A stretch of DNA of 53,176 nucleotides from a bacterium (GTDB lineage Bacteria > UBP6 > UBA1177). Of the stretch, positions 1 to 53,176 are shown in pieces. The notes beneath the pieces were generated by a model that had not been told where the DNA came from, made no database searches, and was given only the letters and a program-made list of their open reading frames with translations. The stretch spans positions 1 through 53,176 of the forward strand of contig JAFQZM010000019.1 in the NCBI GenBank assembly GCA_017405875.1, read 5' to 3'. The translations under genes were made by a program, and so were the position numbers. The stretch's first letter is position 1. Every line of letters starts with the position of its first letter.

Positions 1-40
1 CAACACAACACAACACAACACACCACAACACAACACACCA
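1..40. repeat. Pentamer tandem repeat at the left edge (CAACA/CACCA)
   Basis: Eight consecutive 5-base units are visible: four CAACA, one CACCA, two CAACA and one CACCA. The array runs into the window edge, so its true length is unknown. The sequence lacks G and T on this strand. It lies about 90 bp upstream of the small lipoprotein gene at 132. Such arrays can vary by slippage, but nothing here shows that this one does. Confidence 0.9.
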
Positions 41-131
41 CATTATTAAAAAAGCGTAATCAGCTTGTCTCCAAGTCAACTATTTTCTTCAATATTTTTC
101 GCATTTTTACCAACTTTTTTGAGGTAATATC

Positions 132-443
132 ATGAAAAAAATATGTTTTGCTTTAATTATCTTTTCACTTTTTGTTTTTGCAGGTTGTAGACGCGGAGAA
201 GTGAGACAAAAAAGAGAAGCTGACACTCAGGCCTGCGAATATGCAAAAAAAGTTAATAATATAAAAGTTTGGGAGAATTATCTTAAAAAATTTCCAAAAG
301 GAACTTGCGCGTTTATCGCAGAATCTGAATTAATAAAAAACGGTATTTCCATCCCCGAATCTGATAACAATTCAAAAACTACCAAACCTAAAAACACACC
401 CAAAACCAAATATCCAAAAGGACGCGCAAAACATCGCAAATAG
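132..443 (+). CDS. Small predicted lipoprotein, function unknown
   Basis: This 103-residue protein has a lipoprotein signal: a Lys-rich start, a hydrophobic run and a lipobox ending FAGC at about residue 19. The start at 132 follows GAGGTAA at a suitable distance. The mature part contains WENYLKKFPKG followed by a second short helix, which resembles the Y-x-x-FP-x-G signature of TPR-like helical repeats in envelope proteins. The tail is basic and rich in Lys, Pro and Thr. The last 72 bases overlap, antisense, the 3' end of the degraded gene at 372-1379. The family is not recognised. The lipoprotein call is good; the helical-repeat reading is only suggestive. Confidence 0.65.
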   Translation: MKKICFALIIFSLFVFAGCRRGEVRQKREADTQACEYAKKVNNIKVWENYLKKFPKGTCAFIAESELIKNGISIPESDNNSKTTKPKNTPKTKYPKGRAKHRK

Positions 444-1379
444 GTTTAACTGCAAATATAAATCCATCAACAAGATTTTACGGGAAATGGCGTTATTGTG
501 TCTTTTATCTTTATATCCAAGCATCTCAGCAATTTCAGATATGCTTTTAGGTTCCATACAATACGCAAGAATCCGTTCCTGTTTGTTAACTGGTGCATTT
601 TCTGCTTCAACTGGTGCATTTTTCACCTCAACTGGTGCATTTTCCGCTTCATAAGGAATGGTGACAGTAATGGATTTTTCCTCAATATGAATGTTTTCTC
701 TGCCGTATATTCCTATAATTTTGGGAATTCCTCTTCCGCTGCGCTCAGAAATATGCAGCTGAAGTATGATGTCGGACAATCCGCTGTTTACTGGGATGGA
801 TCTTCCGGCATAGAAACCTTCCAAAGTCTGTTTGGGCGGGAGATTGCCATGTGATAAAATTTCTATTCTGTTTGCGTAACCGGTGAACATCGGAGCATTT
901 CCGTCAATCCAGCGGTTGTGAACAAAAGCATTTATCACTGCTTCGCGAAACGCATCTTTGTCAAACATCATTATTTCTTTGCGTTCGACAATGCGCTCCC
1001 GTTCGTCGGCTATCGGAATATTGAGGATGTTTCCGTATTGAATTACATCATTAAGAGAATAAAGCAGACAGGTGTTGCCGAATTCACGGACAGAATACAT
1101 AAGCGATGTTTTGTCGTTTCCGGTAAAAAGAGAAAACCTGACAGGAATATGGCTGTTGTCCGACATAAGCTGTGCAAGCATATTGTATTTGCCTGTTGAA
1201 GTGAAAAAACCTAAATTTTCTTTAAATTTCCGTCTGTTAAGCGAAACTCCTTTAGCCTCGTAATACACCATGAGTTTTCCAAAAGTAAGTTTCTGATATT
1301 CTGATTCAGTATTTTCCAATGTCGGAACTCCGTTTCTAAGAACACTGAAAAGTTGAGCTTCGTGCTCAGGAAAATTCAT
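372..1379 (-). pseudogene. AlbA_2/RecG-like regulator fragment (5'-truncated)
   Basis: The readable part matches the middle and C-terminal regions of AlbA_2-type 'ATP-dependent DNA helicase RecG-related' regulators. The HATPase-like block contains FREAVINAFVHNRW, NRIEILSHGNLPP and ISERSGRGIPKI. A triple APVE-type repeat follows, then a winged-helix piece (ISEIAEMLGYKDKR). Family members normally carry a DNA-binding AlbA_2 domain of over 100 residues first; almost all of it is missing. In-frame family-like sequence (FFIGSSKINLMNF) continues upstream of the first ATG to about 1415, and no Shine-Dalgarno precedes that ATG. The last roughly 30 residues do not look like the family and run antisense into the lipoprotein gene. 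The enzymatic helicase name in databases is misleading; these are probably transcriptional regulators. Confidence 0.6.
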
Positions 1380-1422
1380 CAAATTGATTTTGCTCGACCC
1401 GATAAAAAATCGTAAAAATGCG

Positions 1423-1451
1423 TGGATTTTCTTAAAATATATGTGTATAGT
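1423..1451 (+). promoter_or_regulatory. Possible sigma70-type promoter for the glmM operon
   Basis: TGGATT (1423-1428), a 17-base spacer and TATAGT (1446-1451) precede the glmM ATG by about 45 bases. The -10 is good and the -35 is weak. No better candidate is visible between the truncated upstream gene and glmM. Confidence 0.35.
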
Positions 1452-1495
1452 TCCAGCGTTTTTTGTTTTGCTTGAAGCGTTAAAAGGAGAAAATT

Positions 1496-2860
1496 ATGGC
1501 AAAAAAACAGATTTTCGGAACAGACGGAATAAGAACGACTGCAAATGTTTATCCGCTCACACCTGAATCGGCGGTAAAAGTCAGTAAAGCGGTGACGCGC
1601 TGGTTTCAGAAGAAAAATCCTGACAAAAAAATCGAAGCCGCGATAGGTACTGACACGCGAATCTCTTCGGAAATGCTGAGTGCGGCGGTTTCAGCGGGAA
1701 TCATGAGCGCTGGCGGCAATGTGACCGACCTCAAAGTGGTCTCGACTCCTCTTGTAAGCGACTTTGTGAGAACAAACAAATGCGATTTCGGCATCGTCAT
1801 TTCGGCAAGCCACAACCCTTTTGATGACAACGGGATAAAAATTTTCAATTCGAAGGGCGAAAAGCTCAACGACTCTCAGGAACTTGAGATCGAAGCGCTG
1901 TTTTTTGATGAAAACGAAGCGCAGAACCCGACAGGAAAAGATATAGGGACTGCAAGAATCGCCGAAAATCCTGAATTCGACTACGTTTCAAGGATTGTAA
2001 AGGCATTTGAGCCGCTGAAAGATTCTGAAATAAAGATCTGCATTGACTGCGCAAACGGCGCAACTGCGAAAATCGCGAAAAAAATATTCTCCGCTTTTCC
2101 CAAAATGGAAAAATTCTTCTTTTTTACAGAGGCTAACGGTGTCAACATCAACGACAACTGCGGCGCGCTTCATCCCGAAAACCTCGCTCCGAAGATACTT
2201 GAACACAACTGTTTCGCAGGTTTTGCCTACGATGGCGACGGCGACAGGCTTATCACGATAGACGAGCTCGGAAGAGTCGTTGACGGAGACAAGATTATCG
2301 GAATAATCGCAAAATATCTCAGTAAAAACGGAAGGTTGCCAAAAAATTCAGTGGCAGTCACCGTTATGAGCAACGCAGGGCTTGAAAAACACCTCGCAAA
2401 CTGCGGGATAAGCCTTGAAAGAACGAATGTCGGCGACAGATACCTCGTCGAAAGGATAAATGAAAAAGGTTTGAGTCTCGCCGGAGAAAACAGCGGACAC
2501 CTCATAATAAAAGAGATAAATCCGACAGGTGACGGCATCGTCGCTTCGCTTATGATCCTCAAAATACTTGCCGAAAGCGGAAGAAAACTCTCGGAACTTG
2601 CAGACGAGATCGAACTTTTCCCGCAGATTCAGGCGAAAGTAAAAATCAAAGGGGAAAAAATTCCCGTCGAAGAAATTCCGGGACTTTGCGAATTTATCAA
2701 ATCGCAGGAAGCACTTCTTGAAGGCGGCAGAATGCTCGTCCGTTACAGCGGAACCGAGCCTGTAATGCGCGTCATGGCTGAAGGACCTGACAAAGTCAAA
2801 GTTCAGAATGCGGTAGACAAAGTAGCTGATTTCGTTATAAATTTTTACGGAGGCAAATAA
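1496..2860 (+). CDS. glmM: Phosphoglucosamine mutase
   Basis: GlmM converts glucosamine-6-phosphate to glucosamine-1-phosphate, the step feeding UDP-GlcNAc for murein and lipopolysaccharide. At 454 residues it has the normal length. The N-terminus reads FGTDGIR. The phosphoserine loop is ISASHNP, with the catalytic Ser at 105. The metal-binding loop DGDGDR is at 247-252, the sugar-binding GENSGH follows, and the phosphate-binding RYSGTEP lies near the C-terminus. This set separates GlmM from most phosphomannomutases, although ManB-like activity cannot be excluded by eye. AAAGGAG precedes the ATG at proper spacing. The stop codon overlaps the next ATG by one base (TAATG), so translation is probably coupled. 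Confidence 0.93.
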   Translation: MAKKQIFGTDGIRTTANVYPLTPESAVKVSKAVTRWFQKKNPDKKIEAAIGTDTRISSEMLSAAVSAGIMSAGGNVTDLKVVSTPLVSDFVRTNKCDFGIVISASHNPFDDNGIKIFNSKGEKLNDSQELEIEALFFDENEAQNPTGKDIGTARIAENPEFDYVSRIVKAFEPLKDSEIKICIDCANGATAKIAKKIFSAFPKMEKFFFFTEANGVNINDNCGALHPENLAPKILEHNCFAGFAYDGDGDRLITIDELGRVVDGDKIIGIIAKYLSKNGRLPKNSVAVTVMSNAGLEKHLANCGISLERTNVGDRYLVERINEKGLSLAGENSGHLIIKEINPTGDGIVASLMILKILAESGRKLSELADEIELFPQIQAKVKIKGEKIPVEEIPGLCEFIKSQEALLEGGRMLVRYSGTEPVMRVMAEGPDKVKVQNAVDKVADFVINFYGGK

Positions 2861-4746
2861 TGAAAAAATTCTCTCTTTTACTTCTCGCGCTGCTTTTATG
2901 CCTAGTATGTTCATGCGGAAGTTCAGGCAGCAAGGAAAAAGATGATTCCGACCAAATTGACGGAACCGATGTTGATACAACGGATGATTCGGACGCTGCC
3001 GACGGCTCAGACACTGACAAAACAGATGATTCCGACAATCAGAAACCCGCATCAGATGATGACAACACTGCAGACGACAGTGATTCTGAGGCGGTCAGCG
3101 GCATCTGCTCGCCGAATCCGTGCGACACCGAAGAAAACCGCGCCGCGCACAAATCAAGATGCATGCCTGAAAACAACGGCACATCATACACCTGCGTCTG
3201 TGATTCATCATACTACTCTTACGGAGATATCTGCTGCCCGGCACATTCATCGGAAAAAGGCAGTAAATGTGAGTGCGACACTTACTACGTTGAGCCTGAA
3301 GATGAACCGGGGAAATGTCTGGCTGCATGCACCGAAAATACGATCGAAGGTCTTAACGGCTACTGCAAAGGAGACTATATATGCCAGCAGGGAACATGCA
3401 TAAAAGACCGCTGCGCTTCTTACACATGCCCCGAAAACAGCACCTGCACCACAAAAAACGACGAAGCATTCTGCCAGTGCGACGATCCGCTTCAGATGAG
3501 CAACGGAAAGTGCTGCCCGAAAAATTCGACGAATGTAAACGGAACCTGCAAATGCAGCGCAGGTTACGAATTGTCGGGAAACGAGTGCGTAATGAGTGCA
3601 AATAATCCGTGCAGGAAAAAACCGTGCAGTCAGGCCAACAATCCGGGACAACCCAACAAAAACACATGTGTTCCGGATAACAGCGAAGCGGGTTACCACT
3701 GCGAGTGCAATACAAGCTACGAGGAAGACTCTGACGGAAAATGCAAAGAAATAGTTTACGATGTCTGCCCGAACAACATGCAGTGTCTCAGAGGCTACTG
3801 CCTTCCGCAGGATCTCAGCAACGAACAGTGCATTAAAGACAGCGACTGCCGTGAATTTGGCGGAAACGCCACATGTTCGGCTCCGAATGCAGCAGGCGGC
3901 GTATGTTCAGGATGCACTGACAACAGCGACTGTCCGGGTAACACTCAGTGCAACGATACTTACGGAACATGTGCTCTGATGTGCGACAGCGACGATGACT
4001 GCCCTTACGGGAAGTGCTATTCAAACGGCTACTGCGGTCAGAAACACTGCTCAACAGACGAAGACTGCTTTAACGGAAGCGTATGCAAGTATTCAACAGG
4101 CGACGGCGACGGAATGTGCCAGAGGGCAACATGTCATGAAACCGAATGCTCGGAAACAAATCCGCACGGAAGCTGCCCCGACGGCAGTGCATGCATAAAC
4201 GGAAGCTGTGTTTCAAGCTGCTCGCCCAATCCGTGCAATGAGACAAACAGAACAACATGCGAAATAAAACTCGGCGTTCCGACCTGCGTCTGTGACGAGG
4301 GAACAGTTGAAAAGGACGGAAAGTGCCAGCCGCAAACCCAGGCATGTCCGACAGGCTTTGTCTGCAAAGGCGGCTACTGCGCAGACACGAGCGATCCGAC
4401 ATTTTTCTGTGCAGAAAATTCCGACTGCGGAAGCTCTATGACCTGCACTTCAGCAAGTCTTCCGTCAGGTCAGTGCAACGGCTGTGCCTACACTTCAGAC
4501 TGTCCCAACGCAAACACAGATGAAGCTGTTACATGCGTTAAAGCAGGAACTTCCGGTTACTGCATGAGAAGCTGCCTCACAAACGAAGAGTGCAGCGAAG
4601 GCATGATCTGCAGAACAAGCGGTTTAGGCAGTTTCTGCGGCAGAAAGGACTGCTCGAAACCGTCCGACTGCCCGGCAAACTACACCTGCAAACCGTCGTC
4701 AGACAGTTCCGAAAGCGGAACATGTTCAAGGAAACCGTGTGAATAA
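2860..4746 (+). CDS. Large Cys-rich EGF-like lipoprotein with acidic linker
   Basis: A signal sequence ends in a lipobox (LVCSC, lipidated Cys19). About 70 residues of Asp/Ser/Thr-rich low-complexity linker follow, with repeats of the type DDSD. The rest of the 628 residues consists of short Cys-rich modules: CSPNPC openings, C-x-C-D closings such as TCVCD and HCECN, and several copies of a module like SDCPGNTQCNDTYGTC. These resemble EGF-like and 'DCPxxxxC' repeats of surface proteins in Myxococcota-like bacteria. A surface role (adhesion or binding) is inferred from this design only. It sits inside a cell-wall operon, one base after glmM and just before mpl. The disulfide-rich fold implies an oxidising periplasm or surface. 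Confidence 0.85.
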   Translation: MKKFSLLLLALLLCLVCSCGSSGSKEKDDSDQIDGTDVDTTDDSDAADGSDTDKTDDSDNQKPASDDDNTADDSDSEAVSGICSPNPCDTEENRAAHKSRCMPENNGTSYTCVCDSSYYSYGDICCPAHSSEKGSKCECDTYYVEPEDEPGKCLAACTENTIEGLNGYCKGDYICQQGTCIKDRCASYTCPENSTCTTKNDEAFCQCDDPLQMSNGKCCPKNSTNVNGTCKCSAGYELSGNECVMSANNPCRKKPCSQANNPGQPNKNTCVPDNSEAGYHCECNTSYEEDSDGKCKEIVYDVCPNNMQCLRGYCLPQDLSNEQCIKDSDCREFGGNATCSAPNAAGGVCSGCTDNSDCPGNTQCNDTYGTCALMCDSDDDCPYGKCYSNGYCGQKHCSTDEDCFNGSVCKYSTGDGDGMCQRATCHETECSETNPHGSCPDGSACINGSCVSSCSPNPCNETNRTTCEIKLGVPTCVCDEGTVEKDGKCQPQTQACPTGFVCKGGYCADTSDPTFFCAENSDCGSSMTCTSASLPSGQCNGCAYTSDCPNANTDEAVTCVKAGTSGYCMRSCLTNEECSEGMICRTSGLGSFCGRKDCSKPSDCPANYTCKPSSDSSESGTCSRKPCE

Positions 4747-4757
4747 TGGAGAGAAAG

Positions 4758-6188
4758 ATGGAACTCAAAGGAAAAAAAGTTTTATTTGCGAGGATCTGCG
4801 GAACGGGCGTAAGTTCGCTCGCCATCATCTGCAAACGCGCCGGAGCTAAAGTCATCGGCACTGACCTTGAATACTATCCGCCGGTAAGCACGAAACTTGA
4901 GGAAGAAAAGATCGCCTGCTACGGAATGGAAAAATTCTACGATCTCATCAAAGATGAAAAACCCGATCTCATCGTCGTCGGCAACGCCCTCAACGGAAAA
5001 TCGGAAGAAGCGGCTTTCATCATGGAATGCGGAATTCCCTACTACTCGATGCCATCTTTCATGGAAAACTTCCTTCTTGACGGCAAATCGCCAGTCGTAA
5101 TCTCTGGAACGCACGGAAAAACGACGACAACGACAGTTTTCAGCGAAGTTCTTGCAGGCATTGGAAAAAATCCGTCGTATATGATCGGCGGGATCCCTGA
5201 ATTTTCGGGCACGAACGCAGCTTTCAGCGAAGGAGCGGGGTATTTTGTCATTGAAGGCGACGAATACGACACCGCGTTTTTCGACAAAGGGCCGAAATTC
5301 CTCCACTACAAACCCGAAACCACGATCGTGACTTCGATAGAATTCGACCACGCAGACATATATGATTCAGTAGACTCGATCTTCAAGAATTTCAAAAAAC
5401 TTGTTGATATCACTAAGAAAAGAGTCATTCTTTCGCTTGATTTCGACTACAACTTGAAACTGCGCGAATTCATTCCGGCAGAAAAGCTTTTCACCTACTC
5501 CATTTCAGACAAATCGGCCGATCTTTTCGTCAAATTCGAGGAAAGGCACGGAAACCTGATGTATTTCTCGGCTGAGTTCAAAAACGGCGGAAAATATTTC
5601 TTTGAAACTCCCCTTTTCGGCAACCAGAACCTGATGAATTTGGGCGCTCTCGCTACATTCCTCAAATGCGAAGGCTTCGATCTCAAAGATGCGAAGATCC
5701 TTGAAAGCATCAAAACTCTGAAAGGGATCAAACGCCGTCAGGAATACATCGGTTCAATCAACGGAGGGAGCATCTACAGCGATTTCGCGCACCATCCGAC
5801 AGCGGTAAAACTCACGCTTGAATCGTTCATCGACTTTTTCCACGACAAAAAGATAAACCTGATCTTCGACCCCGCGACGAACTCAAACGGCCAGAACGTC
5901 TTTGAAAAACAGTACACCGAAATATTTGCCGAAGCGGACAAAGTCGTCGTCGGATTCCCGCCGAAAGCATTCAAATTCCCGCCCGAAAACAGATTTGAGC
6001 CCGATCGCGTGGTAGAGACGATAAACGCAAAATTCCCCGGCAAAGCGCGCTACATCAAAGATATCGAAGAAACCATCAGCTGGGTCCGCGAAAACAGCAG
6101 CGCTGACACAGTTACCGTCGTAATGTCGAACTCCGGATTCAGCGGATTCTTCACCAAAATCGAACAATTTTTTGATAAAAAGGCATAA
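4758..6188 (+). CDS. mpl: UDP-MurNAc:tripeptide ligase, murein recycling
   Basis: Mpl joins recovered L-Ala-D-Glu-meso-DAP tripeptide to UDP-MurNAc, returning cell-wall peptide to synthesis. It is a Mur-ligase-fold enzyme: a Rossmann-like N-terminal ICGTGVSSLA loop, ATP loop GTHGKTTTT, the Mpl-typical EGDEYDTAFFDKGPKF block, EFDHADIYD, and the C-terminal-side DFAHHPTAV. The EGDEYD...FFDK block distinguishes Mpl from MurC. The start is placed at 4758 because GGAG lies six bases upstream of that ATG; an alternative in-frame ATG at 4746 would overlap the previous stop by one base. Length is normal. Its presence indicates diaminopimelate-type peptidoglycan and a recycling route. Confidence 0.9.
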   Translation: MELKGKKVLFARICGTGVSSLAIICKRAGAKVIGTDLEYYPPVSTKLEEEKIACYGMEKFYDLIKDEKPDLIVVGNALNGKSEEAAFIMECGIPYYSMPSFMENFLLDGKSPVVISGTHGKTTTTTVFSEVLAGIGKNPSYMIGGIPEFSGTNAAFSEGAGYFVIEGDEYDTAFFDKGPKFLHYKPETTIVTSIEFDHADIYDSVDSIFKNFKKLVDITKKRVILSLDFDYNLKLREFIPAEKLFTYSISDKSADLFVKFEERHGNLMYFSAEFKNGGKYFFETPLFGNQNLMNLGALATFLKCEGFDLKDAKILESIKTLKGIKRRQEYIGSINGGSIYSDFAHHPTAVKLTLESFIDFFHDKKINLIFDPATNSNGQNVFEKQYTEIFAEADKVVVGFPPKAFKFPPENRFEPDRVVETINAKFPGKARYIKDIEETISWVRENSSADTVTVVMSNSGFSGFFTKIEQFFDKKA

Positions 6189-6190
6189 CA

Positions 6191-6967
6191 ATGACGATCA
6201 TTGATTCAATCATTCTGGGTATCCTGCAGGGGCTCACGGAGTTTCTGCCGGTAAGTTCTTCGGGGCATCTCGTTTTTGTGGAAAAACTGCTCGGACACAA
6301 GGATGTGCCGCTTCTTTACGACATTCTGCTGCACGTTGCGTCGCTTCTTGCAGTCTTTATTTTCTTCAGGAATAAGCTGCTAAATCTCACGAAAGAGTGT
6401 CTGACTTTCAAGTACAACAAGTCGCACAAATACGTGATGATGATACTTCTCAGCACGATCGTAACGACTGCGATGCTCGTTGTGACCAAGCCTGTGATGA
6501 AATCGATAAAGGAAGAGCCCGTTTATCTCACGGTCGCTTTCGCATTCACGGCGATACTCCTTCTTATCGCGCAGTCGTTTTTCAAAAAAGCTATCCCAGA
6601 CAAGGAAATTTCATGGAAGGATGCCTTTGTCATCGGATTTTTTCAGGGGATCGCGGTCCTTCCCGGCGTTTCGCGCTCAGGTTCGACGATAACGGGTGCA
6701 CTTTTCAGAAAAATTCCCGCCGCAGATGCGGTCGAATTCTCGTTCATGCTGGCGATCCCCGCTATTTTAGGAGCCCTTCTTCTTGAACTTGTAAAAGGCG
6801 GTTTTGCTTTCATCGACCCGGTTCCTTCGATCGTCGGCTTTATCGCTTCGTTTGTTGCAAGCCTTGCCGCGCTCAAACTTCTCGTTTTCATGATGAAGAA
6901 AACTGTACTTTATCCTTTTGCGATATACCTTTTCATCCTTTCGGCACTTGTTCCTTTTGTGATTTAG
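6191..6967 (+). CDS. uppP: Undecaprenyl-diphosphatase
   Basis: UppP (BacA) is an inner-membrane enzyme that removes a phosphate from undecaprenyl diphosphate, regenerating the lipid carrier for murein and surface-glycan export. Both signature regions are present: GLTEFLPVSSSGHL near the N-terminus and VLPGVSRSGSTI in the second half, containing the catalytic Glu, Ser and Arg residues known for the family. Its 258 residues are almost entirely hydrophobic helices, as expected. The gene begins two bases after the mpl stop, so it is part of the same transcript. Loss or overexpression in other bacteria changes bacitracin sensitivity; nothing here shows a resistance role. Confidence 0.95.
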   Translation: MTIIDSIILGILQGLTEFLPVSSSGHLVFVEKLLGHKDVPLLYDILLHVASLLAVFIFFRNKLLNLTKECLTFKYNKSHKYVMMILLSTIVTTAMLVVTKPVMKSIKEEPVYLTVAFAFTAILLLIAQSFFKKAIPDKEISWKDAFVIGFFQGIAVLPGVSRSGSTITGALFRKIPAADAVEFSFMLAIPAILGALLLELVKGGFAFIDPVPSIVGFIASFVASLAALKLLVFMMKKTVLYPFAIYLFILSALVPFVI

Positions 6968-6979
6968 CGGAGGTTCAAA

Positions 6980-8176
6980 ATGGAATTTTCAGTCGCGATC
7001 TATAACGGAAAAAATGTTCCTTTCGATCTTAACGAAAGGCTGCTCGGACTTACCCTTCTCGAGCGTCAGATCAAAATAGCCGGAGCTTTCGGCGCAAAGG
7101 AAGTCATTGTTGTCAACGAGGAGACGCAGCGCGATTTTTCGGGCAAGTGGCTTTTCGTAAACGGCGCATTCTTCATTCACAAGCTCGCAGTCGAGCAGCA
7201 GTATTTTGAAAGCGATGAAGACCGCTTCGAAAAAGGGGGAATGTTCGGATTTTTTGATGCTGACAAACACAGAGAAGATATCGCCGCATTCCTTAAAAAC
7301 GGCGTTTTTCCGGAAAATATTTCGACATTCACAGGCCCCGGTTACCGTGTCATCGTTGATTCGAAAGAGGCAAAGAAACGTCTTGATTTCGAGCTTTTCG
7401 AAGAGATGCGCAAACCGACGAACGGCCTTGTTTCACGCAGCATAAACATGGTCATGGCGATATTCCTCACAAGGAATCTGTGGATCCCGCTGCGCTTCAC
7501 GCCGAACATGGTGACGTGGTGCTCGATAATAGTCGGCGTAATGTCGGGTTTTGTCGCTTTCAGCGGCTCGCGCCTTGCCATAATTTTAGGCACTCTCTGC
7601 GCGCAGATAGCCTCCGTCATTGACGACTGCGACGGCAAAGTGGCGCGTCTTACCTACCAGACAAGCGATTTCGGACAGTGGCTCGACACCGTTGGAGATT
7701 CCTTCGTGAACACTTCTCTTACGATCGGCTTGGGCTACGGACTTGCGCACTACTACACCGCAAATCCCGTATCATCGGCGGCTATTCAGCCTTACCTTGA
7801 AACATGGCCGATCTGGATCGCGTGGCTCTCAGTCGCGATCAACTGGTACCACAACTTCGTCAGTTATTTCGATGTCATCGTCATCAGAAAAACTACCAAC
7901 ATTTTCTCTTTCACATTCTGGTTCGAAAAGAAGGACAGAGTCACAAAAAGAGTCGATCTCACCGCGCCGATATACGCCAAAATGGATCTTCTCAACTTCC
8001 TGAAATACTTTTCGAGACGCGACACCTACCTGTTTGCATACTTCGTCCTCGCCCTCATCGGACCTGCGGCAATGCTTGTCGGATATCTCATCACCGCCGC
8101 ATTTGTGATCCCGGTATTCTTCCTGACGACGATCCACATCTATTTCGGGATCATCAAAAAGATGAAAAAAGCCTAA
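6980..8176 (+). CDS. CDP-alcohol phosphatidyltransferase, DIPPS-like, degenerate N-terminal nucleotidyltransferase domain
   Basis: The C-terminal membrane half carries the full CDP-alcohol phosphotransferase motif, D215, D218-G-x2-A-R, x8, G, x3, D236, x3, D240. It also has the KPTNGLVSR and RFTPNMVTW sequences seen in di-myo-inositol-phosphate-phosphate and inositol-phospholipid synthases of this family. The first roughly 140 residues resemble a sugar/inositol nucleotidyltransferase (LLGLTLLERQIKIAGAFGAKEVIVV), but the Gly-rich GxGxR nucleotide-binding loop is absent. The enzyme probably transfers a phospho-alcohol from a CDP donor in the membrane; the substrate cannot be read, with inositol phosphate a guess. 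A Shine-Dalgarno (CGGAGG) lies 7 bases upstream. The stop codon lies in the first copy of the 48-bp direct repeat. Confidence 0.85.
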   Translation: MEFSVAIYNGKNVPFDLNERLLGLTLLERQIKIAGAFGAKEVIVVNEETQRDFSGKWLFVNGAFFIHKLAVEQQYFESDEDRFEKGGMFGFFDADKHREDIAAFLKNGVFPENISTFTGPGYRVIVDSKEAKKRLDFELFEEMRKPTNGLVSRSINMVMAIFLTRNLWIPLRFTPNMVTWCSIIVGVMSGFVAFSGSRLAIILGTLCAQIASVIDDCDGKVARLTYQTSDFGQWLDTVGDSFVNTSLTIGLGYGLAHYYTANPVSSAAIQPYLETWPIWIAWLSVAINWYHNFVSYFDVIVIRKTTNIFSFTFWFEKKDRVTKRVDLTAPIYAKMDLLNFLKYFSRRDTYLFAYFVLALIGPAAMLVGYLITAAFVIPVFFLTTIHIYFGIIKKMKKA

Positions 8177-8218
8177 GACTCTTCTTTTCCTCTCAAGAAT
8201 CTGCCGAAAAGGATCATT
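8171..8218 (+). repeat. 48-bp direct repeat, left copy
   Basis: This copy begins GCCTAAGACTCTTCTTTTCC. It matches 10649-10696 at 47 of 48 positions, the single difference being T8200 against C10678. It contains the last codons and stop of the phosphatidyltransferase gene, followed by a duplicate of the 3' end of the MFS transporter gene (RFLRGKEES and stop, read on the minus strand). The bases on either side of the two copies differ. Confidence 0.95.
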
Positions 8219-8301
8219 GTATTTTTCATTGCCAAGAAAAAACTTCTATATTAAAATTACTAAAGAATGTTTTTTTACAACTTGATTTTGCGGGGTTCAA
8301 A

Positions 8302-8688
8302 ATGTTTAAGAAAATCTTTTTTGTTTTTTATGTATTTACTAGTTTGCTTGAAGCGGAATCTCAAGAAGATTATGTGGTTTCACAGCAATATTATGAATTC
8401 AACGAAAATGAACTTATATCTTGTAAAACACAACCGTCTGAAAAGTATGCGGATGAAGAACCTCAGGGAATTGCCCATGCCGGCGATGAGGAAAATGAAC
8501 AAACATGGTTTTTAACTTCACGTAACGAATTGCGAGTTTACGATGGTTTTTTCGAGAGAGAAAACAAAAAAATTCTTTTAAATACACGTCCTCTTTCAAT
8601 GTTAAATTCCGATACTACTTATGTATGGTATTTATACGCAGATCATTTAGGTGATATTGATTTTGACCAAAAAAGACAACTCTTATAG
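8302..8688 (+). CDS. Small hypothetical secreted protein, possibly a truncated gene
   Basis: The ATG at 8302 follows CGGGG at a plausible distance. It opens a 128-residue protein with an N-terminal hydrophobic segment that looks like a signal peptide (MFKKIFFVFYVFTSLL). The mature part is acidic and aromatic, with TWFLTSRNELRVYDG and TTYVWYLYADHLGDIDF, which could be strands of a larger beta domain. The frame stops two bases before the transposase relic starts, so the gene may be the 5' remnant of a longer secreted protein cut by an insertion element. A longer open frame extends upstream from 7804, but that part is out-of-frame shadow over the phosphatidyltransferase gene. No family is recognised. 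Confidence 0.45.
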   Translation: MFKKIFFVFYVFTSLLEAESQEDYVVSQQYYEFNENELISCKTQPSEKYADEEPQGIAHAGDEENEQTWFLTSRNELRVYDGFFERENKKILLNTRPLSMLNSDTTYVWYLYADHLGDIDFDQKRQLL

Positions 8689-8690
8689 TG

Positions 8691-8828
8691 CCGCATTTGA
8701 GAAACGAACTCGATAAATATTTCAGGTTTTACGACTACAAAAGAGGTCATTCGGCTCACGGGTACAAGACTCCGTGGGAGGTTTACAGTGAAAATTCTAC
8801 ATTTTGGAAAACTGGAGCAACGGCATGA
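8691..8828 (+). pseudogene. Transposase relic: C-terminal end of a DDE (rve) transposase
   Basis: In this frame the DNA encodes LDKYFRFYDYKRG followed by HSAHGYKTPWEVY and a stop at 8826-8828. This is the well-known C-terminal signature of IS3/IS481-type integrase-core transposases (usual form YNxxRPHSALGYKTPxEVY). Nothing upstream in the frame resembles the catalytic DDE core, so only about 45 codons remain. It lies inside the repeat-bounded insert and is the clearest sign that transposition shaped this segment. The exact IS family cannot be assigned from so short a piece. Confidence 0.7.
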
Positions 8829-8859
8829 CAACTCATGCTGCGATAAACAACACTTTTTT

Positions 8860-9003
8860 GGAGGATTTTTCTGTCCAGAAATGCTTGACCATTATAAATG
8901 TTCGCAGATAAATTCTGATTACACAAGCGGCACAGCGGTTTGTAATTCAACTTGCAGCGGTTACAACGAAAACAACTGTTCGACAAGTGACGGCTGGTTC
9001 TAA
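8860..9003 (+). pseudogene. Fragment resembling the C-terminus of a Cys-rich surface protein
   Basis: This frame encodes a Cys-rich stretch (KCSQINSDYTSG, then TAVCNSTCSGYNENNC) and ends at a stop just before the Shine-Dalgarno of the next lipoprotein. Its style matches the Cys-rich modules of lipoproteins elsewhere in the window. The open frame extends back to a GTG at 8788 with a GGAGG upstream, but that part lies over the transposase relic in a different frame, so the GTG is probably accidental. It is best read as the tail of a lost lipoprotein gene. Confidence 0.4.
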
Positions 9004-9017
9004 ACGGAGGAGTTGAA

Positions 9018-10628
9018 ATGAAAAAATATTCAATAATTTTAATGATTTTTGTGTTGTTTTTGATTTTTTCCTGCTCTTCAAAAAGCGAATCAAAAAACGA
9101 TCCTGACACAATTCCAGATTCAGACATTGATTCGCAGGATTCAGAAACTCAAAATGATGATGAAGATTCGCAAACTTCTGAAATCGTTGACGATTCAGAA
9201 AGAGATGACGCGGACGACGATAAAACCGATGATTCAGACAGTGACACCGACGAACCGCTTGATGTTGATTATCAAGGTGCGGAAGACTGCCCGAAGCTTT
9301 CCGAAGCCAAATTTCCATATTACAACGATGACAAATCAATCCATTTCTGCCGCAAATGCGATACTCCGACAGTCAAAGATCCGCAGTGTATGGAAAATCT
9401 CTGGAAAGAAGCGGCAGCCAAACTTTATGCTGTTTCACCTGAATCTGAATGTAAAGACGGATATCCTTGTGAAATGTTGGATTTAGTACCAATTACACAG
9501 GCAGAGTGGGATGAGGAATGGTCAGATCCAAAATACCCGAAACTTCCCTATCGTCCTCATGAATGCGATTTGATTCTTGATGCCAATTCTGTCTCAACAA
9601 AATATCTTTGGGCAACTGACGAAACAGCAGGTTCATTCAAACATTTCAACATAAGTGACGGAAAAATCGGAATTAAATTGATGAATTTTTCATCTGAACT
9701 TGATAATCAGGGTTATACTACAAGATCCAAGGTTATGATTTATGATCCTGCTGAAAAAAAATATAAAGCCGTTGCTCCGATGACAGCTGATATGCTTGCC
9801 TATCACAAAGGATGTTTTCTTTATATGGGAAAAGATTTCAGGTCAGGAAAAAGCGGTAAATATCTTTTTTATGCCTGCGAAGATGGTTCAAGAAAAGTTG
9901 TATACCCAGGGAAAATAAACTGGCTTTCATATACTCCGGCACTTAGCGAAAAGTGGGCGATTGCTAATATCCAGGAAGAAGAAGGCGGTTTGAAATATAC
10001 CATGTATGCCAAAGTAGGCGTTTGGAAGTGGACAAAACTGATGGAAGGACTTTCTTACGGACCTCAAATAGTCAATGATAAGGCTGTTTTTTACGATGAT
10101 TATTTCAAGGCGTATTATTGCGATTTATCAAAAAATCCACAAAGCACAGCAGACTGTATTTTAGTGAATGAAACAGAAACCGAAGAAATCAGAACCCCGG
10201 TAATAAACGAAGATGATGAAACAGAAATAATTTATGAATCGTATTTTTCTGAAAAAATGTCAATGAAACGCTTAAAAATCGGTTCTAACGGTAAAAAAGA
10301 ATATTCACAGGTTCTTGATAAGCATGAATCAACTGATGATGTTTGGAAAGGTGGAGGATTTGGGATAAAGAAAGTTGCTCAAGATTTTATTTTTTATAAC
10401 GAATCTTTGTATGGTAATGATGATATTGACGGAAATGCCTGCTTTTACAGCAGAAAATCTAAAAAAACCACATGCATGAAAAAAGTCGAAGGAATGGAAA
10501 AATATTATTTCGGCTTTGATGACTGGGAAGGTAAATGGCTTCTTTACCAATTCCGAGCTGTTGCATTACAAGCTGTCCGCGACCTTGACTGCTACTGCGA
10601 GAAAGAAGGGGTTTGCCCGTTTGAATAA
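9018..10628 (+). CDS. Predicted lipoprotein with acidic linker, function unknown
   Basis: The gene has a clean start (CGGAGGAG upstream of ATG 9018), a signal sequence and a lipobox LIFSC with the lipidated Cys at 19. Roughly 60 residues of Asp/Ser/Glu/Thr-rich linker follow, then a globular domain of about 450 residues. The globular part has spaced aromatic strand-like repeats (for example FYDDYFKAYYCD and KYYFGFDDWEGKWLLY), which would fit a beta-propeller read-out of 'state' blades; this is only an impression. The C-terminus ends with a small Cys pair motif (DCYCEKEGVC). It is the only clearly intact gene in the repeat-bounded insert. The protein is probably anchored in the outer membrane. 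No enzyme family is recognised. Confidence 0.8.
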   Translation: MKKYSIILMIFVLFLIFSCSSKSESKNDPDTIPDSDIDSQDSETQNDDEDSQTSEIVDDSERDDADDDKTDDSDSDTDEPLDVDYQGAEDCPKLSEAKFPYYNDDKSIHFCRKCDTPTVKDPQCMENLWKEAAAKLYAVSPESECKDGYPCEMLDLVPITQAEWDEEWSDPKYPKLPYRPHECDLILDANSVSTKYLWATDETAGSFKHFNISDGKIGIKLMNFSSELDNQGYTTRSKVMIYDPAEKKYKAVAPMTADMLAYHKGCFLYMGKDFRSGKSGKYLFYACEDGSRKVVYPGKINWLSYTPALSEKWAIANIQEEEGGLKYTMYAKVGVWKWTKLMEGLSYGPQIVNDKAVFYDDYFKAYYCDLSKNPQSTADCILVNETETEEIRTPVINEDDETEIIYESYFSEKMSMKRLKIGSNGKKEYSQVLDKHESTDDVWKGGGFGIKKVAQDFIFYNESLYGNDDIDGNACFYSRKSKKTTCMKKVEGMEKYYFGFDDWEGKWLLYQFRAVALQAVRDLDCYCEKEGVCPFE

Positions 10629-10648
10629 ATTTAATTAAGAAATTATCT

Positions 10649-10696
10649 GCCTAAGACTCTTCTTTTCCTCTCAAGAACCTGCCGAAAAGGATCATT
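10649..10696 (+). repeat. 48-bp direct repeat, right copy
   Basis: This copy matches 8171-8218 except for one base. Read on the minus strand, it encodes the genuine final residues of the MFS transporter (ILFGRFLRGKEES) and its stop codon, so this copy sits in its original coding context on the right-hand side. Confidence 0.95.
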
Positions 10697-12231
10697 CCGA
10701 GCGGAGAGATGACGGCGACTGCGCCGACCCAGATCCAGATCATGTAGTGATGCGAAATGTCGCCCACCTGCAAAGTTTTTTCACCGGCTTCGTTGACTAT
10801 CTCAGTTGCCGGCGTGTAGGCTGAAAGAAGCGCTCCCGACATCCATGCAACAAGGGGCTGCGAGATGAATTTGGGAAGAAGCGAAAGGCTGAGGTAACTT
10901 GCCTCCTGCCCTTTCGGCGCGATCTTGGCTGTATATTCCATGAGTCTGGGCGACCAGATTGCCTCGCCAATAGTAAAAAGAACGACGAAGAAGCAAAGAC
11001 CTAAGCATATCGCGATAGTTGAAAGCGACGAGCCGTCGGGAAGAGCGAGCCACTTCTGCCAGATGAGTCTGCCGAGCATCGAATCTGCGATCGGAGCGTA
11101 GAATTCATCGGGAAGGACTACGAAAAATACCGATGCCGCCGAAATCAGAGAGCCGATAGTTATCATTTTGTATGCGCTCCACTTTCTTGTGAGCCATGCG
11201 ATCGTCGGAACGAAGAAAATGACGATAACAGGGTTCAGAACGCCGTAGATGTTTCCGATCTTCGCACCTTCACCGAGAACGCGGATTCCGTATTTCGGGA
11301 AGGTGTAGTGGAAGTGGTAGAAGACGTAGTTTACGCCCAGAAGTATCGCAAGTAACGCCATGAACTTCCAGAAAGCCTTCTGTTTTGCGACATTCACGAA
11401 AATCTTTCCGGCATCGACGAAGGAATTTTTTATCGAGTCAATGATTGAAACAAGCATGTTTCCTTCTTTTTTAGCGCGCTCGTTCTCGATGTGTTTTACA
11501 AGCTCGCCTTCATCGTTGAGGTCGATGTTGTCGCGGATTATCGCAACAAAGAAAAGTGTCGGAATGCTGATTAAGAACGCAACGAGAAGGATGAAGCGGT
11601 AAGTCGAGATCTCGCCTAAAAGCGGGATAGCGATATTTCCGTATTCGCCGTAAACTTCACGGATACCGTCAAAAATAAGTCCGCCCATCGCGAATCCGAC
11701 GTTCATCAAAGTGTAGAACATCGCGAAACCAAGTGCCGAAGTGTCCGATTTCGTGTATCTTTTGAGCGCGACCGAAATGACCGGGCTCATGAAAGCGACC
11801 GAAACCGCCTGCGGGACGAAGCCGAGAAGCGTAACGACCCAGAAATTGGTCGTGAGAAAGAGGAAAAACCTCGAAAATATCGCAAGTATCGTGCCGATAA
11901 GAAGGACTTTCTTGATTCCTACCGCGTCAACGAGCGAGCCTACTCCGAAAATAAGGAGCGTATAGGCCAGATTCCACGTTCCCATGTAGTTTCCGGCTGC
12001 AACATCGCTTAAACCGAGATCGCTCGAAAGGAAAAGCGTGAGCGTCATCAGCATGACCGAATAAGCTGTGTATTCGATTATCTGCGAGATCGAAACGAAC
12101 CAGATCTCGCGCGGCGAAGTCTTGAGACCGCGCTTGTAGTTGTAGACGATGTAGATGAAATAAACGCAGGCCGCAGCCGCAACGGAATAAAGCAGATAAG
12201 TTATCCACTCAGGGAATTCGATATAGGACAT
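10651..12231 (-). CDS. MFS transporter
   Basis: The 526-residue protein is dominated by hydrophobic helices, with a charged central loop around residues 235-270, as in major facilitator superfamily carriers. An MFS-like motif lies near the second and third helices (VGSLVDAVGIKKVLLIG, a relative of G-x3-D-x2-G-R/K). An extra N-terminal helix precedes the core. The substrate is not readable; the broad fold is closest to oligopeptide or sugar-phosphate type carriers, without commitment. GGAGG precedes the ATG. It lies 51 bases after the GAPDH stop on the same strand and may share its promoter. Its last codons form the right copy of the 48-bp repeat. Confidence 0.8.
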   Translation of the reverse strand: MSYIEFPEWITYLLYSVAAAACVYFIYIVYNYKRGLKTSPREIWFVSISQIIEYTAYSVMLMTLTLFLSSDLGLSDVAAGNYMGTWNLAYTLLIFGVGSLVDAVGIKKVLLIGTILAIFSRFFLFLTTNFWVVTLLGFVPQAVSVAFMSPVISVALKRYTKSDTSALGFAMFYTLMNVGFAMGGLIFDGIREVYGEYGNIAIPLLGEISTYRFILLVAFLISIPTLFFVAIIRDNIDLNDEGELVKHIENERAKKEGNMLVSIIDSIKNSFVDAGKIFVNVAKQKAFWKFMALLAILLGVNYVFYHFHYTFPKYGIRVLGEGAKIGNIYGVLNPVIVIFFVPTIAWLTRKWSAYKMITIGSLISAASVFFVVLPDEFYAPIADSMLGRLIWQKWLALPDGSSLSTIAICLGLCFFVVLFTIGEAIWSPRLMEYTAKIAPKGQEASYLSLSLLPKFISQPLVAWMSGALLSAYTPATEIVNEAGEKTLQVGDISHHYMIWIWVGAVAVISPLGMILFGRFLRGKEES

Positions 12232-12282
12232 TTTTACCTCCGTGAAAAGGGAGTTGAAAAAAGATGGAAAAATGATGTCAAA

Positions 12283-13497
12283 CTATGCAATGGCTTTTGA
12301 AACGTAGATCGCAAGTTTGGTGAGGCAGTTTACGTAGCTTCCGAGCTCGTTGTCGTACCAGCCGAAAATCTTCGCGTGGGTAACGGGAACGTTAGACAAC
12401 GGCGGAATATCGACGAAACCGGTTCTTGTGTGGGTGTCGTTGCCTTCGATCACGCATGCAGCCATCTGTCCTTTGAGGTCGCTCGAAACATTCTGTCTTT
12501 CCGAAAGGTAAAGCAGATCTTTCTGCATTCCCGCAGCAGCTTCGCGGTAAACGTTGTTTATGAAATCGCGGTTGATCTTCGGGAAACCGTCCTTGTCAAG
12601 CGGCGTGTGGAAAGTGAGGTTGAGGTTGATAAGAGAAACCGTCTGAACAGGAACACGGACCGAATCAGCCATGAAACCGATGTTTTTCATAACCGGAAGA
12701 ATGTATTCGAGAGCCTTTGCGGCGCCTGTCGTCGAAAGGATGATGTTGTAACCTGCAGCTCTGTTCTTGCGCAGATCACTCGTTCCGCTCTTTGGAACAG
12801 CGTCGAGAACATTCTGCGAATTGGTCATCGAATGTATCGTCGACATGCTTGCGGTAAGAATTGCCGAAGTCTCCTCGTGGTCCAAAAGAGGTTTCATCAT
12901 GTGTGCAAGCGCCGTCGTCGTGCAGGATGCAGCCGAAATTATGTGGTGGTTCATCGGATCAAAATTTCTGTGGTTGACGCCGTAAACCATCATAACTGCG
13001 TCTTCGGGAAGTGTTTTCGATTTCCCTTTGAGTTTGAAGGGAGCCGAGAGTATTACTTTTCTCGCGCCGCCTGCAATGTGACCTCTGAGAGTGCCGTTAG
13101 CCGAGGATTCATCAGTCGGATCAACGAATTTTCCTGTCGTGTCGATAACGACTCTCGCACCTTCCTGGCCCCACGGAATCTTTTCCGGGTTTCTTTCGCT
13201 TCTCAAAAATTTGACTTTTTTGCCGTAGAAAGTGACTTCGCCGTTTACTTCGTCGGTTATCTCGACCGCCGGTTCTTTTCCGCTGCCGAAACCGAAAAGG
13301 AAATTGTGAAGAGTGCCGTAAGTCGAATCGTAAATCGCATAATCGACAAGATCGACAAGCGATTTGCCGACTTCACGCCCGAGGTTGATGACTATTCTGT
13401 CAAAATCATCCTTCAGAAGCATGTTCCAGAGAGTAAGTTTTCCGATTCTTCCGAATCCGTTGATGCCGATTGTAGCCTTGCAGTTGATGTCAATCAT
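12283..13497 (-). CDS. gap: Glyceraldehyde-3-phosphate dehydrogenase, divergent long form
   Basis: GAPDH oxidises glyceraldehyde-3-phosphate to 1,3-bisphosphoglycerate with NAD(P). The NAD-binding loop INGFGRIG is at residues 11-18. The active-site block reads SAASCTTTALA with the catalytic Cys at 192, and the catalytic His is in STIHSMTNSQ (His222). WYDNELGSYVN, the conserved C-terminal block, is present. The protein is 404 residues, about 70 longer than the usual 335, and the almost invariant SCTTN is SCTTT. This places it in a divergent branch whose coenzyme or direction may differ. AGGAGG lies before the ATG. A good divergent promoter lies upstream. Confidence 0.9.
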   Translation of the reverse strand: MIDINCKATIGINGFGRIGKLTLWNMLLKDDFDRIVINLGREVGKSLVDLVDYAIYDSTYGTLHNFLFGFGSGKEPAVEITDEVNGEVTFYGKKVKFLRSERNPEKIPWGQEGARVVIDTTGKFVDPTDESSANGTLRGHIAGGARKVILSAPFKLKGKSKTLPEDAVMMVYGVNHRNFDPMNHHIISAASCTTTALAHMMKPLLDHEETSAILTASMSTIHSMTNSQNVLDAVPKSGTSDLRKNRAAGYNIILSTTGAAKALEYILPVMKNIGFMADSVRVPVQTVSLINLNLTFHTPLDKDGFPKINRDFINNVYREAAAGMQKDLLYLSERQNVSSDLKGQMAACVIEGNDTHTRTGFVDIPPLSNVPVTHAKIFGWYDNELGSYVNCLTKLAIYVSKAIA

Positions 13498-13538
13498 AAC
13501 GACCTCCTAAATGAATTGGTAAAAATCAAAAACACAAT

Positions 13539-13566
13539 ATTTTAGGAATCTTCAAACATTTTGCAA
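13539..13566 (-). promoter_or_regulatory. Sigma70-type promoter for the GAPDH gene
   Basis: Read on the minus strand, TTGCAA (13566-13561), a 16-base spacer and TAAAAT (13544-13539) precede the GAPDH start by about 40 bases. The geometry matches other promoters in this window. Confidence 0.6.
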
Positions 13567-13600
13567 ATTTAATCGAAAATCAGCCGGAATCCCGCTGCGT

Positions 13601-13629
13601 TTGACAATAAAGCCCTTTTTGAGTAATAT
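13601..13629 (+). promoter_or_regulatory. Sigma70-type promoter for the lipoprotein gene at 13665
   Basis: A perfect TTGACA (13601-13606), a 17-base spacer and TAATAT (13624-13629) lie about 35 bases upstream of the start codon. It is one of the strongest promoter-like sequences in the window and is divergent from the GAPDH promoter. Confidence 0.75.
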
Positions 13630-13664
13630 CAAAAGGTTTATGATTAGTTTTTTTGGAGAATTCA

Positions 13665-14885
13665 ATGAAAAAACTTTTATTTGCTGCGTTTATTGTTTTG
13701 GCAATGATTTTTACCGTTTCATGTTCCGAAGAAGATATTGCAGATGCGCTCGGCGGTTCCTGCCAGAATGAAGGCGCGGAAACCTGTTCCGCAGACGGAG
13801 CACAGATCCTTATTTGCCGCGATTATAAATGGGAGACGGAAAAAAGCTGCAACCTCAATTTCGGTCAGTATTGCAGAAAAACGGCAAATGGTTCTTACAG
13901 CTGTACCGACAGCGGAAACACCACCACGGAACCCACAAATCCGACTAATGACGACACCACCGATCCGACTGACACGGAATCGAACGACAACGAGCCGACT
14001 GAACCGGAAACAAACGACAACGATCAAACCACCGATACGGAACCGGTTGACGACACAGATACTGAAACTGAAAACGATGATGACACAGATACAGAACAGG
14101 CAGATACCGAACCTGTCGTTAAAGATTTGGAAACATGCAGAGATATTTTTCAATGTCAGAAAAACTGCGATTCTATAGATTGCAACACTGAATGTTACAA
14201 TAGAGGAGTAACAGAAGCACAGAACGATTTTTATGAACGAAACCAGAAATGTCCGACTTATACTGAAATTGATGATCTGAAACACTGTCAGCAACTTTAT
14301 ATAAAATGCGGCATACCTGGTGATGAAAGTTATGGAGCACCTTATGGACATGCTGTGATAACCGGCTCTTTTCCTCACATTCACGAAGCAGGAATAAGTT
14401 CTTTTTCTGTAGGCACTTTCATTAGTACTTTCGTAAACGGAAATTTCGGCTCAAACGGCAATATTCCTGATCCTACAGCAACAAGTAATGAATCTTTGTC
14501 TGTTGCTCAACTTAATACTGCAGGAAATCTTATTATTCTCCGCCAGGGATACACTACCGAAAAAACACCATACGTTACATTTATAATTGACGCTCACGCT
14601 CCAGGAACTTATTCAGTAGGTCTTAACAACAAGGACAATGTCCAAATGATTGTTTCCGAAAACACTGAAAACGAAGCCGATGAGTGTGACCATGCTTTCG
14701 GATACGGATATGTTGAACTTTCAGGCACTGGACTTACAGAAACCTACTCAACCGGCGCCAATACAATCAACATACAGGGTGAAGTTGACCTTTACAGCTA
14801 CAAAAACGCTCCCATGTATGTCGGACAAACATCAAACAACGGTGACATTACGACTGACAAGCTTGTCGCATGCCCGCTTAACTAA
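13665..14885 (+). CDS. Lipoprotein with Thr/Asp linker and Cys-rich modules
   Basis: The ATG at 13665 is preferred because GGAGAA sits five bases upstream; a TTG at 13653 would fall before it. The lipobox is FTVSC. A Cys module follows (ETCSADG, ILICRDYKW, KSCNL, QYCRK), of the 'C-W-C-C' kind common in lipoproteins of Myxococcota-like bacteria. Next come about 75 residues of Thr/Asp/Glu/Pro linker, then a second Cys module (CRDIFQCQKNC, CNTECYNRG), and a C-terminal domain of about 200 residues rich in Gly, Thr and Asn that looks like beta structure. A surface or outer-membrane location is likely. Function is unknown. Confidence 0.85.
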   Translation: MKKLLFAAFIVLAMIFTVSCSEEDIADALGGSCQNEGAETCSADGAQILICRDYKWETEKSCNLNFGQYCRKTANGSYSCTDSGNTTTEPTNPTNDDTTDPTDTESNDNEPTEPETNDNDQTTDTEPVDDTDTETENDDDTDTEQADTEPVVKDLETCRDIFQCQKNCDSIDCNTECYNRGVTEAQNDFYERNQKCPTYTEIDDLKHCQQLYIKCGIPGDESYGAPYGHAVITGSFPHIHEAGISSFSVGTFISTFVNGNFGSNGNIPDPTATSNESLSVAQLNTAGNLIILRQGYTTEKTPYVTFIIDAHAPGTYSVGLNNKDNVQMIVSENTENEADECDHAFGYGYVELSGTGLTETYSTGANTINIQGEVDLYSYKNAPMYVGQTSNNGDITTDKLVACPLN

Positions 14886-14921
14886 TCTATTTTATTAACA
14901 ATTCATACTAAGGAGAACAAC

Positions 14922-16019
14922 TTGTCAGACAACAATTCAGGATCGACCGCAAGGCTTATGCAGCTTTGTTTCGGCTACTTCTTTTTCTACATCATAACCG
15001 GTGTCGGCGTTAAATTTTTCCTCAAAACCGGAGAAGGTTTTCCCGGACTTCCCGGAATGGAATACCTTTTCTACAGCACTCTGGCTTCCAGCGTGCTAGT
15101 TACGGCGATAGTTCTTATCATGAGGTGGTACCGCCTCGATTCTGTAAGAAAAATCACCGTCTGCGGAATAACAATGCCGAGCGAACTGCCATACATTGTT
15201 TTTTCGGGTATCTGCACCGCAGTCGTAGTTCCGACAACCACCCTGCTCTACACTTTCGACCATATTTCGGTCATGGTAGCAATGATAATAATGAGAGGAT
15301 CGGTTATCATAATCGGCAGAATCGTTGACGCGATACAGATCAAACAGGGCATCCTGAAGAAAAAAGTCTTCATGGAAGAGAATATCGCGATGTGCATTGC
15401 ACTTTTTGCAGTGCTTATCAAAGCTTTCACCGGCGGCAGCGACGGCAAAGAGAGCCCGTTCTCGTCGATTCCGTTCATGGTCATTTTCGCAAGCTACATT
15501 CTGGCTTACATGTTCAGGATCTACATCATGAACTACTACAAAAACACCCGTCCGGCTGAAGAAAAGGCAGCTAAAAAGGATAACAACAAAGCCTTTTTCG
15601 CAATCGAACAGATCGCTTCCTTCACCACGATGACGCTCGTTACGATCTGCGTTCTCATCGCAGCCGGAAAATTCGGCGTAACAGGTCCGAGAATCGACCC
15701 GTTCGCAAAAGCGTTTTTCAACACGAACTGGGATTGGGCGATCTGGGCTGGAATTGTCGGATGTGCTTACGGAATCAATGCGTTCTTCTCGGTTTTCATC
15801 TTCATGTTCAAAGGAAGAACTGCTACTTTCGCGAACCTTGCAAACCGTCTGACGTCTCTCATCGCCGGAACCCTTTCGACAGTCATTTTTGCAGCTGTTT
15901 TCGGCGGAAAATATCCGGCACTCATCGACTGGGTATCACTCGGCTTCATCTTCCTTGCGATCTGGTTCATGGCTAAAGCCGAAAAAAGAAGAAAAGCTGA
16001 AATGTCCGCAGCAAAATAA
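14922..16019 (+). CDS. Multi-pass membrane protein, possibly drug/metabolite-transporter-like
   Basis: The 365-residue protein has about ten hydrophobic helices in two halves, with a short charged loop near residues 205-220 and a basic C-terminal tail (KAEKRRKAEM). The pattern resembles ten-helix DMT-superfamily carriers, but no diagnostic motif was found, so the family call is tentative. The start is TTG at 14922, with AAGGAG placed correctly upstream; no in-frame ATG gives a better start. It follows the lipoprotein gene by 36 bases and may be cotranscribed with it. The 3' spacer contains degenerate repeats. Confidence 0.6.
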   Translation: MSDNNSGSTARLMQLCFGYFFFYIITGVGVKFFLKTGEGFPGLPGMEYLFYSTLASSVLVTAIVLIMRWYRLDSVRKITVCGITMPSELPYIVFSGICTAVVVPTTTLLYTFDHISVMVAMIIMRGSVIIIGRIVDAIQIKQGILKKKVFMEENIAMCIALFAVLIKAFTGGSDGKESPFSSIPFMVIFASYILAYMFRIYIMNYYKNTRPAEEKAAKKDNNKAFFAIEQIASFTTMTLVTICVLIAAGKFGVTGPRIDPFAKAFFNTNWDWAIWAGIVGCAYGINAFFSVFIFMFKGRTATFANLANRLTSLIAGTLSTVIFAAVFGGKYPALIDWVSLGFIFLAIWFMAKAEKRRKAEMSAAK

Positions 16020-16022
16020 ATT

Positions 16023-16073
16023 CCGATATTCCAAGCTCACGATATTCCGAGATTACGAAATCACGATATTACG
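16023..16073. repeat. Intergenic degenerate repeat (GATATTCC / GATATTAC words)
   Basis: The spacer between two convergent genes holds repeats of about 16 bases: GATATTCCAAGCTCAC, GATATTCCGAGATTAC, a half unit GAAATCAC and a last GATATTACGG. The ten-base word CGATATTACG at 16064-16073 recurs in another intergenic site at 50635-50644. No coding potential was seen in the 81-base spacer. Confidence 0.6.
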
Positions 16074-16100
16074 GCAACTTTTTCGGCGCCGATATTTCGA

Positions 16101-17060
16101 TTATTTATCGGTTTTTGTTTCTTCTTTGGGAGCTTCTTTGTTTTCAGATCCTTTTTTAGTTTGTTCTTCCGCTTCTTTCTTTTTTTGGGCTTCTTCCCTT
16201 TTCTTCTTCCAAACCAAATATTTTCTATCACCATCCGAAGTAGTTTTTACGATTCTCTCATCTTCATCGTAGTAGTATTCTCCGCCGAAAACTTCTTTAG
16301 GAATTTCAGAAACAAGTTTTGTCCTGACAAGCTCTTGAAGTTCTTTGTCAGGCGATTTTCCATATCTTTTGTAGTATTCTTCGGCAGCTTCACTCAAAGC
16401 TAAAAGATTGGAGAAGTGTTGCAGCTCCTTTTCAAACTGCTCACGCATATACTTATCTTTTGCCGTTTCGAGCCTTGCCTTTGTGTATTCATAACCCAGC
16501 CTGTACCCGCCTCCCATCGTTGCGACGTGGTTTACGAGCCAGATCACCTTCGGCGGCGCACTTTTCATGCTTACAGCCTCATACATCAAAGGATAAGCCC
16601 TTGCCATATCGTGCAGATAAATATAGTAATTGTATCCCTGATTAAAAACATAAAAGTAATCATCCGGAAAAAGCTCGTGTCCCAATCGAAGCAGAGAATT
16701 TGCCGATTCGATCGCATCTTCAGTCCTCATCGAAGAGATTGCAGCTTCGCCGAAAGGAATTGCGTAATCAAGGCTCGGATTGAGTGCCATAATAACGCGG
16801 ATCATATGTTCCAGCAGTGAGTACGTTCTATCAGTGACATAGTGACTTCCGTAATAATACTGCGATCTTGCGAAAAGAAGATCGGCAGCAAAAGCATTAA
16901 GACCAAGAAACATTATTTTTGCGACTTCCGGCTTGGGATAAGCCGCGATCGTCTCTACTTTCGGCTTTTCGTTTTCAATAAGGTGCTTTCTGACAAAATA
17001 AAAAGGAAGAAGTGTCGCAAGAATCAGAATAACAGCTGCAAGTGTCGATATTTTCTTCAT
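16101..17060 (-). CDS. Membrane-anchored helical-repeat protein, function unknown
   Basis: The start is taken at 17060 because the ATG there overlaps the upstream glycosyltransferase stop in an ATGA junction and follows GGGGGAA; an in-frame TTG at 17072 is less likely. An N-terminal hydrophobic helix (residues 5-22) acts as a signal anchor. The following sequence (FLGLNAFAADLLFARSQYYYG) resembles a little-studied family of TPR-like proteins in deltaproteobacteria that carry FxxFxADLLWLRAVQYYG. Helical repeats fill residues 50-230, and the tail is highly charged (KKKEAEEQTKKG). It is probably periplasmic or membrane-facing and linked to the adjacent glycosyltransferase by translational coupling. 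Its function is unknown. Confidence 0.7.
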   Translation of the reverse strand: MKKISTLAAVILILATLLPFYFVRKHLIENEKPKVETIAAYPKPEVAKIMFLGLNAFAADLLFARSQYYYGSHYVTDRTYSLLEHMIRVIMALNPSLDYAIPFGEAAISSMRTEDAIESANSLLRLGHELFPDDYFYVFNQGYNYYIYLHDMARAYPLMYEAVSMKSAPPKVIWLVNHVATMGGGYRLGYEYTKARLETAKDKYMREQFEKELQHFSNLLALSEAAEEYYKRYGKSPDKELQELVRTKLVSEIPKEVFGGEYYYDEDERIVKTTSDGDRKYLVWKKKREEAQKKKEAEEQTKKGSENKEAPKEETKTDK

Positions 17061-17980
17061 TTTTTCCCCCAATCATCTTTCATTTTCTTAATATCGTCAC
17101 GAATGCTGACAATAAGTTCCGCCAAAAATCCCATAAAAACGAAAATTAGTCCTGAAAGAAAAAGCCCCAGACTGAAATAGAGCAGCGGACGCATTCTGAA
17201 CACCGAATGTCCGAGAACAAACTGACCGTAAAGCAGCCACGCGACAATAACTAGAGATGCAAGAAGCTGGATGAATCCCATTGAACCGAAGATACGCATC
17301 GGTGCTTTCGTGAAAGTGAGTATGAATTTGACCGCTATCGAATCAAAGAACGAAATCGGAATTCTTTTGAAACCAAAATGGCTGTGGCCGCTTTTGCGTC
17401 TGTGCCACAAAACAGGTACTTCGACCGCGTTGTAACCTTTTGCGTGAAGGATCTGAACGATGAAGCGGTGCCAGTCGCTGCGAAGTTCCAGATCTTCAAG
17501 ACAAACTCGCCTGAAAGCTTTGATCCAGTTCATGTCGGAAAGTTTTATTCCGAAAAGGAACATACTGATTTCATTATAGATTCTCGAAAGAAAAACTTTA
17601 AATTCACGCCTTTTTTCCCTTTTCCCGCAGACAATGTCAACACCAGGCTCGAAAGCCTTGAGAAGTGCCGGAATATCTTCATCAGGATAAGATTCCAGAT
17701 CTGCCGGAAGAAAAACTATGATATCGCCGCGGCATTCCTTGAAACCTGTGTTCATCGCCTCGGTAAGCCCTTTGTTCTTGCGGTGCCTGAAAAGGCGAAC
17801 CCACGGTCTCATTTCAGCCGCTTTTTCGACAACTTCGGCACCGCCGTCAGTCGAACCGTCGTCAACCATAACAAGTTCGACATCGACATTCGCCGCGACC
17901 GCACCTTTTTCAGTTCTATCAATGATTTCAGCTAAATTGTTCTCTTCGTTGCAGAAAGGAATGAAAACCGAAACAAGCAT
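17057..17980 (-). CDS. GT2 polyprenyl-phosphate glycosyltransferase
   Basis: The N-terminal GT-A domain begins VSVFIPFCNEENNL and has DDGSTDGG, the nucleotide-sugar site, and a FLPADLES segment in place of the usual DxD. Family motifs KGLTEAMNTGF and RRKSGHSHFG follow. Two C-terminal transmembrane helices match GtrB/DPM1-type enzymes, which move a sugar onto undecaprenyl or dolichyl phosphate. The start at 17980 is chosen because the protein then begins exactly at the GT fold, with GGAG upstream; an open frame to 18067 adds unrelated residues. It may supply a lipid-linked sugar for surface glycans. UppP in the window serves the same carrier pool. Confidence 0.85.
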   Translation of the reverse strand: MLVSVFIPFCNEENNLAEIIDRTEKGAVAANVDVELVMVDDGSTDGGAEVVEKAAEMRPWVRLFRHRKNKGLTEAMNTGFKECRGDIIVFLPADLESYPDEDIPALLKAFEPGVDIVCGKREKRREFKVFLSRIYNEISMFLFGIKLSDMNWIKAFRRVCLEDLELRSDWHRFIVQILHAKGYNAVEVPVLWHRRKSGHSHFGFKRIPISFFDSIAVKFILTFTKAPMRIFGSMGFIQLLASLVIVAWLLYGQFVLGHSVFRMRPLLYFSLGLFLSGLIFVFMGFLAELIVSIRDDIKKMKDDWGKK

Positions 17981-18012
17981 AAAAAAACTCCACACAAACA
18001 ATAAACCCGCAG

Positions 18013-18040
18013 ATTTTATTCGTGTTCGGCATTGCTTCAA
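18013..18040 (-). promoter_or_regulatory. Sigma70-type promoter for the GT2 operon
   Basis: On the minus strand TTGAAG (18040-18035), 16 bases, then TAAAAT (18018-18013) lies about 33 bases upstream of the GT2 start. It faces away from the uvrC promoter in the same short spacer. Confidence 0.55.
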
Positions 18041-18068
18041 GTTTTTTTCCACGGAACAGAACCTCAAG

Positions 18069-18097
18069 TTGTCAAATCTCTCCTTTTCTGCTATAGA
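18069..18097 (+). promoter_or_regulatory. Sigma70-type promoter for uvrC
   Basis: TTGTCA (18069-18074), 17 bases, TATAGA (18092-18097) lies about 25 bases upstream of the TTG start of uvrC. Its transcript would carry GGAGG (18111-18115) directly before that start, which supports the chosen start. Confidence 0.6.
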
Positions 18098-18121
18098 ATC
18101 AGGACGTTTTTGGAGGCGTGC

Positions 18122-19888
18122 TTGACAGAAAATATCGGTAATTCCTACATAATTGATGAATTTTTGCTCAAAAAACTGCCCGAAACTCCAGGCGTTTACC
18201 AGTTCAAAAACAGACTCGGCAAAGTAATCTATATCGGAAAAGCGAAAAACCTGAAAGCGCGCGTTTCGCAGTATATTTTAGGAACAGACAGCCGCCCGAT
18301 GGTCGCAACGCTTATGAAAAACGCGGGAAGCGTCGAAATAATCATGACAAATTCCGAATCGGAAGCGCTCATTCTCGAAAATCTGCTTATAAAAAACAGG
18401 CAGCCGATGTTCAACATCAACCTGAAGGATGACAAGACTTATCCGTATCTGGCTGTAACCGATGAAGAGTGGCCGCGCCTCATCACGACAAGGCGTCTCA
18501 CGAAAAAACTGAAGTCTTTCCGCGGCCCTTTCACGCAGGTGAATCTTCTTAATTCGCTGCGCCAGCTGATTCAGACGCTCTATCCGCTTAAATACTGCTC
18601 AGACAGACATCCGAAAGGGTGCATCAATTCGCAGATCGGACTCTGCCCCGCTCCGTGCAGGAAAGACGCCGACAGAGAGGCGTATTCGGAAAACGTAAAA
18701 AACACGATAGACGCGCTTCAGGGAAAAAAATGGAATGAGATCGAAGCGCTGATAAAAGAAAGAATCGATTCAAGCGTTAAAGTTCTGGATTTTGAAAAAG
18801 CTGCCAAACTGCGCGATCTGCTCACACTTCTGCCCGATATCAGGCGTAAGTACAGCGTCGAGTTTTCGGGAAGCGGCGCGGAAGATTATTTCTGTTTCAA
18901 AAGAGAGGGCGACACCCTTTTCGCAGCTGCGGCGCGCTACAGCGAAGGAAAGCTGATGATGCTCAAATCCTACTCCGCTTCAGGAATTTTCGAAGAGATG
19001 TCAAGCTGGATAGCGACTTTCCTAACCTCGTTTTACTCTGGAAAAGAGACGCCGGACAAAATTTTTCTCTACCCCGAAACGCTTACCAAAGATGAAATTT
19101 CGGCAATCCTGCAGCGCAAAATTAGAAAAACAGGCGCTACGGGCGGCGAAATCCTCAAAATGCTGCAGACAAACATCGAGCAGAACATGAAGGTTTTCTT
19201 CAACGACTCAGAAAAAACGAACAAGGCACTTTCAGTGATTTCAAAATTCCTCAAAACGCCGGTTTCTTCAATATTATGTCTCGATATTTCGACTCTTTAC
19301 GGCGAATACAACGTAGCCGGCGCAGTGTGGTGGGAAAACGGCAGATTCGATAAGAAAAAATACCGGAAATACAAGATAAAAACGGTCATTGGAGTCGATG
19401 ATTTCGGCAGTCTGCGCGAAGTGGCGGCGCGTCTGCTCAAGCGCTGGCAGGAAAATTCGCTCGAAAAACCGACGCTCCTTCTTATCGACGGCGGCGAAGG
19501 TCAGGTCTCATCGGTAAATTCGGTGATTCATGGCTTCGTGCCGGTAGCGGGAATTATCAAAGACCGCCACAACGTGAAAGGAATGGAACTTTTAATCGAC
19601 GGGAAAGGAAATGAACTCGTGCTTCAGAACACCGCTTTCGCAGTCGTTCTGAAAACCATCAGAAACGAAACTCACCGCTTTTCGATAACTTTCAACAGAG
19701 AGCTTCGCAAAGGAAAGCTCGAACTTCCCTTTTCAAAGATCAAAGGGATCGGCAAAGCCCGCGAAAATGCGCTGCTTGAAAAATTCCGCACTATCGCCGC
19801 AATAAAAGAGGCAAGCGTTCAAGAATTGACCGAAATTCCCGGAATCACAGAAGAATTAGCAGAAGAAATTCTCAAATCACTTGAATAA
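18122..19888 (+). CDS. uvrC: Excinuclease ABC subunit C
   Basis: UvrC makes the two incisions on either side of DNA damage in nucleotide excision repair. The N-terminal GIY-YIG nuclease reads PGVYQFKNRLGKVIYIGKAKNL. A UVR motif (VKVLDFEKAAKLRDLL) binds UvrB. The RNase H-like endonuclease half carries LCLDISTLYGEYNVAG and LLIDGGEGQVSS, and helix-hairpin-helix repeats end the protein (KIKGIGKARENALLEKF). The start is TTG at 18122, with GGAGG six bases upstream; the open frame before it is not family-like. The length of 588 residues is normal. It converges with mfd, another repair gene, with only five bases between stops. Confidence 0.93.
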   Translation: MTENIGNSYIIDEFLLKKLPETPGVYQFKNRLGKVIYIGKAKNLKARVSQYILGTDSRPMVATLMKNAGSVEIIMTNSESEALILENLLIKNRQPMFNINLKDDKTYPYLAVTDEEWPRLITTRRLTKKLKSFRGPFTQVNLLNSLRQLIQTLYPLKYCSDRHPKGCINSQIGLCPAPCRKDADREAYSENVKNTIDALQGKKWNEIEALIKERIDSSVKVLDFEKAAKLRDLLTLLPDIRRKYSVEFSGSGAEDYFCFKREGDTLFAAAARYSEGKLMMLKSYSASGIFEEMSSWIATFLTSFYSGKETPDKIFLYPETLTKDEISAILQRKIRKTGATGGEILKMLQTNIEQNMKVFFNDSEKTNKALSVISKFLKTPVSSILCLDISTLYGEYNVAGAVWWENGRFDKKKYRKYKIKTVIGVDDFGSLREVAARLLKRWQENSLEKPTLLLIDGGEGQVSSVNSVIHGFVPVAGIIKDRHNVKGMELLIDGKGNELVLQNTAFAVVLKTIRNETHRFSITFNRELRKGKLELPFSKIKGIGKARENALLEKFRTIAAIKEASVQELTEIPGITEELAEEILKSLE

Positions 19889-19892
19889 GCCA

Positions 19893-19915
19893 ATCAGCAA
19901 ATATCGCTGATTTTA
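19893..19915 (+). terminator. Weak hairpin after uvrC
   Basis: ATCAGC, a 7-base loop and GCTGAT are followed by TTTA. It overlaps the 3' end of mfd on the other strand. The stem is only six pairs and the T run is short, so this is a weak terminator candidate. Confidence 0.3.
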
Positions 19916-22900
19916 CCGATAATTTCTTCGATTTTCTGAATATTGTCAACTCTGAATTTTATAGAACTTTCCCCTTGGAAAGAGCCATCGTATTTGTCGA
20001 GAAATTCAAAAAGAGCATCCATACTTTTCGGGATAAACGAGGCTCCCAAAGTTATCGTAAAATCGTGTTTACCTACTGAAATAGCAGCTGCTCCGCACTT
20101 GATCGCAAGAATTTTTATGTAAGTCAGATTTATCAGATTCTCCGTTTCTTCGGGAATTTTTCCGAACATTTCAAGAAGAGTATCTTTCACCCAGTTGAGT
20201 TCGTCAGCAGAGCGCAAGTCTGCGATTTTCCTGTAGAAACCCATTCGTACTTCGGTGTCTGAAATGTAGCTTTCGGGAATATTCGCGTTCAAATCGGTCG
20301 AAATCTCAAAATCGTTTTCGATGTGCGGAGTCCCGTTTTTGAGCTCGTCGATCCTGTCTTTAAGCATTTCGAGATACATGTCGTAGCCGACACCTTTGAG
20401 TTTTCCCGACTGGCTTATTCCCAGAATGTTGCCGCCGCCGCGTATGTTGAGGTCTTCCATCGCGACATCGTATCCGTGACCCAGCTTGTCGAAGCGCTTG
20501 ATCGTCGAAAGTCTGGCGTATGATTCCTGCGTGAGATTGTTGAGATTGGGAACAAAAAGATAAGCCTTGGCCTCTCTGTTCCATCTCCCTACTCTGCCTC
20601 GGAGCTGATAAAGCTGTGCCATTCCGAACATATCGGCGCGGTTGATGATTATTGTGTTTACAAGCGGAATGTCGATCCCAGATTCGATGAGCGAAGTTGC
20701 AAGAAGAAGGTCATAATCGCGGTTTACGAATGAAACCATCACTTTTTCAAGCTGCTCAGGCTCCATCTGACCGTGTGCGACTGCAATCCTAATGCCAGGA
20801 ATAAGCTGAGTGAGCCTAAGTTTTATGTCATCAAGCCCTGCGATACGGTTGTGAACGAAATAAACCTGTCCGTCGCGCGCAAGTTCCGAAAGAATCGCCT
20901 CTTTTATGATCTCTTCACTGTATTCGAGAACGAAAGTTTGGATATTTTTTCTGTCGCTGGGAGCCGTTTTGATGAATGATGATTTTCTGATTCCCAGAAG
21001 TGACATCTGAAGCGTTCTAGGGATCGGAGTTGCCGTCATTGAAAGGGTCGCAACATCACGCTTCATCTCCTTGATAAGCTCTTTGTGCGTGACTCCGAAG
21101 CGGTGTTCCTCGTCGATCACCAGAAATCCGAGATCGCGGAATTTCACATCTTTTCCAAGCAGTCTGTGAGTTCCGACAATTATATCGACCCTGCCTGTTT
21201 CGAGATCGCGCAGCACCTGATTCTGCTTCGATTTGTCGTAAAGGCGCGAAAGCATTTCGACTCTGACGGGAAGTTTGGCAAAACGCTCTCTGAAAGTACG
21301 CAGATGCTGGAACGCAAGGACAGTTGTCGGAGCAAGAACCGCCGCCTGTCTGCCGTTTGCCACAGCTATCATGCAGCCCCGCATCGCAACTTCGGTCTTT
21401 CCGAATCCGACGTCTCCGCAGAGAAGCCTGTCGGTTATCTCCTTACCTGAAAGATCATGTTCGAGTTCGCTGATGGAACGCGCCTGATCGGGTGTCTCGC
21501 GGAAAGGGAAATCCCTCAAAAATTCGCCGTAAAGCGGAGTTTCTATCTTCATCGGCTCGACACTTTCAACACTTCTCTGCGCGTAAAGTTCAAGTATCTG
21601 CGCCGCGACTTTCTCGATTTCGCGCTTTACTCTCGACATCGTCTGCTGCCAGAGCGCTGTGCGGAGCGAACTTATCTTCGGGAAAACACCTTCCTCCCAG
21701 CGGTAACGGTAGATGTAGTGCATATTGTAGACCGGAATATAGATTCTGTCGTCGTTTTCGTAGCGCAGGGCAAGACAGTCGGTTCCGTTCATAACTGCCG
21801 TTCCTTCATAAACGCCGATACCGAATTTGTAGTGAACAACGAGCTCGCCGGGTTTGAGTGAATTAAGTTCGAATATCCTGTTTTCAAAATTTTCTTCATG
21901 TTTTATTTCTCTTTTCTTATTTTTTGAAACAGACAACTTGAATATTTCAGACGAAACGAAAGCTGTTTCAAAATCAGGGAGAGTCACTATCTCGTCGGAA
22001 GCGAACCACTCTTTTTTCTCGACAAGGAATACATCTCCATAATTCAGATCAAGCGGAAGTGCTTCTATATTCACCATCGGAATATCGTTTTTTTCGCCGA
22101 CTTCCTTCAAAACGTCAATTTCATTCGGCTTTGCAAAAATGACCAACCCGCTGTTTTCCTTATGCAATTTGTTAAGAACGAATGCCGTGTCACTTTGCAG
22201 CCTGACCGGAACTGCTTTATGGGTCACCGGAAATTTTTTTATCGCTTCGGCTGAGGAAAAGAAGGAGCTCACTTCGAAATCGAACTCTCTCGATTCATCG
22301 GAAAAGCAGCTTTTTATTTCAAACGGAATAAAATGACCTTCAGAAATTCTTTTTTTTCTTTCCGTATCAATTTTTTCAAAATCATCGGCAATATAAGTCT
22401 CAGCTTTCAACTTCTCGAAGCGTACACTTTTCACCTTGAATTTCGAGTAGAGAGTTTCGTTGCCGGCGATCAGAGGAAAAATATCCCACTTCGGCAGAGT
22501 TCCGGAAGAAACAAGCTCTTCGGTCTCGATTATCTGCTGCATCGAAAGCCCTTCAGCCTTTTCTTCAAGCACTTTCTGCCAGTCACTCCGCAGAATTTCG
22601 GGAAACATGAGCTGCGGAACAGTAACTTCATCCATCGGTCTGCCGTTTCTCTGGTTTGAAAGCCAGAAAAGCGAAATATTTTCAAGCTCTTCATCAAAAA
22701 ATTCGAGACGGACACCCTTACCGGCAACAAAGATCCCGATGTCGATGATGTCGCCGCGCACCGCGAACTCTCCTGCATCACGCACTATCTGCACTTTTCT
22801 GTAACCGAGCTCCGTGAGTGACCTGACGACTTCAGATATCCTGTAGTAGGAGTTCTTTTTGAAGACAAGTTCAGTGGAATTGTCAGGCAGGTAAAGCCTC

Positions 22901-23169
22901 CCGCCGAGCGGAGTCGTCACGATGACATCAGGATCAGACGCAAGCTCGGCATACGATTTCTGCGCGTCGGTGTCTTCGCCGCTCCTTTCAAGCAGCAGGA
23001 ACTGCGGAGCAAAAAGAAGTGTTCTCAGCCGGAAAGCCGAGAGCGCCGACACAAGGACGGAAGCATCCCTGAAATTCGGCATTTCTACTATCAACCTTCC
23101 GTATTTATTGAACAAATCAACGGTTATTATCGGAAAAGCATCCGGAGAAGTTTCGATAAATTCAGTCAT
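19894..23169 (-). CDS. mfd: Transcription-repair coupling factor
   Basis: Mfd pushes stalled RNA polymerase off damaged DNA and recruits UvrA. The order of domains is normal: UvrB-like N-terminal part (GDIIDIGIF block), RNA-polymerase-interacting region (KPGELVVHYKFGIGVYEG), then a RecG-like translocase with Walker A GDVGFGKTEVA, DEEHRFGV, SMTATPIPRTL and the QLRGRVGR motif, and a C-terminal TRCF domain. The start is set at 23169, where GAGGTG precedes ATG (MTEFIETSPD), rather than at the extended frame at 23205. The length of about 1090 residues is slightly short of the usual 1150. It converges with uvrC; sharing of a repair theme is clear. Confidence 0.94.
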   Translation of the reverse strand: MTEFIETSPDAFPIITVDLFNKYGRLIVEMPNFRDASVLVSALSAFRLRTLLFAPQFLLLERSGEDTDAQKSYAELASDPDVIVTTPLGGRLYLPDNSTELVFKKNSYYRISEVVRSLTELGYRKVQIVRDAGEFAVRGDIIDIGIFVAGKGVRLEFFDEELENISLFWLSNQRNGRPMDEVTVPQLMFPEILRSDWQKVLEEKAEGLSMQQIIETEELVSSGTLPKWDIFPLIAGNETLYSKFKVKSVRFEKLKAETYIADDFEKIDTERKKRISEGHFIPFEIKSCFSDESREFDFEVSSFFSSAEAIKKFPVTHKAVPVRLQSDTAFVLNKLHKENSGLVIFAKPNEIDVLKEVGEKNDIPMVNIEALPLDLNYGDVFLVEKKEWFASDEIVTLPDFETAFVSSEIFKLSVSKNKKREIKHEENFENRIFELNSLKPGELVVHYKFGIGVYEGTAVMNGTDCLALRYENDDRIYIPVYNMHYIYRYRWEEGVFPKISSLRTALWQQTMSRVKREIEKVAAQILELYAQRSVESVEPMKIETPLYGEFLRDFPFRETPDQARSISELEHDLSGKEITDRLLCGDVGFGKTEVAMRGCMIAVANGRQAAVLAPTTVLAFQHLRTFRERFAKLPVRVEMLSRLYDKSKQNQVLRDLETGRVDIIVGTHRLLGKDVKFRDLGFLVIDEEHRFGVTHKELIKEMKRDVATLSMTATPIPRTLQMSLLGIRKSSFIKTAPSDRKNIQTFVLEYSEEIIKEAILSELARDGQVYFVHNRIAGLDDIKLRLTQLIPGIRIAVAHGQMEPEQLEKVMVSFVNRDYDLLLATSLIESGIDIPLVNTIIINRADMFGMAQLYQLRGRVGRWNREAKAYLFVPNLNNLTQESYARLSTIKRFDKLGHGYDVAMEDLNIRGGGNILGISQSGKLKGVGYDMYLEMLKDRIDELKNGTPHIENDFEISTDLNANIPESYISDTEVRMGFYRKIADLRSADELNWVKDTLLEMFGKIPEETENLINLTYIKILAIKCGAAAISVGKHDFTITLGASFIPKSMDALFEFLDKYDGSFQGESSIKFRVDNIQKIEEIIGKISDIC

Positions 23170-23193
23170 CTCACACCTCGAAAAAAGTGTTGC

Positions 23194-23221
23194 CTTATAG
23201 CACAAAAATCTTTTTTGGCAA
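23194..23221 (-). promoter_or_regulatory. Sigma70-type promoter for mfd
   Basis: On the minus strand TTGCCA (23221-23216), 16 bases, TATAAG (23199-23194) lies about 25 bases before the chosen mfd ATG. It would exclude the longer start at 23205, because that codon would lie upstream of the transcript. Confidence 0.6.
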
Positions 23222-23351
23222 AATTCCGTCGCGCCTGATTTTAACGAGATCCCGTGCTCCCGAGATCACGGCGAAATCCGGCGCGCCTCTCAAAAAATTG
23301 AATTTAAAGATATTATCAATATTATTTGCGGTCATTTTTGTGAGGGAAACC

Positions 23352-24320
23352 TTGGATATTTACGGCTGCGGCATAACTTTTTCACTTTTAAGCGATGAAA
23401 ACACCAGAGCCGATGTTCTTATCTCCTCTATTCTCGGACTTTCCAGAACTTTAGTTCAGAAAAACATCAAAAACGAGAACCTCACGTTGAACGGGAAAAT
23501 CCTCACGAAAAGCAGTTTTTCCAAGTTTTCTAAAGGCGATGTTTTTGAGTTCGAGGCAGATGCGCCGGAGCAGCTTTCAGCGGAGCCCGAAGATATTCCG
23601 CTCGACATAGTTTTTGAAAACGAAGACTTCTTAATCGTCAACAAACCGGCAGGGCTGCTCGTCCATCCGGGAAACGGACATCCGAAGGGAACGCTGCTTA
23701 ACGGCTTAGTCAACTATTTGAATTTACAGGATAAACTGAAAGACAATCCGAATTTCCGAGCGGGCCTTGTCCACAGAATAGATAAAGATACTACCGGACT
23801 CCTCGTCGTAGCGAAAAACGAAAAGACTCTGACGGAACTTCAGGAAAAATTCTCGCGTCACGACATTGTCCGCGAATACACCTGCATCGTCTGGGGAAAA
23901 CTGAAAGATGCGAAGGGAACAGTTGAAACTTTTCACGGCAGAGACCCGAAAAACCGTCTCAGATTTTCTCCGAATGTCACAAACGGCAGAAAAGCGGTAA
24001 CACACTACGAGGTCGTAACGGAATTCAAATACGCCTCGCTGCTCAAAATCACGCTCGAAACAGGTCGTACCCACCAGATAAGAATGCACATGAACTATCT
24101 CGGGCACCCGATTTTGAACGATGAACTTTACGGAGGCCTGCGCAAGTCTCCGGATCCCATGCTCAATAAACTTCTTGCCGCTTCGGGGAGACAGCTTCTG
24201 CACGCCGGAACTTTGGGATTCACTCTTTCAGGCAAAGATTTTATTTTCAAATCACCGCTTCCGGAAGACATGAAAACGGTAAAAGACTATCTCGAAAACA
24301 TTTCATTCAAACAGGTTTAG
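23352..24320 (+). CDS. 23S rRNA pseudouridine synthase, RluA/RluD family
   Basis: The enzyme isomerises uridines in large-subunit rRNA. An S4-like RNA-binding domain forms the N-terminus (ADVLISSILGLSRTLVQKNI). The catalytic block is HRIDKDTTGLLVVAKN with its essential Asp, and GRTHQIRMHM is the family's second marker. TTG at 23352 is taken as the start because GAGGG lies five bases upstream and the protein then begins at the S4 domain; the open frame back to 23187 overlaps the mfd promoter and is not family-like. The C-terminal hydrophobic strand and KDFIFKSPLPEDM are typical. RluD is more likely than RluC, but the site is not certain. Confidence 0.88.
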   Translation: MDIYGCGITFSLLSDENTRADVLISSILGLSRTLVQKNIKNENLTLNGKILTKSSFSKFSKGDVFEFEADAPEQLSAEPEDIPLDIVFENEDFLIVNKPAGLLVHPGNGHPKGTLLNGLVNYLNLQDKLKDNPNFRAGLVHRIDKDTTGLLVVAKNEKTLTELQEKFSRHDIVREYTCIVWGKLKDAKGTVETFHGRDPKNRLRFSPNVTNGRKAVTHYEVVTEFKYASLLKITLETGRTHQIRMHMNYLGHPILNDELYGGLRKSPDPMLNKLLAASGRQLLHAGTLGFTLSGKDFIFKSPLPEDMKTVKDYLENISFKQV

Positions 24321-24329
24321 GAGGATAAT

Positions 24330-25247
24330 ATGGCATCAAGAACAGCACTTGTTTTGGAGACGAATCCGGTCATCACCGAAAGGTATCTCGACTACACACA
24401 CGATTCGGACTGGCGGATAATGCTGAAAGACACTCTGAACGATTTTCTGGAAAAGCTGCAGCATGAGAAATTCAACCTCATCGTGGCGGAAGAGTCGCTT
24501 CTGCCGCAGGGAATAATCCAGATGATGAAGTCAACGGGAATTCCCTTTCTTCTGGCTTCGAACAATAAAAATCCTGAAATCCCGACTTTGCCGAGAAACT
24601 TCAACCGAACGGAACTGCTGACTGTTTTCGACAGGCTCGTTCCTTTTGTCCCCGAAGATCCGGAAACAGAGGACACTATGCAGAACACAGTTGTGGATGA
24701 CATTCTCTCGGGTCTTGAAGACGAAGAAGAGACTTTCGAACTCACTGCCGATGCTGTGGTTACGGAACAGGCAAAACCGATTGAAGAAGAAAAGAAGGAT
24801 GAAGCGGCAGATTCTGTCTCAGATTTCTTCGGAGACGGCGAACTTTTCGGCGATGATGATAAAACCAAGGAAAATCCCGATGAAGACAGCGATGTGTTTG
24901 AAACACTTAAACCGGCGATAGAGGTCTCGGAAAGCGAAAAAAGCACTGCATTCACTCCACCTTCATTCAACGACGGCGACATAGACAGCTTCGTAAATTC
25001 GCTTTCACTCGAAAAAGAAGAGGAAAAACCGGTTGAAGCAGATGAATACAAACCAACAATAACGGAAATTACCCCGAATCCGCTTCAGAACGAAGTGAAA
25101 TCTGAAGAAAAACCGGAAAAAGCAGAACTTTCCGACGAAATGATAAAGGCTGAAATATCGGCATGGCTCGACAAAAACGCCCGCAGCATAATCAAGGAAA
25201 TAGTTATTGAGCAGCTTGCCTCGCTTTCAGGAAAAAATAATGATTAA
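24330..25247 (+). CDS. Pseudo-receiver domain, acidic linker and PopZ-like C-terminus; hypothetical
   Basis: Residues 1-105 have the alternating pattern of a response-regulator receiver (TALVLETN, FNLIVAEESLLPQG, IPFLLAS, then a helix ELLTVFDRLV). The phospho-accepting Asp is replaced by Glu54/Glu55 and the usual Lys-Pro switch is absent, so it is probably not phosphorylated. Residues 110-265 are acidic, low-complexity and likely disordered. The last 40 residues (DEMIKAEISAWLDKN, then IIKEIVIEQLASL) resemble the C-terminal helices of the polar scaffold PopZ and of delta-proteobacterial receivers ending WLDxNxPxIVExIVxEEI. A scaffold or hub role is inferred only from this design. AGGAGG lies before the ATG. 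It overlaps yqgF by 8 bases. Confidence 0.65.
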   Translation: MASRTALVLETNPVITERYLDYTHDSDWRIMLKDTLNDFLEKLQHEKFNLIVAEESLLPQGIIQMMKSTGIPFLLASNNKNPEIPTLPRNFNRTELLTVFDRLVPFVPEDPETEDTMQNTVVDDILSGLEDEEETFELTADAVVTEQAKPIEEEKKDEAADSVSDFFGDGELFGDDDKTKENPDEDSDVFETLKPAIEVSESEKSTAFTPPSFNDGDIDSFVNSLSLEKEEEKPVEADEYKPTITEITPNPLQNEVKSEEKPEKAELSDEMIKAEISAWLDKNARSIIKEIVIEQLASLSGKNND

Positions 25248-25698
25248 ACGGGTAGTCTCTCTAGACATAGGAATGAAGTTCGTCGGTGTCGCAGCGACAG
25301 ATCCGACATGGAATTTTCCTGTAATAATCGGTACTTTGAAAAGAAAAGATTCAATCAAAGACGACCTTGAAAGACTCGGCGAAATGCTCGATTTCGGCAT
25401 CGCGGCATTCGCAATCGGTTACCCGATGCAGAGTAACGGCGAAGAAGGCTCTTTCATGCCGGTCGTCAAAGGATTCGAGCGGAGACTCAGGGAAATTTAC
25501 ACAGAGATACCTTTTTTCGGAGTCGATGAATTTCTCTCTTCGAAAGAGGCTCTCGAAATAAAAAACGTAAAAACGAAAAACTACCGCGAAAAAAAGCGCT
25601 CAGGCGTGATAGATTCTACGGCAGCGGCCGTTATCCTCGAAAGATTCATGGATTCGGCCGATTTCAAAAAACTGAAGGAAAGTTTTAAGGAGAATTGA
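25240..25698 (+). CDS. ruvX: Putative Holliday-junction resolvase-like / pre-16S rRNA nuclease
   Basis: This YqgF family protein (152 residues) is linked to final trimming of 16S rRNA; a Holliday-junction role was suggested from its fold. The RNase H-like motifs are present: LDIGMKFVGVAATD with the first catalytic Asp, IGYPMQSNGEEG, FGVDEFLSSKEAL, and VIDSTAAAVIL with the last Asp. The start is ATG 25240, overlapping the previous stop by 8 bases, with AGGAAA upstream. The next gene encodes another ribosome-associated protein, which favours the rRNA-maturation role. Confidence 0.85.
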   Translation: MIKRVVSLDIGMKFVGVAATDPTWNFPVIIGTLKRKDSIKDDLERLGEMLDFGIAAFAIGYPMQSNGEEGSFMPVVKGFERRLREIYTEIPFFGVDEFLSSKEALEIKNVKTKNYREKKRSGVIDSTAAAVILERFMDSADFKKLKESFKEN

Positions 25699-25699
25699 A

Positions 25700-25996
25700 A
25701 TGGAAAAACTCAGCGGAAAAGAAAAAAAATATCTGCGCGGCCTTGCCCACGCACTGAATCCTGTCGTTCTCATAGGCAGAAACGGCTATACCGATCAGGT
25801 AGAAGCGCAGATCGACGAGGCTCTGACGGCCCACGAGCTGATAAAAATCAAATTCATAGACTACATCGACGAAAAAGGGGAGATCGCAGCGGAAATCGAG
25901 GAAAAACTGAAATGCGAATGCTGCGGCTCGATCGGACACACCTTCATCTTTTTCAGGCAGAATGAAGACCCAGCCAAAAGAAAAATAGAGTTTTAA
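25700..25996 (+). CDS. yhbY: CRM-domain RNA-binding protein YhbY
   Basis: The 98-residue protein consists of one CRM (YhbY) domain. The defining stretch reads LRGLAHALNPVVLIGRNGYT, with the GxxG loop, followed by HELIKIKF. Homologues bind pre-50S ribosomal particles. The C-terminal extension has a small CECCGSIGHTFIFFR segment; the CxCC cluster is unusual but short. AAGGAG lies at the end of the preceding yqgF, and only one base separates the two genes. Confidence 0.92.
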   Translation: MEKLSGKEKKYLRGLAHALNPVVLIGRNGYTDQVEAQIDEALTAHELIKIKFIDYIDEKGEIAAEIEEKLKCECCGSIGHTFIFFRQNEDPAKRKIEF

Positions 25997-26017
25997 TGTC
26001 GTTTTATCGGTAACTGC

Positions 26018-28948
26018 TTGATTAAGTATCGGTTTTTATTACTACTTTTTTTGATTTTTCTGGCATTTCCGATTTTTTGCGCGGATATTGTCGAAGAAGT
26101 CGTCTGGGATAGTCCGCTCAACTATTCCGACTTTGCGAGACTCGTAAAAATCAAGGAAAACGAGCCTTTGTCGATCAAAAAAATCAGGCGTACCGTCAAG
26201 CTTCTCTACGCTTCGAAAAAGTTTGAAAAAATCGATGTCTTATCCGAAAAAACGGGAAACGGCAGGGTCAGGATCACAATCAAAGGCACTCCGCAGCTAA
26301 TCATCAAAAAGATAAAAATCAAAGGGAACTACCACCTCACCGACAGGGAACTCAAACTCGCTTCCGGCATCGGACTCAATTCTCTCTACTTCGAAGACAA
26401 TCTCACGAAAATCAGGGAAGAAATCATCTACTACTACCGCGAAAACGGCTATTTTTCAGTCCGTGTCAGCATTGCAACCGAAAAAATTTCGCCGACTGCG
26501 ATCAAAATGACGATAGATGTCAAAGAAGGACCGCAGGAAAAGATAAAAAAATTCGTCCTTAACGGAACTTTCAACAAAACCGAATTCAAAAAGCTGAAAT
26601 TCGATCTTGAAGCGGCTTTCAAAGGCCGCCCCTACACTGACAAAAACATTACTGAAATCGAATATTTCGTAACAGACCGCTACAAAGAGGAAGGTTATCT
26701 CAACATCTCGGTATCATCCGACAAGCGGAAAAACGGAACAGTTGCACTGACAGTCAGAAAAGGGAGTCATTTTTCGATAAACATCGAAGGAGCCTACGCA
26801 TTTTCGCCGGATACGATAAAAAAAGTGACGAAAGATGTTCCGAACTACCACTTCGATACGGCTGGAATCCAGAAAAAACTTGAAATACTCTATCAGGCAT
26901 ACGGCTTCCATGATGCCGAAATCAGAGCCGAAATCCTTGAAAAGACCGTTTCGGGCGAAGCTTTCAGCACGATAAACATCAAAATCAGAGAAAACGAGAG
27001 ACGCTTCATCAACGAGATAGTCATCAACGGCGTCGGCAACGAAAGGAACAGAAAAATCGTTACACAAAGGCTGATAGACTTTATCGACGACAGAATCGAC
27101 GAAGAGAATTTTCCGCTGATCATGATAAACAGAACCACCACCGGCGGCGGTTACATCGATTCGAACGGGAAAAGGGAACCCACTCTCAAAGACAGCCGGA
27201 AAGACAAGATCGGACGACCCGATTCTCCTCACGCCATCCCGAAGGCATATTTAGAGGAAATACGAGAAATTACTGAAAAAATTTATCAAACCGGTGGTTA
27301 TGCCGATGTTGAGGTCGGCAAGGTGCAGATAATCGACAAAAACGGACAACTTTCGCTTAATATCGATGTCACTGAAAACACTCAGTATTTCCTTTCCGGT
27401 GTTGCTGCCTTTTCTGGCGATGAAAAGCTCGATAAAGATATGAAAAAGAAGATAAAACTGCCGAAACCTGTTCCGTTCAACGAAAGGATCGTTCAGGCTT
27501 ACCAGAAGAGAATATCGGAATTTCTGACAGAGGAAGGTTATATTTTTCACCTCGTGACACACGAAGAGAAGCATGAAGGCGACAAAGTCTACCTCACTTT
27601 CAATGTCGAATACCTTTTCAAAGTCAAAATCACCGAAGTCGTCATTGCAGGAAACTATCTGACTAAGACTTGGGTCGTACGCCACATTTTAAGAATCGAT
27701 CCCGGCGATGTTCTTGACGGAGATTCATTCCAGTACAGCCGGAGAAACATGCTACAGACAGGCATTTTCCAGTCGGTCGACATCGATTTCATCGACCCTG
27801 AAACGCCGAACGACGAAAAAGATCTTGTTGTTACCGTAAGCGAATCGGAGCGTTTCAGACTCTCTCCAGGCGTAGGCATAAGCACTGATGAAGGTGCCCG
27901 CTTCTTAGGCTCTTTCGAGTGGAAGAACATGGCTAAATCGGGCATTTCGTCGAAACTCAGCCTCAAAGTTTCACGAAAAATAGAATTTTTTATGAATGAC
28001 AGGTTCAGAAAATATTACGAAGAAGACTTCACCGAGTGGCAGCAGACCGAAAGAAAAGTGAACCTCACCTTCCTGTTTCAGGATACCTACATTCCCAAAG
28101 TTCCGCTTTCCGCACAGATCGATGCGTTCCACGTCCACGAGATACGAAGCAACGGCGGTCTGCCCTACATGATCGACAAAAACGGTTTCTATTTCAGTAT
28201 CTTCAGGCGTTTCAGCAACCGGTACTTCATTTCGACCGGTGTCGAGGTTGCATACAGATACGAAAAAGACTACGAGGTCGCTGAAAGCGGAGACGTAACT
28301 TATGAAACATTGCAGCGTTTCGTCTTATCGCCGGAAATCAGAGGATACATAGATTTCAGAGACTCGCTTTTCTTCCCGACTAAAGGTTGGAAACTGTCGC
28401 TGAGATACCAGAACACCTCCTCTGTTGCCGGTGACACAAACCAGTATTCACTTTTTGAAGGAAACCTCGCAATATACATTCCGCTACACTACAAAACCAA
28501 TTTTGCGGGAGACATCGAATCGACCGACAGGCTTATATTCCACTCTTTCCTGGGCTCGGCCTTCCTGCTGCCCCACTCCGGCGAACTCTCATCCGACGAT
28601 GTCCTTAAACTGGGCGGCAACACGACGATGCGCGGATTCTACACGAACGAACTTCTCCCAATCGACCAGAAAGGAGAAACTGCTGAAGGCAAATTCTACA
28701 TGTTTATGAGAAACGAACTCAGGATAAAACTGATAACCGACCTCTATTTCGTAACTTTTTTCGATATCGGCAACCTTTGGGAAGAGGCATCTCACGTAGG
28801 AGAAGGAGAACTTTTCCGCTACAGTACTGGCGGCGGCCTGCTCTACTCTTCGCCGATAGGTTCGATAACGGCACAGGGAGGCTTTAATTTAAAACCGAAA
28901 GAAGGAGAAAACACGTGGACGATTCATGTATTTCTTTCAACACTTTAA
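26018..28948 (+). CDS. bamA: Outer-membrane protein assembly factor BamA, seven POTRA domains
   Basis: BamA inserts beta-barrels into the outer membrane. A signal peptide ends near FPIFCA (residue 22). Seven POTRA-type units can be read before the barrel, each ending in a strand such as VRITIKGTP, MTIDVKEGP, LTVRKGSH, INIKIRENE, LNIDVTENT, TFNVEYLF and VVTVSESER; proteobacterial BamA usually has five. The fifth unit contains a Gly/Ser/Arg-rich insertion of about 45 residues. The barrel begins near FRLSPGVGIS and contains MRGF, the counterpart of the conserved VRGF/Y. The C-terminus ends VFLSTL, lacking the usual terminal Phe. The start is a TTG without a good Shine-Dalgarno, so the exact first residue is uncertain. 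Its last 34 bases overlap the next gene. Confidence 0.9.
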   Translation: MIKYRFLLLLFLIFLAFPIFCADIVEEVVWDSPLNYSDFARLVKIKENEPLSIKKIRRTVKLLYASKKFEKIDVLSEKTGNGRVRITIKGTPQLIIKKIKIKGNYHLTDRELKLASGIGLNSLYFEDNLTKIREEIIYYYRENGYFSVRVSIATEKISPTAIKMTIDVKEGPQEKIKKFVLNGTFNKTEFKKLKFDLEAAFKGRPYTDKNITEIEYFVTDRYKEEGYLNISVSSDKRKNGTVALTVRKGSHFSINIEGAYAFSPDTIKKVTKDVPNYHFDTAGIQKKLEILYQAYGFHDAEIRAEILEKTVSGEAFSTINIKIRENERRFINEIVINGVGNERNRKIVTQRLIDFIDDRIDEENFPLIMINRTTTGGGYIDSNGKREPTLKDSRKDKIGRPDSPHAIPKAYLEEIREITEKIYQTGGYADVEVGKVQIIDKNGQLSLNIDVTENTQYFLSGVAAFSGDEKLDKDMKKKIKLPKPVPFNERIVQAYQKRISEFLTEEGYIFHLVTHEEKHEGDKVYLTFNVEYLFKVKITEVVIAGNYLTKTWVVRHILRIDPGDVLDGDSFQYSRRNMLQTGIFQSVDIDFIDPETPNDEKDLVVTVSESERFRLSPGVGISTDEGARFLGSFEWKNMAKSGISSKLSLKVSRKIEFFMNDRFRKYYEEDFTEWQQTERKVNLTFLFQDTYIPKVPLSAQIDAFHVHEIRSNGGLPYMIDKNGFYFSIFRRFSNRYFISTGVEVAYRYEKDYEVAESGDVTYETLQRFVLSPEIRGYIDFRDSLFFPTKGWKLSLRYQNTSSVAGDTNQYSLFEGNLAIYIPLHYKTNFAGDIESTDRLIFHSFLGSAFLLPHSGELSSDDVLKLGGNTTMRGFYTNELLPIDQKGETAEGKFYMFMRNELRIKLITDLYFVTFFDIGNLWEEASHVGEGELFRYSTGGGLLYSSPIGSITAQGGFNLKPKEGENTWTIHVFLSTL

Positions 28949-31152
28949 AAACGTTTAACACACTGATTCTAATATTTTTTTCATTCATAACCATATCGTG
29001 CGGAAGCGAAACTTCAGGCAATTACTGTCAAGGTACAATTGTTTCTTTTCCGGGAAGAGCCGAAGACGACCTGTACATCAAAAGCTCTTTCAACAACTGG
29101 TCGCTCTCTACTCCGATGACATATAAGGACGGCATCTGGAGTGCTGAACTTTTTCTCGCTCCCGGCAGCTATCCTTACAAATTTTTCTCGGCAAAAACTT
29201 CCGAAACCTTTCTTGATGAAACGAATCCGCTGACAATGTTCAATCAGGATATACGCTGCAGCAAGCTCGTAGTCAAAGACTGCCGCTATCCTGTTGCTGA
29301 ACTTGCCGGTCGCCCTGAAATAAAGGGAAAAAACATCAGATTCCATATAAAATTCACCCCAGGAATATCGGGCAAAAACCCCGATTTCAACAAGTCCGAA
29401 ATCTTGCTCGGGAGAGAAAAGGCAGACTTCTCTTTCAACGAAGAAACAGGCATGATTTCAATAGATTACGAAGCAAAAGATTTCGACAAATATACATGGT
29501 TCTTCAGAATTTTCGATAATGACGGCTTCGCTTCAGAAGTCCTCACGGTACCGGTCTGGATCGAAGAAAAAGAGTTCGAATGGCAGAACGCCTTCATGTA
29601 CCAGCTCATGACCGACCGCTTCAGCAACGGTGACAAAAGCAACGACAACCCGCTTCCCGATATCGATGAAAAGGCGAACTGGCAGGGAGGCGACTTTCAG
29701 GGGATCATCGACAAAATCGATGACAACTACTTCACCGACATGGGCGTAAACGTCCTCTGGATAAGCTCTCCCGTTGCAAACACCGAAAATCCCGGCAAGG
29801 GGATGGGCGGCGACACACGCTACTATTCGCCTTACCACTCATACTGGCCGATCGCAACAGGCTGGACGAACGAACTGCACATTCCGGGCTTGGATTCGCC
29901 TATTGAAAAGCACTTCGGAACAGAAGAAAAACTGCATGAACTCATTCAAAAAGCGCATCAAAAAGGGATAAGAGTGATGTTCGATTTCGTGCCGAACCAC
30001 GTTCACACCGATTCATACCTCTGGAAAACCTACAAAAATCAGGGCTGGTTCAATATGGCTGCAGACGGGCTTCCGTCAAATTCGAGCGGCGGCTACACCT
30101 GCGGCTGGGAAAGGCCTGTCGACTGCTGGTTCACCGACTATCTCGCCGATATAAACTACCGCAGCAACGATGCGACCGAAGCAGTGATAAACCATCTTAT
30201 CTGGATGATCCAGGAGTTCGACATTGACGGACTGCGCCTTGACGCGATAAGACTCATGGAGATCGATTTTACCTCCTCTCTCAAAGCTGCGATCCAGCGC
30301 AAAGTCACCACAACGGGGATCCTTTTTTACATGATCGGTGAAACTTTCACCGGTGATCTCGGCTGGGACGAAATCGGCTACTACCTCGGTGAAAACAAGC
30401 TGGACGGGCAGTTCGACTTCCCGCTCTACCACCACATCGTACGGACTTTCCTGCTTCAGAGCGAAACGGTCAAAACTTTTGCAGAATTTCTCAAAACCAA
30501 CGATTACCGCTATCAGAACGATTTCTACAAAGGCTCGATAATGGGAAACTTCATCGGGAACCACGATGTGGCCCGTGCTTTAAGCCTCGCCAACAAAGAC
30601 TTTGACGGCGTTTCATCGCAGGGCGGAGACGAAGCGAACTGGAAAGTCTGGGAGAATTCGCCGGAACTGCCTGATGAAGAAGTTCCTTTCAGCAAAATGA
30701 GAAATGCGATCACCTTCCTTTTCACGCATCCCGGAATCCCGATAATCTATCAGGGCGACGAGTTCGGAATGCCGGGAGCTAACGACCCTGATAACAGGAG
30801 AATGAACGTTTTCGGCGACGATTTGAGTGAAAACCAGAAGAAAAACCTTGAACATACGCAGATCCTGGGCAATTTCCGCAAAGAGCATCCCGCTCTGACA
30901 GGCGGAACGAGAAAGGACCTTCTCGTAGAAGATAACGTATATGCTTTTGCGATGAAGAATGAAAAAGACACGGTCATAGCCGTTTTCAATAACGGAGACA
31001 AAACGGAAAAAGTGACGGTAGACCTCTCAGGATCAGGCCTTGACGGCAGTCTCAAAGCACTTTTTTCCGGAACCGACCTTGAGATAAAAAAGAATTTGAT
31101 CACGATAGAACTCGAACCTTTCAGCTCGGAACTGATATACGGAGAAAAATAA
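28915..31152 (+). CDS. GH13 alpha-amylase-type lipoprotein
   Basis: The GTG start at 28915 has AAGGAG upstream and lies inside the end of bamA. A signal ends in a lipobox ITISC (lipidated Cys29). Residues 40-110 form a CBM48/GBD-like carbohydrate-binding module (SFNNWS, then GIWSAELFLAPGSYPYKF). The GH13 barrel has all marker regions: DFVPNHVH, GLRLDAIR with nucleophile Asp443, MIGETF with Glu476 as acid/base, and FIGNHD with Asp551. A C-terminal beta domain follows. It probably cleaves alpha-glucans at the cell surface or in the periplasm; the exact bond is not readable. Tight coupling to bamA is unusual. Confidence 0.9.
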   Translation: MDDSCISFNTLKTFNTLILIFFSFITISCGSETSGNYCQGTIVSFPGRAEDDLYIKSSFNNWSLSTPMTYKDGIWSAELFLAPGSYPYKFFSAKTSETFLDETNPLTMFNQDIRCSKLVVKDCRYPVAELAGRPEIKGKNIRFHIKFTPGISGKNPDFNKSEILLGREKADFSFNEETGMISIDYEAKDFDKYTWFFRIFDNDGFASEVLTVPVWIEEKEFEWQNAFMYQLMTDRFSNGDKSNDNPLPDIDEKANWQGGDFQGIIDKIDDNYFTDMGVNVLWISSPVANTENPGKGMGGDTRYYSPYHSYWPIATGWTNELHIPGLDSPIEKHFGTEEKLHELIQKAHQKGIRVMFDFVPNHVHTDSYLWKTYKNQGWFNMAADGLPSNSSGGYTCGWERPVDCWFTDYLADINYRSNDATEAVINHLIWMIQEFDIDGLRLDAIRLMEIDFTSSLKAAIQRKVTTTGILFYMIGETFTGDLGWDEIGYYLGENKLDGQFDFPLYHHIVRTFLLQSETVKTFAEFLKTNDYRYQNDFYKGSIMGNFIGNHDVARALSLANKDFDGVSSQGGDEANWKVWENSPELPDEEVPFSKMRNAITFLFTHPGIPIIYQGDEFGMPGANDPDNRRMNVFGDDLSENQKKNLEHTQILGNFRKEHPALTGGTRKDLLVEDNVYAFAMKNEKDTVIAVFNNGDKTEKVTVDLSGSGLDGSLKALFSGTDLEIKKNLITIELEPFSSELIYGEK

Positions 31153-31174
31153 ACCACAATTTAGGGAGAAAACC

Positions 31175-31693
31175 ATGGATTTCATCGAACTCGCGACAAA
31201 ACGCTACTCAGTCCGCAGTTACTCGAACAAAAAAGTAGATGCTGAGACACTTGAAAAGATCCTTGAAGCGGGGAACATCGCCCCGACCGCGAAAAACCAG
31301 CAGCCGCAGCGCATATATGTCGTCGAAGATCCTGCAATGCTCGCAAAACTCGACGAGCTCACGCCGTGCCGCTACAACGCGCCGACAGTCCTCATCTTCA
31401 CCTACAACACCGATGAAGAGTGGAAGAATCCGGTCGAAGCTGGAGTCCACGCAGGTGTCGAAGACGTCAGCATCGTAGCGACCCACATCATGCTTCAGGC
31501 GGCTGAACTCGGTATCGGCACGACATGGTGCAACATGTTCGGCAACACCGCATTGGAAAAGGCTTTCGGTATTCCTGAAAACGAAAAATCAGTTCTCTTC
31601 ATGGATCTCGGCTACGCCGCGGCAGATGCTGCTCCGGCACCGAGACACACCGAAAAAAAACCTCTTTCGGAAACGGTCAGATATCTCAAATAA
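31175..31693 (+). CDS. Nitroreductase family protein
   Basis: The N-terminus ATKRYSVRSYSNKKVD carries the FMN-binding RxSxR of the family, followed by APTAKNQQPQRIYVV and later GIGTTWCNMFGN. The C-terminal block (MDLGYAAADAAPAPRHTEKKPL) is typical of the small, ferredoxin-free nitroreductases. Such proteins reduce nitro groups, quinones or flavins with NAD(P)H; the physiological substrate is usually unknown. The length of 172 residues is normal. AGGGAG precedes the ATG. It converges with the GNAT gene with two bases between stops. Confidence 0.88.
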   Translation: MDFIELATKRYSVRSYSNKKVDAETLEKILEAGNIAPTAKNQQPQRIYVVEDPAMLAKLDELTPCRYNAPTVLIFTYNTDEEWKNPVEAGVHAGVEDVSIVATHIMLQAAELGIGTTWCNMFGNTALEKAFGIPENEKSVLFMDLGYAAADAAPAPRHTEKKPLSETVRYLK

Positions 31694-31695
31694 TT

Positions 31696-32241
31696 TTACG
31701 CTTTCACGATATAACTTCTGATGAAATGCTTCCAGAACCAGCCGAAGTAGCGATCCATCATCACTTTGTATTCGCCTGGTTCGACCTTGCCGCCGACACC
31801 CATAAGACGGTATGTCATCGAGAGCTCTTTCAGTCTGTAAGGAAGGTCAAGAAGTCCGCAGTTTAGATAAAAATCGTGTCTTTTGTTTCTCTCTTCCGGG
31901 TTTTCACACTCTTCGAGCCAGTCTTCAAGTGCGAGGAAGAACCTTTTTCCGCGGTAATGCCCGAGCATCGCCTTTATTGCGTTCGTCCCGTGACCAATTC
32001 CGCGCTTTTCCGCACCGATTGCAAAATAACTGAGCTGGACGAGGTCGTCTTTCCGAATGAGATAGGACATCCCGACCCGCTCGCCATCTTCGACCAGATT
32101 CCAGAAATCGGCTCTTCCGGCAAGCGCACGCCTTTTCATAAGCGAAAACGGGAACCTCTCTTCAGCGGGAAAAGCTTCATTGTAAAGCCGCTCGAGGCGA
32201 GACCACTCGAATTTTGTATTTTCAACTTTTACAAGTTCCAT
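31696..32241 (-). CDS. GNAT family acetyltransferase
   Basis: The 181-residue protein has the GNAT outline, with a strand LVQLSYFAIGAEKRGIGHG containing the acetyl-CoA pyrophosphate loop (consensus R/Q-x2-G-x-G/A), and a downstream strand FFLALEDWLEE. The N-terminal motif FPAEERFPFSLM occurs in bacterial GNATs that act on small molecules or proteins. The substrate is unknown. A Shine-Dalgarno (GGAGGG) and a possible promoter precede it. Confidence 0.75.
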   Translation of the reverse strand: MELVKVENTKFEWSRLERLYNEAFPAEERFPFSLMKRRALAGRADFWNLVEDGERVGMSYLIRKDDLVQLSYFAIGAEKRGIGHGTNAIKAMLGHYRGKRFFLALEDWLEECENPEERNKRHDFYLNCGLLDLPYRLKELSMTYRLMGVGGKVEPGEYKVMMDRYFGWFWKHFIRSYIVKA

Positions 32242-32256
32242 AGCACCCTCCGCGCG

Positions 32257-32286
32257 TTTATACTTTCAAAGCAACGTGAAAAGCAA
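32257..32286 (-). promoter_or_regulatory. Possible promoter for the GNAT gene
   Basis: On the minus strand TTGCTT (32286-32281), 18 bases, TATAAA (32262-32257) lies directly upstream of the GNAT start. The spacer is one base longer than ideal. Confidence 0.4.
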
Positions 32287-32366
32287 GTAGAGAAGGCGTA
32301 TTTTGGCGTCTCAAAAAAATTTTACGGCATGACGACGGTGCTGCAGGATGACCTCTCTGCATTTTC

Positions 32367-32394
32367 TTTAATGTTTTATTATTCATGATATAAT
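32367..32394 (+). promoter_or_regulatory. Possible promoter for the yciO-like operon
   Basis: TTTAAT (32367-32372), 16 bases and a perfect TATAAT (32389-32394) lie 30 bases upstream of the YciO-like start. The rest of the 182-base spacer holds nothing recognisable. Confidence 0.5.
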
Positions 32395-32423
32395 TACCGG
32401 TTTTTGATTTTTCAGAGGTAAAA

Positions 32424-33032
32424 ATGGAAAGAATCAAGGTCCACACCGAGAATCCCGAAAAAAGAGTGATCGACAAGGCTGTCAGCGTGCTCGAAAGCGG
32501 CGGAGTCGCACTTATTCCGGGTGACACGTCCTATCTTCTGGCGGTAAAGATCGGCAAAAAAAACGCACTGGAGAAGCTCAACCGGATAAAACAGACGAAA
32601 AAACGGAAGTTCTACTCCCTCGTTTTCAAGGATCTGAGCGACATTTCGCGTTACGCCGACATCGACAACCGTCATTTCAACCTGCTCAAACGTTGTCTGC
32701 CCGGCGCTTACACATTCATCCTTTCGGCAAGCCGCGAAATTCCGAAAATCATGCTTGAAAACCGCAAGGAAATCGGCATCAGGATCCTGGAAAGCCGCTT
32801 TCTGAACGATCTTGTCGAGGCAATGGGTGAACCTATCGTCGTTTCCACAGCATCCAATGAGGACGGAGAAGAGTTCTGCGATCCCGAAGAAGACAGCCCC
32901 GACTGGCTCGGTTTCGTCGATCTTTTAGTCGACGGCGGATATATCGCAATGGATCTCACGACCATCGTACAGCTTTCGGGTGACGAATACGAGATCGTCC
33001 GCGCAGGGAAAGGCAATGTTGATATTTTTTAA
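32424..33032 (+). CDS. Sua5/YciO/YrdC-fold protein, YciO type
   Basis: The protein has the YrdC fold: LIPGDTSYLLAVKIGKKNALEKL, KKRKFYSLVFKDLSDISRYA, then PGAYTFILSASREIPKIML and GIRILESR. The DLSDISRYAD and FILSASREIP stretches, together with EAMGEPIVVSTAS, are closer to E. coli YciO than to TsaC/Sua5. True TsaC/Sua5 makes threonylcarbamoyl-AMP for tRNA t6A; the function of YciO is less settled. Its 202 residues fit YciO. Another tsaC may exist elsewhere in the genome. GAGG precedes the ATG. Confidence 0.8.
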   Translation: MERIKVHTENPEKRVIDKAVSVLESGGVALIPGDTSYLLAVKIGKKNALEKLNRIKQTKKRKFYSLVFKDLSDISRYADIDNRHFNLLKRCLPGAYTFILSASREIPKIMLENRKEIGIRILESRFLNDLVEAMGEPIVVSTASNEDGEEFCDPEEDSPDWLGFVDLLVDGGYIAMDLTTIVQLSGDEYEIVRAGKGNVDIF

Positions 33033-33050
33033 TAATTCTAAGGATATATC

Positions 33051-34451
33051 ATGAAAAAACTCAATTTTTCCATTCACTTTTTTCTTTATTCACTTTTGGC
33101 TTACGTATTTTTTCTCGTTTATTTTGTCTTCATCAAAAAGACAGATTACTTTTTCGGACTTTACTACTTCACTTTGTCTTATATTTTCGTTTTCATTAAA
33201 CTTTTTTCAACAGGGATCAAAAAATTGCCGTGGGTAGCGCTTTTTGCATTTATCCCTTTCGCTGTTTCGCTTTTCCTCACTTTTGCCGATCATCCATTCC
33301 AGGGCTGGGAAGTTTCCGGCTTCATTCCGGTAGTGATCCTGGCTTCATATCTTTTCAAAAGCTCCAAAGGCTCGCCTACCCCGCTCGGGATCAAGGTGAT
33401 GCCGAAGATAATAAAGTGCTTTTTGGCGATAGTTCTCCTTTTCGGGATAATCCACTTTTTCAAGACGAAATCGCTTTATGAGGCGCTTCTTCTCGTCGTT
33501 ACACTCTACTCCCCCGCTCCGATCGCGGCAGCTACCGCCCTTTTCATAAACTTCATCGTTTCGACGACGGCAATTTCAGTGCTTCTCAACAACATGAAGT
33601 TCTTCAACAACGAGACGAAAATTTCAAGACTTGTTTTTGATACCGACAAGTATCTCAACATCCCTCACCTCAACCTTTCAGGGATCGAGACCGTCGCTGA
33701 TGTCAAAAAAGAGGATTTCATGCACATGATAGGCAAACTCAATCAGGCTGCCGAAAACGACCCAGAACAGGCAAAGGACATCACCAAAAACAAATGTTTC
33801 TCGCATACTTTCGAAGACGGCAGGACTCTCACGATGGCGCCTTTACACGTTCTGATTTCGGAAAAACAGTGCTCGGCTGAAGGGCTCTCTGTTCCGAAAA
33901 AAGAAGCAGACAGCGAATATATCGCCCTTGCAGAAGGGACAAGAGTCATCGGCTACTACGCGATCGACAAGGTAAAACCGGCCGAGAATGCAGCTTTTCT
34001 TGAACTTTTCGACAAAAAATTCGGAATAAAGACAGTTATCGTAAACCCCGTGAAGCCGCAGCTCTGGCAGAACATCGAGACAAAGGCTTCGCTTGACGAA
34101 ATCGAGCTCAACCGCGACGACATACTTATCACCGGCGAGGAGCACGAAAACACTGCGGCGATTCAGGCGCTCTGGGGCGGAGCCGACACCGCGAAAGGAG
34201 ACATCTTCATCACCAAACCTTTCATGAAAACACTCTTCAACTTCATCATAGTTTCAAGGAACATTCCTGAAAAGATCGTGAAAGGAGCCATCTTCTGCTC
34301 GCTCCCGTTCCTGTTCCAGCTTTTTGCGATATCGTTCGGGATCATCACCCCGCAACTCTCGTCAGTCATAGTTCTGATGTCGTTTTTTATGACAGTCATA
34401 TACATATTCTACATCAGACCGGTTTCAAAGAACTCCCTTTCGGATAAATAA
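33051..34451 (+). CDS. Degenerate P-type-ATPase-like membrane protein
   Basis: The layout follows a heavy-metal P-type ATPase without its active site. Helices at residues 8-28, 33-53, 60-78, 88-104 and 118-137 precede LYSPAPIAAATALF (152-165), which sits where the ion-binding CPC helix would be but lacks Cys. VFDTDKYLN (195-203) stands at the phosphorylation site DKTGTLT, keeping only the Asp. A shortened cytosolic domain follows. GIKTVIVNP (325-333) occupies the place of the TGD region, TGEEHENTAA (361-370) that of GDGxNDxPA, and GDIFITKPFMKTL with two final helices matches the C-terminal end. At 466 residues it is much shorter than real pumps. ATP hydrolysis is very unlikely. It abuts the CPBP protease (TAAATG). 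Confidence 0.6.
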   Translation: MKKLNFSIHFFLYSLLAYVFFLVYFVFIKKTDYFFGLYYFTLSYIFVFIKLFSTGIKKLPWVALFAFIPFAVSLFLTFADHPFQGWEVSGFIPVVILASYLFKSSKGSPTPLGIKVMPKIIKCFLAIVLLFGIIHFFKTKSLYEALLLVVTLYSPAPIAAATALFINFIVSTTAISVLLNNMKFFNNETKISRLVFDTDKYLNIPHLNLSGIETVADVKKEDFMHMIGKLNQAAENDPEQAKDITKNKCFSHTFEDGRTLTMAPLHVLISEKQCSAEGLSVPKKEADSEYIALAEGTRVIGYYAIDKVKPAENAAFLELFDKKFGIKTVIVNPVKPQLWQNIETKASLDEIELNRDDILITGEEHENTAAIQALWGGADTAKGDIFITKPFMKTLFNFIIVSRNIPEKIVKGAIFCSLPFLFQLFAISFGIITPQLSSVIVLMSFFMTVIYIFYIRPVSKNSLSDK

Positions 34452-35093
34452 ATGGCTGAAAAAAGATATTCGAAATTCATCGTTCCCTTTCTGCTTTTGT
34501 CTGCGATATCGGTTCTATCGTTTTTTATGAACAAATACCGCTTCGGAGCGAGACATTTCATATTTCCGGCGGCACTTTTCATCCTTCCGCTCATTTGCGA
34601 TCGCAGTTTCAGGCCGAAAAAGCTGTTTCTGCCGTCCGCTGAAGGCTTAAAACTCTTTTTGTGGGTCACTATAGCGACACTCGTGTTCTACCCACCGCTC
34701 TTTTTCGCGTACAACATCGGCTTCCTGCACCGCGCGCTTGCAACACCGACAACCAATGAACTGATGAAGGCAGTCACAAAAGGACTCATCGCGATAGCAG
34801 TCGCGGCAATACCTGAGGAATTTTTCTTCCGAGGATATATTCAGGAGCATGTTTTTTCCGATTTCGACAAAAAAATTTTGAAAATAGTCTCACTCAAGAA
34901 CCTTTTTACTTCACTTCTTTTCGGCCTTGTTCATGCTCTGGCATTTCTCGACATAACACGGGCGGCGACATTTTTTCCCTCACTTCTTTTCGGACTTTTC
35001 ACCGAAAAAAGCAGAGGAAGAATATTCTACAGCATCTCGTACCACGTAGTTTCGAACATACTGGCTTTCATACTTTGGACATTTATAAAATAA
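34452..35093 (+). CDS. CPBP family intramembrane metalloprotease
   Basis: The three CPBP (Abi/CAAX-like) motifs are complete: EEFFFRG with Glu122, Glu123 and Arg127; FGLVHAL with His161; and SYHVVSN with His198 and Asn202. The 213 residues form about six helices. Such enzymes cleave or process membrane proteins; in Myxococcota relatives act as sortase-like processors, but no matching C-terminal sorting signal was seen on proteins in this window. The start codon follows the stop of the P-type-ATPase-like gene directly, so the two are almost certainly translated together and may work on each other. Confidence 0.87.
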   Translation: MAEKRYSKFIVPFLLLSAISVLSFFMNKYRFGARHFIFPAALFILPLICDRSFRPKKLFLPSAEGLKLFLWVTIATLVFYPPLFFAYNIGFLHRALATPTTNELMKAVTKGLIAIAVAAIPEEFFFRGYIQEHVFSDFDKKILKIVSLKNLFTSLLFGLVHALAFLDITRAATFFPSLLFGLFTEKSRGRIFYSISYHVVSNILAFILWTFIK

Positions 35094-35105
35094 TCGGAGG
35101 AAATC

Positions 35106-35951
35106 ATGGAAAAATTAAAAAATGCAGCTTCCTACATCAGAAATCTTGTTGAGAAAAAAAATCTCAAAATGCCTGAACTTCTCATAACTTTAGGCAGCGG
35201 CCTCGGTGCTTTTGCGGAAAATGCCGACCAGCTTTTAGTGATTCCCTACAGCGAAATCCCTGATTTCCCCGCTTCTACCGTCGCAGGTCACAAAGGACGC
35301 CTCATACTTGCAAAAGATGCTGAATCGGGCAAAAATTTCTGGATCATGCAGGGAAGAATCCACTATTACGAAGGCTATTCGATGCAGGAAGTCGTTTTTC
35401 CGCTGCGCACTCTGATCCTTCTCGGAATCAAAAAATTCGTTGTCACGAATGCTGCCGGCGGCATAAACAGGAACTTTGACGCAGGCGATTTCATGATAAT
35501 CCGCGACCACATAAACATGATGGGAACAAATCCGCTCATCGGGAAAAACAAAGACTATCTCGGCCCGCGTTTTCCCGATATGTCGAGCGCATACAGCCGC
35601 AAAATGGCGATACTCATGCAGAAAGCGGCGATGGAACACGGAATTTCTCTCAAAGAAGGCGTTTATATCGCTTTGACGGGACCTACCTACGAAACTCCGG
35701 CAGAAGTCAGAATGCTTGCAACTCTCGGCGCTGACGCAGTCGGAATGTCAACAGTTCCCGAAGTCATCGCGGCAAAACACGCAGGTATCGAAGTTTCGGG
35801 CATCAGCTTCATTTCGAACAAGGCGGCAGGACTCTCAATGAACCCGCTCAGCCACGAGGAAGTAAGCGAAAACGCGGCTAAGGCTGAAGCGCGCTTCTCA
35901 GCATTCATGAAACGCTTTATCTCTTTAGTTTTAGAGGAAAAAGATGAATAA
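35106..35951 (+). CDS. punA: Purine nucleoside phosphorylase
   Basis: The enzyme splits purine nucleosides with phosphate into base and ribose-1-phosphate. The trimeric-PNP signature is present: LITLGSGLGAFAE with the phosphate-binding Gly-Ser, VAGHKGRL, MQGRIHYYEG, TNAAGGINRNF, and GPTYETPAEVRM before the purine-site block GMSTVPEVIAAKHAGI. The Asn of SFISNKAAG binds purine in the family and favours guanosine/inosine over adenosine. The length of 281 residues is normal. CGGAGG precedes the ATG, and the stop overlaps cdd by 8 bases, giving a nucleoside-salvage pair. Confidence 0.92.
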   Translation: MEKLKNAASYIRNLVEKKNLKMPELLITLGSGLGAFAENADQLLVIPYSEIPDFPASTVAGHKGRLILAKDAESGKNFWIMQGRIHYYEGYSMQEVVFPLRTLILLGIKKFVVTNAAGGINRNFDAGDFMIIRDHINMMGTNPLIGKNKDYLGPRFPDMSSAYSRKMAILMQKAAMEHGISLKEGVYIALTGPTYETPAEVRMLATLGADAVGMSTVPEVIAAKHAGIEVSGISFISNKAAGLSMNPLSHEEVSENAAKAEARFSAFMKRFISLVLEEKDE

Positions 35952-36354
35952 AAAAACTCTTGAAAAAGCGGTAAAATCAGCCCTCGAAGTAAGGAAAAAC
36001 GCCTACGCACCTTTTTCAAAATTCGCGGTCGGAGCAGCGATAATCACCAAAGAAGGCTCGATCTTCACCGGAGTAAATGTTGAGAACTCCTCTTTCGGAG
36101 CTACAAACTGCGCCGAAAGGACGGCACTTTTTTCAGCTGTCACAGCCGGAGAGCGTGATTTTGAAGCAATAGTCATTGCATCGGTACTCAACGGAAAAGC
36201 AGTCTTCCCGTGCGGGATATGCAGACAGGTTTTGGCTGATTTCAATCCGGAAATGCGCGTTATTTTAGTCAACAGCGACACGAAAATGATCGAACAGGAT
36301 CTTCTTTTGTCCGATATTTTTCCTGGCGTTTTTGAGTTCGGGAAAAACAAATGA
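35944..36354 (+). CDS. cdd: Cytidine deaminase
   Basis: Cdd deaminates cytidine and deoxycytidine to uridine forms in pyrimidine salvage. The zinc site is clear: NCAERTALF with the Cys ligand and catalytic Glu, then FPCGICRQVL with the other two Cys ligands. FSKFAVGAAI and VNVENSSFGATN are the substrate-binding parts of small tetrameric Cdd. The length of 136 residues is normal. It overlaps the punA stop by 8 bases. Confidence 0.93.
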   Translation: MNKKTLEKAVKSALEVRKNAYAPFSKFAVGAAIITKEGSIFTGVNVENSSFGATNCAERTALFSAVTAGERDFEAIVIASVLNGKAVFPCGICRQVLADFNPEMRVILVNSDTKMIEQDLLLSDIFPGVFEFGKNK

Positions 36355-36374
36355 GACGTGCCAGGTCACGTCTC
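36353..36374. repeat. Inverted repeat immediately after cdd
   Basis: GAGACGTG, a 6-base loop and CACGTCTC form a perfect 8-bp stem that starts in the cdd stop codon. No T run follows, so it may be a weak terminator, a stabilising 3' end, or a copy of the dispersed GTAGAGACGTG-type palindrome seen in many genomes. Confidence 0.6.
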
Positions 36375-36382
36375 TACAAATA

Positions 36383-36410
36383 TTGACTTAAATTCAGGTA
36401 TAAATATCAT
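36383..36410 (+). promoter_or_regulatory. Promoter for the oxygen-defence operon
   Basis: TTGACT (36383-36388), 16 bases, TATCAT (36405-36410) lies about 60 bases upstream of rubrerythrin. No PerR- or Fur-like palindrome could be recognised with confidence in the remaining leader. Confidence 0.5.
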
Positions 36411-36472
36411 TGCGCGGTTCATTTAAAAATCGGTTTTTTATGTTTTAATAACAATTTTCAATGGAGTAAATC

Positions 36473-37051
36473 ATGGCAAAATCGATCAAAGGAACAAGAA
36501 CGGAAAAAAATCTTCTCACCTCTTTCGCAGGCGAATCCCAGGCAAGAATGCGCTACAACTACTTTGCAAGCAAGGCGAAAAAAGAGGGCTTTGAAAAAGT
36601 AGCCGTTATTTTTGAAGAAACTGCAAATCAGGAAAAGGAACACGCAAAGAGAATGTTCAAATTCCTTGAAGGCGGAAACACTGAGATCACCGCGACATAT
36701 CCGGCAGGAATGATCTCCGACACGCTCGCAAACCTCAAGGCTGCTGCTGCAGGCGAGCACGAAGAGTGGACCGAAGCATATCCCGAATTCGCAAGAATCG
36801 CTGACGAAGAAGGTTTCGCTGACATCGCCGAAATGTACAGAAGGATCGCAATCGCTGAAAAACACCATGAAGAAAGATACAACGCTTTCATAAAAGACCT
36901 TGAAAACAGCGGAATGTTCGCTAAAGACCGCGAAGTTACGTGGCGCTGCCTCAACTGCGGATACATTCATGTCGGCAAGGAAGCTCCTGAAAAATGCCCT
37001 GCTTGCGAGCATCCGCAGGCTTACTTCGAAGTTCTCAACTCCAACTGGTAG
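36473..37051 (+). CDS. rbr: Rubrerythrin
   Basis: Rubrerythrin reduces hydrogen peroxide in the cytoplasm of anaerobes. Residues 10-145 form a di-iron ferritin-like four-helix bundle (SFAGESQARMRY, EETANQEKEHA, and RRIAIAEKHHEERY as second ExxH). The C-terminal rubredoxin-like domain has CLNCGYIHVG and CPACEHPQAYF with the four iron-binding Cys. The length of 192 residues is normal. It opens a block that continues with superoxide reductase, flavodiiron protein and rubredoxin, the electron donor expected for it. Confidence 0.96.
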   Translation: MAKSIKGTRTEKNLLTSFAGESQARMRYNYFASKAKKEGFEKVAVIFEETANQEKEHAKRMFKFLEGGNTEITATYPAGMISDTLANLKAAAAGEHEEWTEAYPEFARIADEEGFADIAEMYRRIAIAEKHHEERYNAFIKDLENSGMFAKDREVTWRCLNCGYIHVGKEAPEKCPACEHPQAYFEVLNSNW

Positions 37052-37060
37052 GAGCTTGAA

Positions 37061-37444
37061 ATGACGAAAATGAATGAAGTTTACAAGTGCTCTATCTGCG
37101 GGAACATCGTCACAGTTTCGCACGAAGCGGGCGGAACGCTTGTCTGCTGCGGCAAAGAGATGGATCTTATGCCGGTAAAAACGGCTGATCAGACTCTTGA
37201 AAAGCATGTTCCGGTAGTTGAAAAAACGGCGAACGGCATCAAAGTAACAGTCGGCTCAACGCCTCATCCGATGATGGACAACCACTACATCGAATGGATC
37301 GAAGTTCTCAAAGACGGTCTCGTTATGAGAAAGTATCTCAAACCGGGAGAAGCGCCCTCAGCAGAATTCCCGATGGAATTTTCGGAAGACATAATCGCCC
37401 GCGAATACTGCAACATCCACGGACTCTGGGCAAACAGAAAATAG
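37061..37444 (+). CDS. dfx: Desulfoferrodoxin (superoxide reductase, two-iron type)
   Basis: The protein reduces superoxide to peroxide without making oxygen. An N-terminal desulforedoxin-like domain has Cys10, Cys13, Cys29 and Cys30 (YKCSICG and LVCCGKEM), which marks the two-iron class. The catalytic iron site comprises His49 (EKHVPV), His69 (TPHPM), His75 (NHYIEW) and the C-terminal EYCNIHGLW with its Cys and His. Position 61 is preferred as start because AGGAG lies upstream; a second ATG three codons later is possible. It sits 9 bases after rubrerythrin, so its product peroxide would be removed by the neighbour. Confidence 0.96.
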   Translation: MTKMNEVYKCSICGNIVTVSHEAGGTLVCCGKEMDLMPVKTADQTLEKHVPVVEKTANGIKVTVGSTPHPMMDNHYIEWIEVLKDGLVMRKYLKPGEAPSAEFPMEFSEDIIAREYCNIHGLWANRK

Positions 37445-37452
37445 GAGATAAA

Positions 37453-38652
37453 ATGTCGAATCTCAATGCAATAAAAATCAGCGAATCGGTCTACTGGGTA
37501 GGTGCGATCGACTGGAACATCCGTTATTTTCACGGATATGCGACTCTGAAAGGAACGACCTACAACGCATACTTGGTTATGGCGGATAAAATCACCCTCA
37601 TCGACGGAGTGAAAAAGGGATTTGAGTGCGAGCTTCTTGAAAGGGTCGCTTCCGTCGTAGATCCGCAGAAGATCGAATACATCGTTCCGAACCACGCAGA
37701 ACCCGATCACAGCGGCGGAATAGCAAAGATCGCGGAGATCGTTAAACCTGAAAAGATATTCGCTTCAAAAGGCGGCGTCAGAGCTTTAAACGCATACTAT
37801 CCGGGACTTGCAGTAGAATCAGTTGCAGACGGCGGAGAACTCTCTCTCGGCAACAAGACGCTCAAATTCATGGAAACGAAGATGCTCCACTGGCCTGACA
37901 GCATGTTTTCATATCTTGCCGAAGAAGAAGTCCTTTTCAGTCAGGATGCTTTCGGAATGCACCTTGCAACGAGCGAGCGCTTTGATGACGAGCTTCCGTG
38001 GTCACTTCTGGAAGAGATGTCCACCGGATACTATGCGAACATCATCACGCTTTACAGCCCCTTCGTACAGAATCTGCTCAAAAAAGTGGCTGCAAGCGGA
38101 CTTACTTTCAAAGTCGTAGCTCCCGACCACGGCCCTGTCTGGAGAAATATGGACAACTTCTCGAAAATGCTTGGTCTTTACGACAAGTGGTCAGCGAGAA
38201 AAACTGATAAAAAAGCGGTCATCGTCTACGATTCCATGTGGCATTCGACTGAAAAAATGGCGCGTTACATCGAAGACGGTATTGCGTCGCAGGGAATCAA
38301 GGTCAAATCGCTTTTCATGCAGTCTTCCGACAGAAGCGAAGTTGCTGCAGAACTCCTTGACGCATCGGCTCTTATCGTCGGTTCGCCCACGATAAACAAT
38401 GAGCTTTTCCCCTCAGTCGCAGACGTTATGTGCTACCTCAAAGGGCTCAAATTCAAAACTCCGTTTGCTGCGGCGTTCGGCTCTTACGGCTGGAGCGGCG
38501 AAAGCATAAAATATCTCTCGCAGATGCTTACAGAGATGTGCGGTGAAGTCGTCGGAAGCGTGAAAGCGCTCTACCTTCCGACTGAAGAAGTCAAAACACA
38601 GTGCTTCGAACTCGGTAAAGAGATCGGAGAAAAAATCAACAATAAAAATTAG
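37453..38652 (+). CDS. fprA: Flavodiiron protein (oxygen / nitric-oxide reductase)
   Basis: The N-terminal metallo-beta-lactamase-like domain holds the di-iron site (PNHAEPDHSGG: His81, Glu83, Asp85, His86; further ligands in HWPDSMF and DHGPVW). The C-terminal half is a flavodoxin (VIVYDSMWHSTEKMARY) that binds FMN. Such proteins reduce oxygen to water, and some nitric oxide, taking electrons from rubredoxin. The start at 37453 follows AGGAG and begins right at the domain; an upstream open frame to 37294 is antisense-like shadow over the superoxide reductase gene. The length of 399 residues is normal. Confidence 0.94.
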   Translation: MSNLNAIKISESVYWVGAIDWNIRYFHGYATLKGTTYNAYLVMADKITLIDGVKKGFECELLERVASVVDPQKIEYIVPNHAEPDHSGGIAKIAEIVKPEKIFASKGGVRALNAYYPGLAVESVADGGELSLGNKTLKFMETKMLHWPDSMFSYLAEEEVLFSQDAFGMHLATSERFDDELPWSLLEEMSTGYYANIITLYSPFVQNLLKKVAASGLTFKVVAPDHGPVWRNMDNFSKMLGLYDKWSARKTDKKAVIVYDSMWHSTEKMARYIEDGIASQGIKVKSLFMQSSDRSEVAAELLDASALIVGSPTINNELFPSVADVMCYLKGLKFKTPFAAAFGSYGWSGESIKYLSQMLTEMCGEVVGSVKALYLPTEEVKTQCFELGKEIGEKINNKN

Positions 38653-38661
38653 GAGGAAACC

Positions 38662-38820
38662 ATGGACAAGTATGTATGCGGAATTTGCGGCCACGTTTAT
38701 GATCCGGCAGTCGGCGATCCTGAAAACGGAATCGCTCCGGGAACCCCGTTTGAAGCTCTTCCCGAAGACTGGGTATGCCCGATCTGCGGCGTAAGCAAGG
38801 ACAATTTCACGAAAGAATAA
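38662..38820 (+). CDS. rub: Rubredoxin
   Basis: This 52-residue protein starts at an ATG with AGGAGG upstream. It has the two rubredoxin iron-binding pairs, [12 protein letters not shown] near the N-terminus and [13 protein letters not shown] near the C-terminus, with the typical PEDW before the second. It shuttles single electrons and is the expected donor for the flavodiiron protein and rubrerythrin encoded just upstream. It lies nine bases after the fprA stop. Confidence 0.96.
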
Positions 38821-38829
38821 TCTTAAAAA

Positions 38830-39705
38830 ATGTCTTTTGATCCCTCAAAATCTTCTTTTTTAATCCTCAATAAAAAGAAAGGCTTTTCTTCAAACGGTGA
38901 ACTTAACTATCTGAAAAGACTGCTTAAAATCAAAAAAGCAGGTTTCTGCGGAACGCTTGATCCGCTTGCTCAGGGTGTTCTTGTTGTCGCTATCGAAAAA
39001 GCTACAAAACTGATCTCACTTGCGACTGATTTCGACAAAGTTTATTCGGGAAAAATAAGGCTCGGTTTCACGAGTGACAGCCTTGATCTCGGAACTGAAC
39101 TTGTGAGCTCCGGCACCGTTCCGCAAAATATCGACTGTGCCGAAATAGAGAAAAAATTTCAAGGAGTTATTTCCCAGATTCCTCCCGCTTACAGCGCACT
39201 TAAAATCGACGGAAAGAGGGCTTACAAGTTGGCACGCGAAGGCAAAACTCCCGAAATGAAAGCAAGAAACGTCGAAATAAAATCGCTTGAGATCACGCAA
39301 ACCGGCGAAGATGAACTTTCGTTTTTAGTAAAATGCTCGAAAGGAACCTACATCCGCACATTGGCAGGTGATATCGGCACATTTTTAGGCTGCGGCGCGG
39401 TGCTTACCGAGCTCATCAGGCGCGAAGTAGGACCATTCAAACTCGAGAACGCCGTTTCGATAGACGAACTCAAGGAAAATCCCGAAAACATCGAAAAAGC
39501 GCTCCTTTCAGTTCCAGAATTTCTGTCGGGAAGCAACAGCTGCGAAGTCGATGAAACAGGATTCAACTATTTAAAAAACGGCAATAAAATAGAAGAGTTG
39601 CATTTGAATCTTGAAAACGGACTCAACCTCATAAAATTTAACGATGAAGTCTTTCTGATAGTCGAAAAAACAGAAGAAAAAACATCCTATTTCGCGTTTG
39701 TGTAA
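38830..39705 (+). CDS. truB: tRNA pseudouridine-55 synthase
   Basis: TruB makes pseudouridine 55 in the T loop of tRNAs. The catalytic block is GFCGTLDPLAQGVLVV with Asp44, and the family motifs IPPAYSALKIDGKRAYKLAREG and SKGTYIRTLAGDIG follow. A short C-terminal extension of about 90 residues is present instead of a clear PUA domain. Its start codon lies nine bases after the rubredoxin stop without a strong Shine-Dalgarno. Placement behind the oxygen-defence genes looks accidental rather than functional. Confidence 0.92.
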   Translation: MSFDPSKSSFLILNKKKGFSSNGELNYLKRLLKIKKAGFCGTLDPLAQGVLVVAIEKATKLISLATDFDKVYSGKIRLGFTSDSLDLGTELVSSGTVPQNIDCAEIEKKFQGVISQIPPAYSALKIDGKRAYKLAREGKTPEMKARNVEIKSLEITQTGEDELSFLVKCSKGTYIRTLAGDIGTFLGCGAVLTELIRREVGPFKLENAVSIDELKENPENIEKALLSVPEFLSGSNSCEVDETGFNYLKNGNKIEELHLNLENGLNLIKFNDEVFLIVEKTEEKTSYFAFV

Positions 39706-39712
39706 GCTTTAT

Positions 39713-40498
39713 TTAAGCGAGTTTCTTATAGATTTCCACGAACTTGTCGCTTCTTTTGACGACTGAAATTTTGTTGAGCGAGCATTCGATGAGCCCTTCA
39801 AGGCCGCATCCGCCATCTTTCGTTCTGATCTGGTCAAGGTATTCTTCACTTGAAACCGTGACTGCGTCGCTGTAAACGATACCGCCTTTGAGGAAGTTGA
39901 TGTCGCCGTAAAATTCGAGTTTTTCGGGAACAAAAACTTCACGTCCGAGGTTGAGGATTCCGAAATCGTACGACCAGAATTTGCCCTGAAAACGGATGTC
40001 GTGAAGCGAAAAAACGGCTTTCGTATTCTTCAAAGGTTCTTCTTTTCCGTAGATTTCACGCAGATAAACCGGAACAAGCGCGGTGTGCCAGTCGTTGCAG
40101 TGAATGACATCGGGAGCGAAAATTTTAGCATATTCGAGAACAGCCCTTGAGAAGAATATGAAGCGCTCCGAATTGTCCGGATAATCGCCTGTAACATTGC
40201 CGTACAGACCGTCTCTTTCAAAATAGGGATTCGACACAAAAACGACTTTCGTACCGCTCTCTTCGTGAACTGCTTCGAAAATTTCGGCTTTTTCGTATTT
40301 TTCGCCGACTTGGACATCAAACGATATCTTGGTCGGTTTTATGTTGAATTTTTTTCTGTTTATCGTGCTGAAAAAAGGAAGAACGCACTCGACTTCGCAT
40401 TTTTTCGAGACAGATTTCAGCATTTTAGCGACTGAAGCGGCCATATTTCCGGTCGAAACGAGGGGTTTCAGCTCCGATGCAGCAAACAAAATTTTCAT
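39713..40498 (-). CDS. Glycogen/starch-synthase-like protein, GT5 N-terminal domain only
   Basis: The 261 residues match the N-terminal (acceptor) domain of glycogen synthase: MKILFAASELKPLVSTGN, DVIHCNDWHTALVPVYL, FSLHDIRFQGKF and DAVTVSSEEY. The conserved K-T-G-G-L nucleotide-loop near the start is changed to STGNMA, and the whole C-terminal GT1 domain of about 220 residues is missing. The stop is followed directly by truB in the opposite direction, with no remnant of a second domain. Similar half-length proteins are known in other phyla, so it may not be a fresh truncation. Synthase activity is doubtful. It follows serS by seven bases. Confidence 0.75.
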   Translation of the reverse strand: MKILFAASELKPLVSTGNMAASVAKMLKSVSKKCEVECVLPFFSTINRKKFNIKPTKISFDVQVGEKYEKAEIFEAVHEESGTKVVFVSNPYFERDGLYGNVTGDYPDNSERFIFFSRAVLEYAKIFAPDVIHCNDWHTALVPVYLREIYGKEEPLKNTKAVFSLHDIRFQGKFWSYDFGILNLGREVFVPEKLEFYGDINFLKGGIVYSDAVTVSSEEYLDQIRTKDGGCGLEGLIECSLNKISVVKRSDKFVEIYKKLA

Positions 40499-40505
40499 GG
40501 TTTAC

Positions 40506-41780
40506 CTACAATCTGATAAATTCTTCGTTGTTCATATATTTTCTGAGAACTTCTGGCACTTTGACCGTTCCGTCAGCCTGCTGGTAGTTTTCGATGATGG
40601 CGACAAGCGTTCTGTCGATCGCAAGTCCCGAACCGTTGAGAAGATGAACGAGTTCAGGTTTTGATGTGGCATCGCGTCTGAACTTGATGTTTGCCCTTCT
40701 CGCCTGGAAATCACCGGTGCTTGAGCAGCTTGAAATCTCGCGGTAAGTTCCCTGACCCGGCAGCCATACTTCGATATCGAAAGTTTTTACTGCGTTGAAA
40801 CCGAGGTCACCGCTGCAGAGGCAGACTACGCGGTAGTGGATTCCGAGACCGCGGAGAATTTCTTCGGCGTTGAAAAGAAGCTGGTCGAGTTCTTTAAGTG
40901 ACTCTTCGGGGCGGCAGAATTTAACGAGTTCGACCTTGTTGAACTGGTGAAGGCGGATAATTCCCTTCATGTCCTTGCCGTAACTGCCGGCTTCGCGTCT
41001 GAAACACGGCGTGTATGCCGCATATTTGAGCGGAAGGACTGCATCATCAAGAATTTCGTCGCGGTGCATGTTGACAAGGCTGACCTCTGCCGTCGGGATC
41101 ATGAACATGTCGTCAGTCGTCTTGTATGCGTCGTCTTCAAATTTCGGAAGCTGACCCGATCCGGTCATCGTTTCACGGCTTACCATAACCGGAGGAACGA
41201 TTTCAGTGTAGCCGTTTTTCGCAGCGTTTTCAAGCATATAGTTCATAACAGCACGCTCCAGACGAGCCATTTCCTTTTTGTAAACGATGAAACGAGAACC
41301 GCTGAGTTTTACGCCGCGCTCGAAATCTATCGTGCTCGTCGCGATATCGAAATGCTCTTTCGGCTGGAAGTCGAAAACGGGTTTTTCGCCCCACATCGAA
41401 ACGACGGGATTTGCAGTGTCGTCCTTGCCGAGCGGCGTATCGTCAGCCATCATGTTGGGGATAGAAAGAAGGATCGTGTTGATCTTATCTTCAACTTCCT
41501 TTACCATCGGTCCGTACGCTTTCACTTTGTCGCTGAGTTCCTTGAGTTCGTCTTTGATCGCAGCTTTCTCTTCCGCAGTTCCGTTTTTCATGATGAGCGG
41601 CATCTCTTTCGAGCGCGTCATCTGTTTTGCCCTTGTCTGCTCCGACTCTGTGATGAGAGCCTTTCTCTTTTCGCTGAGTTCAATGACCTGATCTACGACC
41701 GAAAGGTCTTTAAAATTCCTGTTTGTAAGGTTGAATTTAACCTTTTCAGGATCTTTGAGTATCAATTTGATGTCAAACAT
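40506..41780 (-). CDS. serS: Seryl-tRNA synthetase
   Basis: SerS charges tRNA-Ser. An N-terminal coiled-coil arm occupies residues 30-100 (SEKRKALITESEQTRAKQM). The class II core has motif 1 near YTEIVPPVMVSRETM, motif 2 FRREAGSYGKDMKGIIRLHQF, and motif 3 LLNGSGLAIDRTLVAIIENY. TYREISSCSSTGDFQARR is the serine-site block. The length of 424 residues is normal. GAGGTGG precedes the ATG, and a promoter is visible upstream. Confidence 0.96.
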   Translation of the reverse strand: MFDIKLILKDPEKVKFNLTNRNFKDLSVVDQVIELSEKRKALITESEQTRAKQMTRSKEMPLIMKNGTAEEKAAIKDELKELSDKVKAYGPMVKEVEDKINTILLSIPNMMADDTPLGKDDTANPVVSMWGEKPVFDFQPKEHFDIATSTIDFERGVKLSGSRFIVYKKEMARLERAVMNYMLENAAKNGYTEIVPPVMVSRETMTGSGQLPKFEDDAYKTTDDMFMIPTAEVSLVNMHRDEILDDAVLPLKYAAYTPCFRREAGSYGKDMKGIIRLHQFNKVELVKFCRPEESLKELDQLLFNAEEILRGLGIHYRVVCLCSGDLGFNAVKTFDIEVWLPGQGTYREISSCSSTGDFQARRANIKFRRDATSKPELVHLLNGSGLAIDRTLVAIIENYQQADGTVKVPEVLRKYMNNEEFIRL

Positions 41781-41809
41781 TTTCCACCTCTAAATAAAAA
41801 AACCGCGCT

Positions 41810-41837
41810 ATGATAGGCAGAAAGGGGTTATTTGCAA
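41810..41837 (-). promoter_or_regulatory. Sigma70-type promoter for serS
   Basis: On the minus strand TTGCAA (41837-41832), 16 bases, TATCAT (41815-41810) lies about 30 bases before the serS start, inside the 72-base gap after rimO. Confidence 0.6.
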
Positions 41838-41852
41838 GTTTTTCAGGAAAAT

Positions 41853-43169
41853 TCAGCGAATTATATCTGCAATAAAATCAGTGCCTTCACGTGAAGTTAT
41901 CCTGCATTTGAGGATGCTTCCCTCTTTTTCGCCCTCAAGGTTCGTGATTATCGTGATTCCGTCGATTTCAGGCGCCTGATTCCAGCATCTTCCGACCGGA
42001 ACTTTGAGTTCGGGATCGATCCCTTCGTAAAGCACTTCGACTTCCTGCCCTACGAATCTTTCGAGACGTTTTTCCATGCACTCGTGAGTCGCCTTTTCTA
42101 TCTCTGCAAACCTTGCATCAGCAGTTTTGGAAGCGACCGCGCGCATTTTGAACGATGCAGAAGACTCTTCCTTCGAATATTTGAATGCGCCGATATAGTC
42201 GAAGAATCCCTTTTCAATAAAGGCTCTAAGCAGCTCGTGATCCTCTTTTTTCTCAGCCGGGAATGATGAAATTACGGTCGTTCTGAGCAGATAATTTCCG
42301 CCGAAAACGTCTTTGATCATCTCTATCAAATTATAAATATCCTGCCCGCTGTAGCGCCTGTTCATCGCCTTGAGCACCGTGCTTGAAATATGCTGGATAG
42401 GCACTTCGAGATAGTTGTGCATTTTTTCGGAATCCCTGATGGTTTCAAGCAGTTCCCTGTCAATTCCCGAGGGATAGAGATACATCACGCGGAATCTGAA
42501 ATCACCTTTCAAAGCGTTGATCGCGCGGATCAGTTTTTTAAGCGACGAATTGGTTTTCGAGCCGTACTGAGTAGTATCCTGCGCGATTACGACAATCTCC
42601 TTAACCCCTGTTTTTATCAGGTTTTCGGCTTCGGAAACGATGTCTTTCAGCGGACGCTCGCGGTATCTGCCGCGGATATGAGGGATCGAACAGTAAGCGC
42701 AGAAGTTGTCACAGCCGTCAGCGATCTTAAGGTAAGCCGTCCACGGCGAATAAGTGAGGACCCGTCCCATCGAAGAAGTGTAGAGAAAATCGGACTTTCC
42801 GCTTTTTCCTCTGTAGCCTTCGTTCCAATGCGCAGAGACGATTTTTTCTATATTCGGAATGTCGTTAACGCCGAAAATGAAATCGGCTTCAGGAAGCATA
42901 TCTCCTAAATTCGGATAAAGCTGCGGCAGGCATCCCATAACAGCGATTTTTGCCCCTTTTTTCAAGCCTCCGTGAAGCTCGAAAAAGGAGTTGACCGACT
43001 CTTCGCGGGCATCGTTTATAAAGCTGCATGTGTTGAGAATCACGAGATCGGCCTTAGCCGAACTTTCGGCAATCACCCACCCTTTATCAAGGAACTGAGC
43101 TATCACGACCTCTGAATCGACCCTGTTTTTCGGGCAACCGAGCGAGCAGCAGAATACCGTTTTTTTCAT
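41853..43169 (-). CDS. rimO: Ribosomal protein S12 methylthiotransferase
   Basis: RimO adds a methylthio group to an Asp of ribosomal protein S12. The N-terminal UPF0004 domain starts CSLGCPKNRVDSE and has the three Cys of its iron-sulfur cluster (also in NTCSFI and VMGCLPQ). The radical-SAM cluster motif is CDNFCAYCSIP. A TRAM domain ends the protein (FVGQEVEVLYEG). SLGCPKN with RVDSE favours RimO over MiaB. The start is set at 43169, with GGAG six bases upstream; an in-frame ATG at 43181 is possible. The gene follows the TauE/SafE gene by 19 bases. Confidence 0.92.
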   Translation of the reverse strand: MKKTVFCCSLGCPKNRVDSEVVIAQFLDKGWVIAESSAKADLVILNTCSFINDAREESVNSFFELHGGLKKGAKIAVMGCLPQLYPNLGDMLPEADFIFGVNDIPNIEKIVSAHWNEGYRGKSGKSDFLYTSSMGRVLTYSPWTAYLKIADGCDNFCAYCSIPHIRGRYRERPLKDIVSEAENLIKTGVKEIVVIAQDTTQYGSKTNSSLKKLIRAINALKGDFRFRVMYLYPSGIDRELLETIRDSEKMHNYLEVPIQHISSTVLKAMNRRYSGQDIYNLIEMIKDVFGGNYLLRTTVISSFPAEKKEDHELLRAFIEKGFFDYIGAFKYSKEESSASFKMRAVASKTADARFAEIEKATHECMEKRLERFVGQEVEVLYEGIDPELKVPVGRCWNQAPEIDGITIITNLEGEKEGSILKCRITSREGTDFIADIIR

Positions 43170-43188
43170 AAGTTTCTCCATACGAATC

Positions 43189-43947
43189 CTAAAGTGCGCC
43201 GGTGTGTTTAAGAAGTTTGTAAGTATTGAGAATTACAACAAGAACTCCGACAAGACCGAGCATGAGCTTGACCGGAATCTTTTTGCAGAGGTATGCGCCG
43301 AGCGGAGCCGCAATCATTCCGCCGATGATGAGACCGACAATAATCTGGGTATAGTTTTTAAAGTCACCGATCATCGCGACAAAGGTCGTGGTCTCTGCGA
43401 TCGTTACGAAAAATTCCGCTGTGTTGACGGTGCCGATGGTTCTCGGAACGTCGTGACCAGAAGCCAGAAGCGTACTCGTTACGACAGGGCCCCAGCCGCC
43501 GCCGCCCATCGCGTCAGTAAAACCTCCGGCGAATCCGAGCGGGATCGTGTAGTTTCCGTATTCACGCGGTTTTCCGAGCTTTCTGAAAATTTTGGAAAAG
43601 ATGAATCCGCCCATGATGAGAAGGTAAATGTCGATCACGATATCTAGTTCCCTGCTCTCGAAGTTGACGAGAAGATAAGCGCCGACGATTCCGCCTAAAA
43701 TACCAGTGAAAAGAAGGCGGAAAAAGAGCCCTTTGTGGACGTTTTTCATTTTAAGGTGAGAAAGCCCCGAAACGAGAGTCGTGAAGATCTCCGAAACATG
43801 GACGCATGCGCTTGAGATCGCACTCGGAACGCCGGCAGTCCTCAAAAAAGTGTTGGAACTTACGCCGTAGCCCATGCCGAGCGAGCCGTCGATCATCTCA
43901 GCCGCGAAACCGAGAAGAATGTAGATGATTATTTGAGCCGTAAACAT
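43189..43947 (-). CDS. TauE/SafE family membrane permease
   Basis: The 252-residue protein has about seven to eight helices and the duplicated TauE/SafE core (GFAAEMIDGSLGMGYG near the start and GFAGGFTDAMGGGGWG in the middle). Members export or import sulfite, sulfoacetate or other organic anions; the substrate cannot be read. It starts 17 bases after the cstA stop and precedes rimO on the same strand. A shared transcript with cstA is likely. Confidence 0.88.
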   Translation of the reverse strand: MFTAQIIIYILLGFAAEMIDGSLGMGYGVSSNTFLRTAGVPSAISSACVHVSEIFTTLVSGLSHLKMKNVHKGLFFRLLFTGILGGIVGAYLLVNFESRELDIVIDIYLLIMGGFIFSKIFRKLGKPREYGNYTIPLGFAGGFTDAMGGGGWGPVVTSTLLASGHDVPRTIGTVNTAEFFVTIAETTTFVAMIGDFKNYTQIIVGLIIGGMIAAPLGAYLCKKIPVKLMLGLVGVLVVILNTYKLLKHTGAL

Positions 43948-43964
43948 TAAAACTCCTTAAAAAA

Positions 43965-45611
43965 TTATGCCTTTTTTACTGAACCGATCTTTTTGCAGCC
44001 TTCTACTATCATCAGAACAGCGAGAACGACAAGAATTACAGCGACCGAACCCAGGAAGTAGTTGGGAGCAGCCACGAAGTATTTCCAGATCATCCAGCAG
44101 AGAGCGAAAATCGTCATCGTAAGCATGAAGATCGTTGCCCAAAGCGTGTATTTGATTGGTTTGTTCTTTGAATAAAGGTAAGCGGTCAGTATTATGAAAA
44201 CGAGTGCAGCAACAAGCTGGTTAGCCGCGCCGAAAAGAGGCCATACGCTTGCCCATGAATCGGTGATACCGAGCAGGAATGCGGGAATGAGGGCAACTAT
44301 CGTGTAGAAGAACTTATTCTGAAGTTTCGCGGGAAGTTTGTCGCCGATCATCTCGTTAGTGAGGAATCTCGCAAGTCTGACACTTGTGTCGAGAGTCGTC
44401 ATGATGAAGACGTTTACGATCGTGATACCGATAACGACACCCACTTCGTTACCGAAAATAAAGGATGTCAGCCTGCCGAAGCCGTTTCCGTAAACGCCGA
44501 GAGCGCCGCCTGAATTTTTGAAGATCCACTGAAGTTCGTTCTCACCAGTTCCCCAAGTGATCGCAGCTCCGGCGATGATGACGCAGACGATGCCGATGAT
44601 AGTTTCCATGAGCATTCCGCCGAAGCCGACGAACATCGCGTCTTTCTCTCTGTCAAGCTGTTTGGAGGTAGTTCCCGAAGCGATGATGCTGTGGAAGCCA
44701 GAGACCGCGCCGCAAGCAATGACGATGAAAAGGAAAGGAACAAGAGGTCCCTGCGAGGAATCTTTGAAAGTCTCCGCAATGACGAAAGGAGCGTTCATAT
44801 CGGGGTGGACGATGAAAATTCCGATGAATGCAAGGGAGATACCGAGGATAAGGACCCAGCTTGAAATGTAGTCACGCGGTTGTAGTAGTATCCAGACGGG
44901 AGTGACCGAAGCGACGAATCCATAAACCATAAGCAGCGTGAACCAGATCGAATAAGCTGTTTCTTTGGTTCCGATCGTGATCGGGAACAGGAAGCCGAGC
45001 CAGATGAGGAAAATGAGTCCTGCGATCGCGATTATAGTGTTTGCCCAGAGCGGAAGCCATCTGTTCTTATTTATGACACCGAAAAGCATCGCAAGCGGAA
45101 TGAGCGCGAATGTCGGGATAACGAGTTCAGGCTTCGTTATCATCGAGGTCGCAGCCAAGTTGCCGAAAACCGCGATGACAAGGACGATAGTAAGCCAGAC
45201 AAAAACCAGAAAGAGGAATTTTGCCTTTTTCGAAACGTATTTTTCAGCCGTATCGGGAATGCTGACTCCCTGATGGCGGACAGAAATCATAAGCGAAAGA
45301 TAGTCGTGAACCGCACCGATGAAGACACCTGCAACAAGCAGCCATATCGCGGCGGGACCCCAGCCGAAGCACGTTACTGCTACTATTGGACCAACGATAG
45401 GACCTGCACCTGCAATCGACGAAAAGTGGTGCCCGAAAAGGACGATCGACGGAGCTGGATAAAAATCGACACCATCATTCATTGCGTGTGAAGGTGTCGG
45501 ATTTTCGTCTACCGGATCGATGAGTTTCTTTTTAATAACGCCGTTTCCGTACCAGAAATAGGCTACAACGACCCACAAAAGCGAAAAAACAAGAATGTAG
45601 ATACTGTTCAT
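43965..45611 (-). CDS. cstA: Carbon starvation protein A-type transporter
   Basis: The multi-helix protein matches CstA: HAMNDGVDFYPAPSIVLFGHHFSSIAGAGPIVGPIVA near the start is its hallmark (written here in part: FGHHFSSIAGAGPI). Later marker sequence GFHSIIASGTTSKQL is also present. CstA proteins carry peptides or pyruvate in E. coli relatives. At 548 residues it is the shorter form rather than the 700-residue one. GAGGTG lies before the ATG. A clear promoter is found upstream. It heads a minus-strand run that includes tauE/safE and rimO. Confidence 0.92.
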   Translation of the reverse strand: MNSIYILVFSLLWVVVAYFWYGNGVIKKKLIDPVDENPTPSHAMNDGVDFYPAPSIVLFGHHFSSIAGAGPIVGPIVAVTCFGWGPAAIWLLVAGVFIGAVHDYLSLMISVRHQGVSIPDTAEKYVSKKAKFLFLVFVWLTIVLVIAVFGNLAATSMITKPELVIPTFALIPLAMLFGVINKNRWLPLWANTIIAIAGLIFLIWLGFLFPITIGTKETAYSIWFTLLMVYGFVASVTPVWILLQPRDYISSWVLILGISLAFIGIFIVHPDMNAPFVIAETFKDSSQGPLVPFLFIVIACGAVSGFHSIIASGTTSKQLDREKDAMFVGFGGMLMETIIGIVCVIIAGAAITWGTGENELQWIFKNSGGALGVYGNGFGRLTSFIFGNEVGVVIGITIVNVFIMTTLDTSVRLARFLTNEMIGDKLPAKLQNKFFYTIVALIPAFLLGITDSWASVWPLFGAANQLVAALVFIILTAYLYSKNKPIKYTLWATIFMLTMTIFALCWMIWKYFVAAPNYFLGSVAVILVVLAVLMIVEGCKKIGSVKKA

Positions 45612-45642
45612 TTTTCACCTCGAAAAATAAAAAAACCGGTGG

Positions 45643-45670
45643 ATTTTACTCTGAATCAAATTGATTTCAA
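45643..45670 (-). promoter_or_regulatory. Sigma70-type promoter for cstA
   Basis: On the minus strand TTGAAA (45670-45665), 16 bases, TAAAAT (45648-45643) lies about 30 bases before the cstA start. Confidence 0.6.
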
Positions 45671-45686
45671 CTTGTTTGGCCGCCGC

Positions 45687-45763
45687 AATCTTGCCGTCGC
45701 CGTTTCTACCGGTCGCGCCGTCGTGATTACGGAATCCATTGATCCCGTTATTCCGGCAAGATT
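45687..45763. repeat. Intergenic inverted repeat between lnt and cstA
   Basis: AATCTTGCCG (45687-45696) and CGGCAAGATT (45754-45763) are perfect 10-base inverted arms around 57 bases. Inside lie further partial palindromes (GGAAT with ATTCC; GATTACGG). The words resemble those in other spacers of this window. It may act as a terminator-like fold or be a dispersed intergenic repeat. Confidence 0.5.
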
Positions 45764-45772
45764 ACCGGCGCG

Positions 45773-47404
45773 TCAGGATTTTCTTTTTCCCTTCTTTTTC
45801 TCGGTTCTCCCCAGCCTGTCAAGCAGGAAAAGCCCGAAAGTGATGTAGACAAGCCAGATGAACCAGTTTCCGAATTTCTGGTAAACGGTATTGATTTTAT
45901 AAAGCGGAACTTTGCGGTTTATCGTCGTTCTTTCAAGGAATTTCGTTGAATTTTCGCATGTGCCGTCTGGAAGAATGACTTCACTGATTCCTACATTCGC
46001 GCTTCTGACTATCGTCCTGCCCGTTTCGACTGCGCGGAAAGGATAGAACATTCCGTGCTGGAAGGTCTCGCTCGAATCGCCGAACCAAGCGTCATTGCTG
46101 ATGTTGACTAAGATTTCGGCTCCGTTGTCAACAAAACCTGCGACATTTTCACTGAAAGTTCCGTCGTAGCAGATAAGTATCGCAGCCTTGAAATCGCCGT
46201 AATCGTAAACTGTGTGCTCTGTTCCGCGGACGAAATCACCCGAAAATTCTGGAACGAGTATCGAAAGTCCGAGCGAGCGGAGAACTTTGCTGTAAGGCAG
46301 GTATTCGCCGAACGGCGCGAGCTTGATTTTCTTATAAATTTCGCGGATTTTTCCGTTCTGAATGAACCCTGCCGCGTTGTAAAAACTCATATCGATCCTG
46401 TCTACCATGTCCAACCCGACGATTTGATTCGGGAAGTTGTACGCCCTCGGAAAATAGCGGTCCATGACATAGTCGAAGTTGTCGAAACCTATCGGAATTC
46501 TGAGCGGCATCGCAGCTTCATACCAGACGACAAGGTCTGTGTCGCGGTCGAAACTGTTCAACTGCTCGACAAAAACATCAATCATTTCAAAAACAGATTC
46601 CTCTTTCGCATTGATGTCGTACTGATTTATCGCAGGCTGCATCAGAGCGACTTTTATCTCTTTTTCGGGAACAGCAGAGTTGAAGGAAATCAGTTTGTAA
46701 GCTGAGTAGGAAAAAAGTATGCAGAGCACGACAGCGAGAACTATCCCCTCTTTTTTATCGTGTTTTTTGAATAAAAGCGTGTAGGCGTAAAGCGAGATCC
46801 ATGCGATCATGAACGAAATTATGTAGACCGAACCGAGTGAAGCCCACTGCAGAATGACTTTGTTTGAATACTGCGAATGACCGAGCGCCGCCCAGAAAAA
46901 ATCGACCGGAAAAAACGTCCGCAGGAATTCGACCGCAGTCCATAGAAGCGCGATAAACCAAGGCTTGAGCGGAAGCGGAGAACCCTCTTCTGCAGTTATC
47001 GCGGCACCGAAAGTGCCTGATTCAGCAGGTCTCTTGGCGAAAAAACGGCAGAGAGCAAAGAATAAGAGCCAGTAAGTACCCAGAATCAGGAACATTAAAA
47101 TCAGCGCAAGAATGCCTCCGGCGACACTCATCCCGCCGTAAACATTGAGAGAATAGAATATCCAGTAAAAAACGAATGCGTTTGCCGGCATCGTAATCAG
47201 ATATATCGCAAGAACCTTCTTTTTGAATGTCTTGCAGCCGTTCAAAATCTGAAAAAAGAGCGGAAGCACAGGAAAAATCAGAATCCAGCCCATAAGCTGG
47301 TGCAGAAAAACCGGCTCGCTGCTGCCCGGAATAACGAAAGGAAAACTGAGGGCAAAACAGAAAATGAAGAAAAAAGCTGCGGCAAAAATCTTTATTTTCG
47401 ACAT
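45773..47404 (-). CDS. lnt: Apolipoprotein N-acyltransferase
   Basis: Lnt adds the third acyl chain to lipoproteins in the inner membrane, allowing their export to the outer membrane. About eight helices at the N- and C-termini flank a periplasmic nitrilase-like domain. The catalytic triad is visible: Glu296 (VVWYEAAMP), Lys359 (YKKIKLAPFGEYLP) and Cys412 (ILICYDGTF). The length of 543 residues is normal. The many lipobox proteins in the window are natural substrates. Its start touches the ybeY stop (TAAATG), forming the end of a pgpH-ybeY-lnt operon, an order close to the ybeY-lnt neighbourhood of other proteobacteria. Confidence 0.93.
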   Translation of the reverse strand: MSKIKIFAAAFFFIFCFALSFPFVIPGSSEPVFLHQLMGWILIFPVLPLFFQILNGCKTFKKKVLAIYLITMPANAFVFYWIFYSLNVYGGMSVAGGILALILMFLILGTYWLLFFALCRFFAKRPAESGTFGAAITAEEGSPLPLKPWFIALLWTAVEFLRTFFPVDFFWAALGHSQYSNKVILQWASLGSVYIISFMIAWISLYAYTLLFKKHDKKEGIVLAVVLCILFSYSAYKLISFNSAVPEKEIKVALMQPAINQYDINAKEESVFEMIDVFVEQLNSFDRDTDLVVWYEAAMPLRIPIGFDNFDYVMDRYFPRAYNFPNQIVGLDMVDRIDMSFYNAAGFIQNGKIREIYKKIKLAPFGEYLPYSKVLRSLGLSILVPEFSGDFVRGTEHTVYDYGDFKAAILICYDGTFSENVAGFVDNGAEILVNISNDAWFGDSSETFQHGMFYPFRAVETGRTIVRSANVGISEVILPDGTCENSTKFLERTTINRKVPLYKINTVYQKFGNWFIWLVYITFGLFLLDRLGRTEKKKGKRKS

Positions 47405-47875
47405 TTACTCTTCGCCGCGCCCTTTCCACTGAGGAAAAATCTGCTTCATTACCACGATTTCGGCTTCACGCATCTTTGAGCGCTCTGCCGCTTTGTGGTG
47501 ATCAAAACCCAGAAGGTGGAGAATTCCGTGAACGACCATGAAAATCATCTCTTCTTCAAAAGTCGTTCCGTATTTTTCAGCATGAGTTGCGACGACATCT
47601 GTGCAGATGAAGATATCACCAAGAAGAAACGGCGCATATTCAGCTCCCTCTCCCTCTGCAAAAGCGAAGGAAATGACATCGGTCGCACGGTCTATATGCC
47701 TGTAATTGTTGTTTATTTCACGAATTCCTTCTTCATCGGTGAAAATCACCGAAACTTCGTAAGGATCTGTTGATTTCAGATTTTTGTATTTCAGCGCGAA
47801 ACGGATCGCCTTTCGCATATCGGCTTTCAAAACACCGGGTGCATAGTCGCATTCCGAAAAAAATGCTGTTTTCAT
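47405..47875 (-). CDS. ybeY: Endoribonuclease YbeY
   Basis: YbeY is a zinc-dependent RNase involved in 16S rRNA 3'-end maturation and ribosome quality control. The metal site HGILHLLGFDH gives the HxxxHxxxxxH pattern, preceded by the conserved TDVISFAF and LLGDIFIC. The length of 156 residues is normal. Its ATG overlaps the pgpH stop in an ATGA junction, so the two are translationally coupled. Confidence 0.95.
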   Translation of the reverse strand: MKTAFFSECDYAPGVLKADMRKAIRFALKYKNLKSTDPYEVSVIFTDEEGIREINNNYRHIDRATDVISFAFAEGEGAEYAPFLLGDIFICTDVVATHAEKYGTTFEEEMIFMVVHGILHLLGFDHHKAAERSKMREAEIVVMKQIFPQWKGRGEE

Positions 47876-50523
47876 TTGATCTCCTGCTCATTCTGGTTCG
47901 TAGCGACCTGAAGCTCATTCTGCTCCGCTGCGGCAGACTGTTCCTTAACCTTGTCCTGCGGATATTTGACTCGGCCGTGATATATTCCTGAGAATGTGTT
48001 TACAAGCGAATCCTCTATAGTCTGGATATCTTTTGTCGTCAGGTTGCAGTTGACGAACTGATTTTCCCTTATTTTGCCGGCAATTATCTCCTGAACCCTT
48101 GTTTTTATGCCGTTTTCGGTCTTTTTATCCATCGAACGCACAGCAGCTTCGCAGCTGTCGGCAATCATCAGAAGCGCAGTTTCTCTCGAACGCGGCGACG
48201 GTCCTGCATACCTGAATTCAGCTTCCGAAGTATTCGGATCAGCCTCTTTCGCCTTTTTGAAGAAATATCCGACAAGCGTCGTACCGTGATGCTCAAGTAT
48301 TGCAGACTCGATCTCTTCTCCGAGATGATACTTTTTCGCGAGTTCAAGACCGTATTTCACGTGGTTTGTGATGATTCTTGCAGACATCGTAGGTCTGTAG
48401 TTGTCGTGAGCGTTTCTTCTGTCGCGCTGGTTTTCAGTGAAATATTCAGGTCTTTCGAGCTTTCCGATATCGTGGAAATAAGCCATGACCTTGCATTTGA
48501 GCGGATTGAGCCCGAGTTCGCGCGCAGCAACTTCGACAAGCGACGCGACAGTAAGCGAATGCTGATAAGTTCCGTTGGCATAGACCGACATCTGCTTGAT
48601 GAGTTCGTTGCTCATAGTTGAATATCCGACATATTTGATGTTAGTGACATAATCCAGAGTCGATTCGAAAAGCGGTATCATTATCGTAAGTATTCCACCG
48701 GAAAGCATTGCCGAAACAAACGCACAGACTATAGCGGTGAAAACGTGAATTCCGCTGTGGTTCAACGAAGAATCGAGCACACCGACCACGAGGGCGAGTC
48801 CCATCGAAACGATAGAGAATTTAAACGTCTGCCACATGATCTGACCGGACGATTCGACGTGGAAAATGATGTACATGAAAATGAGAGAACCGAAAATATA
48901 AAAGACCGGAATAAAATAGTTTTCCGGGAAAAGCATTGAGAGCGCCGCTGAAAGTACGAACAGGAAGAAACACGCCGTTTCGGTATTTACGAGGACCCTC
49001 ACCGCAGCGACGAAAAACGGCAGCGGGAAGAAGAAATATACAGCCTTGTTGTCGTAGGCAACTTCCTGAATCCACGGCATCGCATAGCGCAGAAGGAAAA
49101 GCGCCGTGAACATAAGCGAAATCATCAGCAGAAGATCCTTGTTGCGGTATTTGAATTTGCCTATCGAGCGGGTGAAGACAAGAAAAACTATCGAAATGAA
49201 AGCGGCGATATAGAAAAAATTCCCGAAAAAGAAAAACTCGCCCGAAATATTGCCGGACTGCGCCTTCATAACCCTGAAAACTTCGATATCATCTTTCGTG
49301 ATCACCGCACCGGAAGAAATGACGCGCTCGCCTCTCGAAATTTTTCTTTTAGATTCGGTAGACGTGTCGTTTCTCGCTGCAAGCTGTTTTTCTTCCGTGA
49401 TGCTGCTGTTGTAAAAAAGGGAATCCTTCATCGTCCACGAGCCGACTTCCGCAATAATTTCAAAGCCGTGATCCGTAAAATCAGACATATTGAGTTTGTC
49501 TTTCATGTGAAGGATTTCAGCTTTGAGAGCAACGGAATTTATGATTTTCCCTATCTGAATCTGATCTTCGGAAACTTCCTGCGAAGAGGAATCCTTTTTT
49601 CTGACGAGAATGTACTTCGGAACATAGTCGGACGGAATTCCTTCGCGCAGAATGTAGTAGTCGTTCTGGTTGAAGTAGTCGGAAATTTCGGCAATAGCCT
49701 CAGGAATCCGCGCCGGAAAAATGTTTTCGGCAAGATCGCGGAAAACGTAATTTGAAAGAGGAGTTCCGATTATACGCTCAAAATCGTTCCTTTTTTTAAG
49801 AAAAAGAGCAGGCAGACCCGTTTTAAACTCGCGCAAATCACTGTTTTTGCCCGAATTTATGACATAATCGGCGAGAATGTCCTGAAACTCCGGCGGGAAC
49901 GGAAGGTTCTTCGCAACAATCGTTTCCTTTATGTTCTCTCTGGCCGCATCGCGCATCATTTTGAACGCTTCGCCCATAGCTTCGAGATTTTTCTTCTGAT
50001 CGACGAAATCGTAGGTGTAAGGCACTTCTTTCTGAGCCTTTTCCTGATTTTTATAGGTTTCTTCAAGATTGATTATCGTGTAATCCTTGTCGGCGATTAT
50101 CGAGTGGTCGATCGTGTGACCGATATTTTTTTCATCCACAGGATAGTTTTCCTTTCCCGAGTCGGGGATCAGAATCCACGCAAGAACAGCGGTAAAAACA
50201 AAAAAGATTATAAAGCGTGACTTTGTGTCCTGCCGACGCAGCCAGCCGACATATTTTTCAGAAAAATCGTCGAACCTTTCAAGCAGAGTTACATAGTAAA
50301 ATATCGCCGAAAAAACGAACCACACCATGAGCTGAGGCGAAGAATCACGTTTTTTCTGCCACGAATCATAAATTTTATACGGCTTTTCGAATTTGCCGAA
50401 CCGCCAGCGGAAAATATCTTCGTCTTCGTTTTCAGGTGACTTTTCTATAATGAATTTCAGCTTTTTGAACTCTTTTACGAGCCTGATATTCAGATCGTCG
50501 TTTGTCTCTCTTAAACTTCCCAT
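47872..50523 (-). CDS. pgpH: PgpH-type 7TM-HD phosphodiesterase, probable c-di-AMP hydrolase
   Basis: The protein has an extended N-terminal cytosolic region of about 100 residues and a first helix, then an extracytoplasmic 7TMR-HDED domain (residues 130-430), seven helices (430-640) and a cytosolic HD domain. The HD site is YQHSLTVASLVE, MAYFHDIGKLERPEYF, and ILEHHGTTLV. In PgpH this domain cleaves c-di-AMP, a messenger for potassium and turgor control. The N-terminal extension beyond the usual family length is unusual and has its own predicted helix. The gene heads the pgpH-ybeY-lnt operon. A strong promoter lies just upstream. Confidence 0.9.
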   Translation of the reverse strand: MGSLRETNDDLNIRLVKEFKKLKFIIEKSPENEDEDIFRWRFGKFEKPYKIYDSWQKKRDSSPQLMVWFVFSAIFYYVTLLERFDDFSEKYVGWLRRQDTKSRFIIFFVFTAVLAWILIPDSGKENYPVDEKNIGHTIDHSIIADKDYTIINLEETYKNQEKAQKEVPYTYDFVDQKKNLEAMGEAFKMMRDAARENIKETIVAKNLPFPPEFQDILADYVINSGKNSDLREFKTGLPALFLKKRNDFERIIGTPLSNYVFRDLAENIFPARIPEAIAEISDYFNQNDYYILREGIPSDYVPKYILVRKKDSSSQEVSEDQIQIGKIINSVALKAEILHMKDKLNMSDFTDHGFEIIAEVGSWTMKDSLFYNSSITEEKQLAARNDTSTESKRKISRGERVISSGAVITKDDIEVFRVMKAQSGNISGEFFFFGNFFYIAAFISIVFLVFTRSIGKFKYRNKDLLLMISLMFTALFLLRYAMPWIQEVAYDNKAVYFFFPLPFFVAAVRVLVNTETACFFLFVLSAALSMLFPENYFIPVFYIFGSLIFMYIIFHVESSGQIMWQTFKFSIVSMGLALVVGVLDSSLNHSGIHVFTAIVCAFVSAMLSGGILTIMIPLFESTLDYVTNIKYVGYSTMSNELIKQMSVYANGTYQHSLTVASLVEVAARELGLNPLKCKVMAYFHDIGKLERPEYFTENQRDRRNAHDNYRPTMSARIITNHVKYGLELAKKYHLGEEIESAILEHHGTTLVGYFFKKAKEADPNTSEAEFRYAGPSPRSRETALLMIADSCEAAVRSMDKKTENGIKTRVQEIIAGKIRENQFVNCNLTTKDIQTIEDSLVNTFSGIYHGRVKYPQDKVKEQSAAAEQNELQVATNQNEQEIK

Positions 50524-50549
50524 TTTTCTCCGCGGACAAAAAACGTGGC

Positions 50550-50578
50550 ATTATGAACCAAAAGTCGCTTCAAGTCAA
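50550..50578 (-). promoter_or_regulatory. Sigma70-type promoter for the pgpH operon
   Basis: On the minus strand TTGACT (50578-50573), 17 bases, CATAAT (50555-50550) lies about 27 bases before the pgpH ATG. With the Shine-Dalgarno (GGAG) it leaves a very short leader. Confidence 0.7.
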
Positions 50579-50602
50579 AAAAGACTGTTTGTTTCGCGCC
50601 GC

Positions 50603-50650
50603 AAAAATGCCGTTATTACGATATTTTGGTATATCGATATTACGAACGGC
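50603..50650 (-). terminator. Hairpin terminator downstream of the SLC12-type gene
   Basis: Read on the minus strand, GCCGTT pairs with AACGGC and an inner CGATAT pairs with ATATCG around ACCAAA, with unequal unpaired stretches between the two stems. A T run (ATTTTTG) follows. It lies between the transporter stop and the pgpH promoter and shares the ten-base word CGATATTACG with the repeat at 16064. Confidence 0.5.
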
Positions 50651-50678
50651 ACAAAAATACCGGAATCCGAAGCGCCGC

Positions 50679-52913
50679 TCATTTCTTTTCTTCTCCGGTT
50701 TCCAAAAGCTGTCCCTGGAAGATTCCCGAATTCTTGATGAAAAATACAGCTTTCAGCGGCTCCGCAAAAATTTCGAGCTTTTTCGCGTAATCCTCTTCCT
50801 CCCCTTTTGCGGGCGTATTCAAACCGAGAAAAACGACATCGGCGGAACTGCTGACGCGGCTGAGAACATGCTCGAAAAGTTCATCCTTCTCCTTGATGAC
50901 TATCATCGGCTCGGCATTTATTCTGGAATCTGCCGAAAGTTTTCTGAGTTCCGCTTCAGCGCCCTCTTTTTCCGATTCGTCGGAAACCATTCGGAGAAGT
51001 TTGATGACCGCATCGTCCCACGCCGGAGATTTTGTGAGAAGATAAGCTAAAAGCAGCATCAGATCGCCGTTTCTCTGCAGACCGCCCCACCAGACGTGAA
51101 TTGTTTTCTGCGAATTTTTCACATCAAAATCGGGCGAAACCTTGCCGATTACAGTCGATTTTTTAAGAGTAGAGACACGTCGCATGACGGAAAGGTATTT
51201 CGGAAGATATTTTCCGACTTCATCAGGCCAGCACATCATTATCGTATTCGAGCGCAGCCCCGCTATTCCGTTTGACTGGACCGCAGCAAGAATTCCCTCT
51301 TCAAAATTTTCCATGACGGTCACTTCGGGGAAAACCGAAAGAGAGTATTTTTTGTAAAAATTCTCCATAAAATCGATCTCTTTTTCGATTTTGAGATCTT
51401 CTTCGCCGAGTCTTCCGAATATTACTTTCGTGACCGTGACGATACCGCTGCTGAGACCGAAATCTGAAGCAAATCCGACAAGTTTTATCTGTTTTTCGTT
51501 GTCATTTATGAAAACCTGAATGTAGGGACGCCAGTTTCTCGGAGTCATCTTGAGGTCTTTGAGCTGAACCAGCGAATTTTTGATTATGTTCTCATACATT
51601 CCGCGTCTTGCGTCTCCGACCGCCGAATTTTTCGCCGCGACACGCCTCAGAATAAAGTAAAGAATAACTTCGATTATTATCGCTATAACACTGAGAAGCG
51701 GATCGATAAGAAACATTACGATTATGCAGGCGATTCCACCGACAAGGCTGATTATCGCGGGAATTTTGAACTGAGGTCTCCACGAAGGCTCGTTGCTGAG
51801 CGTTTCAAGCGCCGCCGTTATGTTGACGATGCCGTAAACAGTGAGAAAAAAGATGGTAAGGATCGAAGCAACCGTGTTGAGATCACCGAGAAAAACAGCG
51901 CCGCATGCGATCGCCAGCGAGAGGATGAAAGATGCGTATTCACCCTTTTTCGATTTCAGGAATTTCTGTCCTTTTCTGCTTCCGACCTGGTCGCACGCCA
52001 TCGCGATGAAAGTTCTCGGAGCACCGAGCATCGAAGCTATCGCACTTGAAAAAATCGCCCCTAAAAGCCCAGGCAGAATGACGATATTGCCGTTTACAGG
52101 CGAGATCCTCGACCAAATCATCTGGTCAGTCAGCATCTCTTCAGTCGAAGCGCCCATCGTGAGGAAAAAAGGAAGGGTTACATAAAACGCGAAACCGGTG
52201 AGAGTCGCCGTGATAGCCCCTACCGGGATCGATTTCTGCGGATTTTCAAGGTCTCCGGAAAGACCGAGCCCCGCCATGATGCCGCTTACCGCCGGGAAGA
52301 ATATCGCCATCGCCGAAAAGAAGGAAAGATCTCCGTGTTTAGCGAAAATTTCACCTGCGCTCGTCGGGAAAGTGCGGAAACACTCGATGAAACTCCCTTT
52401 CATAAAGGCTCCGATGATGAGAAAAAGTATCGAAACCGCAACAAAGATCATGACAGGTATCTGCGTTTTCATCGCAAAACCGGCTCCGACAATCGAGACC
52501 GCGGCAACTATCGCGATTATTCCTAAAGTTACTAAATTCAGCGAAAAAGAAGTGTCGAAAAGCATCTTTATTACTTCGGCGAGACCGAACGAATATAGCG
52601 TTATCGAAAGCGCCTGCGAAAGAAAAAGCGGAAGTCCGACTGCGCCGCCGATCTCAAAGCCCAGACTTCTCGAAACGATGTAATAAGCCCCGCCGACACC
52701 AACTTTTTTGTTGGTCGCAATTGAAGAAAACGACAAAGTCGTGATCAGAGTTATCGAATTTGAAATAAGAACGATGAAAACCATCGGCCAGAGCCCGACA
52801 GTTCCGACAAGACTTCCGGCTCGCATATACATGATGACGCCGAAAATCGTAAGTATTGTCGGAGTATAGACACCTAAAAAAGTTCCGAGTTTTTTCGTTT
52901 GGGCATTTTCCAT
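50679..52913 (-). CDS. SLC12-type cation-chloride cotransporter family protein
   Basis: The first 430 residues form a 12-helix APC-fold carrier: GTFLGVYTPTILTIFGVIMYMR in the first helix (quoted in part: VYTPTILTIFGVIMY), GGAYYIVSRSLG, and FFPAVSGIMAGLGLSGDL with NPQKSIPVG, all hallmarks of the cation-chloride cotransporter branch. A hydrophilic C-terminal domain of about 300 residues follows, as in animal NKCC/KCC proteins and their bacterial relatives. Ion specificity cannot be read. GAGGTC precedes the ATG. The neighbouring pgpH may control c-di-AMP, which regulates ion transport in other bacteria; a link here is speculation. Confidence 0.88.
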   Translation of the reverse strand: MENAQTKKLGTFLGVYTPTILTIFGVIMYMRAGSLVGTVGLWPMVFIVLISNSITLITTLSFSSIATNKKVGVGGAYYIVSRSLGFEIGGAVGLPLFLSQALSITLYSFGLAEVIKMLFDTSFSLNLVTLGIIAIVAAVSIVGAGFAMKTQIPVMIFVAVSILFLIIGAFMKGSFIECFRTFPTSAGEIFAKHGDLSFFSAMAIFFPAVSGIMAGLGLSGDLENPQKSIPVGAITATLTGFAFYVTLPFFLTMGASTEEMLTDQMIWSRISPVNGNIVILPGLLGAIFSSAIASMLGAPRTFIAMACDQVGSRKGQKFLKSKKGEYASFILSLAIACGAVFLGDLNTVASILTIFFLTVYGIVNITAALETLSNEPSWRPQFKIPAIISLVGGIACIIVMFLIDPLLSVIAIIIEVILYFILRRVAAKNSAVGDARRGMYENIIKNSLVQLKDLKMTPRNWRPYIQVFINDNEKQIKLVGFASDFGLSSGIVTVTKVIFGRLGEEDLKIEKEIDFMENFYKKYSLSVFPEVTVMENFEEGILAAVQSNGIAGLRSNTIMMCWPDEVGKYLPKYLSVMRRVSTLKKSTVIGKVSPDFDVKNSQKTIHVWWGGLQRNGDLMLLLAYLLTKSPAWDDAVIKLLRMVSDESEKEGAEAELRKLSADSRINAEPMIVIKEKDELFEHVLSRVSSSADVVFLGLNTPAKGEEEDYAKKLEIFAEPLKAVFFIKNSGIFQGQLLETGEEKK

Positions 52914-52945
52914 AAAAACCGACCTCTAAAAAACAAAGCGCGGTC

Positions 52946-52951
52946 ATTATA
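52946..52951 (-). promoter_or_regulatory. Possible -10 element for the SLC12-type gene
   Basis: A perfect TATAAT is present on the minus strand about 35 bases before the start, but no convincing -35 lies at the right distance. It may depend on an activator or on an extended -10. Confidence 0.4.
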
Positions 52952-52986
52952 ATCAGATTTTTTAAAATTACGATTCTTTAATTCAA

Positions 52987-53175
52987 TTAAATCCACCCGT
53001 CATCTTCAACTTTATCAAGTTCTACCGATGATTCATGCAGTGTTCCGCTGAAAACCTGATACAAAATTCCGTCATAGACATAGCCTTCGCGGAGATAATT
53101 TTTTGAGCCGTTCACTTTCTGCAAACCAGTTTCTTCGACCTTGAAAGAGCCGTTTTTGCAGCCGAGATATACATT
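52987..53175 (-). CDS. C-terminal end of an unrecognised protein (partial, runs off the window)
   Basis: An open frame enters from the right edge and stops with TAA at 52987-52989, giving 62 residues. It starts NVYLGCKNGSFKVEE and ends KVEDDGWI. The sequence has short strand-like segments (NYLREGYVYDGILYQVF) and an acidic end, suggesting a small beta domain, perhaps secreted. There is no start codon inside the window. Family and function are unknown. It lies upstream of the SLC12-type gene in the same direction, with about 70 AT-rich bases between. Confidence 0.6.
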   Translation of the reverse strand, partial: NVYLGCKNGSFKVEETGLQKVNGSKNYLREGYVYDGILYQVFSGTLHESSVELDKVEDDGWI

Positions 53176-53176
53176 G

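Follow-up and report, generated by a model that had tools for sequence, protein, structure and literature searches.

How did an intact lipoprotein gene, together with debris of other genes, come to lie between two nearly identical 48-bp sequences? The question is raised by a locus in the window, i.e., the whole stretch of 53,176 nucleotides that was analysed, which comes from a rumen bacterium of the candidate phylum UBP6 whose 2.51-Mb assembly is divided into 47 contigs. The locus was compared with its counterparts in relatives, and the genus survey covered lipoprotein neighborhoods and control stretches. We consider it probable that the repeat is a scar left by foreign DNA that integrated through homology on one side and through an illegitimate joint on the other, in a region that resembles a minimal mobile element.

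A duplicated transporter gene end

The features of the locus are as follows (window coordinates, strand, description):

6191–6967, +, uppP/bacA (BacA PF02673; Pfam E = 1.8e-68), a conserved gene that bounds the variable region on the left
6980–8176, +, gene A, CDP-alcohol phosphatidyltransferase-like (PF01066), an accessory gene
8171–8218, +, left repeat copy, a truncated MFS 3′ tail (14 codons plus stop), in frame on the − strand and abutting the end of gene A
8215–8222, no strand, putative illegitimate joint where the MFS tail meets the cassette, placed by comparison with the MFS gene and the G010 cassette start
8219–8686, +, disrupted gene for a large secreted protein, of which the promoter region and a 5′ part of ~128 codons are left
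8687–8896, +, remnant (210 bp) of an IS transposase 3′ end (rve_3)
8908–9006, +, 3′ end of the large secreted-protein gene, ending in YTSGTAVCNSTCSGYNENNCSTSDGWF and a stop
9018–10628, +, intact lipoprotein gene (ORF of 536 aa; lipobox FSC, Asp-rich linker, predicted beta-propeller)
10649–10696, +, right repeat copy, the authentic MFS 3′ end
10651–12231, −, MFS transporter gene (PF07690), a conserved gene that bounds the variable region on the right
12283–13497, −, glyceraldehyde-3-phosphate dehydrogenase gene (Pfam Gp_dh_N/C), conserved in synteny with the adjoining MFS gene

As the preliminary description had stated, 47 of 48 bases are equal between 8171–8218 and 10649–10696; 100 shuffles gave 0 matches with up to 3 mismatches, and self-BLAST returned E = 4e-16. 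The same description placed the repeat over the ends of two convergent genes, which holds insofar as the left copy begins inside the gene A stop, but the duplication is of the MFS end only. Indeed, the MFS gene is the true owner of the repeat because the 48-bp sequence is conserved at this gene throughout the genus, and the ‘GC’ ahead of CTAA is probably common to gene A by chance. The left copy reads MILFGRFLRGKEES and a stop in frame, as the right copy does, and the single mismatch is synonymous. The repeat had also been considered as a possible regulatory element found elsewhere without inserts; two copies, and no more, are present in the whole 2.51-Mb assembly, and single-stranded folding of the repeat gave no hairpin (z = +0.9), for which reasons a conserved regulatory element or an att site was rejected.

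One junction of the cassette is homologous and the other is not: on the right, the complete MFS gene runs into the cassette, and on the left, the MFS sequence breaks off after 48 bp, where unrelated DNA begins. The final repeat bases, ATT, may represent microhomology at this joint. No inverted repeats were found at the insert ends, and a transposon with its target-site duplication does not fit a 48-bp repeat whose length varies between relatives and an IS remnant that is internal.

The cargo between the repeats

The insert is a ruined lipoprotein operon of two genes, one of which is intact, in agreement with the earlier description of an intact lipoprotein gene accompanied by debris. The debris appears to be the 5′ and 3′ ends of a large secreted-protein gene with an IS transposase (rve_3) remnant between them. 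Related operons have such a gene ahead of the lipoprotein gene, and the position and signal-peptide-like start of 8219–8686 (in-frame reading beginning MFKKIFFVFYVF) resemble those of the 1126–1440-aa gene ahead of the lipoprotein paralogs of L100, L101 and L102; the N-terminal part as such gave no detectable homology. The 3′ piece (8908–9006) shows a 75–78% DNA match to contig C18 of the same genome and contig C42 of G002, continuing into their lipoprotein paralogs. The IS remnant is 86% identical to IS copies in the genome’s own contig C29, G012 and G003, the rve_3 assignment being a Pfam match on a homologous IS copy. This dead fragment is all that the insert holds of mobility genes, and no integrase or recombinase gene was seen in the ORF list for 8219–10648.

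The intact gene displays a dN/dS of 0.12 against its G008 ortholog. Its product is predicted to adopt a beta-propeller fold (AlphaFold2 pLDDT 78.6; Foldseek matches to beta-propellers, E about 1e-7). The lipoprotein of contig C18 was rejected as the immediate origin, since a protein identity of 76% does not speak for a recent event.

The same locus in relatives

The proposal of an insertion between gene A and the MFS gene was borne out by sites without the cassette: G006 has gene A next to MFS, and G007, G008 and G012 have uppP directly against MFS. Gene A is missing at the locus in the latter three, G012 carrying it at another locus. In most relatives, uppP adjoins either the MFS gene or the variable region, and the uppP–MFS interval shows at least six different gene contents across the relatives read. 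Content therefore varies between the same conserved genes without mobility genes, as in a minimal mobile element. Against a one-sided integration, a simple uppP–operon–MFS donor arrangement was found in no genome among the relatives examined. Nor does the window MFS gene look unusually foreign: it is 92% identical to that of the sister G006, in line with its neighbor genes, and a recent import of this gene is not supported, its identity to relatives being ordinary.

The same cassette, with a lipoprotein gene 79% identical, is present in G010, an independent reindeer assembly, in the order uppP, LP744, LPb, MFS′ (104 bp) joined to UppP′ (36 bp), gene A, MFS″ (30 bp), cassette and MFS. Two alleles of the hotspot are thus concatenated via the MFS′/UppP′ joint, at which any microhomology amounts to ~1 bp. 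The joint between MFS tail and cassette also occurs in G010, again after gene A, but the cassette there carries an MFS tail of a different length from that of the window, which counts against the one-sided account.

Recurrence at other genes of the genus

The arrangement of a gene, a cargo and a tail copy reaching the stop codon was seen at other genes of the genus, where the accessory cargo comprises defense-type genes, ATPases or other lipoproteins (AbiE, Abi_2, a DUF4143-ATPase or a lipoprotein). In all examined 3′-end cases, the outer end of the copy lies at the stop codon of the gene and the copy is in frame, while the inner ends differ at the same gene (about 30, 48, 71 and 104 bp for MFS; about 26, 42 and 61 bp for gltD). 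A fixed outer and variable inner edge would be expected if two alleles cease to be homologous at the outer edge and the inner joint is random. Other lipoprotein genes beside duplicated host sequence, for which a search had been proposed, were indeed found: gltD-tail fragments adjoin lipoprotein genes at unrelated loci in G009, G001 and G013. The suggestion that the segment may show how lipoprotein genes move between sites thus stands in part: the pattern does mark their entry into loci and their movement between them, but lipoprotein-specific mobility was rejected, as the control (non-lipoprotein stretches and G007) shows the same anatomy with AbiE, Abi_2 and DUF4143 cargo.

Several tail-copy pairs are 8–13% divergent, chiefly at silent sites. 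Over seven pairs, the differences comprise 25 synonymous versus 9 nonsynonymous changes, where neutral expectation is 76% nonsynonymous (P about 1e-9); therefore, the two copies of a diverged pair evolved separately, each as a working gene end in its own lineage, before they came to be joined. In addition, the C-termini of the copies differ as between alleles (KDES/KEES, LFE/LFEE, GKQIL/GRRIVG). Note that it is these diverged cases, and not the window pair, that evidence a two-allele origin, because the window copies hold a single synonymous difference and prove no two origins alone; a recent intrachromosomal duplication or a later gene conversion fits the window pair equally well. The gltD gene of G006, which lies beside cargo, is 88% identical to every relative, and its neighbors are 95% identical to the window genome, a pattern such as an imported gene would leave. 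A foreign origin of the window genome’s own gltD was not supported, the outlier being that of G006.

Based on small counts, from which no enrichment is claimed, in-frame gene-tail copies amount to about one per 150 kb in two genus genomes and none in 193 kb of unrelated genomes. A 47-bp repeat in L137 was set aside as part of a genus-wide dispersed element. For L200 and L123, the repeat matches seem to be promoter fragments and tandem paralogs.

A probable one-sided integration and its alternatives

Under the reading that we prefer, the intergenic uppP–MFS site would be a hotspot for accessory-gene swaps, at which a DNA fragment of a relative, with the lipoprotein operon beside an MFS 3′ end, would enter the cell. 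One side of the fragment would undergo homologous recombination with the resident MFS gene, and the other, without homology, would form an illegitimate joint at a point 48 bp into the tail of the resident MFS gene. A circularised fragment (48 bp of the MFS end joined to the operon promoter end), inserted by a single crossover, would be equivalent. Either way, the resident MFS tail would stay with gene A and a complete MFS gene would lie beyond the cargo. An IS insertion and a deletion would have wrecked the first operon gene, with the lipoprotein gene remaining functional. The anatomy, the empty sites, the nested alleles of G010, the recurrence at other genes and the silent-site divergence of the diverged cases are observed; we infer that the window’s own event followed this path, and likewise the exact pathway and the entry of DNA into the cell. 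Homology-facilitated illegitimate recombination (HFIR) in the strict sense, i.e., insertion with deletion of resident DNA, does not describe the locus, since the MFS tail and gene A are both retained and resident sequence is duplicated. In E. coli, most products that one study selected for LacZ loss had partial duplications of the homologous end (109–950 bp in the 14 sequenced), an outcome ascribed to partial degradation followed by religation and a single crossover (PMC3240628). It weighs against our reading that classical HFIR yields deletions and not duplications (PMC3240628).

The same end product would follow if unequal crossover, e.g., between sister chromosomes of different content, gave two MFS genes and a deletion then left only the tail of the first. 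Transformation-induced merodiploids are documented in pneumococcus (PMC3784515), and the MFS′/UppP′ joint of G010 resembles a deletion joint in a repeated locus. This tandem duplication nevertheless seems unlikely to us, as it needs an extra step for every instance, and silent-site divergence contradicts a purely intrachromosomal origin; the version with an imported second allele is untouched by the latter argument. The succession of gene, cargo and displaced tail also has the classic attL/attR look of islands in gene 3′ ends and recurs with compact cargo (AbiE, Abi_2, DUF4143 ATPase), so that the operon, of which remains are left, might have integrated at the MFS 3′ end via a 48-bp att core, restoring the gene end and leaving the displaced tail on the far side. 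Such a site-specific cassette is improbable, given an insert without integrase gene and a repeat without hairpin, a repeat length that differs at the same gene between relatives, a core found nowhere else in the genome, host genes that differ and have unrelated sequences, and several pairs that are 8–13% apart with silent-site bias. We regard as similarly doubtful an undescribed route of the genus, perhaps served by dedicated enzymes, that would bring compact single-gene or operon cargo (Abi_2, AbiE, DUF4143 ATPases and beta-propeller lipoproteins) to housekeeping-gene 3′ ends and rebuild the gene end, the tail copies then being the footprint of a mobile cassette and not of random one-sided recombination.

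The near-identity of the window copies (47/48) would suit a 48-nt staggered break at the gene A/MFS boundary that captured DNA and was filled in, a reading of the repeat as a target-site duplication from one insertion. That reading was not supported, given the varying inner ends and the several copies that are 8–13% apart, mostly at silent sites, and a staggered break is very unlikely, since it needs the coincidence that tail copies reach the stop codon in all examined 3′-end cases and has against it the joint of two gene tails in G010. The fragmented 47-contig assembly and a repeat of about k-mer length could point to a metagenome assembler having fused two strains across the MFS tail; such an artefact is exceedingly improbable, however, as the joint of MFS tail and cassette is repeated after gene A in the independent G010 assembly and analogous structures occur in further independent assemblies.

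Relation to known systems

The mechanism of one-sided integration is already known, and the present example is unusually clear and recurrent in the genus. As in HFIR of S. pneumoniae, A. baylyi and P. stutzeri, one end is made by homology and the other is illegitimate, trapping foreign DNA beside a conserved gene; however, classical HFIR couples insertion to deletion and so replaces resident DNA, whereas the UBP6 locus duplicates resident sequence. Neisseria minimal mobile elements are cleanly exchanged by double homologous recombination. These exchange hotspots share with our locus varied accessory genes between the same conserved genes, the lack of a mobility gene and, putatively, exchange by flanking homology, but the UBP6 locus keeps the scars of one-sided events and stacked alleles. 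Islands of tyrosine recombinases in gene 3′ ends likewise combine an intact gene and its cargo with a direct repeat formed by the displaced 3′ fragment, whereas the genus cases have no recombinase or fixed core and many unrelated target genes. The single crossover of degraded, religated linear DNA in E. coli (PMC3240628) is alike in its partial duplication of the homologous end; for HFIR and E. coli, the events were seen in transformants, whereas those of UBP6 are deduced from genomes of an uncultured phylum. In the T6SS effector-immunity modules of Vibrio cholerae, HFIR-like insertion by an anchor also leaves remnants of displaced alleles that can stack, but whole immunity genes are kept there and thought useful (PMC5361080), while the remnants in this genus are gene ends of 30–200 bp with no likely function.

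Altogether, duplicated gene tails are traces from which one-sided DNA import can be read in an uncultured rumen phylum: they tell which accessory genes came in, which side used homology, and that hotspot alleles can stack. A systematic count of in-frame tail copies would gauge how far HFIR-type events, mostly studied in the laboratory, shape natural genomes. In favor of such import, nearly every genome of the genus carries genes for ComEC and DprA, which are widespread and no proof of competence.

The 48-bp repeat and its insert

The strongest direct repeat of the 53-kb window (self-BLAST, E = 4e-16) is, as in the preliminary description, a 48-bp pair identical at 47 of 48 bases, and shuffled sequences gave no comparable chance match. 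The pair had been placed at the ends of two convergent genes; the stops indeed overlap, but the duplicated unit belongs to the MFS gene:

6980-8176, CDP-alcohol phosphatidyltransferase gene (gene A)
8171-8218, left copy, a truncated second MFS 3' end whose stop overlaps that of gene A
10649-10696, right copy, 3' end of the MFS gene
10651-12231 (-), MFS transporter gene (PF07690)

Either copy translates as MILFGRFLRGKEES followed by the stop codon, and the sole mismatch is synonymous; at this base the full MFS gene agrees with G006, the sister species, and the left copy with most other relatives. The right copy is the MFS end, kept at this gene in nearly all relatives, and the left copy its truncated in-frame twin; the duplication thus concerns the end of a gene and not just any target sequence. 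The possibility of a regulatory element occurring elsewhere without an insert had been raised; no third copy exists in the genome's own 2.51-Mb assembly.

The insert (36.7% G+C vs 49% in the flanking genes) contains, as first read, an intact lipoprotein gene and debris, namely a 536-aa reading frame and remnants of a larger secreted-protein gene, mostly lost, within which lies a 210-bp IS transposase (rve_3) fragment. A related order, with a large secreted protein (1126-1440 aa) followed by 1-3 lipoprotein paralogs, is found on another contig of this genome (C18) and in two relatives (G002 and G008). The 536-aa lipoprotein matched no family in a Pfam search and is predicted, with fair confidence, to fold as a beta-propeller (pLDDT 78.6, Foldseek matches to beta-propellers), and its dN/dS of 0.12 against the G008 ortholog points to purifying selection. 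Its relatives occur in 15/15 genomes of the genus, and the own assembly holds 42 matching stretches, about five near full length. Note that three lipoprotein genes of the window (2860-4746, 9018-10628 and 13653-14885) have acidic linkers and no Pfam match.

The uppP-MFS site in relatives

The window comes from a rumen bacterium of candidate phylum UBP6, probably of genus UBA1177. Relatives retrieved via the MFS gene came from UBP6 and other rumen assemblies, and conserve uppP (BacA) on one side and MFS-GAPDH on the other.

Content of the uppP-MFS interval in relatives
Nothing: G007, G008, G012 (6-15 bp from stop to stop)
Gene A alone: G006, closest species (plus 126 bp REP-like DNA)
Gene A and two other lipoprotein genes: G001, G009, G013, G004
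Gene A, two other lipoprotein genes and extra genes: G014
About 12 kb of other genes: G003

Sites without the cassette, which the preliminary description proposed to look for, thus exist in G006, G007, G008 and G012. Since the content varies between constant neighbors, the interval behaves as an exchange hotspot.

In another relative, G010, the locus runs uppP - LP744 - LPb - MFS'(104 bp)/UppP'(36 bp) - gene A - MFS''(about 30 bp) - cassette - MFS, where LP744 and LPb are lipoprotein genes and primes mark truncated 3' tails. The most telling piece of this sequence is the 36-bp UppP tail, which shows a second allele, beginning at the uppP end, joined to 104 bp of the first allele's MFS tail. 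This is the arrangement expected of a region-spanning fragment that was circularized or end-joined and then integrated through homology in MFS; by the same scheme, allele one of the window would be gene A - MFS tail and allele two the operon - MFS.

Recurrence at other genes

In 300 kb around lipoprotein genes of the own genome, two further clear cases were found:

gltD-like gene (contig C27), separated from its 42-bp tail copy by a lipoprotein gene
histidine kinase gene (contig C9), separated from a 198-bp copy of its 5' end by an ATPase/PD-(D/E)XK gene plus a lipoprotein gene

The gltD site of two relatives also has a tail copy, beyond DUF4143 ATPases (about 26 bp in G006, about 61 bp in G002); in G007 and G004 it has none. 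A set of stretches totaling 410 kb, mostly not near lipoprotein genes, contained an AbiEi/AbiEii pair bracketed by an amidohydrolase tail (100 bp, 92%). In G007, 200 kb held two more tails, with a DUF4143 ATPase and an Abi_2 gene as the bracketed cargo; 193 kb of unrelated genomes contained zero such copies. Other lipoprotein genes beside duplicated host sequence, for which the preliminary description proposed a search, thus occur on C27 and C9. Non-lipoprotein cargo is bracketed too, so the scar recurs within the genus without being confined to lipoproteins.

Fragments of tails travel as well. G005 has a 71-bp MFS tail at an unrelated locus. In G009, G001 and G013, pieces of the gltD tail are found at foreign loci next to lipoprotein genes, and two of these pieces have a common internal deletion joint. 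In G009, gltD-like pieces 2-45, 423-483 and 897-963 are fused beside lipoprotein genes (loci L170:4042-4203 and L171:5151-5242), both loci having the 45/423 joint. Two uvrB pieces are analogously fused at L125:5450-5549, again next to a lipoprotein gene. The G006 gltD-like gene (L178:7568-8737) shares just 88% identity with every relative, its neighbors being 95% identical to the window genome; it was probably imported together with the adjoining DUF4143 ATPase.

Origin of the scar

A target-site duplication or att site would also leave direct repeats, but the 48-bp unit is the MFS tail, and across the genus the 3'-tail copies extend outward as far as the stop codon of the host gene, with the frame kept wherever it can be read, while their inner ends vary even at one gene. 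The last residues of some copy/gene pairs differ (KDES/KEES, LFE/LFEE, GKQIL/GRRIVG). Moreover, seven pooled pairs differ by 25 silent and 9 replacement changes (neutral expectation 76% replacement, P about 1e-9), most of the signal coming from three (G010, amidohydrolase, L213). We thus consider both candidates unlikely. The excess of silent changes over the neutral expectation means that the diverged copies had belonged to working genes of different lineages before they were united; the window's pair is too similar to bear this argument alone, and there its anatomy and the parallel cases suggest the same.

One-sided integration is, in our view, the likely origin of the scar. In homology-facilitated illegitimate recombination (HFIR), foreign DNA is attached through homology on one side, the joint on the other side being illegitimate (PMC3240628), and HFIR was put forward as the origin of stacked immunity genes in Vibrio (PMC5361080) and of small variable segments generally (PMC2884548), the latter role being later doubted by the E. 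coli authors (PMC3240628). Classical HFIR, however, removes resident DNA, whereas in E. coli degraded linear DNA was religated and a single crossover partially duplicated the homologous end, by 109-950 bp (PMC3240628). A merodiploid (tandem-duplication) intermediate followed by deletion would yield an identical end product (PMC3784515), and we rank it next after one-sided integration. ComEC and DprA genes are present in the genus, which is compatible with DNA uptake and no proof of it. The repeat with its insert is a well-preserved case of a known recombination outcome, the added interest being its recurrence within one uncultured genus with varied cargo; the original observation is confirmed and its interpretation partly supported.

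Other repeated elements

Many genomes of the genus have arrays of accessory genes (ORF6N, RhuM, KilA-N and others) kept apart, at intervals of roughly 1 kb, by a dispersed element that is AT-rich for about 100 bp and then has a conserved core of 55 bp, TGTGTCCGCAACGCCGATTAGCGCACGGTTTCACAAAACAAGGGGTT:

L137:1657-1703 and 2613-2768
also at L182, L183, L184, L185 and L186

One KilA-N gene lies between two such cores, beside a lipoprotein gene. The arrays resemble gene cassettes with a recombination site; by eye, the element does not match the canonical boxes of integron attC. Paired short repeats, e.g., AAATTACAGCTGAGCGCAAAAT or GACTTTACGC, lie upstream of DUF4143 ATPase genes, for which they may be operators:

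L178:7400-7567
L212:17123-17310
L173:5363-5530
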